Source of the DNA: Aphanocapsa sp. GSE-SYN-MK-11-07L
GTDB lineage: Bacteria; Cyanobacteriota; Cyanobacteriia; Thermosynechococcales; Thermosynechococcaceae
DNA: 45,247 bases
Reading direction: 5' to 3'
NCBI GenBank assembly: GCA_019359715.1
Contig: JAHHGS010000101.1
Coordinates: 1-45,247, forward strand
Position 1 is the first letter of the stretch, and each line of letters starts with the position of its first letter. The position numbers and the translations under genes were made by a program. The notes under the pieces were generated by a model, which worked only from the letters and a program-made list of their open reading frames with translations, did not search any database and was not told the origin of the DNA. Below, in pieces: positions 1 through 45,247 of this stretch.

Positions 1-83
1 TCGGCGAAGCTCAGTCGAGCCGTTGCGGATGCGGTATTGACCTTTCATGGCTTCTAGTTTGGGTTTGGCGATTCAAACTTACC

Positions 84-851
84 ATGACACATCCCTTCCG
101 CAACTTCCATTCATGCAACAACGCCGCATCCGCTGGAAAAACAGTGCTGCGTCCAGGGGGTAAACTTGCAACCGAGCAATTGTTTAGCTGGGCAAACTTC
201 CAACCAGGTGAAACAGTTTTAGAACTTGCCTCTGGTTTGGGCACGAGCGCGATCGCGCTAGCCAAACGCTATGGTGTGCACGTAACTGGAATCGAACAAG
301 ACTCCAATCGGGTGGCGATCGCCCAACATCGCGTGCGATCGCAAGGATTAGCCCATCAGGTCAACATAGTCCAGGGGAATATTTTTGAACTGGAGCAAAT
401 CTCTCAGCAGTTTGACTCTGTGGTTGCCGAAGCCATTCTCACGATGCAATCATCCCCTGGAAAAGCCAAAATTTTGCAGGGTGTCTACGGTTGCCTCCAG
501 CCCGGAGGTCGCTTCCTTGGGCATGAATTGTTAGCCCGTGACCATGAAGCTGAACTGCATCAAGTTCTGTCTGCGGTCAATCGAGTCAATGCCACCCCTC
601 TCTCGATCGACCATTGGATGACAACCCTGGCAGCCGCTGGCTTGCAAACCCAGCACCGGCAAACTGGGGCAATGCGTCTTCTTCATCTCCCCTCCCTGAT
701 TCAAGACGAAGGGCTGGCCAATACGCTGAAAATCTTTTCGGCAATTGCAACCCGACCCAAGCTGCGATCGCGCGTATTTGCCATGCGCCAAGTCTTTCAG
801 ACCTATCAACAAGACTTGGGGTATCTGATCTTTGCTGCTATCAAATCGTAG
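84..851 (+). CDS. Class I SAM-dependent methyltransferase
   Basis: Likely a small-molecule methyltransferase; the substrate cannot be told from sequence. The SAM-binding motif I is visible as LELASGLGTSA near residue 46, with the acidic motif II (GIEQD) about 23 residues later and a GGRFLGHEL segment following helix D. The N-terminal KTVLRPGGKLAT stretch is characteristic of a cyanobacterial branch of this fold. Length (255 aa) is normal. The frame is open upstream to the window edge, so a longer N-terminus is possible, but the ATG chosen puts KTVLRPGGKLAT at the expected place. It heads a same-strand group with the hypothetical, zinc-ribbon and cupin genes that follow. Confidence 0.8.
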   Translation: MTHPFRNFHSCNNAASAGKTVLRPGGKLATEQLFSWANFQPGETVLELASGLGTSAIALAKRYGVHVTGIEQDSNRVAIAQHRVRSQGLAHQVNIVQGNIFELEQISQQFDSVVAEAILTMQSSPGKAKILQGVYGCLQPGGRFLGHELLARDHEAELHQVLSAVNRVNATPLSIDHWMTTLAAAGLQTQHRQTGAMRLLHLPSLIQDEGLANTLKIFSAIATRPKLRSRVFAMRQVFQTYQQDLGYLIFAAIKS

Positions 852-976
852 TCTTCTCCCCGCAAACGACTCGTGCAAAATATGCATCGGTAATCCCTGC
901 AAACATGAGCTAGCTCAAAGAAATTGCCAAGAACAACTGCCAGAGTAGAAGTAGTTCAGACGATGAGGGTAACAAG

Positions 977-1474
977 ATGCTTTCTACAACAGCCCACCCA
1001 ATCTTGACAAAGCCAATTACAACTCAAGTAGCAACCCTTGCCAAACTGTATTTACAGGGAAAGCCAGCCCAGATTCCTGACGAAACGATCGCTGATCTTT
1101 GCGATTGGCTCATGAATGAGTTTCGCCAGTTGCCCTTAAATCTCCGATTCTCAGATTACAACCGTTACGACACCGTTGCAGCCATGTTCGCCGATATTGA
1201 GCGCGAGCAACTTTGGGTATCTGCTGACAGTTACGATACTTCGGTGTATCCCAATCCCATCTATGGATTTATTTTTCAGGGAATGCACGATTATGATCAC
1301 TATCTGACCGATAGTGACTTCAGCCTCAAAGGCGAAATCGCAGCCTATAACTTCACTGCCAAACGTGCCCCGAGTTTAGAGATCCAAAAGGTTCTTTACT
1401 CCGAAATTGTCCTGCGATCGGCTGCATATCTTGATTTAGGACATGCGGCTGCCCCTAAAATTGTTTTTCCATAA
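977..1474 (+). CDS. Conserved hypothetical protein, soluble
   Basis: I do not recognise a named family. The 165-residue product has no signal peptide or membrane segment. It contains a conserved-looking aromatic and histidine-rich core (YGFIFQGMHDYDHYL, around residues 97-111), whose HDYDH arrangement could bind a metal; that is inference. It follows the methyltransferase by 125 bp and precedes the zinc-ribbon gene by 22 bp, so it probably belongs to the same transcription unit. Confidence 0.65.
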   Translation: MLSTTAHPILTKPITTQVATLAKLYLQGKPAQIPDETIADLCDWLMNEFRQLPLNLRFSDYNRYDTVAAMFADIEREQLWVSADSYDTSVYPNPIYGFIFQGMHDYDHYLTDSDFSLKGEIAAYNFTAKRAPSLEIQKVLYSEIVLRSAAYLDLGHAAAPKIVFP

Positions 1475-1496
1475 GCAGCAACAGAGGTAACTGATC

Positions 1497-1646
1497 ATGC
1501 ACAACTGCCCTTGTTGCTCTTATCCATTACTACAGCATATCCAGCACCGGGAAATCTGCTGGTTTTGCCCTCACTGTCGGGCAATGATGCCTGTCCTTTC
1601 TGAAGTCAGCGTTATCTCAAACATTAGCTTAGGAGCATCAAAATGA
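1497..1646 (+). CDS. Small zinc-ribbon protein of the cyanobacterial CPCCS type
   Basis: A 49-residue protein with two cysteine clusters, CPCC at residues 4-7 and CWFCPHC at about 20-26, the spacing of a compact zinc ribbon. Short proteins starting with the same CPCCS...LLxHI...WFC pattern are common in cyanobacteria and have no assigned function that I know. The start ATG lies 22 bp after the preceding gene. The stop overlaps the next gene's start as ATGA, which indicates translational coupling to the cupin gene and supports this short ORF as real. Molecular role unknown; protein or nucleic-acid binding is possible. Confidence 0.7.
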   Translation: MHNCPCCSYPLLQHIQHREICWFCPHCRAMMPVLSEVSVISNISLGASK

Positions 1647-1951
1647 TCACTCAACCCACTTTCAACACCCAACTGCAAGCATTCGCCGACTATACAAAAC
1701 CAGGTGTCACCCGAAAAAACTTAGCCAAAGATGAACACACGCAATTCTCTCTGATCTGTCTGACGGCTGAAACAAAAATGCCAGAACATACTGCTGCTCG
1801 CAATGTTTCGATCACAGTCATTGAAGGACACGGAGTCCTGACTCTGAAAGGACAGGAAATTACATTGCAACCGGGTGTCTTTGTCTATATGCCTGCCAAC
1901 ACACCCCATGCGCTCCGAGCTTCGTCAAATCTAGCTTTTTTACACACTTAG
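1643..1951 (+). CDS. Cupin-domain protein
   Basis: A 102-residue single-domain cupin (cupin_2 type). The beta-barrel signatures are visible: PEHTAARNVSITVIEGHGVLTL for the first motif and LQPGVFVYMPANTPHAL for the second, with a conserved His in each that would ligate a metal. It is coupled by an ATGA overlap to the zinc-ribbon gene. Such small cupins can be sensors, isomerases or dioxygenase-like; nothing here decides which. A good ribosome-binding site (TTAGGAGCATCAAA) precedes the ATG inside the upstream gene. Confidence 0.8.
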   Translation: MITQPTFNTQLQAFADYTKPGVTRKNLAKDEHTQFSLICLTAETKMPEHTAARNVSITVIEGHGVLTLKGQEITLQPGVFVYMPANTPHALRASSNLAFLHT

Positions 1952-2100
1952 AGAACGTTTTGACAAATCACACCTCGATCGGTTTCTTAACCAATGTGGT
2001 GAATGGAGCAGTTTATTCAGAATGGCGCAACGGTCACTCAACAAAGCTTGTCTATCTGTTATGTCATGCCCAATAGAGGTAGACAAGTGGAGTTGTAAAT

Positions 2101-2386
2101 CTGTACATCGAAGCTTTTACGCAAGATGCGATCGTAGATGCTGGTTTCAATGGCTAGCTTTCATTGCCTCCCAATTTAATCGCTGAACTGGACTTGAAAT
2201 GGAAAAGGCGAGGTCCAGCAATCCTTGGAGACGGCAGCGAGTGTGTTGTCAACGTTTACGAGGCGGTTGAAGTTTGGGACGATACGTTGCTTACAATTCC
2301 AGTAGACGAAGCTGATGGAGGGCTATCAACTAACGGTGCAGGTTTTTGAAGGCGGACAGGTCGAACTTCGCAAAGTCACGGTTTAG
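2101..2386 (+). pseudogene. Decayed clan AA aspartic protease (retropepsin-like)
   Basis: Reading the + strand gives VDAGFNG, then a TAG at 2155-2157 where the family has Trp, then LSLPPNLIAELDLKWKRRG and onward to IPVDEAD at about 2316. The family's PLVGMSLL block is then missing. The protein resumes in another frame at 2318 as EGYQLTVQVFEGGQVEL and ends at a TAG at 2384. In this family (AF_0612-like clan AA proteases, frequent in cyanobacteria as small stand-alone ORFs) the D-[TA]-G-F-[ND]-G-W motif carries the catalytic Asp. One stop plus one deletion with frameshift make it inactive. The 5' end is not identifiable. Confidence 0.7.
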
Positions 2387-2388
2387 CT

Positions 2389-2481
2389 CAAGCCGGTTAT
2401 AGAGTTGCGATCGAACGTGCACGGTATGAATTCCAGCGGGGAGGGAACGAAATGCTAAGAGTAATGAGGCGAGAAGTTTAA
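2389..2481 (+). pseudogene. Possible serine-recombinase fragment
   Basis: An open stretch immediately after the decayed protease reads YRVAIERARYEFQRG, which resembles the coiled segment found after the zinc ribbon in large serine recombinases (IERARYEAxxA). It ends in a TAA 56 bp before the next gene. Only about 30 codons remain and there is no start, so this is at best a relic of a mobile element; chance resemblance is possible. Confidence 0.2.
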
Positions 2482-2511
2482 AACAAAAAAGCTGTAGCAC
2501 CGCTACAGCTT
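2480..2511 (-). terminator. Rho-independent terminator of the Bax-inhibitor gene
   Basis: A perfect 10-bp inverted repeat (AAGCTGTAGC / GCTACAGCTT, three-base loop) is followed on the minus strand by a T-rich tract, 26 bp beyond the stop codon of the minus-strand gene. Confidence 0.85.
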
Positions 2512-2536
2512 CAGGTCAATTAATTATGACATCCTG

Positions 2537-3265
2537 CTAGTCACGGCCATTGAGGGCAATTAATAGACGCAGAATAAAGATAAACAGGTTGATGTAGGTC
2601 AGGTACATCGATAGGGCTGCTGGTAGATACTGGTCATCTCGGTAGGTGCGGGGGAGGACAAAAAAGTCAACTACCGCCGCTCCGACAAACAGCACGACGC
2701 CAATCCCAGAGATGGCAATTTCTAACCAAGTCGGTGTGCCAAACCCAAAAACTGAGAACAGAATCTGGGCAACCATCACCACCAGCAGGGCAATGATGCC
2801 AAGCTGGACTGTCTTACCCAGCGCCATCCCATCTTGCTCAGACAGATTCGAGCCAATTGGGCGAGCGGCAATAAAGGTAACACCACAGCCCAAAGCGGCA
2901 ATCCCAATCCCCGTAATCCCGACACCCTGAGTCCGCAGAGCCAGAAAAATTAGCCCAGACAGGGTGTAGCCAGACAGCAAGCTATAGGTTGCCAGCAGCG
3001 GCAGTGCAATGCCATTGTTACCCTTTTCAGCCACATTGCGAGCAACGAAAAACAGCACCAGCTCAGCAATGATCGCCACAATAAAGGTGGGCATGAACAG
3101 TTGAGGAGCAGTCTGGATCACGCCTAGCCCTCCCCAAGAACCAACCGCAGTTAAAATCAAGCCGCCGCCGACAAAGGGCAGGGCGTTGCGAATCACATTC
3201 GGTCCAATTAAAGCCTGCTGCTTGGCCGACCGAATGGCTTGACGAAAATTACTTGTGCTACTCAC
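2537..3265 (-). CDS. Bax inhibitor-1 family membrane protein
   Basis: A 242-residue protein with about seven hydrophobic segments and the family's C-terminal pattern LSMYLTYINLFIFILRLL. Bacterial BI-1/YccA/TMBIM members are pH- or calcium-sensitive leak channels or partners of membrane proteases; the role in cyanobacteria is not established. The N-terminus (about residues 1-25) is hydrophilic and cytoplasmic. It is monocistronic, with a strong terminator and a GGAGG-type ribosome site just upstream of the ATG (reverse strand, near 3271-3277). Confidence 0.85.
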   Translation of the reverse strand: MSSTSNFRQAIRSAKQQALIGPNVIRNALPFVGGGLILTAVGSWGGLGVIQTAPQLFMPTFIVAIIAELVLFFVARNVAEKGNNGIALPLLATYSLLSGYTLSGLIFLALRTQGVGITGIGIAALGCGVTFIAARPIGSNLSEQDGMALGKTVQLGIIALLVVMVAQILFSVFGFGTPTWLEIAISGIGVVLFVGAAVVDFFVLPRTYRDDQYLPAALSMYLTYINLFIFILRLLIALNGRD

Positions 3266-3414
3266 GGGAATCCTCCCTCATAGATTTTGAAACAGACAGA
3301 GTGGCTGATACTGATATTCTGCCCTAACTACAAAAAAAGGCAACTTTGAGCTGAGCTGTGTTACGAACTAGAAATGATTAATAAGCCCAGTCAGCCCAAG
3401 CTTTGACTTAGCCC

Positions 3415-4935
3415 TCAGTCCTGACTGGGTCGAGGCTTGGGGTTGCGACCGAACAGGTGAGTTAGCTGCCGCAGGCGATCGCCCACCCCTTGGTTTAAGT
3501 CTTCAGCTTGATAGCGCCAAACCCAATTGCCCTCTGGCTTGCCCGGAAAATTCATTCGAGCGCTGGTGTCTAAGCCAAATAAATCTTGAAGGGGAATTAT
3601 CATTTGGTTGGCAATTGAACTCAAACCCAGTCGGATCAAATCCCAATGAATCCCGTCGGGGGAGATACAACCCAAATAGCTGGAAATCCGCCCCTGCTCA
3701 TAATCACTCAGTTGCTCGTACCAGCCAATCACTGTGTCGTTATCGTGGGTGCCTGTGTAAACGACGCAGTTACGGGCATAGTTAAACGGCAAAAATGAGT
3801 TGTCTGAGTCACTGCCAAAGGCAAACTGCAAAATTTTCATGCCAGGAAATTCAAATTGATCGCGCAGCTCTATGACTTCTGGAGTAATGTCTCCCAGGTC
3901 TTCAGCCAAGATGGGTAGTCTGCCCAGCTCTTGGGCGACAACCTCAAATAGAGCCGCCCCTGGCCCAGCAATCCATTCTCCATTTTCAGCGGTTTCTTCT
4001 CCCTTCGGCACCTGCCAGTAGGCTTCAAAGCCCCGAAAATGATCAACTCGAATCACATCGACAAAATCGAGTAAGCGCCGAAATCGACTCACCCACCAGC
4101 AATATCGATCCTTGTCCATTGCATCCCAGGCATAGGTTGGGTTGCCCCAGAGCTGCCCCGTGGCGCTGAAATAGTCGGGCGGCACACCAGCCATAAAGGC
4201 AGGTTCGCTGGTTTCTGGGTCAAGCTCAAAGAACTGCGGATTCGCCCAAACGTCTGCACTGTCATGGGCAACATAAATCGGAATATCGCCAATAATTTGA
4301 ATTCCCTGCTCGTTCGCAAACGCTTTCAGGCGCGACCACTGGCGGAAGAATTCAAACTGCTGAAACTTGAGGGCAAAAATCTCAGCCGCTAATTGCTGGT
4401 GCTGCTGGGCGATCGCCGCTGGCTGGCGCTGAGCCAAATTGGCGGCCCAGGTATGCCAAGCCGCTCCGTCATTGGCAGCCTTCAGGGCCATAAACAAGGC
4501 AAAATCGTCCAGCCAGGCTGCGGTGTGTTGACAAAATTGATGAAATTCTTCTAAGTCAGCTTCATCCGCCTGAGCTTGAAAATTAATCGCCGCTTTTTCG
4601 AGCAGCGGAATTTTAGTTGCGACTACCTGATCGAAATCGACCGTGTGACGGGGAAATTCCGGTAAGCTGTTGAGGTCTTCATCCGTCAACAATCCTTGAT
4701 TGCGCAGGTCTTCAAGGCTGATTAAGAGTGGATTGCCAGCGATCGCCGAGTAGCACATATAGGGCGAGTTGCCATAGCCGGTTGGACCCAACGGTAAGAC
4801 CTGCCAGAACTGCTGATCAGCGGCTGCCAAAAAGTTAACAAAATCGTAGGCGGCTTGACCCAAATCGCCAATCCCGTGGGGGCTGGGCAGACAGGTTGGA
4901 TGCAGCAATAAACCACTAGAGCGGGGGAATAGCAT
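3415..4935 (-). CDS. malQ: 4-alpha-glucanotransferase (amylomaltase)
   Basis: A 506-residue GH77 enzyme that transfers alpha-1,4-glucan segments between maltooligosaccharides in glycogen turnover. Visible family blocks are PSPHGIGDLG near the N-terminus, the substrate-loop region SATGQLWGNPTY, the nucleophile segment IRVDHFRGFEAYW, LPILAEDLG carrying the acid/base Glu, and VYTGTHDNDT for the third catalytic Asp region. Length matches bacterial MalQ. It stands alone, about 150 bp from the Bax-inhibitor gene and divergent from rimM. Confidence 0.97.
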   Translation of the reverse strand: MLFPRSSGLLLHPTCLPSPHGIGDLGQAAYDFVNFLAAADQQFWQVLPLGPTGYGNSPYMCYSAIAGNPLLISLEDLRNQGLLTDEDLNSLPEFPRHTVDFDQVVATKIPLLEKAAINFQAQADEADLEEFHQFCQHTAAWLDDFALFMALKAANDGAAWHTWAANLAQRQPAAIAQQHQQLAAEIFALKFQQFEFFRQWSRLKAFANEQGIQIIGDIPIYVAHDSADVWANPQFFELDPETSEPAFMAGVPPDYFSATGQLWGNPTYAWDAMDKDRYCWWVSRFRRLLDFVDVIRVDHFRGFEAYWQVPKGEETAENGEWIAGPGAALFEVVAQELGRLPILAEDLGDITPEVIELRDQFEFPGMKILQFAFGSDSDNSFLPFNYARNCVVYTGTHDNDTVIGWYEQLSDYEQGRISSYLGCISPDGIHWDLIRLGLSSIANQMIIPLQDLFGLDTSARMNFPGKPEGNWVWRYQAEDLNQGVGDRLRQLTHLFGRNPKPRPSQD

Positions 4936-5060
4936 AGGTCTACAGAATACTCGATAATCTAGGATAGGAAGCTCTTCATCACAGGGTAAGTTTTTTCGCT
5001 AACGGTTGGCTAAACTTGTTGAGTCTAGAATCATTGCACGATCGCAGAGCAGGAGTAGGG

Positions 5061-5633
5061 GTGGAAGACTGGCTAGAAATTGGGACGGTGGTGTCAGCCC
5101 AAGGCTTAAAGGGCGAGGTGCGCGTTTATCCCGACTCAGATTTTCCAGAGCGATTTGAAATTCCTGGTCAGCGCTGGCTCTGGCACAAAGGGGCAGAGCA
5201 GCCAGAAGCCAGAGAGTTAGTGCACGGACGCTACCTGAGCGGCAAGGGCTTATACGTGCTCAAATTTGCCGATGTAAACACCCGTGAGCAAGCAGAGGCA
5301 ATGAAGGGGTATCGACTTGTGGTGTCCCAAGCCGATCGCCTACCGTTGGCAGCAGGAGAATTTCATCTCCATGACCTGATTGGGCTGGCAGTGTTTCAAC
5401 AGGTTAGTCAGGAACAGGTTGGCACAGTGATTGGTGTTGCAACAGCAGGTAATGATTTATTAGAAGTTCAACTATCGCCCGCTCAATCTAAGGTTTTCAT
5501 CCCTCTTGTGCGAGAAATTGTGCCAACTGTAGACCTTGCCAATGGTCGAATAGAAATTACTCCCCCGGCGGGTTTATTACCAGAGTCTTCTCAATCTGTG
5601 GTCAGCGAGCCAGCCAAAGCTGAGGATGCTTAA
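5061..5633 (+). CDS. rimM: Ribosome maturation factor RimM
   Basis: RimM assists assembly of the 30S subunit head and binds S19. The N-terminal RimM barrel starts at DWLEIGTVVSAQGLKGEVRVYPDSDFPERF. The C-terminal PRC-barrel part contains HDLIGLAVF and LVREIVPTVDLANGRIEI. I chose the GTG at 5061 rather than the TTG at 5016: an AGGAG lies five bases upstream of it and family members begin at this point. About 15 residues after the PRC barrel are a variable tail. Confidence 0.9.
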   Translation: MEDWLEIGTVVSAQGLKGEVRVYPDSDFPERFEIPGQRWLWHKGAEQPEARELVHGRYLSGKGLYVLKFADVNTREQAEAMKGYRLVVSQADRLPLAAGEFHLHDLIGLAVFQQVSQEQVGTVIGVATAGNDLLEVQLSPAQSKVFIPLVREIVPTVDLANGRIEITPPAGLLPESSQSVVSEPAKAEDA

Positions 5634-6077
5634 TCTGCGATCGCTACTTTTGCTCTCAGTACAAATTTATAAAATTCTCAGCCCAGTCAGGCATCGATTT
5701 GATCCGGTTTTTGAAGACTTAAGATTCATTTCATGAATGCAAAATTGCCGGTGATCGGCTAGCAAAGAATGACTCCAAATCATGCAGGCGAGGATTCTTA
5801 GGCAAACCTTAAGAAAATCCCACGGCTGAATTGAAAAGACCTAACCTATTAGGTGTGATTGAAGTTAGATGAACCTTGATTACTCAAATGTTTAGGATCA
5901 TCAAGTCTACCTTTACCTTCGGTTAATAAAAGACCTCCAAAGCATTGTTTTCGTCCAAAATTTTGTCGAGCTAGGGCTACTGACCGCAGCCAATCTCACC
6001 GGACTGTTTGAAGCGTTCCAGTTTAGAGCGGTCTTGGTTGCGAGCCATTTGTCCAGAAATCCTCTGAGAGAGAGTGC
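5634..6077 (+). promoter_or_regulatory. Long leader/regulatory region of ctaCDE
   Basis: 444 bp without a convincing gene separate rimM from ctaC. It is AT-rich and holds a perfect 6-4-6 inverted repeat, ACCTAA-CCTA-TTAGGT, at 5839-5854, a possible operator. A GAGAGAG ribosome site lies just before the ctaC ATG. I see no clear sigma-70 promoter and no tRNA or known small RNA. Confidence 0.35.
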
Positions 6078-7127
6078 ATGAAAGAGATTCCATCTTCAAT
6101 TCTCACCCTGACTGCTGGGGTGCTGATTACAATCATTAGCTTCTGGGTGGGTCAGCATCATGGATTGATGCCAGAACAAGCGTCTGAGCAAGCGCCCCTC
6201 GTCGATAATCTGTTCAACGTGATGGTGATGATTGGGACAGCCCTATTTTTGGTTGTCCAAGGTGCCATCATTGTTTTTATGATCAAGTATCGCCGCCGGG
6301 CTGGTGATGATACGGATGGGTTGTATATCGAAGGTAATTTGCCGCTGGAAGCTTTTTGGACTGCGATCCCGGCAGCAATTGTTATTTTCCTGGGCATCTA
6401 CAGCGTTGATGTTTTTGACAATATGGGGGGATTGAATCCTGGTGATCATGGCATGATGTCTCATCACCACGTTCAGCCAGCGGCGGTGGTCGCTCAAGCT
6501 CCCAGTCAGCCCGCGATCGCGGCTGATACAGCAGCCCCGCTGATTGAACCACAAGCTCCCTACGCACGCTACGGCTTTGGTGCCAACCCCGATCAAATGG
6601 GCAAGCCGCCCGCCCTTTCAGTTAATGTGACCGGGATGCAATACGCTTGGCTATTCAACTATCCCGGCGGGGTTGTAACGGGAGAATTACACATTCCGGC
6701 TGGCAGAGATGTGCAGTTAAATCTTTCTGCCAAAGATGTGATCCATTCTTTTTGGGTGCCCCAGTTCCGCTTGAAGCAAGATGCGCTGCCGGGGCAGCCG
6801 ACGGAATTAAGGTTTATTGCCAGCAAGCCTGGCACCTATCCCGTTGTCTGTGCTGAGCTGTGTGGCTCCTATCATGGCGGCATGAGAACTCAGGTGATTG
6901 TCCACACCCAGGCAGATTACGACCAGTGGTGGGCTTCAACTCAAGTGGCTCAGGCACCTGATCAAGAGCAGACGATCGCAGTTAGACCCAGCGATCTGTC
7001 TGCCCCTGAGTTTTTGGCTCCCTACGCTGAGCAAGTTGGAGTGTCCTCTGCTGCCTTGGCTCACTTGAAACATCACCACCAGGGCGGCACGATGATCTCT
7101 CATTTGCCAGCCAGCCCAGAGAGCTGA
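6078..7127 (+). CDS. ctaC: Cytochrome c oxidase subunit II
   Basis: Carries the CuA centre that receives electrons from cytochrome c6 or plastocyanin. Two N-terminal membrane helices (about residues 7-25 and 45-70, 90-110) precede a cupredoxin domain. The CuA ligands are visible: His223 (VIHSFWVPQF), then Cys258-x3-Cys262-x3-His266-x2-Met269 within CAELCGSYHGGM. Length is 349 residues, longer than many homologues because of a His/Ala/Pro-rich linker (about residues 125-170) between helix and cupredoxin and a tail of about 60 residues ending in HLKHHHQGG. First gene of the ctaCDE operon. Confidence 0.97.
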   Translation: MKEIPSSILTLTAGVLITIISFWVGQHHGLMPEQASEQAPLVDNLFNVMVMIGTALFLVVQGAIIVFMIKYRRRAGDDTDGLYIEGNLPLEAFWTAIPAAIVIFLGIYSVDVFDNMGGLNPGDHGMMSHHHVQPAAVVAQAPSQPAIAADTAAPLIEPQAPYARYGFGANPDQMGKPPALSVNVTGMQYAWLFNYPGGVVTGELHIPAGRDVQLNLSAKDVIHSFWVPQFRLKQDALPGQPTELRFIASKPGTYPVVCAELCGSYHGGMRTQVIVHTQADYDQWWASTQVAQAPDQEQTIAVRPSDLSAPEFLAPYAEQVGVSSAALAHLKHHHQGGTMISHLPASPES

Positions 7128-7170
7128 CACCAGCTTTTAATGCAGTTTTTGAAGGATTGATTTCGCTCCT

Positions 7171-8847
7171 ATGACTCCAGCCCAACTCCCCGTTAATACG
7201 CCCTTGGCTGATCCTGGGGCTTCTCCGCCGCCCCAAGGTTGGAAGTGGTATGACTACTTCACGTTCAATGTTGACCATAAGGTAATTGGGATTCAGTACC
7301 TAGTCACATCGTTCTTCTTTTACCTGATTGGGGGAGCGATGGCCGTGGCAATGCGGACAGAGTTGGCGACTCCAGATTCCGACTTTATTGATCCCACCCT
7401 TTACAACGCCTTCATGACCAACCACGGCACGATCATGATTTTCCTCTGGATTGTGCCGAGTGCGATTGGCGGATTTGGCAATTTTTTGGTGCCCTTGATG
7501 ATTGGGGCCAGAGACATGGCCTTCCCGAAGCTGAATGCGATCGCCTTTTGGCTCAACCCGCCCGCCGGGGCGCTGCTGATGGCCAGCTTCTTCTTTGGTG
7601 GAGCCCAAAGCGGCTGGACTTCCTATCCGCCGCTGAGTGAAATTACGGCCAATGTCGCTCAGTCGATGTGGATTCTGGCGATTGTGATGGTCGGCACCTC
7701 TTCAATTCTGGGGGCGCTCAATTTTGTGATTACGATTTTGTTCATGCGGATACCGAGCATGAGGTTAGACCAGTCACCGCTGTTCTGCTGGGCTATGCTA
7801 GCCACGTCGCTGCTGGCCCTGCTCTCGACCCCAGTCCTCGCGATCGGCTTGCTGCTGCTGCTGTTTGATATTAATTTTGGCACCTCCTTTTTTAAGCCGG
7901 ATGCCGGCGGTAATGTCGTCCTCTACCAGCATTTGTTCTGGTTTTACTCTCACCCAGCAGTTTACCTAATGATTTTGCCGATCTTTGGCATTATGTCAGA
8001 GGTATTTCCGGTTTATTCCCGTAAGCCAATTTTTGGCTACAAGGCGATCGCCTATTCCAGCATGGCGATTTGCTTGGTCGGGCTGTTTGTCTGGGTGCAC
8101 CACATGTTTACGAGTGGGACTCCGCCCTGGATGCGCCTATTTTTTACGATTTCAACTCTAATTGTCGGTATTCCAACTGGAGTCAAGATTTTTGGCTGGG
8201 TGGCGACCATGTGGGGCGGTAAGATTCGCTATACGACATCAATGCTGTTCGCGATCGGTTTTCTGACCATGTTTGTGTTTGGCGGCATGACCGGAGTCAC
8301 GATGGGGACAGCTCCGGTCGATATTCACGTCCATGACACTTACTACGTGGTTGGGCATTTCCACTACGTCCTGTTTGGCGGGTCAGTGTTTGGGCTGTAT
8401 GCCGGAATCTATCACTGGTTCCCTAAAATGACCGGGAGATTGCTGAACGAGCCGCTGGGCTGGGTACATTTTGCCCTCACCTTTATTGGCTCTAACCTCA
8501 CCTTTCTGCCCATGCATCAGTTGGGCTTGCAGGGGATGCCGCGCCGAGTCGCCATGTATGATCCGCAATTTACTTCGGTGAATCAGCTCTGCACGATTGG
8601 CGCCTTTATCTTGGCGGCTTCAGTCATTCCATTCACAATTAATGTGGTTTGGAGCTGGTCACGGGGAGCCGTCGCCGGAGACAATCCTTGGCGAGCGCTT
8701 ACACTAGAGTGGACGACTAGCTCACCCCCTCTGATCGAAAATTGGGAAGTGCTGCCGGTGCTGACCCATGGCCCCTACGATTACGGTCTAAACAACAGTT
8801 CGCCTGAGAATCTCGAACCTGTAGCTGGTTCAACCAGCCCTTCCTAA
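7171..8847 (+). CDS. ctaD: Cytochrome c oxidase subunit I, A2 type
   Basis: Catalytic subunit of the aa3-type terminal oxidase with 12 predicted helices. Ligands seen are His85 (heme a), His261 (CuB, tyrosine-linked through Tyr265), His310 and His311 (CuB), His396 (heme a3) and His398 (heme a). The helix VI segment reads YSHPAVY. The D-channel glutamate of A1 oxidases is absent and the Tyr-Ser pair replaces it, which defines A2 enzymes such as those of Thermus caa3. 558 residues, full length. It follows ctaC by 43 bp. Confidence 0.98.
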   Translation: MTPAQLPVNTPLADPGASPPPQGWKWYDYFTFNVDHKVIGIQYLVTSFFFYLIGGAMAVAMRTELATPDSDFIDPTLYNAFMTNHGTIMIFLWIVPSAIGGFGNFLVPLMIGARDMAFPKLNAIAFWLNPPAGALLMASFFFGGAQSGWTSYPPLSEITANVAQSMWILAIVMVGTSSILGALNFVITILFMRIPSMRLDQSPLFCWAMLATSLLALLSTPVLAIGLLLLLFDINFGTSFFKPDAGGNVVLYQHLFWFYSHPAVYLMILPIFGIMSEVFPVYSRKPIFGYKAIAYSSMAICLVGLFVWVHHMFTSGTPPWMRLFFTISTLIVGIPTGVKIFGWVATMWGGKIRYTTSMLFAIGFLTMFVFGGMTGVTMGTAPVDIHVHDTYYVVGHFHYVLFGGSVFGLYAGIYHWFPKMTGRLLNEPLGWVHFALTFIGSNLTFLPMHQLGLQGMPRRVAMYDPQFTSVNQLCTIGAFILAASVIPFTINVVWSWSRGAVAGDNPWRALTLEWTTSSPPLIENWEVLPVLTHGPYDYGLNNSSPENLEPVAGSTSPS

Positions 8848-8886
8848 CCGCAACGCTTGCCCTTTAATATCTGCGCCAGGAAAGCT

Positions 8887-9519
8887 ATGCAAGGCTCTAT
8901 TGCTGACTCCTCTCAACCTATAACTGAGGCTACGATCGCCCCGACCGCGATCGCCCATGCCCACGAAGCTCACCCTGATTTTCGGGTCTGGGGACTGTTG
9001 ACATTTTTGATTTCAGAATCACTAATGTTTGGGGGGCTGTTCGTGACTTACCTTTTCTTACGGGGTGAAGCGGCGGTTTGGCCGCCGGAGGGCACAGAAG
9101 TTGAGCTATTGCTGCCTACGATCAACACGATTATTCTGGTTTCCAGCAGCTTCGTGATTCACTTGGGCGACACCGCAATCAAGAAAAATGATCTGGCTGG
9201 CATGCGGCGCTGGTATTGGGTAACGGCTCTGATGGGAGCTACTTTCCTAGGCGGTCAAGCCTATGAGTACTACACCCTCGGCTACGGGCTGACGACCAAT
9301 ATTTTCTCGAATTGCTTCTACGTCATGACCGGCTTCCACGGTTTGCACGTCTTCATTGGCTTACTGCTGATTTTGGGGGTACTCTGGCGATCGCGGCGAT
9401 CCGGTCACTACGGCAGTCATCACCATGTCGGAATTGAAATGGCAGAAATTTACTGGCACTTCGTCGATATTATCTGGATTGTTTTGTTCAGCCTGATTTA
9501 CATTTTGACTCTGTTTTAA
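8887..9519 (+). CDS. ctaE: Cytochrome c oxidase subunit III
   Basis: A 210-residue, five-helix subunit III. Family features include WGLLTFLISESLMFGGLF, the conserved Glu-containing GGQAYEYYTL, TGFHGLHVFIGLLLI and the terminal MAEIYWHFVDIIWIVLFSLIY. I prefer the ATG at 8887, preceded by AGGAAAG, over the in-frame TTG at 8857. It is the last gene of ctaCDE; a strong terminator follows 22 bp after its stop. Confidence 0.97.
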   Translation: MQGSIADSSQPITEATIAPTAIAHAHEAHPDFRVWGLLTFLISESLMFGGLFVTYLFLRGEAAVWPPEGTEVELLLPTINTIILVSSSFVIHLGDTAIKKNDLAGMRRWYWVTALMGATFLGGQAYEYYTLGYGLTTNIFSNCFYVMTGFHGLHVFIGLLLILGVLWRSRRSGHYGSHHHVGIEMAEIYWHFVDIIWIVLFSLIYILTLF

Positions 9520-9541
9520 GTGATCGCAGATTTAACACATG

Positions 9542-9581
9542 CTTAAAAGCGTTCGGAGCAGATGCTCTGAACGCTTTTAAG
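9542..9581. terminator. Bidirectional terminator between ctaE and queC
   Basis: A 40-bp inverted repeat with 19-bp arms (one G-U pair in RNA), beginning CTTAAAAGCGTTC and ending GAACGCTTTTAAG. The A-rich base of one arm becomes the U tract in either direction. It lies between convergent genes, 22 bp from the ctaE stop and 12 bp from the queC stop. Confidence 0.85.
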
Positions 9582-9593
9582 TTGAGCAATCTA

Positions 9594-10280
9594 TTAAACG
9601 TAGGGAATCGGGTCAGTCAGTCCTAGCTCGGCAAAGGCAGCTAAGCGAAGCCGACAGGAATCGCAAGCTCCACAAGCAACGGGATGATTGCCCTCGCTAC
9701 TGCTGTAGCATGACCAGGTTTTAGCCCAGGGCACGCCTAAGCGATCGCCAAGTTGAATAATTTCGGTTTTCTTGAGGTCAATCAACGGCGCCACAATTTG
9801 GATCGGTTGCCCTAATCGCCCCTGTTTTGTGCCCAGTCGATAGACTTCCTGCATGGCTTGGATGTAATCAGGACGGCAATCGGGGTAGCCGGAATAATCC
9901 AAGGCATTTACCCCCAGGTAGACCAAATCAGCCGCGATCGCCTCGGCATACCCCAGTGCAAAGCTCAAGAAAATTGTATTGCGGGCGGGCACATAGGTAA
10001 CTGGAATCTGGCTGCTCATGTCCAATAGGGAACGATTTTGGGGCAGAGCAATGTCTAGATCAGTCAGGGCTGACCCGCCCCACAAACTCAGATTGAACTC
10101 AACAATCTGGTGCTGTTTAACTCCGGCTGAATCAGCAATCGCGATCGCTGAATTTAATTCTTGGCGGTGGCGTTGGTGATAGTCAAACGAAATCGCATAG
10201 CACTCATGCCCGGCTAAGCGAGCCTGATATAAAACTGTGGACGAATCTAGCCCGCCCGATAGCAAAACAACCGCTTTCAC
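9594..10280 (-). CDS. queC: 7-cyano-7-deazaguanine synthase QueC
   Basis: Converts 7-carboxy-7-deazaguanine to preQ0 with ATP and ammonia, in queuosine/deazapurine synthesis. The ATP pyrophosphatase loop SGGLDSST is at residues 8-15. The C-terminal zinc site reads CYSSSEG...CGACDSCRLR. Length (228 aa) is typical. It stands alone here; no other que gene is present in the window. Confidence 0.97.
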   Translation of the reverse strand: MKAVVLLSGGLDSSTVLYQARLAGHECYAISFDYHQRHRQELNSAIAIADSAGVKQHQIVEFNLSLWGGSALTDLDIALPQNRSLLDMSSQIPVTYVPARNTIFLSFALGYAEAIAADLVYLGVNALDYSGYPDCRPDYIQAMQEVYRLGTKQGRLGQPIQIVAPLIDLKKTEIIQLGDRLGVPWAKTWSCYSSSEGNHPVACGACDSCRLRLAAFAELGLTDPIPYV

Positions 10281-10414
10281 GCCAGTTTAGTTAATAAAGG
10301 TTTGAAACACGCTAAATTTCTTCATCAGATCAGCAGCCGTGCTAATATCCATCTGGATATTCAATTATACGTACGATAATTAGACCGCGATCGCGGCAGA
10401 GGATCGGAAAAGCA

Positions 10415-11491
10415 GTGGAAGACAGTTTATCCCTAGGACACAATATTAGCCGCAGCCATGCCGAACCGATCCGGGTTGGGGTAATTGGGGTCGGCAATAT
10501 GGGGCAACACCACACGCGCGTCCTCAGCTTGCTCAAAGACGTAGAACTGATTGGGATCGCTGATCTCAACCTGGAACGGGGGATCGACACTGCCAGTAAA
10601 TATCGTGTCCGCTTTTTTGAAGATTACCGTGACCTGTTGCCCTATGTGGATGCGGTCTGTGTGGCAGTTCCGACCCGCCAGCACCATGAAGTTGGCTTAA
10701 CCTGCTTGCAGTCCGGTGTGCATGTTTTAATTGAAAAACCGATCGCCGCCAGCATTAGCGAAGCCGAATCATTGGTCAACGCCGCCGCTGCCTGCCAATG
10801 CATTTTGCAAGTGGGGCACATTGAGCGATTTAACCCCGCCTTTCAGGAACTGAGTAAAGTCCTGACCACCGAGGAAATTTTGGCTCTGGAAGCCCATCGG
10901 ATGAGTCCCTACACTGATCGGGCCAACGATGTCTCTGTGGTCTTGGATTTAATGATTCACGACATTGACCTCCTGTTGGAGCTAGCTGCATCGCCCGTGG
11001 TTAAGTTAACGGCCAGCGGCAGTCAGGGCAGCCATTCCGGCTATTTAGACTATGTGACAGCCACCCTGGGCTTCGCGAGTGGGATTGTCGCCACTTTGAC
11101 TGCCAGCAAAGTCACTCACCGTAAGCTGCGGCGGATTGCTGCCCATTGTAAAGACTCCCTGACAGAAGCCGATTTTCTCAACAACGAAATTTTGATTCAT
11201 CGCCAAACAACGGCAAGCTGCCGAGCAGATTATGGGCAAGTCCTCTATCGCCAAGATGGACTAATCGAAAAAGTCTACACCAGCAATATTGAGCCTCTGC
11301 ACGCCGAGCTAGAGCATTTTGTCCAGTGCGTGCGCGGCGGCGAGCAGCCTTCGGTTGGGGGTGAGCAAGCCCTAAAAGCCCTCCGCCTGGCCAGTTATAT
11401 TGAGCAAATGGCGCTCGACGGCAAACCTTGGCCAGAAGAAAGTTGGCACTATGCCGGTGAGGCTTTTCAGCCTAAAACGGCACTAATGTAG
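10415..11491 (+). CDS. Gfo/Idh/MocA-family oxidoreductase
   Basis: An NAD(P)-dependent sugar or cyclitol dehydrogenase. The Rossmann nucleotide loop is VGVIGVGNMGQHH at about residues 22-34, and the family's EKP lysine lies in GVHVLIEKPIA (about residue 108). The C-terminal alpha/beta domain contains VLDLMIHDIDLLLEL. The start is a GTG at 10415, with a weak AGAGGATCGGAA upstream. 358 residues, normal size. The substrate cannot be assigned; it stands alone between queC (divergent) and a small membrane protein. Confidence 0.9.
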   Translation: MEDSLSLGHNISRSHAEPIRVGVIGVGNMGQHHTRVLSLLKDVELIGIADLNLERGIDTASKYRVRFFEDYRDLLPYVDAVCVAVPTRQHHEVGLTCLQSGVHVLIEKPIAASISEAESLVNAAAACQCILQVGHIERFNPAFQELSKVLTTEEILALEAHRMSPYTDRANDVSVVLDLMIHDIDLLLELAASPVVKLTASGSQGSHSGYLDYVTATLGFASGIVATLTASKVTHRKLRRIAAHCKDSLTEADFLNNEILIHRQTTASCRADYGQVLYRQDGLIEKVYTSNIEPLHAELEHFVQCVRGGEQPSVGGEQALKALRLASYIEQMALDGKPWPEESWHYAGEAFQPKTALM

Positions 11492-11626
11492 AAACCAAGC
11501 TCGCAAACAAAGTTTGCACTAAACGTAAAGTTGATTTTAGATTGTCTCTCTAGCAGAGAGGTTAGGATAAACACGGATTGTTTGTGAAGTCCTGTTTACT
11601 CTTTCAAAAGCAAGGATTAAAGACCT

Positions 11627-11770
11627 ATGTCAGCTGACTTTGATCGCGGCATCATGAAATTTAAGGGAGCCGATAGCCCTCTGGCGATCGCCATTTCTTC
11701 GGTCATTGTCCTGGGTTCGATTGGGCTTTTGGTCTGGTGGGCGCTAGGTTCCGCCTACGTCTTGCAGTAA
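11627..11770 (+). CDS. Small single-helix membrane protein
   Basis: A 47-residue ORF: a polar N-terminus (MSADFDRGIMKFKGADSPL) followed by one hydrophobic helix, IAISSVIVLGSIGLLVWWAL, and a short SAYVLQ tail. AAGGA precedes the ATG. Cyanobacteria have many such one-helix photosystem-associated proteins; an association with photosystem II or the thylakoid is plausible but inferred, and I cannot name it with certainty. Upstream are two short inverted repeats (11503-11517, GCAAAC-AAA-GTTTGC; 11546-11560, CTCTCT-AGC-AGAGAG). Confidence 0.7.
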   Translation: MSADFDRGIMKFKGADSPLAIAISSVIVLGSIGLLVWWALGSAYVLQ

Positions 11771-11804
11771 TTTTGATTCGATTGTTTTTTATTGGCGGCT
11801 GATC

Positions 11805-12272
11805 ATGGTAGAACGTCCGATTAAGAGGTCTGAGCAAACTCCCTCAGCCTTGTCTCAAGATCCAGAAGCGGCTTCTGGCCAACGCAACGATCGCCGCGAC
11901 CGCAAAAAAGGCAAGGGCGATCGTAAAGGGGAGCAGGAAAAGCCTCCCGTTAACCTGGCTCTGATGCGGGGCCCCCGACCCAGACCCGAAAAACCCGTTG
12001 TGGAAGAGCCGGCAGAGTTGATCGAGAGCATCGCCGAAGCCTCGGATGTTGAGTCTTCAGAAGCTTTGGAAACTGTCGAAACAGTTACAGCCTCCTCCGA
12101 CATTGAGCCAACAGAAGCTGCGTCAATTGCTGAAATGGTGGAAATTTCTGAAGTGAATCCGTCAAAAGCTACGCCAATCGCCGAAGCAATTGAAGCTTTT
12201 GAAGTCGAGCCGTCGGAAGTTGCGCCAGTTGCTGAAAAAACGGAAGTTGCTGTTGAAGCAGCAGAAGTGTAA
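11805..12272 (+). CDS. Low-complexity acidic protein with conserved LALMRGPRP motif
   Basis: 155 residues in two parts. The N-terminal half is basic (RRDRKKGKGDRKG) and ends in the short segment PVNLALMRGPRPRPEKP, which I recognise as recurrent in cyanobacterial hypotheticals. The C-terminal half is a disordered Glu/Ala/Ser/Val-rich run with degenerate repeats of about 15-20 residues (SEV, SEA, EPSEV). No enzyme motif. It follows the small membrane protein by 34 bp and converges with comF, the stops being 9 bp apart. Function unknown. Confidence 0.7.
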   Translation: MVERPIKRSEQTPSALSQDPEAASGQRNDRRDRKKGKGDRKGEQEKPPVNLALMRGPRPRPEKPVVEEPAELIESIAEASDVESSEALETVETVTASSDIEPTEAASIAEMVEISEVNPSKATPIAEAIEAFEVEPSEVAPVAEKTEVAVEAAEV

Positions 12273-12281
12273 TCGCAGCCT

Positions 12282-12965
12282 TCAAGCATGAGGGCTGAGG
12301 CTGATTGCCGCCGCTGCCACTCCATAGACCTGAATTCCGGCTTGGCGAAGCGTCGCGATTGCTGAGCGGGCGGTAGCGCCCGTCGTATAAATATCATCTA
12401 GGAGCAGGACAGGTTGACCAGGAAGCTGGTTTGAGCAATCTGGCCCGAGAGCAAATGCCCCTTGCAGGTTTTGCTGGCGATCGCCTTTAGACAAATTGGC
12501 CTGGGCCAGGGTAGAGCGCCTTCGGATCAGTCCGTGGGGGCAGAGGGGCAAATTGGTGATCCGGCAGAAGCTACGAGCAATTATTTCTGCCTGATTAAAT
12601 CCACGGGCTTGCAGTTTTTCAGGATGTAACGGAATTGGGATGACTAGCAGCTTGGCAGGAGTGGCGAGTTGAAGCTGATGGTCTAGCCATGCGCCTGCCA
12701 ACCCTTTGCCTAAAGCCCAACCTAAGCGGGGCTGCTGGCGGTATTTGAGGGCAGCGATCGCTCGTCGCATTGCTCCATCGTAATTTCCCCAGGCAAAAAC
12801 TCTTGGATTAGCCTGCCATAAAGAAATTGGATTGCTGATTTGGCAAGACTGCACCTGATGCCAACAGTCTGAGCAGAGGTCGTTGGCACTCGATCGCTGA
12901 CAGAGTGGACAAGGGGCTTGGAAAAGAAACGGCAATAGCCGTTGCAGACGATTTGATCGATTCAC
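12282..12965 (-). CDS. comF: ComF-family phosphoribosyltransferase-like protein
   Basis: An N-terminal zinc finger (CPLCQRSSANDLCSDC, residues 19-34) is fused to a phosphoribosyltransferase-fold domain whose PRPP loop is VLLLDDIYTTGAT (near residue 186). ComF/GntX proteins act in uptake or use of transforming DNA; in naturally competent cyanobacteria comF is needed for transformation. The 227-residue length is standard and the ATG is immediately preceded by a poor ribosome site. Monocistronic. Confidence 0.92.
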   Translation of the reverse strand: MNRSNRLQRLLPFLFQAPCPLCQRSSANDLCSDCWHQVQSCQISNPISLWQANPRVFAWGNYDGAMRRAIAALKYRQQPRLGWALGKGLAGAWLDHQLQLATPAKLLVIPIPLHPEKLQARGFNQAEIIARSFCRITNLPLCPHGLIRRRSTLAQANLSKGDRQQNLQGAFALGPDCSNQLPGQPVLLLDDIYTTGATARSAIATLRQAGIQVYGVAAAAISLSPHA

Positions 12966-13306
12966 ATTTAAATTCGCGTTGGCGGTTTAGTCAGCGGGTG
13001 ATTCTAAACTTGTCATGATGAGCAGGAAAGCCCAAGCTACTCACAATCATGACTTGAATCCTACGATGAGTCTGTCAACTTTATTTTGATCAGTTTTGCT
13101 CCGGTACTCCTCAGGCAACTGCTGTTTTGGAAAATATTTCTATGGTTACTGCTGTTTGCTTGATTCTGTAGTTAAACTATGTTGACTGTGGTGTGGAGCA
13201 TCGTGCAAGCGCCCATTTGAAATGCCATTCAGCCGGTTACTTAATTTTGATCAATGCAAAACCCGGCTCGTCAGGTGCCTTCAACTCAACTCTTGAGCAG
13301 GTTGTG
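12966..13306 (+). promoter_or_regulatory. Divergent comF / PEP-synthase-like intergenic region
   Basis: About 340 bp with no gene. A candidate sigma-70 promoter for the rightward gene is TTGCTT at 13156-13161, a 16-bp spacer, and TATGTT at 13178-13183. A transcript from here would begin just before or at the upstream GTG at 13193, which argues for a downstream translation start. Confidence 0.3.
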
Positions 13307-15607
13307 GTGGATCGATTTTTGTGGCTGGATCAGATTCATGCGATCGCCGAACCCTGGGTCGGTTCTGAAATTGTTGCTTTAGGTCAATTAGCCCAAGCTG
13401 GCTTACCCGTTGAGCAGGGGTTTGTGATCTCAGCCCAGGTACTGACCGGGTTGTTAGCCGAAATTTCTGAACCGCTATTTGCCAATTTTCCCGGCTTAGA
13501 TTTAGAACAGCCGCAGCAATTACAGGCGATCGCCCGCACTCTCCAGCAGGCGATCCAAGCTGCGCCTTTGCCGCCAGCTTGGTTGACTCAAATCGAAGCG
13601 GCAATTTCCGAGTTGGCAACCGAAGTCCTCAGTCTGCGCCCGTTTTTATGGATTGCTGAGGCTGAATGTCTAACCCAGCAAAGTTTGCTTCAGACTCAGT
13701 TTTGCTGGCGACAGTTGGACTCGATCCAGCCAGCCCTCAAGCAGCTTTGGGCTGACCTCTACCAAGCTAAAAACTTGCTGGTTTGGCAGCATACTGGCAA
13801 TTCGCTCGCCCAAGTGAGGCTGGCAATTTTAGTTCAACCCGTCCACTCAGCCCAAGCGGCTGGCCTTGTCCGCCCTGATCGCGAAGGCTGGCAAATTGAG
13901 TCTAGCTATGGGCTAGGTGATGTGATTTCACTGGGGGAGGTAATTCCCGATCGCTACCAACTAGATCGGAGTGCTGCCGCGATTCAGCAGCGAACGTTGG
14001 GACAAAAGACTTATGTCCATGCCCCCGCAGATTCGGATCAATCGGAAGCGTGCATTGCTGGCTTGCCCTTTGCCGCTAGCGATCAGTTTGCTCTGTCTGA
14101 GGTGCAGCTTCAGCAACTGATGGGCTTAATTCCGAAAGTCCAACCTCAGTTGGGGGATAAGTATGGGTGGACATGGGCTTGGCAGCAGATCCAGGTAGAC
14201 GATTCGCCTCAGCTTGAATTGCGGATCTTGGAGGTGACTCAAACTAGAATTCCAGCGGCGATCGCCAAACGTCCTGCCGCTAATCGATCCAAATCTCACC
14301 TGCTCAAGATTGGGCAGGGAATTGCCGCTGCTAGCGGGCAGGCGATCGCTAAGGCGCTGATCCTGAGTGATGCAGCTCTGGCTCCGGCGACTCCACCGAT
14401 CGGAAAAGTTTTAGTCGTGTCTAGCTTTCAGCCCGAATGGCTGCCCTGGTTGAAACAGTCGGCTGGCATCATTTGCGAAACGGGCGGCATGACCAGTCAC
14501 GGGGCAATTATGGCGCGGGAACTCGGCATTCCGGCGGTCGTTGGCATGGCGGGGGCAACGACTCAAATTGCTGACGGCAAACTGGTTTTACTCGATGGTG
14601 AGCAGGGGCAGGTCTATGAGTTTACTGGCGATCGCCCCCCGCCCCCAATTTTGACCCCTCGTCCCTTAGCTGTCCCATCTGACTATCTGCCCCTTGGCGG
14701 ACAGCTCACGACTCAACTGCTGGTCAATCTGAGTCAAACCTACGCGCTAGCTTCCGCTCAAACCCTACCTGTGAGCGGTGTGGGGTTGCTGCGCTCAGAA
14801 GTGATTTTGCCGGAGGTGCTGCAATACCATCACCCAGACCTGTGGCTGCGCCAGGGGCGGCAAGCGGAAATTGTCGCCGGTTTGGCAGCTCAAATCCAGC
14901 AGTTTGCGGCGGCTTTTCATCCCCGGCCGGTGTTTTACCGGGCCTTAGATTTGCGATCGCATGAGGGCAGAGGGCTGCTGGGGGGACAGCAGTTTGAACC
15001 AGCAGAAGGCAATCCGACCCTGGGGCGGCGAGGGGTATCGCGCTACATCGCTAACCCAGAACTGCTTGACCTCCAATTGGCAGCCCTGCGTCGGGTACAT
15101 CAAGCTGGGTATCCACATCTGCATCTTTTACTCCCGTTTGTCAGGAGCGTAGAAGAATTTGAAGTTTGCCAGCAACGGGTTGATCGGGCTGGACTGTTCA
15201 AAAATTCCCAAATGCAGCTTTGGCTGATGGCAGAGGTGCCATCGGTGCTGTTTTTGTTGCCCAGCTACGTGCGGGCAGGGGTGCAGGGAATCTCGATTGG
15301 CAGCAATGATTTAACCCAACTGCTGTTGGGCATTGATCGAGAGCAGAGCAATTTGGGCGAGCAGCTTGACGAACGCCATCCGGCCGTCAAAGCGGCGATC
15401 GCTCAGTTGATCAAAACCGCTCAAGAACTAGGGATTCCCTGCACAATCTGCGGTGAAGCTCCAGTTCGGCACCCAGAACTTGTGCATTGGCTAGTCGAAC
15501 TTGGGATTACGGGCATTTCAGTTGCCCCAGAGTCGGTATTGGCGACCCAACAGGCGATTTCCGAAGCTGAACAACGAGATCTGATCCAGCCAACCGTTAA
15601 TGATTGA
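13307..15607 (+). CDS. Divergent phosphoenolpyruvate synthase-like protein
   Basis: Layout follows PEP synthase: an N-terminal PPDK/ATP-grasp region, a swivelling PEP-utilizing domain with the phospho-histidine loop GGMTSHGAIMARELGIPAVVG, and a C-terminal TIM-barrel PEP/pyruvate domain with GVGLLRSE, RALDLRSHEG and GISIGSNDLTQLLLGIDRE. The usual N-terminal ATP-grasp motif (RSSATAED) is not recognisable, so synthesis of PEP from ATP and pyruvate is doubtful. The start is taken at a GTG at 13307, matching the VDRFLWLDQI start of homologues. The frame is open to a GTG at 13193 but those 38 residues look non-coding. Confidence 0.75.
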   Translation: MDRFLWLDQIHAIAEPWVGSEIVALGQLAQAGLPVEQGFVISAQVLTGLLAEISEPLFANFPGLDLEQPQQLQAIARTLQQAIQAAPLPPAWLTQIEAAISELATEVLSLRPFLWIAEAECLTQQSLLQTQFCWRQLDSIQPALKQLWADLYQAKNLLVWQHTGNSLAQVRLAILVQPVHSAQAAGLVRPDREGWQIESSYGLGDVISLGEVIPDRYQLDRSAAAIQQRTLGQKTYVHAPADSDQSEACIAGLPFAASDQFALSEVQLQQLMGLIPKVQPQLGDKYGWTWAWQQIQVDDSPQLELRILEVTQTRIPAAIAKRPAANRSKSHLLKIGQGIAAASGQAIAKALILSDAALAPATPPIGKVLVVSSFQPEWLPWLKQSAGIICETGGMTSHGAIMARELGIPAVVGMAGATTQIADGKLVLLDGEQGQVYEFTGDRPPPPILTPRPLAVPSDYLPLGGQLTTQLLVNLSQTYALASAQTLPVSGVGLLRSEVILPEVLQYHHPDLWLRQGRQAEIVAGLAAQIQQFAAAFHPRPVFYRALDLRSHEGRGLLGGQQFEPAEGNPTLGRRGVSRYIANPELLDLQLAALRRVHQAGYPHLHLLLPFVRSVEEFEVCQQRVDRAGLFKNSQMQLWLMAEVPSVLFLLPSYVRAGVQGISIGSNDLTQLLLGIDREQSNLGEQLDERHPAVKAAIAQLIKTAQELGIPCTICGEAPVRHPELVHWLVELGITGISVAPESVLATQQAISEAEQRDLIQPTVND

Positions 15608-15756
15608 AATAAATTCTGTTTGAAATAAAATAGCAGCCCGATTAAGATTGCTAGCCGAATCGAATCCTTAAATCGACCCAAAATTAGCGGGTTAGAAAAG
15701 AAAAACCCTTGTGATAGCGCTGCCACTCAAAATTATGATCTTGCCGGGTCTTGCAC

Positions 15757-17220
15757 TTACGGAGAAGCTGGGGGCACAGATTCTGGGTTTGAGTTTTGTG
15801 GATCGACATCTGGTGGCACTTCTGGCGGCATTTCAACGGGTGGCAAAGGAGTTGGCTCGCTTGGAGTCGGTGTAATGATGACTTCAGGCGTGGGAGAAGC
15901 AGGACTTGGGGTCGGGCTGGGGGAAGGCGAAGGGGCAACCGTTGACTCTGGCGAAGGACTAGGCGTCGGTATTAGCGCCGGAGTGGGTGTAGGGGTCGGC
16001 GTCAGCTGAGGGGTAACAATGGGCGGCTCAGTTACTGGTGGAGCGGTTTGAATTGGCGGGTCATAGGTCGGTGACTCAGGGTAGCTGGGGCGATCGCGGG
16101 TGGGAAACACCTCGTCTTGTTTCTGAAAAGGAGCAACGGGTTGCCCAGACTGCCCAAATCGCAAAAATAAACCTATCCCCGCCCCAATCGCCGCTGCGCC
16201 AACCGCAACCGCGATCAGGGCGGGTATCAGCGATCGCGACGGTTTAGGAGAGCGAGTTTGAATTCGAGAACCGCGGGAGTTGGTTTGGACTCTTGGTTGA
16301 ACTGCTGGCGGGTGGGCAGCAACGGCCGGTTGCTGCACCTGCTGAACCCGACGCTGTGGGGGCAGAACAATCACTGTCGCGCCCGTCCGGTTGGGGCCGG
16401 TCGAACGCGGATGAGCAGGCGTCAGCAGGGCCAGCCAACTGGCGATGGTTTGGGGGCGTTGACTGGCCTCCATCGCCATCCCCTGTAAAATCGCATCCTG
16501 CACACCAGCGCTAACCTGCGGGTTGAGTTGCCTCAGATCCTCTAGCGGAATTCGATCGCGGAGGGCAGATGCCACCGGCGGCTTCCCGGCCAACAGGGCG
16601 TAGAGGGTGGCAGCCAAGGCATAAATATCGGTGGCTGGCGTCCAACTATGCCGAGGCAGATATTGCTCAATCGGTGCGTATCCGGCTGACAGCAGACCGG
16701 TATTCGTTTCCGCCACGCCTGGCGTAAAGGCACGGGCAATCCCAAAATCAATCAGCACGACTGAATCAGTCGCTTCCCGCAGAATGATATTCTCTGGCTT
16801 GACATCGCGGTGCAGCAGCCCTTGTTCATGGATCAACTGCAAGGCAGCCCCAACTTGGCGAATGTAGTGAATCGCCTGGGTTTCAGACAGCGGGTTGCGA
16901 TCGGCAAGCTCAGCCAAGGTTTGCCCAGGAATGTAATCCATGACAATAAACGGCAGACCTTGCTCCCCAAAGAAATCGATCACTCGGACAATATTGGTGT
17001 GCTGAAATTTAGCCAAGCAGCGAGCTTCGGCAATAAACCGCTCTTGGAGCTGGTCAAAGTCTTTTTGATTGTGCAGACCAGCATTTAGGGTTTTAATCAC
17101 AACCACTTGGTGCAGCAGAGTATGAGTTGCCCGATAGGTAACGCCAAATCCTCCTTGGTTCAGGAGTTGGTCTAGCCGGTACTTGCCGCCTTGCAGAGTT
17201 GCGCCAACAATTAGCTTCAT
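15757..17220 (-). CDS. Membrane-anchored serine/threonine protein kinase
   Basis: A Hanks-type kinase domain spans about residues 10-265: glycine loop [12 protein letters not shown], lysine in VVIKTL, catalytic loop [12 protein letters not shown] as IDFGIARAF, and activation-segment [11 protein letters not shown] basic linker leads to one transmembrane helix (about 333-355), then about 130 residues of proline-rich TP/SP repeats outside the cytoplasm. No PASTA or WD repeats. Cyanobacterial kinases of this design occur in multiple paralogues with unknown ligands. Monocistronic or with the neighbouring 206-residue protein (78 bp away). Confidence 0.93.
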
Positions 17221-17298
17221 ACACTCAACGGTTGTGATTAATCTTCAAATATAACTTCCCAGGGTTGGTGTCATGCAGACATCAGCAGCGATCGGGAA

Positions 17299-17919
17299 TT
17301 AAGGGGTTGGAAAATCGAGCGGAGATTCAGGTGGACTAGGTATCTCTGGACTGGGTATTTCTGGACTGGGCATTTCCGGCTGGGGCTGTTTCTGGTTAAG
17401 GGTAAGCGTCACCAGGGTGTAGCCCAAATAGGCTGGCAAAACAATCGTTAAAGCCAGAATCAGCAGACTGCCGAGGGTACTCCAACTGTACCTTGAGCCA
17501 TAGAAGCAACGGTAGGGATCATATTTAGACTGAGTCGGCTGATCTCGCAAAAACATCGGGCGCTTAAACCGCAGTCGCTGATCATCCAGCTTCTCTAGCA
17601 AAATCCAGCCGGCTTCAGCCTCTTCATCGCAGACTTGTTTGAGCAATTTCGGATTGTCAAACAGCTTAGACTGGGCCCGTAAAATCTTGAACTCCCAGCC
17701 CAGCGATCGCAGATCAGGCTTGCTGGTCGCTGGCTCATCCTTGGCGATAGGATCAGCTTTTGGGACAGGATCATCTTTTGACTGATAGAGGGTCAAGATT
17801 TCTTCTTCCTCTTGCTCTACGACCTGGAGGTGCTGCCGCCAACGCACCCATTGGGCAGCGAGCAGGGCTTGCCATCCCAAACTACCTGTAAACAGACTCA
17901 ACACCATTATTTGAATCAT
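17299..17919 (-). CDS. Conserved two-helix membrane protein
   Basis: 206 residues. An N-terminal hydrophobic segment (residues 3-24) is followed by an acidic linker, then a conserved cytoplasmic core LGWEFKILRA...LLKQVCDEEAEAGWILLEKLDDQRLRFKRP that I know only as a cyanobacterial hypothetical family. A second helix lies near 150-172 and a tail has three PEIPSP-type repeats. It lies between ribD and the kinase on the same strand, 12 bp after ribD, so the three could be cotranscribed. Function unknown. Confidence 0.7.
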   Translation of the reverse strand: MIQIMVLSLFTGSLGWQALLAAQWVRWRQHLQVVEQEEEEILTLYQSKDDPVPKADPIAKDEPATSKPDLRSLGWEFKILRAQSKLFDNPKLLKQVCDEEAEAGWILLEKLDDQRLRFKRPMFLRDQPTQSKYDPYRCFYGSRYSWSTLGSLLILALTIVLPAYLGYTLVTLTLNQKQPQPEMPSPEIPSPEIPSPPESPLDFPTP

Positions 17920-17931
17920 GCTTGTCTGCCT

Positions 17932-19044
17932 CTAGTCAACTGCCCCAAGGTTAGCTAACCTAGATCTCTCTGGTAAGTAACCTTCCACCAAGCAATCATC
18001 GCCAATTGCTTGCCAGCGGACTCGCTCTAGCGTTAGGGCTTCCGTCATTGAGGTTAAGCCCAACTCCCCGACTGGCGAAGGCGCTGCTTCACCGCCAATG
18101 ATTTTAGGCGCAATAAAAGCCCAAACTTTTTGAATGACTCCTTCGGCGATCGCCCTAGCGGCCAGACGCCCACCGCATTCCCACAGCACCACCGCTAACC
18201 CTCGCTGATAGAGGTAGTCCATGACGCTGGCGGGGCTGAGATGTTCCAGGGCCACGACTTCTACCCCCAGACCTTGGAGCTCCAGCAGCAGAGGCGAAGA
18301 ACATCCCACCTCTGTTAAGACCAGCGTTGGTGCAGTCTGGGTTTGCCACAAATAAGCGTCAGGCGGTAAATCCAGAGATTTGCTCATCACAATCCGGAGC
18401 GGATTGTGGCGATCGCTCTGGTGAGTCGTCAATTGCGGGTTGTCGCGGCGGACGGTGTTGCCGCCAACGATCACAGCATCACAGGTCGCCCGCAGTTGAT
18501 GGACTGCGGTGCGGGCCGACGGCGCCGTCACCCAGGCACTATGACCGCTAGAGGTGGCAATCTTGCCATCCAGGGTCATGGCGTATTTGAGAATTCCCAA
18601 TGGGCGCTGGTGCAACACTCGCTGGATAAAGCCTTCATTTAGGTCTCGACAGTCAGCTTCTGCAATCCCAACTACAACCTCAATCCCCGCCTCCCGCAAA
18701 CGAGCGACGCCACTGCCAGCCACGCGCGGGTCGGGGTCAATCATGCCTACCACCACTTTGGCAATTCCAGCTTTAATCACCGCTTCTGAGCAGGGAGGAG
18801 TGCGCCCATAGTGATTGCAGGGTTCGAGGTTGACATAAAGCGTTGCCCCTCGGGCCCGATTTTGGGCTGGATCATCAGCTCCGGCTGCCCGCAGGGCAAA
18901 AACTTCGGCATGGGGCTGTCCAGCCTGCGGATGGTAGCCCTCCCCGACAATTTGACCTTCCTTAACGATCACGCATCCCACCAGCGGGTTGGGTGCCGTC
19001 TGCCCCCACGCTTGGCGGGCTAAGACCAAGCATCGTTGCATCAT
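17932..19044 (-). CDS. ribD: Bifunctional riboflavin biosynthesis deaminase/reductase
   Basis: Catalyses the second and third steps of riboflavin synthesis. The N-terminal cytidine-deaminase-type domain shows the zinc site HAEVFAL and PCNHYGRTPPC. The C-terminal dihydrofolate-reductase-fold domain begins near ILKYAMTLDGKIAT and contains VIVGGNTVRRDNP. 370 residues, normal. The first ATG is followed at once by a second ATG. The upstream frame closes within about 60 bp, so the start cannot be much further out. Confidence 0.95.
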   Translation of the reverse strand: MMQRCLVLARQAWGQTAPNPLVGCVIVKEGQIVGEGYHPQAGQPHAEVFALRAAGADDPAQNRARGATLYVNLEPCNHYGRTPPCSEAVIKAGIAKVVVGMIDPDPRVAGSGVARLREAGIEVVVGIAEADCRDLNEGFIQRVLHQRPLGILKYAMTLDGKIATSSGHSAWVTAPSARTAVHQLRATCDAVIVGGNTVRRDNPQLTTHQSDRHNPLRIVMSKSLDLPPDAYLWQTQTAPTLVLTEVGCSSPLLLELQGLGVEVVALEHLSPASVMDYLYQRGLAVVLWECGGRLAARAIAEGVIQKVWAFIAPKIIGGEAAPSPVGELGLTSMTEALTLERVRWQAIGDDCLVEGYLPERSRLANLGAVD

Positions 19045-19230
19045 GGCCTGGTCTTGCTCAACTGAGGTTGTGTGCGTTTGACTGAAAATACCTTTACCCT
19101 AATGAGATAACAGTGGTTTGGCAGCGGAGAAAATAATTTGAAGTCGCGTCGGCAAAGTCCGCAGGCTCAAAAATTATCCCGACTAAAGATGGTTGAGTTC
19201 TCACCAGTGTAATCGCAGGAGTGGTGTTCT

Positions 19231-19737
19231 GTGGCTCGTTCCAAGTCAAATCAAATGACTTTCTCTACCATTCCCTGGTGGCGGCGGTTTCCCTGGTTGC
19301 CAGCCTTTCTAGCGGGTCTGGCTTATATGCTCTTAGGCTGGCATTTATCAGTCTTTGACATTTTTTGGGAAATTGGCGCTTTTATTGGTGCGATCGCCCT
19401 CACAACTGCGCTGATTTGGGGCGGCGGTGGGATTGCCCGGCTGCTGCGATTGGGTCCGCGCAGTATTTTTACAATGCTGTTGCTGAGCGCAGCGGTGACA
19501 CTGGCAGTGATTGCCTCCTCTGTGTTTGCGCTGATTGTGATTGTGCTAGCAGCCGAAGCGTTGGCCAGAGTGGAGATGAAATCCCTCGGATTTGGACCGA
19601 TTTCAACCTTAAGTACCCTGACGGTGATTGCGGCGATCGGACTGAGTGCCGGCTGGATCTGGGGACATTACTTCCCCAGTAGTACTTACTGGTTAATGAG
19701 CGGCACTAGAAACTTTTTCTGGGATCTGATTGCCTAA
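19231..19737 (+). CDS. Multi-pass membrane protein, unknown function
   Basis: 168 residues, mostly hydrophobic, with four to five predicted helices (about 22-40, 45-65, 80-115, 123-145). A GTG start is chosen because AGGAG lies eight bases upstream; an ATG eight codons in is the alternative. The ends (PWWRRFPWLPAFLAG and GTRNFFWDLIA) look like those of a cyanobacterium-specific hypothetical family. No motif reveals a role. Confidence 0.7.
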   Translation: MARSKSNQMTFSTIPWWRRFPWLPAFLAGLAYMLLGWHLSVFDIFWEIGAFIGAIALTTALIWGGGGIARLLRLGPRSIFTMLLLSAAVTLAVIASSVFALIVIVLAAEALARVEMKSLGFGPISTLSTLTVIAAIGLSAGWIWGHYFPSSTYWLMSGTRNFFWDLIA

Positions 19738-19868
19738 TCATGGCTAGAATATAAGGATGAATGACGGAGTAACTTACGCTAGCGACTGCCAAACTGGGCT
19801 TGCCAAGCTGCGATCGAACCGGAAAGTCAGGTTTGTCCCCGAGAAAGTCTTTCAAAAAGTCAATCATT

Positions 19869-19908
19869 GGTCTAGACTTCATGCAAAGGTCTAGACAAAG
19901 GTCTTGAT
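19869..19908 (+). repeat. GGTCTAGAC direct repeats upstream of the DUF6679-like gene
   Basis: GGTCTAGAC occurs at 19869-19877 and 19889-19897, with a variant GGTCTTGAT at 19900-19908. Each exact copy contains the palindrome TCTAGA. They lie 100-140 bp upstream of the next start codon in a 270-bp gene-free stretch, a position compatible with an operator. Confidence 0.35.
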
Positions 19909-20007
19909 TGTAGTGACCTGGGTCGGACAGTGGTATGCTCCATCTAAAATCATCCGCCCCCAGAGCTTACTTGCAGTTGCCTAAATTCAGTTCAGGAGAA
20001 CTACCCT

Positions 20008-20319
20008 ATGCTACACCGCAAGCTTTACCAACTCTATAACGACGGCCAGGAAGTCTGGATTTACTTGCGGGATCAGCAGCGATACGTCGAACGCGCCCGG
20101 ATTATTGACATTGAGGGTGATCTGGTGACGCTGAGGTATGAAACCGAAGAAGAAGACGAAGTTTGCTCCTGGGAAGACATGGTGCGAATCGAAAGTATTG
20201 GTGCGATTACCCGTAAGTTAGCGGCTGTCCCCAAAGGCAATGTCGAACCCCTCGTCTCGGACGACTGCCCAGAGACAGAGCAAATCCCCAATCCTTCTTC
20301 AGATGCCAGTTTAGATTAG
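20008..20319 (+). CDS. Small conserved cyanobacterial protein (DUF6679-like)
   Basis: 103 residues without membrane segments. The conserved body runs LYNDGQEVWIYLRDQQRYVERARIIDIEGD through YETEEEDEVCSWEDMVRIESIGAI to the short tail VSDDCPETEQI. I recognise this as a cyanobacterium-specific family of unknown function, I believe DUF6679; the number is from memory. CAGGAG precedes the ATG by nine bases. The pentapeptide-repeat gene follows 14 bp later and is probably cotranscribed. Confidence 0.8.
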   Translation: MLHRKLYQLYNDGQEVWIYLRDQQRYVERARIIDIEGDLVTLRYETEEEDEVCSWEDMVRIESIGAITRKLAAVPKGNVEPLVSDDCPETEQIPNPSSDASLD

Positions 20320-20333
20320 GTGAGCCAATCCAG

Positions 20334-20807
20334 ATGAAGCAAAAATTGTCGAGCACCTTGGGGGCGATCGCCGCTCTGTCTTTGGTCGGCTGGGGCCAGG
20401 TTGCTCAAGCTGCTGATCCGGCTCAGCTTGATCAACTTCGTCGCACCAAGAAATGCCCTGGCTGCGACCTTAGCTACGCCAAGTTGCGGGGAGTCAACTT
20501 GAGTGGAGCTGACTTGAGCGGCGCTAATCTGAATGTTGCGAATCTGCGCGGAGCCAACCTGAGTGGAGCAAATCTGACCGGCGCTAACCTGAATTTGACC
20601 GATTTGACCCGAACGAATTTGACGGGGGCCAACCTGACCCAGGCTACCTTAGTCTTTGCCCGACTCCGCCGCACGACCTTCGACAATGCCAACTTGACCA
20701 GTGCTATTTTGGGTGGTTTAGAGCGATTTGCTCACACCCGCAGCTTCCAAGATGCCATTTTGCCGAATGGCACCAAGGCTTTTGCTCCACCGGCTCGGCA
20801 GAAATAA
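20334..20807 (+). CDS. Secreted pentapeptide-repeat protein
   Basis: 157 residues. A signal peptide (residues 1-26, ending VAQAAD) suggests thylakoid lumen or periplasm. A CPGCDL segment is followed by about 14 tandem A(D/N)LXX pentapeptides (residues 48-125, for example GANLSGANLTGANLN) forming a right-handed quadrilateral helix, and a C-terminal cap. The two Cys before the repeats could form a disulfide. Lumenal pentapeptide proteins of cyanobacteria have unclear roles. Confidence 0.88.
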   Translation: MKQKLSSTLGAIAALSLVGWGQVAQAADPAQLDQLRRTKKCPGCDLSYAKLRGVNLSGADLSGANLNVANLRGANLSGANLTGANLNLTDLTRTNLTGANLTQATLVFARLRRTTFDNANLTSAILGGLERFAHTRSFQDAILPNGTKAFAPPARQK

Positions 20808-20888
20808 CCAGCCCCGCCAAAGATCAATGTCTGACCCGCAATATGACGCAAGCCCTCAGCCAGTTTTTAGCTTACATCCAGAGGCCGG

Positions 20889-22469
20889 ATGCCTAGAGCC
20901 AGGAAATTAAGGCAAGCAGCGATCGTCTCTGTTGGGCGTTGGGTGCTGCTTATTTTGCTATTGTGGGGCGGACTGAGTTGGGGCATTAACTGGGGAAGCA
21001 GCCCTGCCTGGGCGCGGGCGATCGGCTCTGAATCAACCCCCAGCTCAATTCAGCCCTATCTAGAGCAAGCCCAGGCGCAAGTGACTGAGTTTACGCTCAA
21101 AAATGGGCTAAAGTTTATTGTCTTGGAGCGTCACCGAGCGCCCGTCGTTTCATTTCTAACCTACGCCAATGTGGGGGGAGTAGATGAACCAACTGGGCAA
21201 ACCGGGGTGGCTCATTACCTGGAACATTTGGCGTTTAAGGGAACTCGCCAGATTGGGACTCGCGATTACAGCGCCGAAAAACCGCTGTTAGAGCAGCAAG
21301 ATCAGCTATTTGAACAAATTAAAGCAGCCCAGACCGTCGGTAAAACAGCGACTCAACTGCAAACTCAGTTTGCTGAACTAGAAGCCAAGTCCAGCCAATA
21401 CGTGATTCAAAATCAACTGGCCCAGATTGTTGGTCAAGCGGGTGGGGTGGGGTTAAATGCCAATACCTCTAGCGAAGCGACTCGCTATTTTTACAGTTTT
21501 CCCTCGAATAAGCTGGAACTTTGGATGTCACTGGAATCGGAGCGGTTTTTAGAGCCAGTTTTCCGGGAATTCTTCCAAGAAAAAGAAGTAATTCTGGAAG
21601 AGCGACGAATGCGAACTGAAAATTCGCCGCTGGGCCAAATGATGGAAGCTTTTTTAGCGACTGCCTTTACCGTTCATCCCTACCGCCGCCCGGTAATTGG
21701 CTCGACCGCAGACATTCGGAACCTGAGCCGCCCTCAAGTTGAGAAATTTTTTGCCACTTACTACGTACCGAATAATCTGGCGATCGCCATTGTTGGTGAT
21801 GTTGACCCCCAACAGGTCAAACGCCAGGCTCAAATTTACTTTGGTCGCTTCCAGCCTGGCTCGCCTCCCTCCGCTACAACGGTTGTTGAGCCTGCCCAAA
21901 CTGAAACCAAACAAGTTACCCTGCGATTAGCTTCTCAACCCTGGTATTTCGAGGGCTATCACAGTCGAGCTATCAATGATCCTGATTATGTCGTGGATGA
22001 GATGATTGTGAGTCTGCTCAGTCAGGGTCGCACGTCTCGCCTATACGAGTCTCTGGTCTCAACTCAAAGACTGGCCCTAGCAGCTCAGGGGTCGAACGGG
22101 TTTCCGGGCAATAAGTACCCCAACCTGATGCTGTTTTATGCCCTGACCGCGCCAGGGCACAGCGTCGATCAAGTCGCGACGGCTCTTCATCAAGAAATCG
22201 ATCGCCTGCGGACTGAGCCTGTCTCGGCAAGCGAGTTAGAGCGAGTCCAAAAACAAGCCCGGGCCGGTCTACTGCAAGCCCTAGACTCCAACGAGGGCAT
22301 GGGCAGGCTGCTGCTGGAGTACCAGGTCAAAACGGGCGACTGGCGCAATTTATTCAAGCAATTAGAGGCGATCGCTGCTGTTACTCCGGCTGATATTCAG
22401 CGGGTCGCTCAAGCCACCTTTACCCCAGCCAATCGAACAATTGGCAAGATTTTGCCCCAAAGCAGCTAA
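20889..22469 (+). CDS. M16 zinc peptidase, catalytic subunit
   Basis: 526 residues with an N-terminal signal/anchor (about 14-42). The inverted zinc motif HxxEH is present as His109-Tyr-Leu-Glu112-His113 in GVAHYLEHLAFKGT, with the downstream Glu expected in the NANTSSEATRYFY region. Two M16 half-domains follow, so it is a classical bacterial processing-peptidase-like enzyme acting outside the cytoplasmic face. Its natural partner is the second M16 protein at 24944, from which it is separated by an accessory block. Confidence 0.93.
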   Translation: MPRARKLRQAAIVSVGRWVLLILLLWGGLSWGINWGSSPAWARAIGSESTPSSIQPYLEQAQAQVTEFTLKNGLKFIVLERHRAPVVSFLTYANVGGVDEPTGQTGVAHYLEHLAFKGTRQIGTRDYSAEKPLLEQQDQLFEQIKAAQTVGKTATQLQTQFAELEAKSSQYVIQNQLAQIVGQAGGVGLNANTSSEATRYFYSFPSNKLELWMSLESERFLEPVFREFFQEKEVILEERRMRTENSPLGQMMEAFLATAFTVHPYRRPVIGSTADIRNLSRPQVEKFFATYYVPNNLAIAIVGDVDPQQVKRQAQIYFGRFQPGSPPSATTVVEPAQTETKQVTLRLASQPWYFEGYHSRAINDPDYVVDEMIVSLLSQGRTSRLYESLVSTQRLALAAQGSNGFPGNKYPNLMLFYALTAPGHSVDQVATALHQEIDRLRTEPVSASELERVQKQARAGLLQALDSNEGMGRLLLEYQVKTGDWRNLFKQLEAIAAVTPADIQRVAQATFTPANRTIGKILPQSS

Positions 22470-22505
22470 GCTTACGGGTAAGTTTGAATTCATGTCGAGT
22501 TAATC

Positions 22506-22760
22506 TCAGTAGTGGTAACGCAGTTGAGCGATCAATAGACCGTCTTTATCAACTTTGTAAATGAAGCGATGTTCTTCGTCAATTCGACGCGACCAGTAGC
22601 CAGAGAGTCCGTGTTTTAAGGGTTCGGGCTTACCAATTCCTTCAAAGGGATTACGCTGGATTTCTTGCACCAAGGCATTGATTCGTTTTAGCATCTTTCG
22701 ATCAGTATTTTGCCAGTACAAGTAGTCTTCCCATGCTTGCTCTGAGAAGATTAGCTTCAC
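22506..22760 (-). CDS. yoeB: YoeB toxin, ribosome-dependent mRNA interferase
   Basis: 84 residues, exactly the length of E. coli YoeB. The catalytic residues known there fall at the same positions here: Glu46, Arg65 and His83. The ending is LIAQLRYHY. The toxin would cleave mRNA in the ribosomal A site. Its start overlaps the antitoxin stop by four bases, the usual coupling of such modules. It appears intact. Confidence 0.95.
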   Translation of the reverse strand: MKLIFSEQAWEDYLYWQNTDRKMLKRINALVQEIQRNPFEGIGKPEPLKHGLSGYWSRRIDEEHRFIYKVDKDGLLIAQLRYHY

Positions 22761-23008
22761 TCGATGAGCTCCCTGGCCGTTCCACCACCAGATTCAAGTT
22801 CTGCGATCGCTGCTAATAGTCGGCGGGCATTCTTAGGACTTCTGAGCAGATAAGCCGTCTCTTCCAGAGCCTGATAATCTTCTAGGGAGAGCATCACCAC
22901 TGAGCGTTCGTTTTTGCGAGTAATGATTACAGCAGCATGATCATCACAGACGCTCTCCATGAGCTTGGCCAAATTGCCACGAGCGTGAGTGTAGGAGATT
23001 GCATCCAT
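22757..23008 (-). CDS. yefM: YefM (Phd/YefM) antitoxin
   Basis: 83 residues, N-terminal DNA-binding fold (MDAISYTHARGNLAKLMESVCDDHAAVIITRK) and C-terminal toxin-neutralising segment. It neutralises the YoeB toxin encoded immediately downstream and represses their shared promoter. A palindrome with the TGTACA core lies 24 bp upstream of its start. Confidence 0.95.
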   Translation of the reverse strand: MDAISYTHARGNLAKLMESVCDDHAAVIITRKNERSVVMLSLEDYQALEETAYLLRSPKNARRLLAAIAELESGGGTARELIE

Positions 23009-23031
23009 AAGTACTTTTACTTGCTACTGCC

Positions 23032-23048
23032 GTACAGGTAACTGTACA
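23032..23048 (-). promoter_or_regulatory. YefM operator palindrome
   Basis: GTACAG-GTAA-CTGTAC is a perfect 6-4-6 inverted repeat at 23032-23047, containing TGTACA at 23043-23048. TGTACA is the core of the palindromes bound by E. coli YefM-YoeB. It lies 24 bp upstream of the yefM start codon. Confidence 0.6.
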
Positions 23049-23099
23049 CTAACACATCTAACTGGGTTATCTAATTCAATGCGCTCAAACCAACGATAG

Positions 23100-23693
23100 T
23101 TAGTCCTTAGGGGCTTCTTTGAGCAACAGATGCAGGGCGCGATGAACGTAGGCTGACCACGATTCATCTGTCGGCTGAAAAATCAGCGCGTAGAGCATGA
23201 TGCCACTGATCGCATCAAAGACTAAGCCCGGATCTAAATCTGGTTGGATCTGCTGTCTGGCTTTGGCCCGCTCAATCACAATCGCAAAGGCTTGGCGGCG
23301 GGGTTGCAGATATTTTGTCCAGTAGGTTTGGGCGAACTGAGCGTTGCTGGCGGCACTGCTGATAATCATCGCAACTGTTTTTCTGCCCAGGGGATTCAGG
23401 GTAATTTGGGCCGCATTCTCAATGAGCTGCTCAATGTCTTGCCAAAAATCCCCCGTGTCTGGAATCACAACGTCTTGCCGGACGCTTTCGATCGCATCGG
23501 CCACCAATTCAGCTTTGCTGTCATAGCGACGATAGATCGTGGTTTTGCCAACTTTAGCCCGCGCGGCGATCGCCTCAATGCTGATCGCATCAAAGCCAAT
23601 CTCTGCAAGCAACCCTGGAGTTGCTTGCAGGATCGCTTGATCAGATTGGTGACTGCGCGGTCTTCCCAGCCGCTTTTTAGCCAGTTCAGACAT
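23100..23693 (-). CDS. TetR/AcrR-family transcriptional regulator
   Basis: 197 residues. The N-terminal helix-turn-helix occupies about residues 15-62 (ILQATPGLLAEIGFDAISIEAIAARAKVGKTTIYRRYDSKAEL). The C-terminal ligand domain has the TetR_C pattern of the AefR/CprB-like groups. It is divergent from the gene at 23733, with only 39 bp between start codons and a palindrome in that gap, so it probably represses both. Confidence 0.93.
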   Translation of the reverse strand: MSELAKKRLGRPRSHQSDQAILQATPGLLAEIGFDAISIEAIAARAKVGKTTIYRRYDSKAELVADAIESVRQDVVIPDTGDFWQDIEQLIENAAQITLNPLGRKTVAMIISSAASNAQFAQTYWTKYLQPRRQAFAIVIERAKARQQIQPDLDPGLVFDAISGIMLYALIFQPTDESWSAYVHRALHLLLKEAPKD

Positions 23694-23706
23694 CAGTGCT
23701 ATTATT

Positions 23707-23723
23707 TACGAAACGGCTTCGTA
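23707..23723. promoter_or_regulatory. TetR-type operator in a divergent promoter gap
   Basis: TACGAA-ACGGC-TTCGTA is a perfect 6-5-6 inverted repeat centred between the two divergent start codons (23693 on the minus strand and 23733 on the plus strand). Operators of TetR-family repressors commonly have this size and place. Confidence 0.55.
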
Positions 23724-23732
23724 TCGAAATGC

Positions 23733-24218
23733 ATGAACCACCGGACTCGCCCTTGCTACATCCATAAAAACAGCACTCAAACCCTCCGGCAAGGATTAGA
23801 CGAGTACTATGCCGTCAATCCCAATGTCACCGATCCGAGGCAATTACCACCAGAATTTGCCAAAATTTTGCTAGCCCATGATGTCTCGCATGTTGTGCTG
23901 GCCTGTGACACTGACATGTACGACGAAATTAAGCTTTTGCCGCTGGGCTTTTGGACGAGTGATTCTAAGCTTAGCGACTACATCCGCACCAACCGAGATC
24001 CAACCATCAAGCCAGCCATTCAAATTATGTACGATGACCTGATTAAACAGCATGGCGTGGTTTGGCTCTACAGCTCAATTTTGCTGGTTTTACCAAGGCT
24101 CTTGCCAGAATTAGTAGCTATGTGGTTCAAAACCCGTGGAGCGCGGCAATATTATCCATTTCTTAATTATGAGCCTCTGCTTGATCTTTACTCTGCGAGA
24201 GATTCGGCAACGGTTTAA
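23733..24218 (+). CDS. COQ4-like hypothetical protein
   Basis: 161 residues. AHDVSHVVLACDTDMYDEIKL (about residues 50-70) has the HDxxH metal-site pattern and downstream acidic residues reminiscent of COQ4, which acts in ubiquinone synthesis. Cyanobacteria make plastoquinone instead, so the function is uncertain. A C-terminal hydrophobic segment (GVVWLYSSILLVLPRLLPELVA) may be membrane-associated. The ATG at 23733 is chosen because the longer open frame runs antisense to the TetR gene. Probably the target of that repressor. Confidence 0.6.
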   Translation: MNHRTRPCYIHKNSTQTLRQGLDEYYAVNPNVTDPRQLPPEFAKILLAHDVSHVVLACDTDMYDEIKLLPLGFWTSDSKLSDYIRTNRDPTIKPAIQIMYDDLIKQHGVVWLYSSILLVLPRLLPELVAMWFKTRGARQYYPFLNYEPLLDLYSARDSATV

Positions 24219-24309
24219 CCTCTTGCCCTTGATAAAATAAGCTATTCTGCTTTCTATACAGATTTGATCAAATCAGTCTGGAATAGCGACATCCATAGGG
24301 ATTGAGCCG

Positions 24310-24894
24310 ATGACAACGACTTTGCGCTCAGAGATTGCCCCCATTCTCAGCTTAGAAGATTGGCTGAATCATCCGCCTGAAAATTCCGAGTGGGTTGATG
24401 GCAAATTAGTCAATAAGCATCCTCAAATCTGGGTAGATGGTGAACCCTTCGCAACAGACGGTATGACCCTTAAGCACAGTCGAATTCAAGCTAAGCTGGG
24501 TTACGCTTGGGCTAGCTACGCAGAATCAACTGGACAAGGTGGGGTTGTCTATACCGAAGCTCCCTGCCGCACGCACAAGCAAGGGCGATCGCCAGATGTT
24601 GCTTACCTGACACCAGAATTAGTCGCTCAGTTTGGTAACGAAAAAGTCCTGCCTCAGAGTTTTCCATTCAGCGCTGAGATTGCCTCTCCGACAGACTTTG
24701 CCGAAGACCTGATTACTAAAGCTCAAGAGTATTTACAGTCGAAGGGGTTAGAAGTCTGGTTAGTTTTCCCGGAAGCAGGCTGGGTGATTGTCTTGACGGC
24801 GACTACAAGACAGATTTTTATTGGGGCTGAAGTGATCAGCACGCAAGTTATTTTGCCCGGTTTTAAGATCAGAGTTGATCAATTGCTGGCTTAA
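24310..24894 (+). CDS. Uma2-family (DUF820) putative nuclease
   Basis: 194 residues with the PD-(D/E)XK-like core of Uma2 proteins: ENSEWVDGKLV at the N-terminus, the SPDVAYLTPE acidic strand, and EIASPTDFAEDLITKAQEYLQSKGLEVWLVFPE carrying the conserved Glu and Lys. This family is strongly expanded in cyanobacterial genomes; its substrate is unproved. It sits in the accessory block between the two M16 genes. Confidence 0.88.
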   Translation: MTTTLRSEIAPILSLEDWLNHPPENSEWVDGKLVNKHPQIWVDGEPFATDGMTLKHSRIQAKLGYAWASYAESTGQGGVVYTEAPCRTHKQGRSPDVAYLTPELVAQFGNEKVLPQSFPFSAEIASPTDFAEDLITKAQEYLQSKGLEVWLVFPEAGWVIVLTATTRQIFIGAEVISTQVILPGFKIRVDQLLA

Positions 24895-24943
24895 AAAATC
24901 GGAATTATGTTTGGCGAGAAAGTAAAGTGTGCGAGAAGGCAAA

Positions 24944-26416
24944 ATGCATCATAACTACCGACCTGTGAGCAAGCTGATCGCGCTCCTAGTTGTGCTTTTG
25001 CTCTGGTGGTGGGGGCTACCGGCCCAAGCGACTGAAGCCAAACACTATACCGAACTAGCGTTTCCACCTTTGCAAGAAGTGCGCCCGCCAGACTATAAGC
25101 GCTTCCAGCTTCAGAATGGATTGACGGTCTACCTGATGGAAGACCACGAATGGCCGCTGGTGCGGGGCAGTGTGTTAGTGCGGACGGGCGATCGCTGGGA
25201 GCCTGCCGAAAAAGTAGGTCTAGCTAGCTTAACTGGAGATGTGCTGCGAACGGGCGGCACTCAGCAGCATTCACCGGAGGAGTTGAACCAGATCTTAGAG
25301 CAACGGGCAGCCGCGATCGAGGCGGGGATTGACAGCACCGTTGGCAGCGTTGGCTTTAGCGCCTTGAGCGAAGACTTGCCAACCGTGTTTGACCTGTTTG
25401 CCGAAGTCGTTCAAACCCCTGCCTTTGACTCTTCAAAATTGGAATTAGCCAAAACCCAAAACCAAGGGGCGATCGCCCGCCGCAACGACAATCCTGAAAG
25501 CATTGCCAACCGTGAATTCTACAAGCTGATTTATGGAGAATCTAGCCCCTACGCTCGCACAACCGAGTATGCCACCTTAGCCAACATCAGCCGGGCGGAT
25601 GTGCTGGGGTTTTATCAGCAGTATTTTCAGCCCCAGCAGATGATTCTGGGCATTGTAGGCGACTTTGACAGCCAGCAGATGCGATCGCGGCTGGAAGCCA
25701 AATTTGGCACCTGGCAACCAAGTCAGCCTCAGACTGCAATCCCGCCTCTCCCGACGGTTACAGCCGCTCAATCTGGCGGCGTGTTTGTAGTTGAGCAACC
25801 CCAACTCTCCCAAAGCAACGTCTTGCTGGGGCAACTGGGTGGCAAACTCGATAGTCCAGATGTGTTTGCCCTCTATGTCGTGAATGGTGTGATGAACGGG
25901 TTGGGCGGTCGGCTGGTCAATCAAGTGCGATCGCAGCAAGGTTTAGCTTACTCTGTCTATGCCTACTGGCAACCCCAATACGACTATCCAGGCGTATTTG
26001 TAGCCGGTGGGCAAACTCGCTCTCAGACAACGGTGCCGTTTATTCAATCGGTTAAAGCAGAGCTTAAAAAGCTGCAGACCAGCCCAATTACAGCGGATGA
26101 GCTGGCTCTAGCTAAAGATGCGATTCTCAATTCCTTTGTGTTTAACTTTCAAGATCCGAGCCAAACCCTGTATCGGCTGATGCGCTACGACTACTACGGC
26201 TATCCGAGCGATTTTTTGTTTCGCTACCAGCGGGGCGTTAAGGCAGTGGCGATCGCTGATGTGCAGCGGGTGGCCAAAACCTATCTCAAGCCCGATCAAA
26301 TGGTGACGTTAGTTGTAGGTAATACCCAGGCGATTCAACCGCCGCTGACCACCCTCAACCCCAATGTGGCCGCGATCGATGTAACAATTCCCCAACTGAA
26401 GGGCGCCGCCAGTTAA
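24944..26416 (+). CDS. M16-family peptidase-like protein, non-catalytic subunit
   Basis: 490 residues, N-terminal signal peptide ending PAQATEA. It aligns in layout with M16B proteins, but where the HxxEH zinc motif should be it reads VGLASLTGDVLRTGG, so it cannot bind zinc. The partner-subunit signature R-x(n)-GLAYSVYAYW (about residues 328-345) is retained. In other bacteria such proteins pair with an HxxEH subunit, here presumably the one at 20889. The ATG at 24944 follows GAGAAGGC; an in-frame GTG five codons upstream is less likely. Confidence 0.9.
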   Translation: MHHNYRPVSKLIALLVVLLLWWWGLPAQATEAKHYTELAFPPLQEVRPPDYKRFQLQNGLTVYLMEDHEWPLVRGSVLVRTGDRWEPAEKVGLASLTGDVLRTGGTQQHSPEELNQILEQRAAAIEAGIDSTVGSVGFSALSEDLPTVFDLFAEVVQTPAFDSSKLELAKTQNQGAIARRNDNPESIANREFYKLIYGESSPYARTTEYATLANISRADVLGFYQQYFQPQQMILGIVGDFDSQQMRSRLEAKFGTWQPSQPQTAIPPLPTVTAAQSGGVFVVEQPQLSQSNVLLGQLGGKLDSPDVFALYVVNGVMNGLGGRLVNQVRSQQGLAYSVYAYWQPQYDYPGVFVAGGQTRSQTTVPFIQSVKAELKKLQTSPITADELALAKDAILNSFVFNFQDPSQTLYRLMRYDYYGYPSDFLFRYQRGVKAVAIADVQRVAKTYLKPDQMVTLVVGNTQAIQPPLTTLNPNVAAIDVTIPQLKGAAS

Positions 26417-26528
26417 CTGCCAGCAATAAGAGTAGCTTATTTACACAATTTCCGGTATGTTTGGCTGACAAGGGTGACATTTGCGGCTGCAAAGCAACCG
26501 ACTTTTAACAGCAAAAATTCGCAGATTT

Positions 26529-27230
26529 ATGGAAGAACGTCACAACCCTAAAGAATCCCAAACAGAGGCTCGAATGCGGGCCGCGACCTTTTTTAAAGAT
26601 CTGCCTGAACCGGTCGTGGATCAGGCGATCGCCAATGTTGTGACTCGAACCCACCCGCTGAATCGAGTTATTTTGCTCGAAAGCGATTGGGGAACGTCAG
26701 TTTATTTTATTCTCAGCGGCTGGGTAAAAATTCGCACCTATAACATTGACGGCAAAGAAGTCACCCTCAACATTCTTGGCCCCGGTGAACTGTTTGGCGA
26801 AATGGCTCCCCTTGATGATGTGCCTCGCTCGACGGATGTGATCACTCTGACCCCAACCATGATTGGCAGTATGCCTGCCGCTGATTTTGTCCGCCTCGTC
26901 AATACGGAACCGCAGGCTGGGTTGCGCCTCGCCAAACTGATGGCCCGCCGACTGCGGCAGTTAAATCGTCGCCTGCGCCTGCGGGAAGCCGATAGCACTG
27001 CCCGTGTGGCCGATATTTTGCTGTTTTTGGAAGAAGGGCAAGGAGAAGAAAGCTCACAGGGGATCGCGATTCCCAACTTACCCCACCGGGAACTGAGCAG
27101 TTTAAGCGGCATGGCCAGAGAAACCGTGACGCGAGTTTTGGGCAAACTAGAGAAGAAAGGAATTATTCGCCGCGAACAAGATAGCCTATTTATTATTGAT
27201 AAAGACGCCTTGGAAGGGCTTTTGCTTTAA
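26529..27230 (+). CDS. Crp/Fnr-family transcriptional regulator
   Basis: 233 residues. A cyclic-nucleotide-binding-type beta barrel (residues 30-140, GTSVYFILSGWVKIRTYN and LGPGELFGEMAPLDDVPRSTDV) is joined by a long dimer helix to a C-terminal winged helix with recognition helix LSSLSGMARETVTRVLGKLEKKG. No FNR-type cysteines. FGEM...RST resembles the phosphate-binding cassette of Crp, but ligand identity is not assured. ATG 26529 is chosen; the in-frame TTG at 26481 would add 16 basic residues. Autonomous, 113 bp after the M16 gene. Confidence 0.92.
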   Translation: MEERHNPKESQTEARMRAATFFKDLPEPVVDQAIANVVTRTHPLNRVILLESDWGTSVYFILSGWVKIRTYNIDGKEVTLNILGPGELFGEMAPLDDVPRSTDVITLTPTMIGSMPAADFVRLVNTEPQAGLRLAKLMARRLRQLNRRLRLREADSTARVADILLFLEEGQGEESSQGIAIPNLPHRELSSLSGMARETVTRVLGKLEKKGIIRREQDSLFIIDKDALEGLLL

Positions 27231-27414
27231 GGCTGCTTTTTAATCAAACCGAGAGTGCAAATTGGAGGATAGCAGCTAATTTTTGCCTGAAAATAGCTAT
27301 GGCTGCACGTTGGGCTTAAATCGGCTTATCCTAGAGAAGCAGCCACGTTGCCCCATGACAGCAGATTGAGCTGCATTTAATCTTCCGCGATCGAGTTATT
27401 TCTTCTACATCAGC

Positions 27415-28239
27415 ATGAATATTCTCACCAACTTGTTGTCCCAACCCGCGCAAACGGCGGTTCCGAAGCAGCGTCGCGGGATCGAAATCAAGTCTAAGCG
27501 TGAGATTGAAATTATGCGACAGGCGGCGGCGATCGTCGCGACCGTCCTCAAAGAGATTTCTGAAACGATTCAACCGGGAATGAGTACGGCTGACCTCGAT
27601 GCCTACGCTGAAAAGCGGATTCGGGCGCTGGGGGCAACCCCTAGCTTTAAGGGCTATCAGGGCTTCCCAGCTTCGATTTGCGCCTGCATTAACCATGAAG
27701 TTGTGCATGGCATTCCTAGCCCAAAGAAAATTATCCGAGCTGGCGATGTGGTCAAGGTTGACACTGGCGCTTACTTCCAAGGCTTTCACGGCGACTCTTG
27801 CATTACCGTGACGGTGGGTGAAGTCAGCCCAGAAGCCGCCAAGCTGGTGCGAGTGGCGGAAGAAGCTCTCTACCAAGGCATCAAACAGGTCAAAGACGGC
27901 AATTATCTAATGGATATTGCGGGCGCGATTCAAGACCACGTTGAGAGCAACGGATTTGTAGTCGTAGAAGATTTTACCGGGCACGGGGTTGGGCGCAACC
28001 TGCACGAAGAGCCATCCGTGTTTAACTACCGCACCCATGATTTAAGAAACGTGCGACTGCGAGAAGGAATGACCCTAGCGATCGAGCCGATTTTGAATGC
28101 TGGCTCGAAGCAGGTGAAAATTTTGCCCGATCGCTGGACAGCCGTCACGCTGGACAATGCCCTGTCTGCCCAGTTTGAACACACGGTACTCGTGACCAAA
28201 ACAGGCTACGAGATTCTCACCGATCGCTCTAAGGTCTGA
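27415..28239 (+). CDS. map: Methionine aminopeptidase, type I
   Basis: Removes the initiator methionine. The metal ligands are visible: Asp in VVKVDTGAY, Asp in FHGDSCITV, His in [13 protein letters not shown], Glu in LAIEPI and Glu in [10 protein letters not shown] leader of about 25 residues precedes the pita-bread fold. 274 residues, typical of the longer cyanobacterial form. Monocistronic. Confidence 0.97.
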
Positions 28240-28256
28240 GTTTGCCTGCCCAGTGA

Positions 28257-28586
28257 TTAGCTGCTGGTGACGAGGGAAGCCAATGGGTCAGCGATCGTTG
28301 TTGATGGGGCAGAAAATTCGCCGGTCAGCACGTACTCTAGGCGCAGTTTGAGCCACTGGATAAACTGCAAATTAGTCGAAATAATTGCTGCGGCTGGCTG
28401 GGGGCATTCCGCTTTGACGCTTTGCAGCTCTGGCGCTTCCAGAAAAGCAGGCTGGACAACTAGCCAAAAGTCGATCGCTTTTGCTTGCTCTTGGTAATGA
28501 CGGTGGCGTTCCTTCAGCACTTCTGGAATTTGTTCTTCTTCCAGCAAAAAGCGCTGGCTGGCCAGGACGTAGTAGTAAGTTTGCAT
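28257..28586 (-). CDS. ycf54: Ycf54, accessory subunit of Mg-protoporphyrin ester cyclase
   Basis: 109 residues matching the small plastid/cyanobacterial Ycf54 family: TYYYVLASQRFLLEEEQIPEVLKERHRHY, DFWLVVQPAFLEAPEL and a TNLQFIQWLKLRLEYVLTGEF ending. Ycf54 stabilises the AcsF cyclase that forms the chlorophyll E ring. It stands alone, convergent with map (17 bp between stops). Confidence 0.93.
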   Translation of the reverse strand: MQTYYYVLASQRFLLEEEQIPEVLKERHRHYQEQAKAIDFWLVVQPAFLEAPELQSVKAECPQPAAAIISTNLQFIQWLKLRLEYVLTGEFSAPSTTIADPLASLVTSS

Positions 28587-28666
28587 ATTTTCAACTAAAC
28601 AAAAGGAATTCTGAGGCGACCAGCACCACAGTTTATTTTACTGCTTGCCTGTTAAGTCGTGCTCAA

Positions 28667-30403
28667 TTAAAACCCAGCCGCTGTTCCTTCACCGCGTGGG
28701 TCGGCAGCCCCCTCCAGTTTGCCGTCGGGAGTGCCGACAATGAGGCTGGCGTTGCCCCAGTCTGATTGCTCTTCAATCGGGTTGCCTCGTCGCTTTAATT
28801 CATTGATGGTCATCAGATCAAATCCCCAGCGTTCCAGTCTCAGCTTGTCAGGCACCCACTGATGATGCAGCCGGGGAGCAGAAATGGCTGCGCCTGCATC
28901 CATGTCGTAGACCAGCACGTTCAAAATTAGCTGCAATGATGTGGTGATGATGGTACTGCCACCAGGAGAACCGCCCGCTAAGCGAAATTGACCTTGTTTA
29001 GTCACAATGAACGGGGTCATGCTAGACAACGGCGTTTTGCCAGGGGCGATCGCATTCGCATCTTGCCCAACTAACCCGTACAGATTGGGGGTGTCGGGGG
29101 CGATCGCAAAATCATCCATCTCGTTGTTGAGCAAAATTCCCGTCCCAGCCGCCACCACACCGGCACCAAAGGGCCCATTAATTGTGAACGTGAGGCTAAC
29201 CACGTTGCGCTCAGGGTCAACCACTGTTAGATGCGTCGTATCCGATGACTCTGACCGCTGTAACTTTTGCAGCAACACCGGATCAGCCGCCTTGACTTGG
29301 TTAGAGGGTCTAGCCTGCTGGAGGTTAATTTCGGGGCGGCGCAGTTGGGCGTAGGCAGGGCTAATTAGAGCTGCCACGGGCACTTTAACGAAGGCCGGAT
29401 CGCCTAGGTACGTTGCCCGATCGGCGTAGGCAATTTGCATCGCCGACGCCATTAGTTGTAGGGCATCAGGGCTATGCCAGCCCATGCTTTTGAGGTCAGC
29501 ATCGCCAATTAAATTCAAAATTTGCAGCAAATGCACCCCCCCAGAAGAAGGCGGCGGCATTGAGCAAACCTGGGCTTGCCGGAAGGGCCCACACAGGGGT
29601 TCTCGCCAAATTGGTCGGTAGCGGCGGAGGTCTTCTAAGCTGACAATGCCGTTGTTTTGAGCCATATCACGGGCGATCGCTTGGGCAATCGGGCCGGTGT
29701 AGAAACTCTGGGGGGCTTGGGCAATTTGTTTGAGTGTCTTAGCGAGGTCAGTTTGCACCAAGAGGGCGCCAGCCGAGTAGGGAATGCCGTTTTGGGTAAA
29801 GATTTGCCGCGCGGCTGGGTTTTTGAGCAGCGCCGTACGGGCGGTAATGACGGCAGCTAGGCGATCGCTGACCACAAACCCCTGCTCGGCATAGCGAATC
29901 GCTGGGGCAATCACCTGCGCCCACGATAGCTTGCCAGATTGCCGATGCAGATCGGACAAACCAGCGACGGTGCCCGGCACTCCCACTGCTAAGTGTCCAT
30001 CCAGGCTAGCCCCTGGTCTCACTTTACCGGCCGGATCCAAGTACAAATTGCGGGTGGCTTGTAAAGGGGCCCGCTCCCGAAAGTCCAAGGCTTTAGTCTC
30101 ACCCGTCTTTTGCCAGCGCACCAGTAAAAACCCGCCGCCACCCAGTCCGGCCGAGAAAGGTTCGACCACAGACAGGGCAAAAGCAGTCGCGACAGCGGCA
30201 TCTGCGGCATTGCCTCCTTGCTTGAGCACCTCTAGCCCGGCTTGGCTAGCCAAGGGATGAGCTGACGCGACCATGCCTTGACTGCTCCGAGTCGGTGTGA
30301 TGAAAGCGGCCCAAGCAGGTTGATTCACCAGTAGACTCAGCAATCCCAGGCTCCAGCCCGCTGTTGCTCTAGCTCGAACTGTCCAGAAATAACTAAAAAT
30401 CAT
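28667..30403 (-). CDS. ggt: Gamma-glutamyltransferase
   Basis: A 578-residue Ntn-hydrolase proenzyme that hydrolyses glutathione and transfers the glutamyl group. An N-terminal signal (residues 12-32) suggests export. The small subunit would start at the autocatalytic Thr in SSDTTHLTVVD (about residue 390). GGNAADAAVATAFALSVVEP and GAGVVAAGTGILLNNEMDDF are family blocks, and GGSPGGSTIITTSLQ is the oxyanion region. Complete length. It converges with nothing; a 172-bp divergent gap separates it from the pentapeptide gene. Confidence 0.96.
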   Translation of the reverse strand: MIFSYFWTVRARATAGWSLGLLSLLVNQPAWAAFITPTRSSQGMVASAHPLASQAGLEVLKQGGNAADAAVATAFALSVVEPFSAGLGGGGFLLVRWQKTGETKALDFRERAPLQATRNLYLDPAGKVRPGASLDGHLAVGVPGTVAGLSDLHRQSGKLSWAQVIAPAIRYAEQGFVVSDRLAAVITARTALLKNPAARQIFTQNGIPYSAGALLVQTDLAKTLKQIAQAPQSFYTGPIAQAIARDMAQNNGIVSLEDLRRYRPIWREPLCGPFRQAQVCSMPPPSSGGVHLLQILNLIGDADLKSMGWHSPDALQLMASAMQIAYADRATYLGDPAFVKVPVAALISPAYAQLRRPEINLQQARPSNQVKAADPVLLQKLQRSESSDTTHLTVVDPERNVVSLTFTINGPFGAGVVAAGTGILLNNEMDDFAIAPDTPNLYGLVGQDANAIAPGKTPLSSMTPFIVTKQGQFRLAGGSPGGSTIITTSLQLILNVLVYDMDAGAAISAPRLHHQWVPDKLRLERWGFDLMTINELKRRGNPIEEQSDWGNASLIVGTPDGKLEGAADPRGEGTAAGF

Positions 30404-30611
30404 TGATTATTTCCATTCCAAAATTGGCCAGCCTAAAATTTGTCGCAATTTTGAGAGATGCGGACTTTGCCAACGCTAGGCAAAATCGTGACTTGAATCC
30501 CACTCCTGACAAAACGAACGTGATCAAGTTTTAGATTTGATTGCTGAGGATAATCTTCCTCCCTTACGATGAAGTTTGGTAAAGTCAAACCCAAAAATTA
30601 ATTTGCTAATT

Positions 30612-31109
30612 ATGCGTACACTTCGGTTTTGCTTGGGGATGATTTTGGTCAGTCTATTTCTGTTTGCCCCTCGACTGCCAGCTCAAGCGGCTAGCTCGGC
30701 AGCCATTCGCGCCTTTGACGATGTTAAAAACACAGCCAAAGACTACTCTGGACAAAGCTTGCTCAAGTCAGAGTTTGGCGATGCCAAGCTAGCAGGCGCA
30801 AATTTTAGCGGTGCTGACCTGCGGGGAGCGGTTTTTAATGGCGCGGTCTTGACCAACGCCAATCTGCAAGGGGTCAACCTGAGTGATGGGATTGCTTACT
30901 TGAGCGATTTTGCCGGTGCCGACCTGAGTAATGCCATCCTGGATTCAGTCATGCTGCTGAAGTCTAACTTTCGGGGGGCCACGGTGACGGGAGCTGATTT
31001 TAGCTCTGCCCTGCTCGATCGCGATCAGGTGCTGCAATTGTGCGAGTCAGCCAGTGGGGTGAACCCAGTTACAGGTGTGGATACTCGTGAATCCTTGAGC
31101 TGTCCTTAA
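30612..31109 (+). CDS. Lumenal pentapeptide-repeat protein
   Basis: 165 residues. A signal peptide (residues 1-26, ending LPAQAAS) is followed by a short helix, a run of pentapeptides ([31 protein letters not shown] and later [11 protein letters not shown]) and a C-terminal cap with a Cys pair (QLCESASG...ESLSC). The arrangement resembles the thylakoid-lumen pentapeptide proteins of chloroplasts (TL17 class); role unknown. An ATG at 30612 is preferred; the open frame extends 12 codons upstream without a ribosome site. Confidence 0.88.
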
Positions 31110-31140
31110 AAAATGGGCGAGGAAGACCTAGATTCGACAA

Positions 31141-31680
31141 TCAGCCTGATTGTGATTCTGATCCCCTAGTTTGGATTGATTCAAAAAATGGCGAAATCTG
31201 CTCAACGGCTCTGATGTGATAAACATGTTTGCTGCTTTGAACCCGCTTGACATATTCACGATATTTTGGGGTCAAGTATTTGTAACATCGCCAGAGCACG
31301 CGGTAGCTACTCAGGGAACTCTTCCAGATTGGACTCCTTTCTGGCCAACCTGGGGGCGGCTTGAAGTAGCCTGTGATGAGTCGTTTAGTCACCCACCAGA
31401 AATGCACAGGCAGCGGTAGATCAACAAAAATCAGACTATCTGCCTGATCAAGTCGCAGCCAAAGGGTTTCCAGGCAGCCAAACCCATCAATAATCCATTC
31501 GTCAGTTGCCAAAATTTGCTGATGAGCGCGCTGATAGTCTGCCTGTGAAACCTCCACCCCGTCTGACCGGAATTGAATCTTGTCCAAGACGTAAAGCGGC
31601 AAACCCGTGATTCCTGATAATCTCCGACTGAGGGTTGATTTGCCTCCGCCAGCATTGCCAAACACCGCTACTTTTTTCAT
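31141..31680 (-). CDS. P-loop small kinase-like ATPase
   Basis: 179 residues from the ATG at 31680, preceded by GGGAGAG. The Walker A motif is at the N-terminus (VAVFGNAGGGKSTLSRRLS), followed by PLYVLDKIQFR and WIIDGFGCLETLWLRLDQAD. It belongs to the adenylate-kinase-like/FlaR-type family (often called DNA topology modulation protein). Substrate not established. Alone on its strand, divergent from lgt. Confidence 0.85.
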   Translation of the reverse strand: MKKVAVFGNAGGGKSTLSRRLSGITGLPLYVLDKIQFRSDGVEVSQADYQRAHQQILATDEWIIDGFGCLETLWLRLDQADSLIFVDLPLPVHFWWVTKRLITGYFKPPPGWPERSPIWKSSLSSYRVLWRCYKYLTPKYREYVKRVQSSKHVYHIRAVEQISPFFESIQTRGSESQSG

Positions 31681-31804
31681 TGCCGCTCTCCCTTTGCCGC
31701 GACCAATCAACTCGTAGTAGTCCTAAAAGCGATCGCCCAAGGACGGTCAAGATACACTGGTGCTGAGTTGTATTTTACTTGCCGCTTAAGAGGCGGAAGC
31801 CGCT

Positions 31805-32668
31805 ATGGCCCCCCTAACCTGTTTAACCCTGGCTGAGTCAAGCTTGGCCTTTCAATTTACCTCTCCTGGGGCAACCTTCAACCTTGGGCCGTTGACCATG
31901 CACTGGTACGGGTTGCTAATTGCCGCGGCAGTTTTGATTGGATTGTTTTTAGCGCAGCGGTTAGCCCAGCGGCGGCAGGTTGACCCGGAACTGATGGCAG
32001 ATTTAGTGATTTGGCTGGTCTTAGCCGCCATTCCAGCAGCGCGATTGTATTATGTGATTTTTTCCTGGCCCTACTACAGCCAGCATCCAGAGCAAATTAT
32101 TCAAATTTGGCGGGGCGGAATTGCCATTCATGGGGCAATTCTCGGCGGCATTCTGGCAACGCTGATTTTTAGCCGTCTCAACCGAGTCTCGTTTTGGCAA
32201 CTGGCAGATTTGGTGGCTCCATCGCTAATTTTGGGGCAGGCGATCGGGCGCTGGGGCAACTTTTTTAACTCAGAAGCCTTTGGTGCGCCGACAGAGTTGC
32301 CCTGGAAGCTCTACATTCCCTACGATCGCCGCCCAGCAGTTTCCAGAGATGAGCTCTACTATCACCCGACTTTTTTATACGAGTCGCTGTGGAACCTGGG
32401 CGTGTTTGCGGTTTTATTGTTCGTGTTTTATAAATTTCCGAAAATCAAGCGCGGTAGTTTATTTTTGCTATACGCGATCGCCTACAGCAGCGGCCGGCTC
32501 TGGATTGAAGGACTTCGCACCGATAGCCTAATGTTGGGCCCGCTCAAGATGGCCCAAATGGTCAGCCTGCTTGGGATTGCGCTTGGTATTTTAGGGCTAG
32601 TTTGGTTGTACCCGCTCCGGCGCAAGCTACCTGATGTGGTGTCTGATCAGCCTGTGCCTAATCCATAG
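31805..32668 (+). CDS. lgt: Prolipoprotein diacylglyceryl transferase
   Basis: Attaches diacylglycerol to the lipobox cysteine of prelipoproteins, for instance the DM13 lipoprotein encoded at 40767. 287 residues, about seven helices. The signature is [24 protein letters not shown]. The essential His lies in [12 protein letters not shown], and the C-terminal [12 protein letters not shown] block is intact. AGGCGGAAG precedes the ATG. Confidence 0.97.
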
Positions 32669-32718
32669 ATAATTGAGTCAGCCTGAATTTGTGATGATTT
32701 TGAGTCGCAGGGTTAGCC

Positions 32719-33330
32719 GTGATGATCGCAACTCCACAGCCCTTAAGCTTTGAAGCCTTTCTGGCCTCTTATCCAGAAGATGGAGGCATTTATGAACTGA
32801 TTAATGGAGAGAGTGTTGCCGTGAATCCAGCCGGGAAGCACGAAGAAGTGACGGCCTTCATTGCGGCTGAGTTGACCTTGCAAATTCGCGATCGCCAATT
32901 ACCCTACTTCCTGCCCAGAACTTGCACGGTTAAACCCGCTTTACCGAACACCGCTTACAAACCCGATATTGCGGTGCTAGATCGAAGGGCGATCGTCGAT
33001 GAACCCCTGTGGGAAAAATCATCAACGATTTTGAGTGGGACTTCCCTTCCAGTTGTGATTGAAGTTGTTAGCACCAACTGGCGAGATGACTATGCCCACA
33101 AGCTGGCAGACTACGAGGCTTTGGGGGTTTATGAGTATTGGATTGTCGATTACTTGGCTTTGGGCGGACGGCGGTATCTTGGTCATCCTAAACTCCCCAC
33201 GCTGACGATTTGTCAGTTAGTGGAAGGAGAGTACCAGTTACAGCAGTTCAAGGAAAATGACCAGATTAACTCACCCACATTTGCCGGTTTAGCGTTAACC
33301 GCTAATCAGGTTTTGAGGGCTGGAGCTTAG
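32719..33330 (+). CDS. Uma2-family (DUF820) putative nuclease
   Basis: 203 residues, a second and distinct Uma2 protein. The N-terminal SFEAFLASYPEDGGIYELINGE is the usual substrate-side strand. YKPDIAVLDR contains the catalytic Asp, and VVIEVVSTNWRDDYAHKLADYEALGVYEYWIVD the Glu and Lys. Intact, single gene between lgt and ppa. Confidence 0.9.
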   Translation: MMIATPQPLSFEAFLASYPEDGGIYELINGESVAVNPAGKHEEVTAFIAAELTLQIRDRQLPYFLPRTCTVKPALPNTAYKPDIAVLDRRAIVDEPLWEKSSTILSGTSLPVVIEVVSTNWRDDYAHKLADYEALGVYEYWIVDYLALGGRRYLGHPKLPTLTICQLVEGEYQLQQFKENDQINSPTFAGLALTANQVLRAGA

Positions 33331-33410
33331 CGTAAAACAGATTAAAGCTAGCCTCGTTTCGTGCCCAGCCTGTGTTGTACCATCATTGAGTGTCGTCTTG
33401 GAGAACTATT

Positions 33411-33923
33411 GTGGATTTATCGCTGATTCCTGCCCAACCTCAGCCCGGTCTAATTAATGTCTTAATCGAGATTCCGGCAGGGAGTAAAAACAAGTACGAG
33501 TTTGACAAAGAAATGAACGCCTTTGCCCTCGATCGCGTACTTTACTCATCCGTCCAGTATCCCTACGACTATGGCTTTGTGCCGAATACCCTAGCAGATG
33601 ATGGCGACCCCCTGGATGGGATGGTGATCATGGATCAGCCCACCTTTCCAGGCTGCGTGATTGCTGCTCGTCCGCTCGGCATGTTGGAAATGATTGATGG
33701 CGGCGATCGGGACGAAAAAATTCTCTGTGTGCCCGCTAAAGACCCCCGCTACGCCGAAGTTAAGTCGCTCAAGGATGTGCCGCCCCATCGGTTAGAAGAA
33801 ATTGCCGAATTTTTTCGCAGCTACAAAAATCTAGAGAAAAAAGTGACCGAGATTCTCGGTTGGCAGGACATTGACAAGGTTGCCCCCCTAGTTGAAGAGT
33901 GCATCAAAGCCTACAAGGGCTAG
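33411..33923 (+). CDS. ppa: Inorganic pyrophosphatase, soluble
   Basis: 170 residues. The family signature [10 protein letters not shown], the metal- and phosphate-binding [11 protein letters not shown] and the KYEFDKE loop are all present. Hydrolyses PPi from biosynthetic reactions. The start is a GTG at 33411 with GGAGAA upstream; the open frame runs seven codons further. The SDR gene follows 26 bp later. Confidence 0.97.
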
Positions 33924-33949
33924 CCTAGCCAGACCCCGCCTCGTTGACT

Positions 33950-34720
33950 ATGATTGACCGTCTTGTCTTGATTACCGGAGCCAGCAGTGGGATTGGTTTA
34001 GCCTGCGCTCAGACCTTTGCCCAAGCTGGGGCGAGGCTAATTTTGGCAGCGCGCCGTAGCGATCGCCTGCAAGCCTTGGCGGCTGACCTAAAGGCGAAAT
34101 TTGGCACGGCAACCCATGTCTTAAAGCTAGATGTCTGCGATCGCTCAGCCGTTGAAGCTTGCTTACAAAGCTTGCCCTCCGATTGGTCTGGGGTAGACGT
34201 TTTGGTTAACAATGCGGGGCTGAGCCGCGGGCTTGATCGCTTCCAGACGGCCGAGGTGCAGGACTGGGAAGAAATGATCGACACCAATGTTAAAGGCTTG
34301 CTCTACGTTACCCGGACGCTGCTGCCCGGCATGATTGAGCGAGGGCAGGGGCATATTATCAATATCGGCTCGATCGCGGGGCACCAAACCTATCCCAAAG
34401 GCAATGTTTACTGCGCCACTAAAGCCGCCGTCCGAGCGATTACAGAGGGGCTAAAGCTTGATTTACTCGGTACGCCGATTCGAGTCAGCACGGTTGATCC
34501 GGGCCTGGTTGAAACTGAATTTAGTCAAGTCCGCTTCCACGGTGACGCTGAGCGGGCGCAGTCTGTTTATGCCGGGTTGACGCCATTGACCCCAGCCGAC
34601 GTGGCTGATGTGGTGCTGTTCTGCGCCACCCGCCCGGTTCACGTCAACATTAACGAAGTCGTGCTGATGCCGACTGATCAAGCCAGTGCGACCCAGGTAA
34701 ACCGTCAGAATTTAAGCTAG
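33950..34720 (+). CDS. SDR-family NAD(P)-dependent oxidoreductase
   Basis: 256 residues. Cofactor loop TGASSGIGLA and NNAG (VDVLVNNAGLS). The active site is Ser in NIGSIAG and YxxxK as YCATK. C-terminal PGLVETEFSQVRF is typical of the YdfG/serine-dehydrogenase group, so NADP with hydroxy-acid or amino-acid alcohols as substrate is likely but unproved. The ATG at 33950 is chosen over a TTG two codons earlier. Its last 36 codons are part of a segment duplicated at 37594-37703. Confidence 0.93.
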   Translation: MIDRLVLITGASSGIGLACAQTFAQAGARLILAARRSDRLQALAADLKAKFGTATHVLKLDVCDRSAVEACLQSLPSDWSGVDVLVNNAGLSRGLDRFQTAEVQDWEEMIDTNVKGLLYVTRTLLPGMIERGQGHIINIGSIAGHQTYPKGNVYCATKAAVRAITEGLKLDLLGTPIRVSTVDPGLVETEFSQVRFHGDAERAQSVYAGLTPLTPADVADVVLFCATRPVHVNINEVVLMPTDQASATQVNRQNLS

Positions 34721-34800
34721 CCAGATTTATCAACCTCGCCGTATCCAATCAAGTGGAGCTGCAAATTGGGCAGGCAAAGGATCGGCAGGCAATCAACCAT
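34611..34800. repeat. Duplicated SDR/cyanophycinase junction, copy A
   Basis: This segment is repeated in direct orientation at 37594-37790. Copy A contains the true end of the SDR gene plus a remnant of the cyanophycinase 3' end. By eye, 14 mismatches occur in the first 94 aligned bases, followed by a one-base gap and, near 34770, a short deletion relative to copy B. Confidence 0.85.
34717..34800 (-). pseudogene. Cyanophycinase 3' remnant
   Basis: On the minus strand this reads LPNLQLHLIGYGEV and then stops, matching the LPNLQLHLIGHGEV tail of the intact cyanophycinase at 37657-38595. Only about 27 codons remain. It marks the ancestral convergent arrangement of the two genes. Confidence 0.8.
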
Positions 34801-34811
34801 CTCGAAAAGTT

Positions 34812-34945
34812 GCTCTCGTCGATTTGCAGGGGCCGGGCGATCGCCAAAACCCACGGCGGCAAAATATTGCTGGACAGCCAAGGGGGGAACCGAGGCTACC
34901 TTTACTGTCGTCCTCCCCATAGAGGCTTCTACAGAAATTCGTTTT
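34812..34945 (+). pseudogene. Histidine-kinase C-terminal fragment
   Basis: The + strand reads SIC...AIAKTHGGKILLDSQ and, after a one-base frame change near 34885, GGTEATFTVVLPIEAS. This is the G2 box and final strand of a HATPase_c domain, with an insertion of about three codons between SIC and AIAK. Nothing of the kinase upstream survives. It directly precedes the response regulator, as a kinase gene does in the HK-RR operon at 41306-43465. Confidence 0.6.
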
Positions 34946-34958
34946 CAAATCCTTAACC

Positions 34959-35627
34959 ATGAATCGAATTCTAATTGCTGAAGACGAACCCCGAATTGCT
35001 GCCTTTGTTGAGAAAGGGCTGCAAGCACACGGCTTTGCGGTCTCCGTTGCCACAGACTCCCAACAGACTTTACTAATAGTCGAAGCTAGCACCTTTGATT
35101 TACTGATTCTCGATCTAGGGCTACCTGGTCAAGATGGTTTGCAAGTCTTAACACAACTGCGAGGAGAGGGAGAAACACTGCCAATCATCATTCTTTCTGC
35201 CCGCGACGATATCCGAGATAAAGTAGCGGGATTTGAAAGGGGTGCAGACGATTATGTGACCAAACCCTTTCGGTTTGAAGAACTGTTGATTCGGATAAAA
35301 GCAAGGTTGCGGAATCGCAATTCGGCGAACCGACAGATCGAGGCAATACTCCAGAACGGCAATCTGCTCCTAGATTTGCGAACCCGCAAAGTAAAGGTTG
35401 ATGGGTGCTGGATGGAGTTGCCCTGCCGCGAGTTTAATCTGGCAGAAACGTTCTTTCGGCATCCCGGACAAGTATTAAGCCGAGAGCAATTGTTAGACCG
35501 AGTTTGGGGCTATGCCTATGACCCAGGCTCTAATATTGTGGATGTTTACGTGAGTTATCTGCGGAAGAAATTAGGCAACAACCTAATCGAAACAGTTCGA
35601 GGTATGGGCTATCGGTTTAAAACCTGA
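34959..35627 (+). CDS. OmpR-family response regulator, orphaned
   Basis: 222 residues. Receiver domain with acidic pocket AEDE, phosphorylatable Asp52 (LLILDLGLPG) and conserved Lys (VTKPFRFEE), then a winged-helix trans_reg_C domain (DRVWGYAYDPGSNIVDVYVSYLRKKLG). A close relative of the regulator at 41306. The kinase before it is only a fragment, so it may respond to another kinase. Its last 45 bp overlap the 3' end of the convergent JmjC gene. Confidence 0.93.
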   Translation: MNRILIAEDEPRIAAFVEKGLQAHGFAVSVATDSQQTLLIVEASTFDLLILDLGLPGQDGLQVLTQLRGEGETLPIIILSARDDIRDKVAGFERGADDYVTKPFRFEELLIRIKARLRNRNSANRQIEAILQNGNLLLDLRTRKVKVDGCWMELPCREFNLAETFFRHPGQVLSREQLLDRVWGYAYDPGSNIVDVYVSYLRKKLGNNLIETVRGMGYRFKT

Positions 35628-36821
35628 GATATTCTCAAAAATTTCTGAACAGTGAAGATCACAGTCGGTTTTGACTTGTAAAACTCCTTCAAAGACAAGG
35701 TGTTTAAGGAGGGGTTCAATATCAACCTCTAAGTCCAAATCGGGTGCCCAATCTGCAAGATCAATTAAGCAAAACTCATCTTGATTGAATATATTTTCTA
35801 TCAGCGCTTCTGGAATGCCTTTTAGATCAAATTGTTTTGAGCCAATTTTTACTTGATAGTGTTGATCGTTGAGTTGTTTGACGCGAATCCGATGGAGAGG
35901 AGACCAAGCATACCGAGTCATTAGCAGATTAGGAAAAATGCCAGCTCCAATCTGAGCAGGTAAGCTAACTGGAAGCGGCGGATAGTTACGATGGCCAAGC
36001 TGCTGGATAAATCTGTGCATAAATTCTGGCTGATCTAGAACCTCGATTAGATGCTGTCGCAGCGAGTTTAATTGCTGTTCTAGAGCGTTCTGATTATTTT
36101 CTTCGATCGCAGGTAATCTTACGCGCCAAGCCTCACTATTTTGCAGTTCATTTTTCAGCCAATCAAGCCAGTCCAGCCCTGTTTGAGCCTCAATTCCAAC
36201 TGTAAGATGAAGCGATGGCTGTTCGCAGGCGATCGCATAGTGCCAATGTCCGCGTGGGATATAAAGTAAATCTCCCGCCTGAAGGACGCACTCTAAATAG
36301 GGGGGCTGCTGTGGTTTAAGCTCTTCAGATGAGGGCATATTTCGAGTTGGATCAGGCACCGTTTCTTGATAAACGAACCATTTCTTCTCGCCCTCAATTT
36401 GTAAAATCAGCACATCGTGCGTATCGTAGTGACAATCAAATCCTTGTTGTGATGCGGGTGAGCAATATAAGTTGACATGAGTTTCATAGCCAAAGTCATC
36501 TCGAAGATGTCCCGCAAGTTTCGCAACACTTGGAATCCGGTGATGGACACCATTCACAACTAATGTGGCTCCATCCCGCAAGCGATCGCCCCAGTCTCGC
36601 GGATCACGCGAGTGCGGTAACGACTTACCCTCTTTTGAAAAGCGTAAGTCAGATTCTGGAAGCTTGTGATAATTCAACAGATAATTGAGAGCATCCCACG
36701 AAAACAAAGAGTGAAATTTGCCAGGATCATCAGCAGCAATATGAAGTCCCTTATGTTGCCAATCCTGGTTCAAAAACTGTTCCGCTGGGTATGGCCAGAG
36801 TAGCTGTTGCAAAATGTTCAT
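35583..36821 (-). CDS. JmjC (ROXA/YcfD-like) 2-oxoglutarate oxygenase
   Basis: 412 residues. N-terminal cupin/JmjC domain with iron ligands His131-x-Asp133 (FDCHYDTHDVLILQ) and a distal His in YIPRGHWHYA (192/194), the spacing found in E. coli YcfD and human MINA53/NO66. An alpha-helical dimerisation region and winged-helix-like C-terminus follow, as in ROXA enzymes. These hydroxylate His or Arg in ribosomal proteins; other JmjC enzymes hydroxylate Asn or Asp. It lies 220 bp downstream of, and on the same strand as, a peptide rich in Asn and Asp, its possible substrate. Confidence 0.85.
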   Translation of the reverse strand: MNILQQLLWPYPAEQFLNQDWQHKGLHIAADDPGKFHSLFSWDALNYLLNYHKLPESDLRFSKEGKSLPHSRDPRDWGDRLRDGATLVVNGVHHRIPSVAKLAGHLRDDFGYETHVNLYCSPASQQGFDCHYDTHDVLILQIEGEKKWFVYQETVPDPTRNMPSSEELKPQQPPYLECVLQAGDLLYIPRGHWHYAIACEQPSLHLTVGIEAQTGLDWLDWLKNELQNSEAWRVRLPAIEENNQNALEQQLNSLRQHLIEVLDQPEFMHRFIQQLGHRNYPPLPVSLPAQIGAGIFPNLLMTRYAWSPLHRIRVKQLNDQHYQVKIGSKQFDLKGIPEALIENIFNQDEFCLIDLADWAPDLDLEVDIEPLLKHLVFEGVLQVKTDCDLHCSEIFENISGFKPIAHTSNCFD

Positions 36822-36917
36822 AACGGGCTGACATTTGTTGTTCTTGCAATATTCAGAAGTCGGTTTGGGCTACAAAAAGTTAAGAAAGGGAGCCACAAAA
36901 AAGCGGTCATCACTTAA

Positions 36918-36933
36918 ACAGCAAAGGTGCTGT
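36918..36933 (-). other. Inverted repeat between peptide gene and JmjC gene
   Basis: ACAGCA-AAGG-TGCTGT is a perfect 6-4-6 repeat, with a weak T-rich run on the minus-strand side. It could attenuate transcription from the peptide gene into the hydroxylase gene. A 12-bp perfect palindrome CACTGATCAGTG also lies at 36998-37009, just after the peptide stop. Confidence 0.35.
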
Positions 36934-37041
36934 AATTACTTAAACCGTTAATGCTAGCCCCCTGACTAATCCTCGCTCAGAGAGAATCGCTTCATTACAC
37001 TGATCAGTGATCATCATTTAGTCATGACAGCATCACAAGCT

Positions 37042-37362
37042 CTAATCGTCATCAGAGCTATTGCTGTTGCTATTGCTACTGCTGTTGCTGCTGTCATTAC
37101 TGCTGCTATTGCTACTGCTGTTGCTGCTGTCATTACTGCTGCTATTGCTGCTGTCGTTGCTGCTGCTGTTGCTGCTGCTATTGCCAGCAATGAGTTGTTT
37201 ATAAGAGTCACGCCCTTCTAAATCAACTACTTTTAGTTGGATTACTGATTGCCGAGCTGTTTCAGATTGCTCTGAAAGTACAGCAGCCGATGCATTGCCG
37301 ATTGGCAGTAATGCTCCGATACCGGCGCTCATGAGTAAGCCAAGAATTACCTTAGGGTTCAT
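37042..37362 (-). CDS. Secreted-looking peptide with tetrad N-[S/D]-S-S repeats
   Basis: 106 residues. Residues 1-26 form a signal-peptide-like leader (MNPKVILGLLMSAGIGALLP, then IGNASA-A). Residues 27-60 are a polar linker ending DSYKQLIAG. From residue 61 nearly every fourth residue is Asn in a tetrad of Ser or Asp (NSSS, NDSS), ending SSDDD. A strong GGAGG ribosome site lies six bases before the ATG. Codons of the repeat differ at synonymous sites (AAT/AAC, AGC/AGT), suggesting selection on the protein. Function unknown; a modified-peptide precursor is a possibility because a JmjC hydroxylase follows. Confidence 0.75.
   Translation of the reverse strand: MNPKVILGLLMSAGIGALLPIGNASAAVLSEQSETARQSVIQLKVVDLEGRDSYKQLIAGNSSSNSSSNDSSNSSSNDSSNSSSNSSSNDSSNSSSNSNSNSSDDD
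37069..37190 (-). repeat. 36-bp tandem repeat coding the N/S tract
   Basis: Two identical 36-bp copies (37069-37104 and 37105-37140) and a diverged third stretch to about 37190. The length is a multiple of 12, so the tetrad reading is preserved when units are gained or lost. It is inside the peptide gene and is not a CRISPR array, as there are no spacers. Confidence 0.85.
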
Positions 37363-37426
37363 ATTCAGCCTCCGTAATTGTTAGGTAAACGGTGAAAGAA
37401 ACCAGAGAAATTAAAACCGGCTTCAA

Positions 37427-37456
37427 TTACTACCTTGCTGTCTGGAAGTGAAGCAA
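37427..37456 (-). promoter_or_regulatory. Candidate promoter of the peptide gene
   Basis: On the minus strand TTGCTT (37456-37451), an 18-bp spacer and TAGTAA (37432-37427). A transcript would start near 37420 and have a 5' leader of about 58 bases. Confidence 0.3.
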
Positions 37457-37489
37457 GCATGAACTTTTTGTGAGAAGATTCTAATTCTT

Positions 37490-37507
37490 CTGTATTGGTT
37501 AATACAG
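37490..37507. promoter_or_regulatory. 18-bp palindrome upstream of the peptide promoter
   Basis: CTGTATT-GGTT-AATACAG is a perfect 7-4-7 inverted repeat, 34 bp upstream of the proposed -35 element, in the position of an activator or repressor site. A shorter imperfect repeat (GAAGA...TCTTC, 37474-37490) abuts it. Confidence 0.45.
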
Positions 37508-37593
37508 TTTGTGGACAACAGCAATCTTCAGTGCGGGCCACATCAAATTAAAAATGCCATTCTTCGGATATTTGTTTTGCAGCCGGATGCAAG

Positions 37594-37790
37594 TCATTAT
37601 GGTCTGTGCCACCCGTCCGGCTCAGAACACCATTAACAAAGTTGTGCGGGTGCCGACTAATCAAGCCAGCGCGACGCAGGTAAACCGTCAGAATTTATGT
37701 TGACCGCATCGTAAACCTCGCCGTGCCCAATCAGGTGAAGCTGCAAGTTGGGTAAGCTCAAAGGCAACGGATTGGCCGGCAATGAACCAT
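37594..37790. repeat. Duplicated SDR/cyanophycinase junction, copy B
   Basis: Direct-orientation counterpart of 34611-34800. It holds the true 3' end of cyanophycinase and a remnant of the SDR 3' end. The two copies bracket about 2.8 kb that contains the kinase fragment, response regulator, JmjC gene and peptide gene. Confidence 0.85.
37598..37703 (+). pseudogene. SDR oxidoreductase 3' remnant
   Basis: The + strand reads VCATRPAQNTINKVVRVPTNQ and QASATQVNRQNL, matching the C-terminus of the intact SDR at 33950-34720 (FCATRPVHVNINEVVLMPTDQ and QASATQVNRQNL). It lacks everything upstream and overlaps the cyanophycinase 3' end on the other strand. Confidence 0.8.
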
Positions 37791-38595
37791 CCTTGCTCCA
37801 AAGCTGAGTGGACTGGAGAATCGTTACAACCCCTTTACCCAGCACCTGGATTTGCCCTTGCCCATTCACCAGCGCACAGGTGTCTTCGTCGATGCCAATC
37901 CCGATCGCGTGCGGATGGGGGGCGATCGCGCTCATCAGCCGGGCCAAGCGATTGCGGTTATGAAAATGCTGGTCAACAATTGCTCCCGGTAAAATGCCAA
38001 ACCCAGTTTCTAAGTCCACCAGACCATGATTAGGCGCTTCGCCACTGCCGCCACCCGTGATCATGTGGTGCCCCAAGACTGCTGCCCCGGCGCTAGTGCC
38101 AGCCAGGACAATTCGCCCCTGATAAACCCGCTGACGGAGCTGCTCGGCAAAAGGGGTGCTGCCCAGGAATCCACAGAGGCGACTTTGGTCGCCACCGGAG
38201 ATAAACACACCTGTACAATCCTCTAGCTGCTGAATCAAGTCAGCCGATTCACCCCCTGCGCGATCGCCCACCAACAGCACTTGAGTAGACTCTGCCCCCA
38301 AGTCGGCAAACAGTCCTCCATAAATTTGCCCCTTGATCTCAGGCGTTTCCGAGGCCATTGGAATCAGCAAAATTTTGGCTTGTTGACCGCCAGCTAATTT
38401 AACGAAGGTGCGGAGAATCAACCGATCTTGAATCTTGTCTTCGGCCCCGCCAATCGCCATTACAGTCAATTTGTCAGAGCGGCGCTCTTGCCCGAATAAA
38501 TCAAATCTCGGTTTGAGGAGGGGAGTGTAGCAAGCAGACAGCTTAGGGTTGGGGGAGGAGGCTTCTAAAAGAGTGCTGGGGGTGCGATCGCTCAT
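37657..38595 (-). CDS. cphB: Cyanophycinase
   Basis: Serine-type exopeptidase that cuts the storage polymer cyanophycin to Asp-Arg dipeptides. 312 residues. The nucleophile elbow is LAGTSAGAAVLG, with FISGGDQSRLCGF before it and DQHFHNRNRLARL and IGIGIDEDTCALV after it. The last 17 residues (after HLIGHGEV) are read through the antisense of the SDR remnant; in copy A the corresponding frame stops right after GEVDKSG, so this tail is probably an acquired extension. No cyanophycin synthetase gene is in the window. Confidence 0.95.
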   Translation of the reverse strand: MSDRTPSTLLEASSPNPKLSACYTPLLKPRFDLFGQERRSDKLTVMAIGGAEDKIQDRLILRTFVKLAGGQQAKILLIPMASETPEIKGQIYGGLFADLGAESTQVLLVGDRAGGESADLIQQLEDCTGVFISGGDQSRLCGFLGSTPFAEQLRQRVYQGRIVLAGTSAGAAVLGHHMITGGGSGEAPNHGLVDLETGFGILPGAIVDQHFHNRNRLARLMSAIAPHPHAIGIGIDEDTCALVNGQGQIQVLGKGVVTILQSTQLWSKDGSLPANPLPLSLPNLQLHLIGHGEVYDAVNINSDGLPASRWLD

Positions 38596-38897
38596 TGGGG
38601 ACGGGGCATACTTTTTGGTGCCTATCGTTAGGCTATCTTACCAGAATTGATGATCTAGCCTAGAGGTTTGCTGGCTCGCCTTTTTGAAGACAAATCGCTA
38701 CCAGTTTCAGGCTGACCAAGTTGAGTTGTCCAAGTGATGACAAATTTTAGCGGAGGACAAAATTTCAGAAGAATTGCTAGAGAGATGGCTCAGAAAGCGC
38801 GGATTAGCGACTGACTAGGGGCGATCGCACTACCTCCTCATACCTTTAACGTGCTGACTTGCTGTCAAAGCTGCGTGTCACAATAAGCTCAGACAGT
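38596..38897. other. Gene-poor gap between cyanophycinase and DUF29 gene
   Basis: 302 bp. An open reading stretch near 38755-38815 (KISEELLERWLRKRGLATD in + frame) might be a gene relic but is too short to assign. I see no clear promoter, terminator or RNA gene. Confidence 0.3.
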
Positions 38898-39350
38898 ATG
38901 GTGACGCTGATGCAAACCACGACCCTCTATGACCAAGACTTTTACGCCTGGACGCAGCGCCAGATAGAACTGTTGCAAGCACAGCAATGGGAACAAGTGG
39001 ATCTTGAGAATTTGATTGAGGAATTGGATTCGTTGGGCAAGCAACAGCGTCAGGAGCTTCGCAATCGCTTGGGTGTGTTGCTGGGGCATCTGCTCAAGTG
39101 GCGCTACCAGCCGGAAGCAAGGTCTAAGAGTTGGTTCTACACTATCAAGGAGCAGCGCCGTCGAATTCAAGAACATCTGGCAGATAATCCTAGTCTCAAG
39201 CCCTATCTCCGAGAAGCCATTGAGCGGGGCTATCAGGATGGTTTAGACCTAGTAGGGCGAGAAACTCCCCTTAACCCCAAGCAACTTCCCCAATCCTCCC
39301 CCTTTTCTGAAGCTGAGATTTTTTATCAGCCGTTGGAACTAGAGCCTTAG
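38898..39350 (+). CDS. DUF29 domain protein
   Basis: 150 residues. The family's order is clear: LYDQDFYAWTQRQIELLQAQQW, then DLENLIEELDSLGKQQRQELRNRLGVLLGHLLKWRYQPE, then SWFYTIKEQRRRIQEHL and the C-terminal ...LREAIERGYQDGLDL. DUF29 proteins are abundant small helical proteins in cyanobacteria and alphaproteobacteria, of unknown function, often near toxin-antitoxin or mobile genes. ATG 38898 is chosen; the upstream 13 codons lack the family pattern. Confidence 0.9.
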   Translation: MVTLMQTTTLYDQDFYAWTQRQIELLQAQQWEQVDLENLIEELDSLGKQQRQELRNRLGVLLGHLLKWRYQPEARSKSWFYTIKEQRRRIQEHLADNPSLKPYLREAIERGYQDGLDLVGRETPLNPKQLPQSSPFSEAEIFYQPLELEP

Positions 39351-39434
39351 CTTTCGCTCTCGACCCTTGGTAACTGATAGATGCGAAACCTCCATTGGGG
39401 TTCATAATATCGATAATTTAGGATTGTGATAGAG

Positions 39435-40127
39435 CTATAACTTTTGAGTCAGGGCAATCATGTTATCGCTAAATAAGCGCCCTTTGCACAAACCGAAAGA
39501 GACTTGCTGCCAAGAAATCACTGGGCGCTTGGGAATGCCGCCGTGATCGGTGTAAAAAAATTGAGGCGGACTGAAGCCAACCTCAGCACAAATCCGAGTG
39601 AAGTCTTTCCGCAGCAGAGCCGTGATGTGGGCAGGGTAGCAACTATCTGAAAAGGCAACAAAATGTCCTGTCAAAGCCAAGCTCAGCAGCGATCGCAGGC
39701 TTTCTTGATTAGGAGTGGTAATAATCGCGTGCCCACTAGGACGAAGCAGCCGAAAAAACTCGCGCAGGGTGGCCCGGGGGTTTTCTAAATGCTCAATCAC
39801 TTCTGTCGATAAAATCACGTCAAAAGATGCGTTTGCTAAGGCAAGCGGTAGATTCAAGTCGGCTTCCGTCCAATCAATCTCGGCGGGTAAGCCATCGGGT
39901 CTGGGCATAATGTCTGCCCCGCTAATCTTTTGAGCGAAGCCGCTCTTTTGCAACCGCTGAATTAGTCGTCCTTGCCCTGCCCCGTACTCTAATAAACACT
40001 CACAAGGACTAATTTGGCTTAACACCTCTAGCGCTTTGGTATAAATTGGGTCGCTACTCGTCCCCTGAGACGCTTGGGCTGCCTGCCAGCGCTGACGCTG
40101 TAACTGGTCTAATATTTGGTCATTCAT
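39435..40127 (-). CDS. Class I SAM-dependent methyltransferase
   Basis: 230 residues. Motif I LLEYGAGQGRLIQRL, motif II GADIMP, motif III ILSTEVIEHLENP, followed by LRPSGHAIITTPNQESL. The Tyr-for-Asp-type change in motif I (LEYGAGQG) is common in the UbiE/Coq5-like and polysaccharide methyltransferase relatives. Substrate unknown. Its start is eight bases after the stop of the truncated EamA gene, so both are probably cotranscribed. Confidence 0.85.
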   Translation of the reverse strand: MNDQILDQLQRQRWQAAQASQGTSSDPIYTKALEVLSQISPCECLLEYGAGQGRLIQRLQKSGFAQKISGADIMPRPDGLPAEIDWTEADLNLPLALANASFDVILSTEVIEHLENPRATLREFFRLLRPSGHAIITTPNQESLRSLLSLALTGHFVAFSDSCYPAHITALLRKDFTRICAEVGFSPPQFFYTDHGGIPKRPVISWQQVSFGLCKGRLFSDNMIALTQKL

Positions 40128-40134
40128 AGATTAG

Positions 40135-40701
40135 TCAAGCCCGCCGCTTGGCGCCCAGATCCAGGTTAGCCCCAACCATCAGCTTTGATTGCAGCAGCAC
40201 TGTCAGGAGCACACCGATAAAAGAGACGGTCGCCCCTAGGATCTGCCAGCGATCCACGCGCGCTTGTAACCACCAGATTGACAGACCCAGTACCAGAGGC
40301 GGTTCTAATCGCCCAATCAAAACCACGTTGTTAACAGAGGTGAGGGAGAGAGCCGTGAAGATTAACGCCGGGGCGATCGCCCCAGCCAGCACGGCCACAG
40401 CGATCAAATAAAGCCATTCCGACAAGGATAACTGTTTGAGTAAGGCCGGGCGGCACTGCTGACGGTAGATACTCCCCAGAACCAGCAAGGCACAGAGATT
40501 ACCGACAAACAAAACATTGCATAGGGAGATCGGATTACGACCGTCAATCAAGTGTTGAGCACCCAAGTCGGTCAGTTTTCGGGTTACGGAGTTAGACGCA
40601 CCAAAGATGAAAATCGCCAGCCAGAGATAAGCTTGTCCGGGTTGCCCAAACCGCCGCTGCAACTCTATCCAGAGCTGGAAGAAAGATGAAAAAGTTTTCA
40701 T
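40135..40701 (-). CDS. Truncated EamA/DMT-family transporter
   Basis: 188 residues instead of the usual roughly 300. The retained half is typical: IFIFGASNSVTRKLTDLGAQHLIDGRNPISLCNVLFVGN and LAGAIAPALIFTALSLTSVNNVVLIGRLEPPLVLG. It covers the first EamA repeat and ends soon after it with SKLMVGANLDLGAKRRA. The second repeat is missing and the next gene begins eight bases on, so an internal deletion has removed the 3' half. Half-length DMT proteins can dimerise, so a residual function is possible. Confidence 0.75.
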   Translation of the reverse strand: MKTFSSFFQLWIELQRRFGQPGQAYLWLAIFIFGASNSVTRKLTDLGAQHLIDGRNPISLCNVLFVGNLCALLVLGSIYRQQCRPALLKQLSLSEWLYLIAVAVLAGAIAPALIFTALSLTSVNNVVLIGRLEPPLVLGLSIWWLQARVDRWQILGATVSFIGVLLTVLLQSKLMVGANLDLGAKRRA

Positions 40702-40724
40702 CAGCTATTCATCTCCGGTTCATG
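40697..40724 (+). promoter_or_regulatory. TTCAT triple repeat upstream of DM13 gene (11-bp period)
   Basis: TTCATC at 40697, TTCATC at 40708 and TTCATG at 40719, each 11 bp apart, ending 42 bp before the DM13 start. Such 11-bp direct repeats are the usual binding site of OmpR/PhoB-type regulators. The first element also forms part of a perfect 18-bp inverted repeat GATGAAAA-AG-TTTTCATC (40685-40702) and overlaps the start codon of the divergent EamA gene. Confidence 0.65.
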
Positions 40725-40766
40725 TTGGTTGGGCACAGTAGGCTTTTGTTGCTTGGAGATGCCGCC

Positions 40767-41279
40767 ATGAAACTCAGACCGTTCCACCTGGGTAGCCTCA
40801 GTTTAGCCTGCCTGCTGGGCTGTGCTCCCCAATCTACCGTCAATTCGATCACAACCAGTGATACCCCCAGTCCGGTCAGCACTCCCACGGCGACGACCAC
40901 GGCAATGGAGATGGCCCAGAATCAGCAAGTGCTCTCTGCTGGTAATCTGGTTAATGGCGAACACCCCACCAGCGGCCGGGTGCAGATCGTGCAGCAGGGC
41001 AAGCAGCGGATTCTGGAACTGGGGGCAAATTTCAAAACCTCAGACATGGGGCCAGATTTGGTGGTGATTCTGCATCGCTCAACCGATGTAATTGGTTCGA
41101 CAGTGCCACCTGCCTATCCGATCAAGGAGGGAGACTATGTATTGCTGGCTCCCCTGAAAAGCTTTAGCGGTGTCCAGAGTTACCCAATTCCGGCAGAGAT
41201 CAATCTGGCAGACTACCCTTCCGCTGCCATCTGGTGCCGCAAATTCAATGCCACCTTTGGGGCGGCCCGCTTGAGTTAA
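40767..41279 (+). CDS. DM13-domain lipoprotein
   Basis: 170 residues. Lipobox LACLLGC puts the lipidated cysteine at residue 19. A Ser/Thr/Pro linker (to about 55) leads to a DM13 domain (SAGNLVNGEHPTSGRVQIVQ; GPDLVVILHRS; LAPLKSFSGVQSYPIP; AAIWCRKFNATFGAA). DM13 is a beta-sandwich proposed to take part in redox or hydroxylation reactions at the cell surface. The conserved Cys in AIWCRKF is retained. GGAG precedes the ATG. Likely under control of the adjacent two-component system. Confidence 0.88.
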   Translation: MKLRPFHLGSLSLACLLGCAPQSTVNSITTSDTPSPVSTPTATTTAMEMAQNQQVLSAGNLVNGEHPTSGRVQIVQQGKQRILELGANFKTSDMGPDLVVILHRSTDVIGSTVPPAYPIKEGDYVLLAPLKSFSGVQSYPIPAEINLADYPSAAIWCRKFNATFGAARLS

Positions 41280-41305
41280 GAAAATCAAACTATCTGGTTT
41301 AGGGA

Positions 41306-41959
41306 TCAAGGGCTAAAGCGGTAGCCCATGCCGCGCACGGTTTCAATCCGATCGCTCCCTAACTTCTTCCGTAGGTTTTTCACGTAGGCATCGACAATAT
41401 TTGACCCTGGATCGTAGTCATAGCCCCAAACCCGGTTTAAAAGTTGCTCCCGGCTCATTACCTGCATCGGGTGGCGCAGGAACACTTCTGCCATCTGAAA
41501 CTCTTTTGTAGACATCTCCACCTGCTGTCCCTCAACCCAGGCTTGACGGGTGAGTAAGTCCAGAACTAAATCTCCAGCGGTTAGCGTTGTTTGAGGTGCT
41601 GTCGTCTTGGTACTGACACTCTCCCGTAACTGCACTCGCACCCGTGCTAATAGTTCAACAAATTCAAACGGTTTGGTGACGTAATCATTGGCTCCGTTTT
41701 CCAGAGCTTTGACCGTATCATCCACGTCGTCCTGGGCAGTGAGGATAATGCGCCCCCGCAATTCCTCTAGTACCTGCCAGCCATTCCTACCGGGTAAGCC
41801 CAGATCCAGAATTAGCAGATCGAAGTCTTCACTGTGGGCCAGGGCGATCGCTTCTGAGCCGGTTCTGGCGATCATTACCGTATAACCACTGGCCGGCAAG
41901 CCCTTTTCGACAAAGCTGGCAATTCTTACCTCGTCTTCAGCAATCAGAACTCGGTTCAT
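41306..41959 (-). CDS. OmpR-family response regulator
   Basis: 217 residues. Receiver with AEDE pocket, Asp52 in LLILDLGLPG and Lys in VTKPFEFVE; winged helix ending RKKLGSDRIETVRGMGYRF. Relative to the regulator at 34959 about five residues are missing between helix 3 and strand 4 (LEELRGRIILTAQ against LTQLRGEG..PIIILSAR). It is the second gene of a kinase-regulator operon (15-bp gap) and is the likely binder of the TTCAT triplets found at four promoters here. Confidence 0.95.
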   Translation of the reverse strand: MNRVLIAEDEVRIASFVEKGLPASGYTVMIARTGSEAIALAHSEDFDLLILDLGLPGRNGWQVLEELRGRIILTAQDDVDDTVKALENGANDYVTKPFEFVELLARVRVQLRESVSTKTTAPQTTLTAGDLVLDLLTRQAWVEGQQVEMSTKEFQMAEVFLRHPMQVMSREQLLNRVWGYDYDPGSNIVDAYVKNLRKKLGSDRIETVRGMGYRFSP

Positions 41960-41974
41960 CTCACTTCCTCTTGG

Positions 41975-43465
41975 TTATGTCTGCATCATGTCTGTTTCCT
42001 CTGGCAACGAACGATATTGAGGTGGGATTGAGTTGCTCCGCGAAATATTCCCAGCAGGCGCAGTGCGGCGGGGCAGAATGATCGTAAACGTGGCCCCTTC
42101 TCCCAACCGACTGAACAGTTCCAAATGCCCCCTGTGGGCTTTAACCAGGGACTGAACGATCGCCAGCCCCAGACCACCCCCCTCGGAACGGCGTTCACTG
42201 TTAGTACCACGGGCAAAGCGATCAAAAATACGCTGCTGATCTTCTAGGGCAATTCCTTCGCCATCATCCCGCACCCAGAAGCGGATCTCGCTGGCGGTGA
42301 GGTTGGAGCCGATCGTAATCAGATTTTGCGCCTGGGTATACTGGGCGGCATTTTGCGCCAGATTCAGAACCACCTGGGTGATCCGCTGCCGATCTAGCCT
42401 GACTTCTCCTTCAGACTGGATTTCCAACGCCCATACCCGCTGAGCTAATCCCCTCGCTTTAGCAAAAATTTCCGCTGTAAAACTAGCAAGCTCTACGCTG
42501 TTTAACCGCAAAAAGTTGGGTCGCTCTGCCCGCATCAGCAGCAGTAAGTCATTCACAAATCGATTCATCCGCTTCAGTTCATCCTGAACCAGGGCGATCG
42601 TTTCCCGTCTTTCCTGCGGATCATCCCCCAGCAGTTCCAGATGTCCGTGAATGATTGTAATCGGGGTGCGCAGTTCATGGCTGACATCTTTGATAAAATC
42701 CTGCTGACTGGTAAAGGCAGCCTGTAGGCGATCGAGCATTTGATTAAAGGTTTGAGTTAGCGCCGCCATTTCATCTCGGCCGCGCGTTTCTACCCGCTGG
42801 CTCAGATCGCTTTCGCTGATATCACGGGCGGTCTCCATGAGTTGGCGCAGCAGAGCCAGAGCCCGACCTGCCGTCAACCAGGCCAGGACGGAGAATACTA
42901 GCAATGAAGCCAGAGTCATTTGCATCACCAGCACCAGGGTTTTTTCAGCCATCTGATAGCGAATCGTGGCATCATACACCCCCAGTAGCACCGCTTGCGG
43001 TTGGCCACCTAGAGCGATTGGTTGAACAACCCGGATAATATAACCCTCCCGCAGAAAGTCTTGACTGGGGAGAACTCTGGCTTGAGCCCAGTCATTCAGT
43101 AGCTCCGGTTGCAGAGTGGGAGGCAATTCGCGGCGGCTGAGATATTGTTCCTGTCCATTGATGTAGAGCAAAAAATACTCATTCGGGTCTTTGATTCGCT
43201 GGCTGACAAATTTCTGTAGTAGGGGTACGAGAGCCGCCGGATCAGAACTGGCCTGTGGGAGTTGGCGATCGACCAGGATTTGAAAGGCCGTGGCATCCCG
43301 ACGCAGGCGATCGCCGGCCAGGCTTGCTTCCTGGTCACAGAAAATTTTGTAGGTTGCCCAGACGGAGGTCAGGGTGATACCGATCGTTAGCAGAAAGTAC
43401 CAGACCAGAATTCGGGCCCGGACACCGGAAAAAGTTTTCAGCCATTCGGTTAATTGAGAGAGCAT
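41975..43465 (-). CDS. Membrane sensor histidine kinase
   Basis: 496 residues: helix 1 (about 17-39), a periplasmic sensing region of about 135 residues without a recognised ligand domain, helix 2 (about 176-197), HAMP (to about 250), HisKA with phospho-acceptor His263 (DVSHELRTPI), and HATPase_c with N box NLAQNAAQY, DDGEG, and GGGLGLAIV. Partner regulator follows 15 bp downstream. The organisation resembles metal- or envelope-stress CopS/CusS-type kinases, but no copper-binding motif is apparent. The promoter carries a TTCAT triplet. Confidence 0.95.
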   Translation of the reverse strand: MLSQLTEWLKTFSGVRARILVWYFLLTIGITLTSVWATYKIFCDQEASLAGDRLRRDATAFQILVDRQLPQASSDPAALVPLLQKFVSQRIKDPNEYFLLYINGQEQYLSRRELPPTLQPELLNDWAQARVLPSQDFLREGYIIRVVQPIALGGQPQAVLLGVYDATIRYQMAEKTLVLVMQMTLASLLVFSVLAWLTAGRALALLRQLMETARDISESDLSQRVETRGRDEMAALTQTFNQMLDRLQAAFTSQQDFIKDVSHELRTPITIIHGHLELLGDDPQERRETIALVQDELKRMNRFVNDLLLLMRAERPNFLRLNSVELASFTAEIFAKARGLAQRVWALEIQSEGEVRLDRQRITQVVLNLAQNAAQYTQAQNLITIGSNLTASEIRFWVRDDGEGIALEDQQRIFDRFARGTNSERRSEGGGLGLAIVQSLVKAHRGHLELFSRLGEGATFTIILPRRTAPAGNISRSNSIPPQYRSLPEETDMMQT

Positions 43466-43551
43466 AGCTTGGGTTACTAAAGTGCAGAAATACGCCTGGA
43501 ATCGATGTATTGCCTAATCTTCTAGACTCAACCTTCAGCTTGCATAGTCAG

Positions 43552-43580
43552 GATGAATGATACGTGAAATCTGCATGAAA
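43552..43580 (-). promoter_or_regulatory. TTCAT triple repeat upstream of the HK-RR operon
   Basis: On the + strand GATGAA at 43552, CGTGAA at 43563 and CATGAA at 43574, spaced 11 bp. On the coding (minus) strand they read TTCAYS-type repeats toward the kinase gene, whose start is 87 bp away. Suggests autoregulation. Confidence 0.65.
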
Positions 43581-43624
43581 AAATGTTCACTAACCTACCT
43601 CAAGCCTTTGCCCCTAACCAGAAT

Positions 43625-43648
43625 CCCCCTCCTGATCATGGAAGGGGG
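43625..43648. other. G/C-rich inverted repeat after the small ORF
   Basis: CCCCCT-CC and GG-A-AGGGGG can form a stem with a bulged A, about 57 bp beyond the stop of the minus-strand ORF at 43705. There is no clear T run, so termination is possible but not sure. Confidence 0.3.
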
Positions 43649-43704
43649 AATGGATCGCAGAGTCTACATGACCCTCTGGGACAGGAAACTTGTATCCCTA
43701 AGGC

Positions 43705-43872
43705 TTAGAGACGAGCGTTGGGAGCCGGGGGATGATCCCAGGGATTCAGCCGTTGCAGATTGAAGGGATCGTCAACTGCGTGGGTTTGATTAGAGGTTGA
43801 TTGGGAAGCGATTGTCTGTGACTGTGGACTGAGAGTAGCTTCGGCAGTGTATAGTTGCCAGCTGGACTGCAT
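43705..43872 (-). CDS. Small ORF with PFNLQRLNP motif, coupled to the preceding ORF
   Basis: 55 residues from an ATG that overlaps the upstream stop as TGATG. It ends DDPFNLQRLNPWDHPPAPNA. The same PF-x-LQRLNP motif occurs in the upstream ORF, so either the two are one gene split by a frameshift or a translationally coupled pair. The remainder is Ser/Gln/Thr-rich and without similarity that I know. Confidence 0.45.
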   Translation of the reverse strand: MQSSWQLYTAEATLSPQSQTIASQSTSNQTHAVDDPFNLQRLNPWDHPPAPNARL

Positions 43873-44093
43873 CACTGGAGTCGGAAGTTGATCGCCAGAA
43901 TTTTAGCGTTGCGAATGGAACGGGTTGTAGGACAGGGTCGCTGATTTAGAGAAACCTGGGGGTTGAGCCGTTGCAGATCAAAAGGATTCTCAATTCGAGG
44001 AGAAGCAACCTCCCGAACTTCGGCTAGGGCAGCAGGGGTTGCCACTGTCAGCAGGGTGAGCATCGATAAGCCAGCCAAGATCATGCGTTTCAT
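43872..44093 (-). CDS. Small secreted protein with PFDLQRLNP motif
   Basis: 73 residues. Signal peptide (MKRMILAGLSMLTLLTVATPAALAE, cleaved after ALA) and the mature motif IENPFDLQRLNPQVSLNQ, repeated in the ORF that follows. A Cys lies at QRPCPTT. AGGAGA precedes the ATG. Divergent from the thioredoxin gene (243-bp gap); a TTCAT triplet lies 72 bp upstream, so it is a probable member of the two-component regulon. Function unknown. Confidence 0.65.
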   Translation of the reverse strand: MKRMILAGLSMLTLLTVATPAALAEVREVASPRIENPFDLQRLNPQVSLNQRPCPTTRSIRNAKILAINFRLQ

Positions 44094-44165
44094 GAGTCAT
44101 CTCCTTTGAAGTGAAAGGTTTGGGGTACAGGTCCTTTGCCTGACATTCTTACTCTCGGATACCCC

Positions 44166-44198
44166 GATGAAGTCTCCATGAATCGCTCATGAAAGCTT
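44166..44198 (-). promoter_or_regulatory. TTCAT triple repeat for the small secreted protein
   Basis: On the + strand GATGAA at 44166, CATGAA at 44177 and CATGAA at 44188, exactly 11 bp apart. In the direction of the minus-strand gene they are TTCATS repeats. Confidence 0.65.
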
Positions 44199-44234
44199 TT
44201 TCATCCCAACGCCTAGACATTTGATGAAAATTCC

Positions 44235-44262
44235 TTCATCACCCTTTCACCCATCCTTCATG
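44235..44262 (+). promoter_or_regulatory. TTCAT triple repeat for the thioredoxin gene
   Basis: TTCATC at 44235, TTCACC at 44246 and TTCATG at 44257, exactly 11 bp apart, ending 74 bp before the start codon. The first unit is also the right arm of GATGAA-AATTCC-TTCATC (44223-44240). Confidence 0.65.
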
Positions 44263-44336
44263 CCCATCCCCAAAAGTAGGAAGCGTCAGGTAAACTCCCT
44301 CCTGGCAACCTTTAAATCCCTACTCAGGAGACACTC

Positions 44337-44831
44337 ATGAAACCAATACTTCTATCTGGTCTGGCAGGTGTTTCAGCCCTTGTCCTTGGCACCACTGCTG
44401 TCAGCCACTTCTCAATGACCACTACCCAACTCTCGCTAGCGATGCAACCGGCAAATGCACAAACGGTCAGCCCCTTGGCGGCCCAACTGCAGGGCAAACC
44501 CACTGTGGTGAAAATCTATGCCGATTGGTGCCCGGCCTGCCAGCGGGCCAAACCCACCTTTGCCGCTCTTCAGCAGCAGTATCAGGGGCGGGTTAACTTT
44601 GTCGTTTTCGATCTCAGCGATCGCGGTACCACCCAGGTAGCCGAAACCAGAGCCAGACAACTGGGCTTGAGTGGCTTCCTGGATCACCATCGCACCCAGA
44701 CTTCCACCGTGGCGATTCTTAATCCAGCCAATGGGCAGGTGTTGACCCAGTTCCGCTACAACTTTAACGAACAGGATTATGTGAATGGGCTGAACCGGGC
44801 CCTAGAACGAGTCAAGACAGCAACTCGCTAA
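44337..44831 (+). CDS. Exported thioredoxin-fold protein
   Basis: 164 residues. N-terminal signal or anchor (residues 3-25; possible cleavage after PANAQ at 42). Thioredoxin domain with active site Cys65-Pro-Ala-Cys68 (YADWCPACQRAKPTF), central VNFVVFDLSDRG, and cis-proline region STVAILNPANGQV. A thiol-disulfide or reductive partner in the lumen or periplasm is likely. CAGGAG precedes the ATG by seven bases. Upstream TTCAT repeats link it to the adjacent regulator. Confidence 0.9.
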   Translation: MKPILLSGLAGVSALVLGTTAVSHFSMTTTQLSLAMQPANAQTVSPLAAQLQGKPTVVKIYADWCPACQRAKPTFAALQQQYQGRVNFVVFDLSDRGTTQVAETRARQLGLSGFLDHHRTQTSTVAILNPANGQVLTQFRYNFNEQDYVNGLNRALERVKTATR

Positions 44832-44931
44832 GGAGTGGGGCTGGAGCCAGACATCTGTAGGGATTTTCAGCCCTGTAAGCTCATCCGAACGATCGCCCTT
44901 TTCCGCTATATCTTCATCAGGAGCAACAATA

Positions 44932-45165
44932 ATGCCCCGCCAACAAAATTCCCAACCCAAAGCCAATGGTTCGATTCTACTTTCCCCACCAGCTATGACT
45001 CAATTCAGCCGCAAACCGATCCTGTCTCCGAAACAATTGTTCTATAGCTGCCTAGTCTTGGGCGGAGCTGGGTTGACGATCGCCGCGCCCCACTTTTCTA
45101 CCTGGTTCACGCAACTCACAGACATTAGACCTCTTGCGAAAGTATTTGTATTAAGGAGAAAGTAG
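44932..45165 (+). pseudogene. Small membrane-protein gene cut by an insertion sequence
   Basis: The frame starts at an ATG with AGGAG upstream and encodes a polar head (MPRQQNSQPKANGS) plus one hydrophobic helix (FYSCLVLGGAGLTIAAPHF). About 65 codons in, at 45127, it enters the end of a mobile element and stops shortly afterwards. Its natural C-terminus would lie beyond the window. It lies 100 bp after the thioredoxin gene, so it may have been that gene's operon partner. Confidence 0.55.
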
Positions 45166-45247
45166 GTCAAAGGAGGATTTGTTCATGACCTACAACGATG
45201 TTAAAGACCTCAACCCCGCAGCATTTAAGCGGCTGTGTGGGGTGCGA
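45127..45247 (+). mobile_element. Left end of an insertion sequence, cut by the window edge
   Basis: The sequence from AGACCTCTTGCGAAAGT has the look of the terminal repeat of a cyanobacterial IS, and a transposase start follows. The right end is outside the window, so the target duplication cannot be checked. Confidence 0.65.
45185..45247 (+). CDS. Transposase, N-terminal part only
   Basis: 21 residues seen: MTYNDVKDLNPAAFKRLCGVR, split here as MTYNDVKDLNPAAF and KRLCGVR. The pattern of a short helix followed by FKRLCGV is that of IS5/IS4-type cyanobacterial transposases. A strong AAAGGAGG ribosome site precedes the ATG. Truncated by the window end. Confidence 0.7.
   Translation, partial: MTYNDVKDLNPAAFKRLCGVR

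Follow-up and report, generated by a model that had tools for sequence, protein, structure and literature searches.

An Asn/Ser repeat peptide gene paired with a JmjC_2 oxygenase gene in cyanobacteria: a probable two-gene RiPP-like system

The protein hydroxylases NO66, MINA53 and ROXA of the JmjC superfamily act on ribosomal proteins. In RiPP pathways, the JmjC proteins BipG and BpmG hydroxylate ornithine during the formation of biphenomycins, according to two reports (PMC12707348, PMC12257519). Fusions of an RRE with a JmjC (PF08007) domain have been found by structure-based mining, and bacterial homologs of about 30% identity were located in RiPP-like contexts (PMC12710340). In the available portion of that article the fusions come from fish and algae, and neither a precursor or motif nor a cyanobacterial pair is named; the word stem "cyanobacteri" is absent from its main text. 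Bufferins and DUF2282 precursors are MNIO-modified ribosomal peptides that combine a Sec signal peptide with a variable part, and in the case of bufferins the modifying enzyme is an iron-dependent oxidative one (PMC12452194, PMC12710340). RiPP pathways and JmjC peptide hydroxylases are thus known, and the pairing, motif and secreted repeat core described below were not found in the open-licence papers searched. For the cyanobacterial JmjC-peptide pair, no report was found in open-licence PubMed Central papers, and it may have been described elsewhere.

The window analysed here is a stretch of 45,247 nucleotides from Aphanocapsa sp. GSE-SYN-MK-11-07L, in which a gene for a short peptide lies directly upstream of a JmjC_2 gene on the same strand. 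The features are as follows.

34617..34775, no strand assigned: left copy of a flanking direct repeat, made up of SDR and cyanophycinase gene ends
35583..36821, minus strand: JmjC_2 (PF08007) 2-oxoglutarate/Fe(II) oxygenase gene, 412 aa (Pfam E 9.6e-29)
35637..35975, minus strand: C-terminal domain of the JmjC protein, for which low-confidence models predict a beta-beta-beta-alpha order resembling a winged helix or RRE
36414..36431, minus strand: motif HYDTHD, residues 131-136, containing the HxD part of the metal-binding triad
37042..37362, minus strand: gene for a 106-aa precursor-like peptide with signal peptide, motif and Asn/Ser/Asp tail (open reading frame; homologs with conserved leader)
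37045..37182, minus strand: Asn/Ser/Asp tail, residues 61-106, proposed core (sequence and tail comparison)
37068..37149, no strand assigned: exact 36-bp tandem repeat (2.3 units), within the 12-bp array 37057-37184
37219..37245, minus strand: conserved motif VIQLKVVDL, proposed recognition strand (leave-one-out profile score)
37285..37362, minus strand: predicted Sec-type signal peptide, residues 1-26 (MNPK...ASA/A), read from sequence and hydropathy
37600..37757, no strand assigned: right copy of the flanking direct repeat

The proposed system resembles BipG/BpmG in that a JmjC-domain oxygenase would act on a residue of a ribosomal precursor peptide. Biphenomycin clusters contain many enzymes, whereas the window pair has a single oxygenase, and its peptide carries a signal peptide and a long repeat tail. 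As in the RRE-JmjC fusions, the protein belongs to PF08007, and its RRE-like domain is predicted at low confidence. Bufferins depend on another enzyme superfamily (MNIO), while the neighbour here is a JmjC_2 protein. Bufferin chemistry acts on Cys, and the whole window peptide contains no Cys. NO66, MINA53 and ROXA are the nearest solved structures and have the HxD...H triad, but in the window a dedicated peptide gene lies upstream.

The signal-peptide region of the peptide reached a maximum 15-residue hydropathy of 2.38, whereas none of the five short precursors computed exceeded 0.20. The motif scored 21.7 in the leave-one-out profile against a shuffle maximum of 10.2; its family consensus is approximately IxVEVxEL, and it stands just ahead of a variable Asn/Asp-rich tail. 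The dN/dS of the leader was 0.17 both between the window and locus L007 (Cyanobacteria bacterium RU_5_0, a metagenome-assembled genome) and between the window and L068, and this conservation indicates that the peptide gene is real. The window peptide had no Pfam or NCBIfam match over cut-off (0 NCBIfam families), the matches of seven relatives in these collections were weak and all under cut-offs, and no peptide match was found in the plasmid collection. Two repeat-peptide families were considered and rejected: the rSAM-associated Gly-rich repeat peptides (GrrA), which gave no NCBIfam match with the window peptide, and the Ser-Asp repeat adhesins, which the window peptide did not match and for which L068 gave no more than 20.5 bits where the cut-offs are near 1000 or higher.

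For the JmjC protein, the PF08007 match was 99.9 bits with a cut-off of 22. The third metal ligand lies in GHWH at about residues 191-194, as read off the alignment to solved structures, so the HxD...H site is present. The closest solved structures by sequence are NO66 (E 1e-18), MINA53, YxbC and a ROXA-type L16 arginine hydroxylase, and since these are protein hydroxylases they were counted in favour of the proposed two-gene system. Single-sequence and two-sequence structure models bearing on the C-terminal domain had mean pLDDT values of 35 and 41, which is low confidence, and displayed a strand-strand-strand-helix order. In hhalign, the comparison with PqqD gave a probability of 15.7 and covered the helical half alone (17 sequences on the PqqD side, with L086 left out because the locus is cut), and no RRE came up for this domain when PDB sequences and Pfam were searched with profiles. 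The JmjC gene had a dN/dS of 0.17 in both comparisons (window vs L007 and vs L068), the same as the leader, and dS between the window and L007 was similar for leader and JmjC gene (0.65 and 0.76), which shows similar purifying selection on the two genes. The JmjC gene looks broken in L069, L039, L042 and L052, where stops or frameshifts cut its reading frame, either through decay or through assembly error. No relative of the JmjC protein was found in viral contigs.

A peptide profile search in 388 genomes of the class gave 15 matches including the window's own, of which 13 were retained; L021 (a 759-aa ORF) and L022 (stops inside) were dropped as noise on reading the ORFs. Twelve of the 13 are followed immediately by a JmjC_2 gene in the same orientation, and the 13th is cut by the contig end. 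The converse search for JmjC genes at E 1e-20 or better matched 36 of the 388 genomes, and the loci were split into 27 close (24 genomes) and 14 distant. A small related ORF was present upstream in 24 of the 27 close loci, in three cases (L032, L039, L040) judged related by eye only; no such peptide was found upstream in the remaining close loci L038, L045 and L047. The motif scored at least 15.3 upstream of 21 of the 27 close loci, while none of the 14 distant ones exceeded 4.3. The profile covered a 17-residue stretch and was trained without the test sequence and without any sequence at least 60% identical to it; the training segments were chosen by pattern from the same loci, with the positives L042 and L051 lying outside the training set. 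Each of the 21 positives scored above every one of 200 shuffles made from the region upstream of it. The top shuffle of any close locus was 15.4 (L039, itself a miss), so the weakest positives, L067 (15.3) and L050 (15.4), do not exceed the shuffles of all loci. The pairing of the peptide gene with the JmjC gene in many cyanobacteria is well supported by these counts. In the plasmid collection, 99 records contain a JmjC relative. Three of these loci were opened, two from Streptomyces and one from Nostoc, and in each the JmjC gene is preceded by an ORF of 43-49 aa whose tail is rich in Asp/Asn; these were hand-picked and are a lead, not a count.

Two kinds of precursor share the one motif. The secreted precursors have tails of Asn-Ser, Asn-Asp-Arg or other repeats, and the short precursors, without signal peptide, have a tail end of DVDxDGxDxxNE or another Asp-Gly-rich sequence. 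On a JmjC tree of 29 of the 41 loci (22 of 27 close and a selection of 7 from the 14 distant; loci that were broken or short were omitted), the precursor kinds were clustered, with 5 changes compared with 14.3 in shuffles. The window forms a group with L007 and L068 (support 100/99), members of two further families. The tail of L034 (genome G176) is a six-residue RRVYSP repeat, and some Asn/Ser tails among L067, L068 and L069 end Trp-rich (FWWWRRWWR, NYWWWFW, GRRRWWLDDDDD), while the window tail ends in DDD.

The repeat is probably the core of a precursor peptide belonging to a RiPP-like system of two genes, in which the motif would be recognised by the JmjC protein and Asn/Asp of the tail would be hydroxylated by it. 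A short precursor gene, a conserved leader, a variable core and an adjacent gene for a candidate modifying enzyme are all present. The motif would be bound as a strand by the winged-helix-like C-terminal domain of the JmjC protein, the JmjC domain would hydroxylate the Asn and/or Asp side chains of the tail, and the modified peptide would exit via the Sec route. Asn/Asp is taken as the best common target because every tail (24 of 24) holds Asn or Asp, with Asp absent from L067 and Asn absent from L046, L048 and L050. Arg is abundant in many tails and could be a target in those other members; the window tail contains no Arg. In a casual reading of the neighbours, no protease or transporter gene was noticed beside the window pair. 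In L055, L058, L056, L057 and L045, other JmjC genes adjoin genes that look RiPP-related; judged by eye, these encode leader peptides of the Nif11 type and proteins resembling LanM and SagB.

A wider reading is put forward tentatively, as a real possibility on which we would place somewhat less weight than on the two-gene system itself: the pairs may form a patchy, widespread and apparently unnamed RiPP class of cyanobacteria, perhaps also of Streptomyces, in which a single JmjC enzyme with a fused leader-binding domain reads an IxVEVxEL strand and polyhydroxylates Asn/Asp in Sec-exported repeat peptides or short cytosolic DVDxDG-tail peptides, with the exported ones growing and shrinking by 12-bp tetrads. 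If this is true, one enzyme and one peptide would constitute a minimal hydroxylation pathway readily tested in E. coli, and the repeat would be a natural substrate series differing mainly in site number. The JmjC/RRE fusions, known from animals and algae with no precursor reported, would then gain a bacterial precursor and motif, and one branch of JmjC oxygenases would gain a defined substrate.

The strongest alternative, which we regard as unlikely, is that the tail is an ordinary low-complexity disordered segment of a surface linker or matrix and that the JmjC protein acts elsewhere, for example on a ribosomal protein. The Asn/Ser tails do resemble the Ser-Asp regions of MSCRAMM adhesins in composition, as seen in the weak NCBIfam matches of L068 far under the cut-offs, and ribosomal proteins are the substrates of the nearest solved JmjC relatives, NO66, MINA53 and ROXA. 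Against this reading stand the conservation of the pair across several families, the motif common to non-secreted precursors with very different tails, and the finding of this motif at none of the 14 distant JmjC loci.

At the DNA level, Tandem Repeats Finder reported an array of period 36 with 3.5 copies (score 187, 37060-37184) and one of period 12 with 10.7 copies (37057-37184), of which the 36-bp period is the stronger; the runner-up array anywhere else in the window scored 96. The array corresponds approximately to codons 60-102 of the 106-aa minus-strand ORF, in which the Asn/Ser/Asp tract occupies codons 61-106. A run of 46 bp from 37068 recurs unchanged at an offset of 36 bp, which makes 82 bp (37068-37149, 2.3 units) exactly periodic; a diverged unit follows. 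In codon register, the units 75-86 and 87-98 are identical, and comparison of unit 63-74 with these two shows 3 synonymous and 2 non-synonymous codon differences. The preliminary description of two identical 36-bp units and a diverged third, with unit lengths in multiples of 12 bp, was thereby borne out. When synonymous codons were redealt within the tract with the amino acids kept, none of 2000 shuffles reached the 46-bp run (shuffle mean 15.5), indicating recent DNA duplication on top of the amino-acid pattern. This test was first run at seven spacings and rerun at every multiple of 3 up to 90. The window repeat is therefore a DNA-level duplication and not merely a repeated amino-acid pattern.

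Among six relatives including the window, the Asn/Ser tails have 46, 43, 25, 43, 56 and 50 residues (range 25-56), and the repeat unit as well as the tail length differs among species; L012/L070 (G312) was left out of the tract lengths because its tail, read there in a poly-Gln frame, runs off the contig, either through a true shift or as an assembly end. Significant DNA-level duplications were found in four of the six tails, with spacings of 36 bp in the window, 60 in L068, 12/24/48 in L067 and 36 in L039, all of which are multiples of 12 bp. The tails of L007 and L069 had no significant duplication at any multiple of 3 up to 90. The frame-safe gain and loss of units that had been proposed is thus supported between species, where tract lengths differ and duplication spacings are all multiples of 12. 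In-frame tandem duplication of 12n-bp blocks would change tail length, so that modification sites would be gained or lost with the leader untouched. Family-level searches for close species pairs with Asn/Ser tails gained no new locus, and the genus was represented by a single genome, so that all length comparisons are between species.

The comparison of synonymous and non-synonymous change between units, suggested beforehand as a check, gave different outcomes in different tails. In the window, the Ser codons of the repeat are all AGY and the units differ by the 3 and 2 codons given above; over all tetrad pairs, which are not independent, 54 synonymous and 30 non-synonymous codon differences were counted, with 13.3 of 120 sites synonymous. 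Here the earlier argument from synonymous variation is weak, and selection on the amino-acid pattern of the window tail is correspondingly weakly supported. The otherwise regular Asn-Ser tails of L067 and L039 combine AGY with TCN codons for serine. Because such a mixture cannot arise by copying one Asn-Ser unit, the argument holds and selection on the amino-acid pattern of these two tails is well supported by codon usage.

A second alternative, which is quite improbable, is that the repeat is a length-switching contingency locus, in which slippage varies the peptide length between cells of one strain and the variability itself is selected. The exact 36-bp units suggest recent duplication, and four of the six tracts have significant duplications of their own. 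Nevertheless, the length differences were seen between species only, L007 and L069 have no significant duplication in their DNA, and units in multiples of 3 allow no on/off switching; phase variation by frameshift was ruled out because the unit lengths are divisible by three. That the ORF is spurious, a mere open frame in a simple repeat, is barely credible: other open frames do span the array (plus strand 37024-37221 and 37061-37204, minus strand 37014-37211), but the leader is conserved in other families with its low dN/dS, and serine codon families are mixed in the relatives.

Regarding the genomic setting of the proposed two-gene system, the response-regulator, JmjC and peptide genes form a 3-kb block between the flanking direct repeats, which are 85% identical over 98 bp and 84% over 44 bp at a spacing of about 2983 bp. 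The block looks as if it had been inserted with a duplicated junction. Within the window's own family (29 genomes), the window's peptide match is the sole convincing one; two others (E 0.025 and 0.046) were read as noise, as was L021 (E 0.002, same family). The patchy distribution suggests that the peptide-JmjC pair spread by horizontal transfer, with which the direct repeats are consistent.

In addition, the cyanophycinase gene at 37657-38595 has a second copy in the same genome (G000:C65:60696-61463) that is 57% identical. The window (36913-36950) and L007 (about 5440-5475) also share a small inverted repeat, CAGCA-N4-TGCTG with TTTAA on its flanks, in the interval that separates the peptide gene from the JmjC gene.
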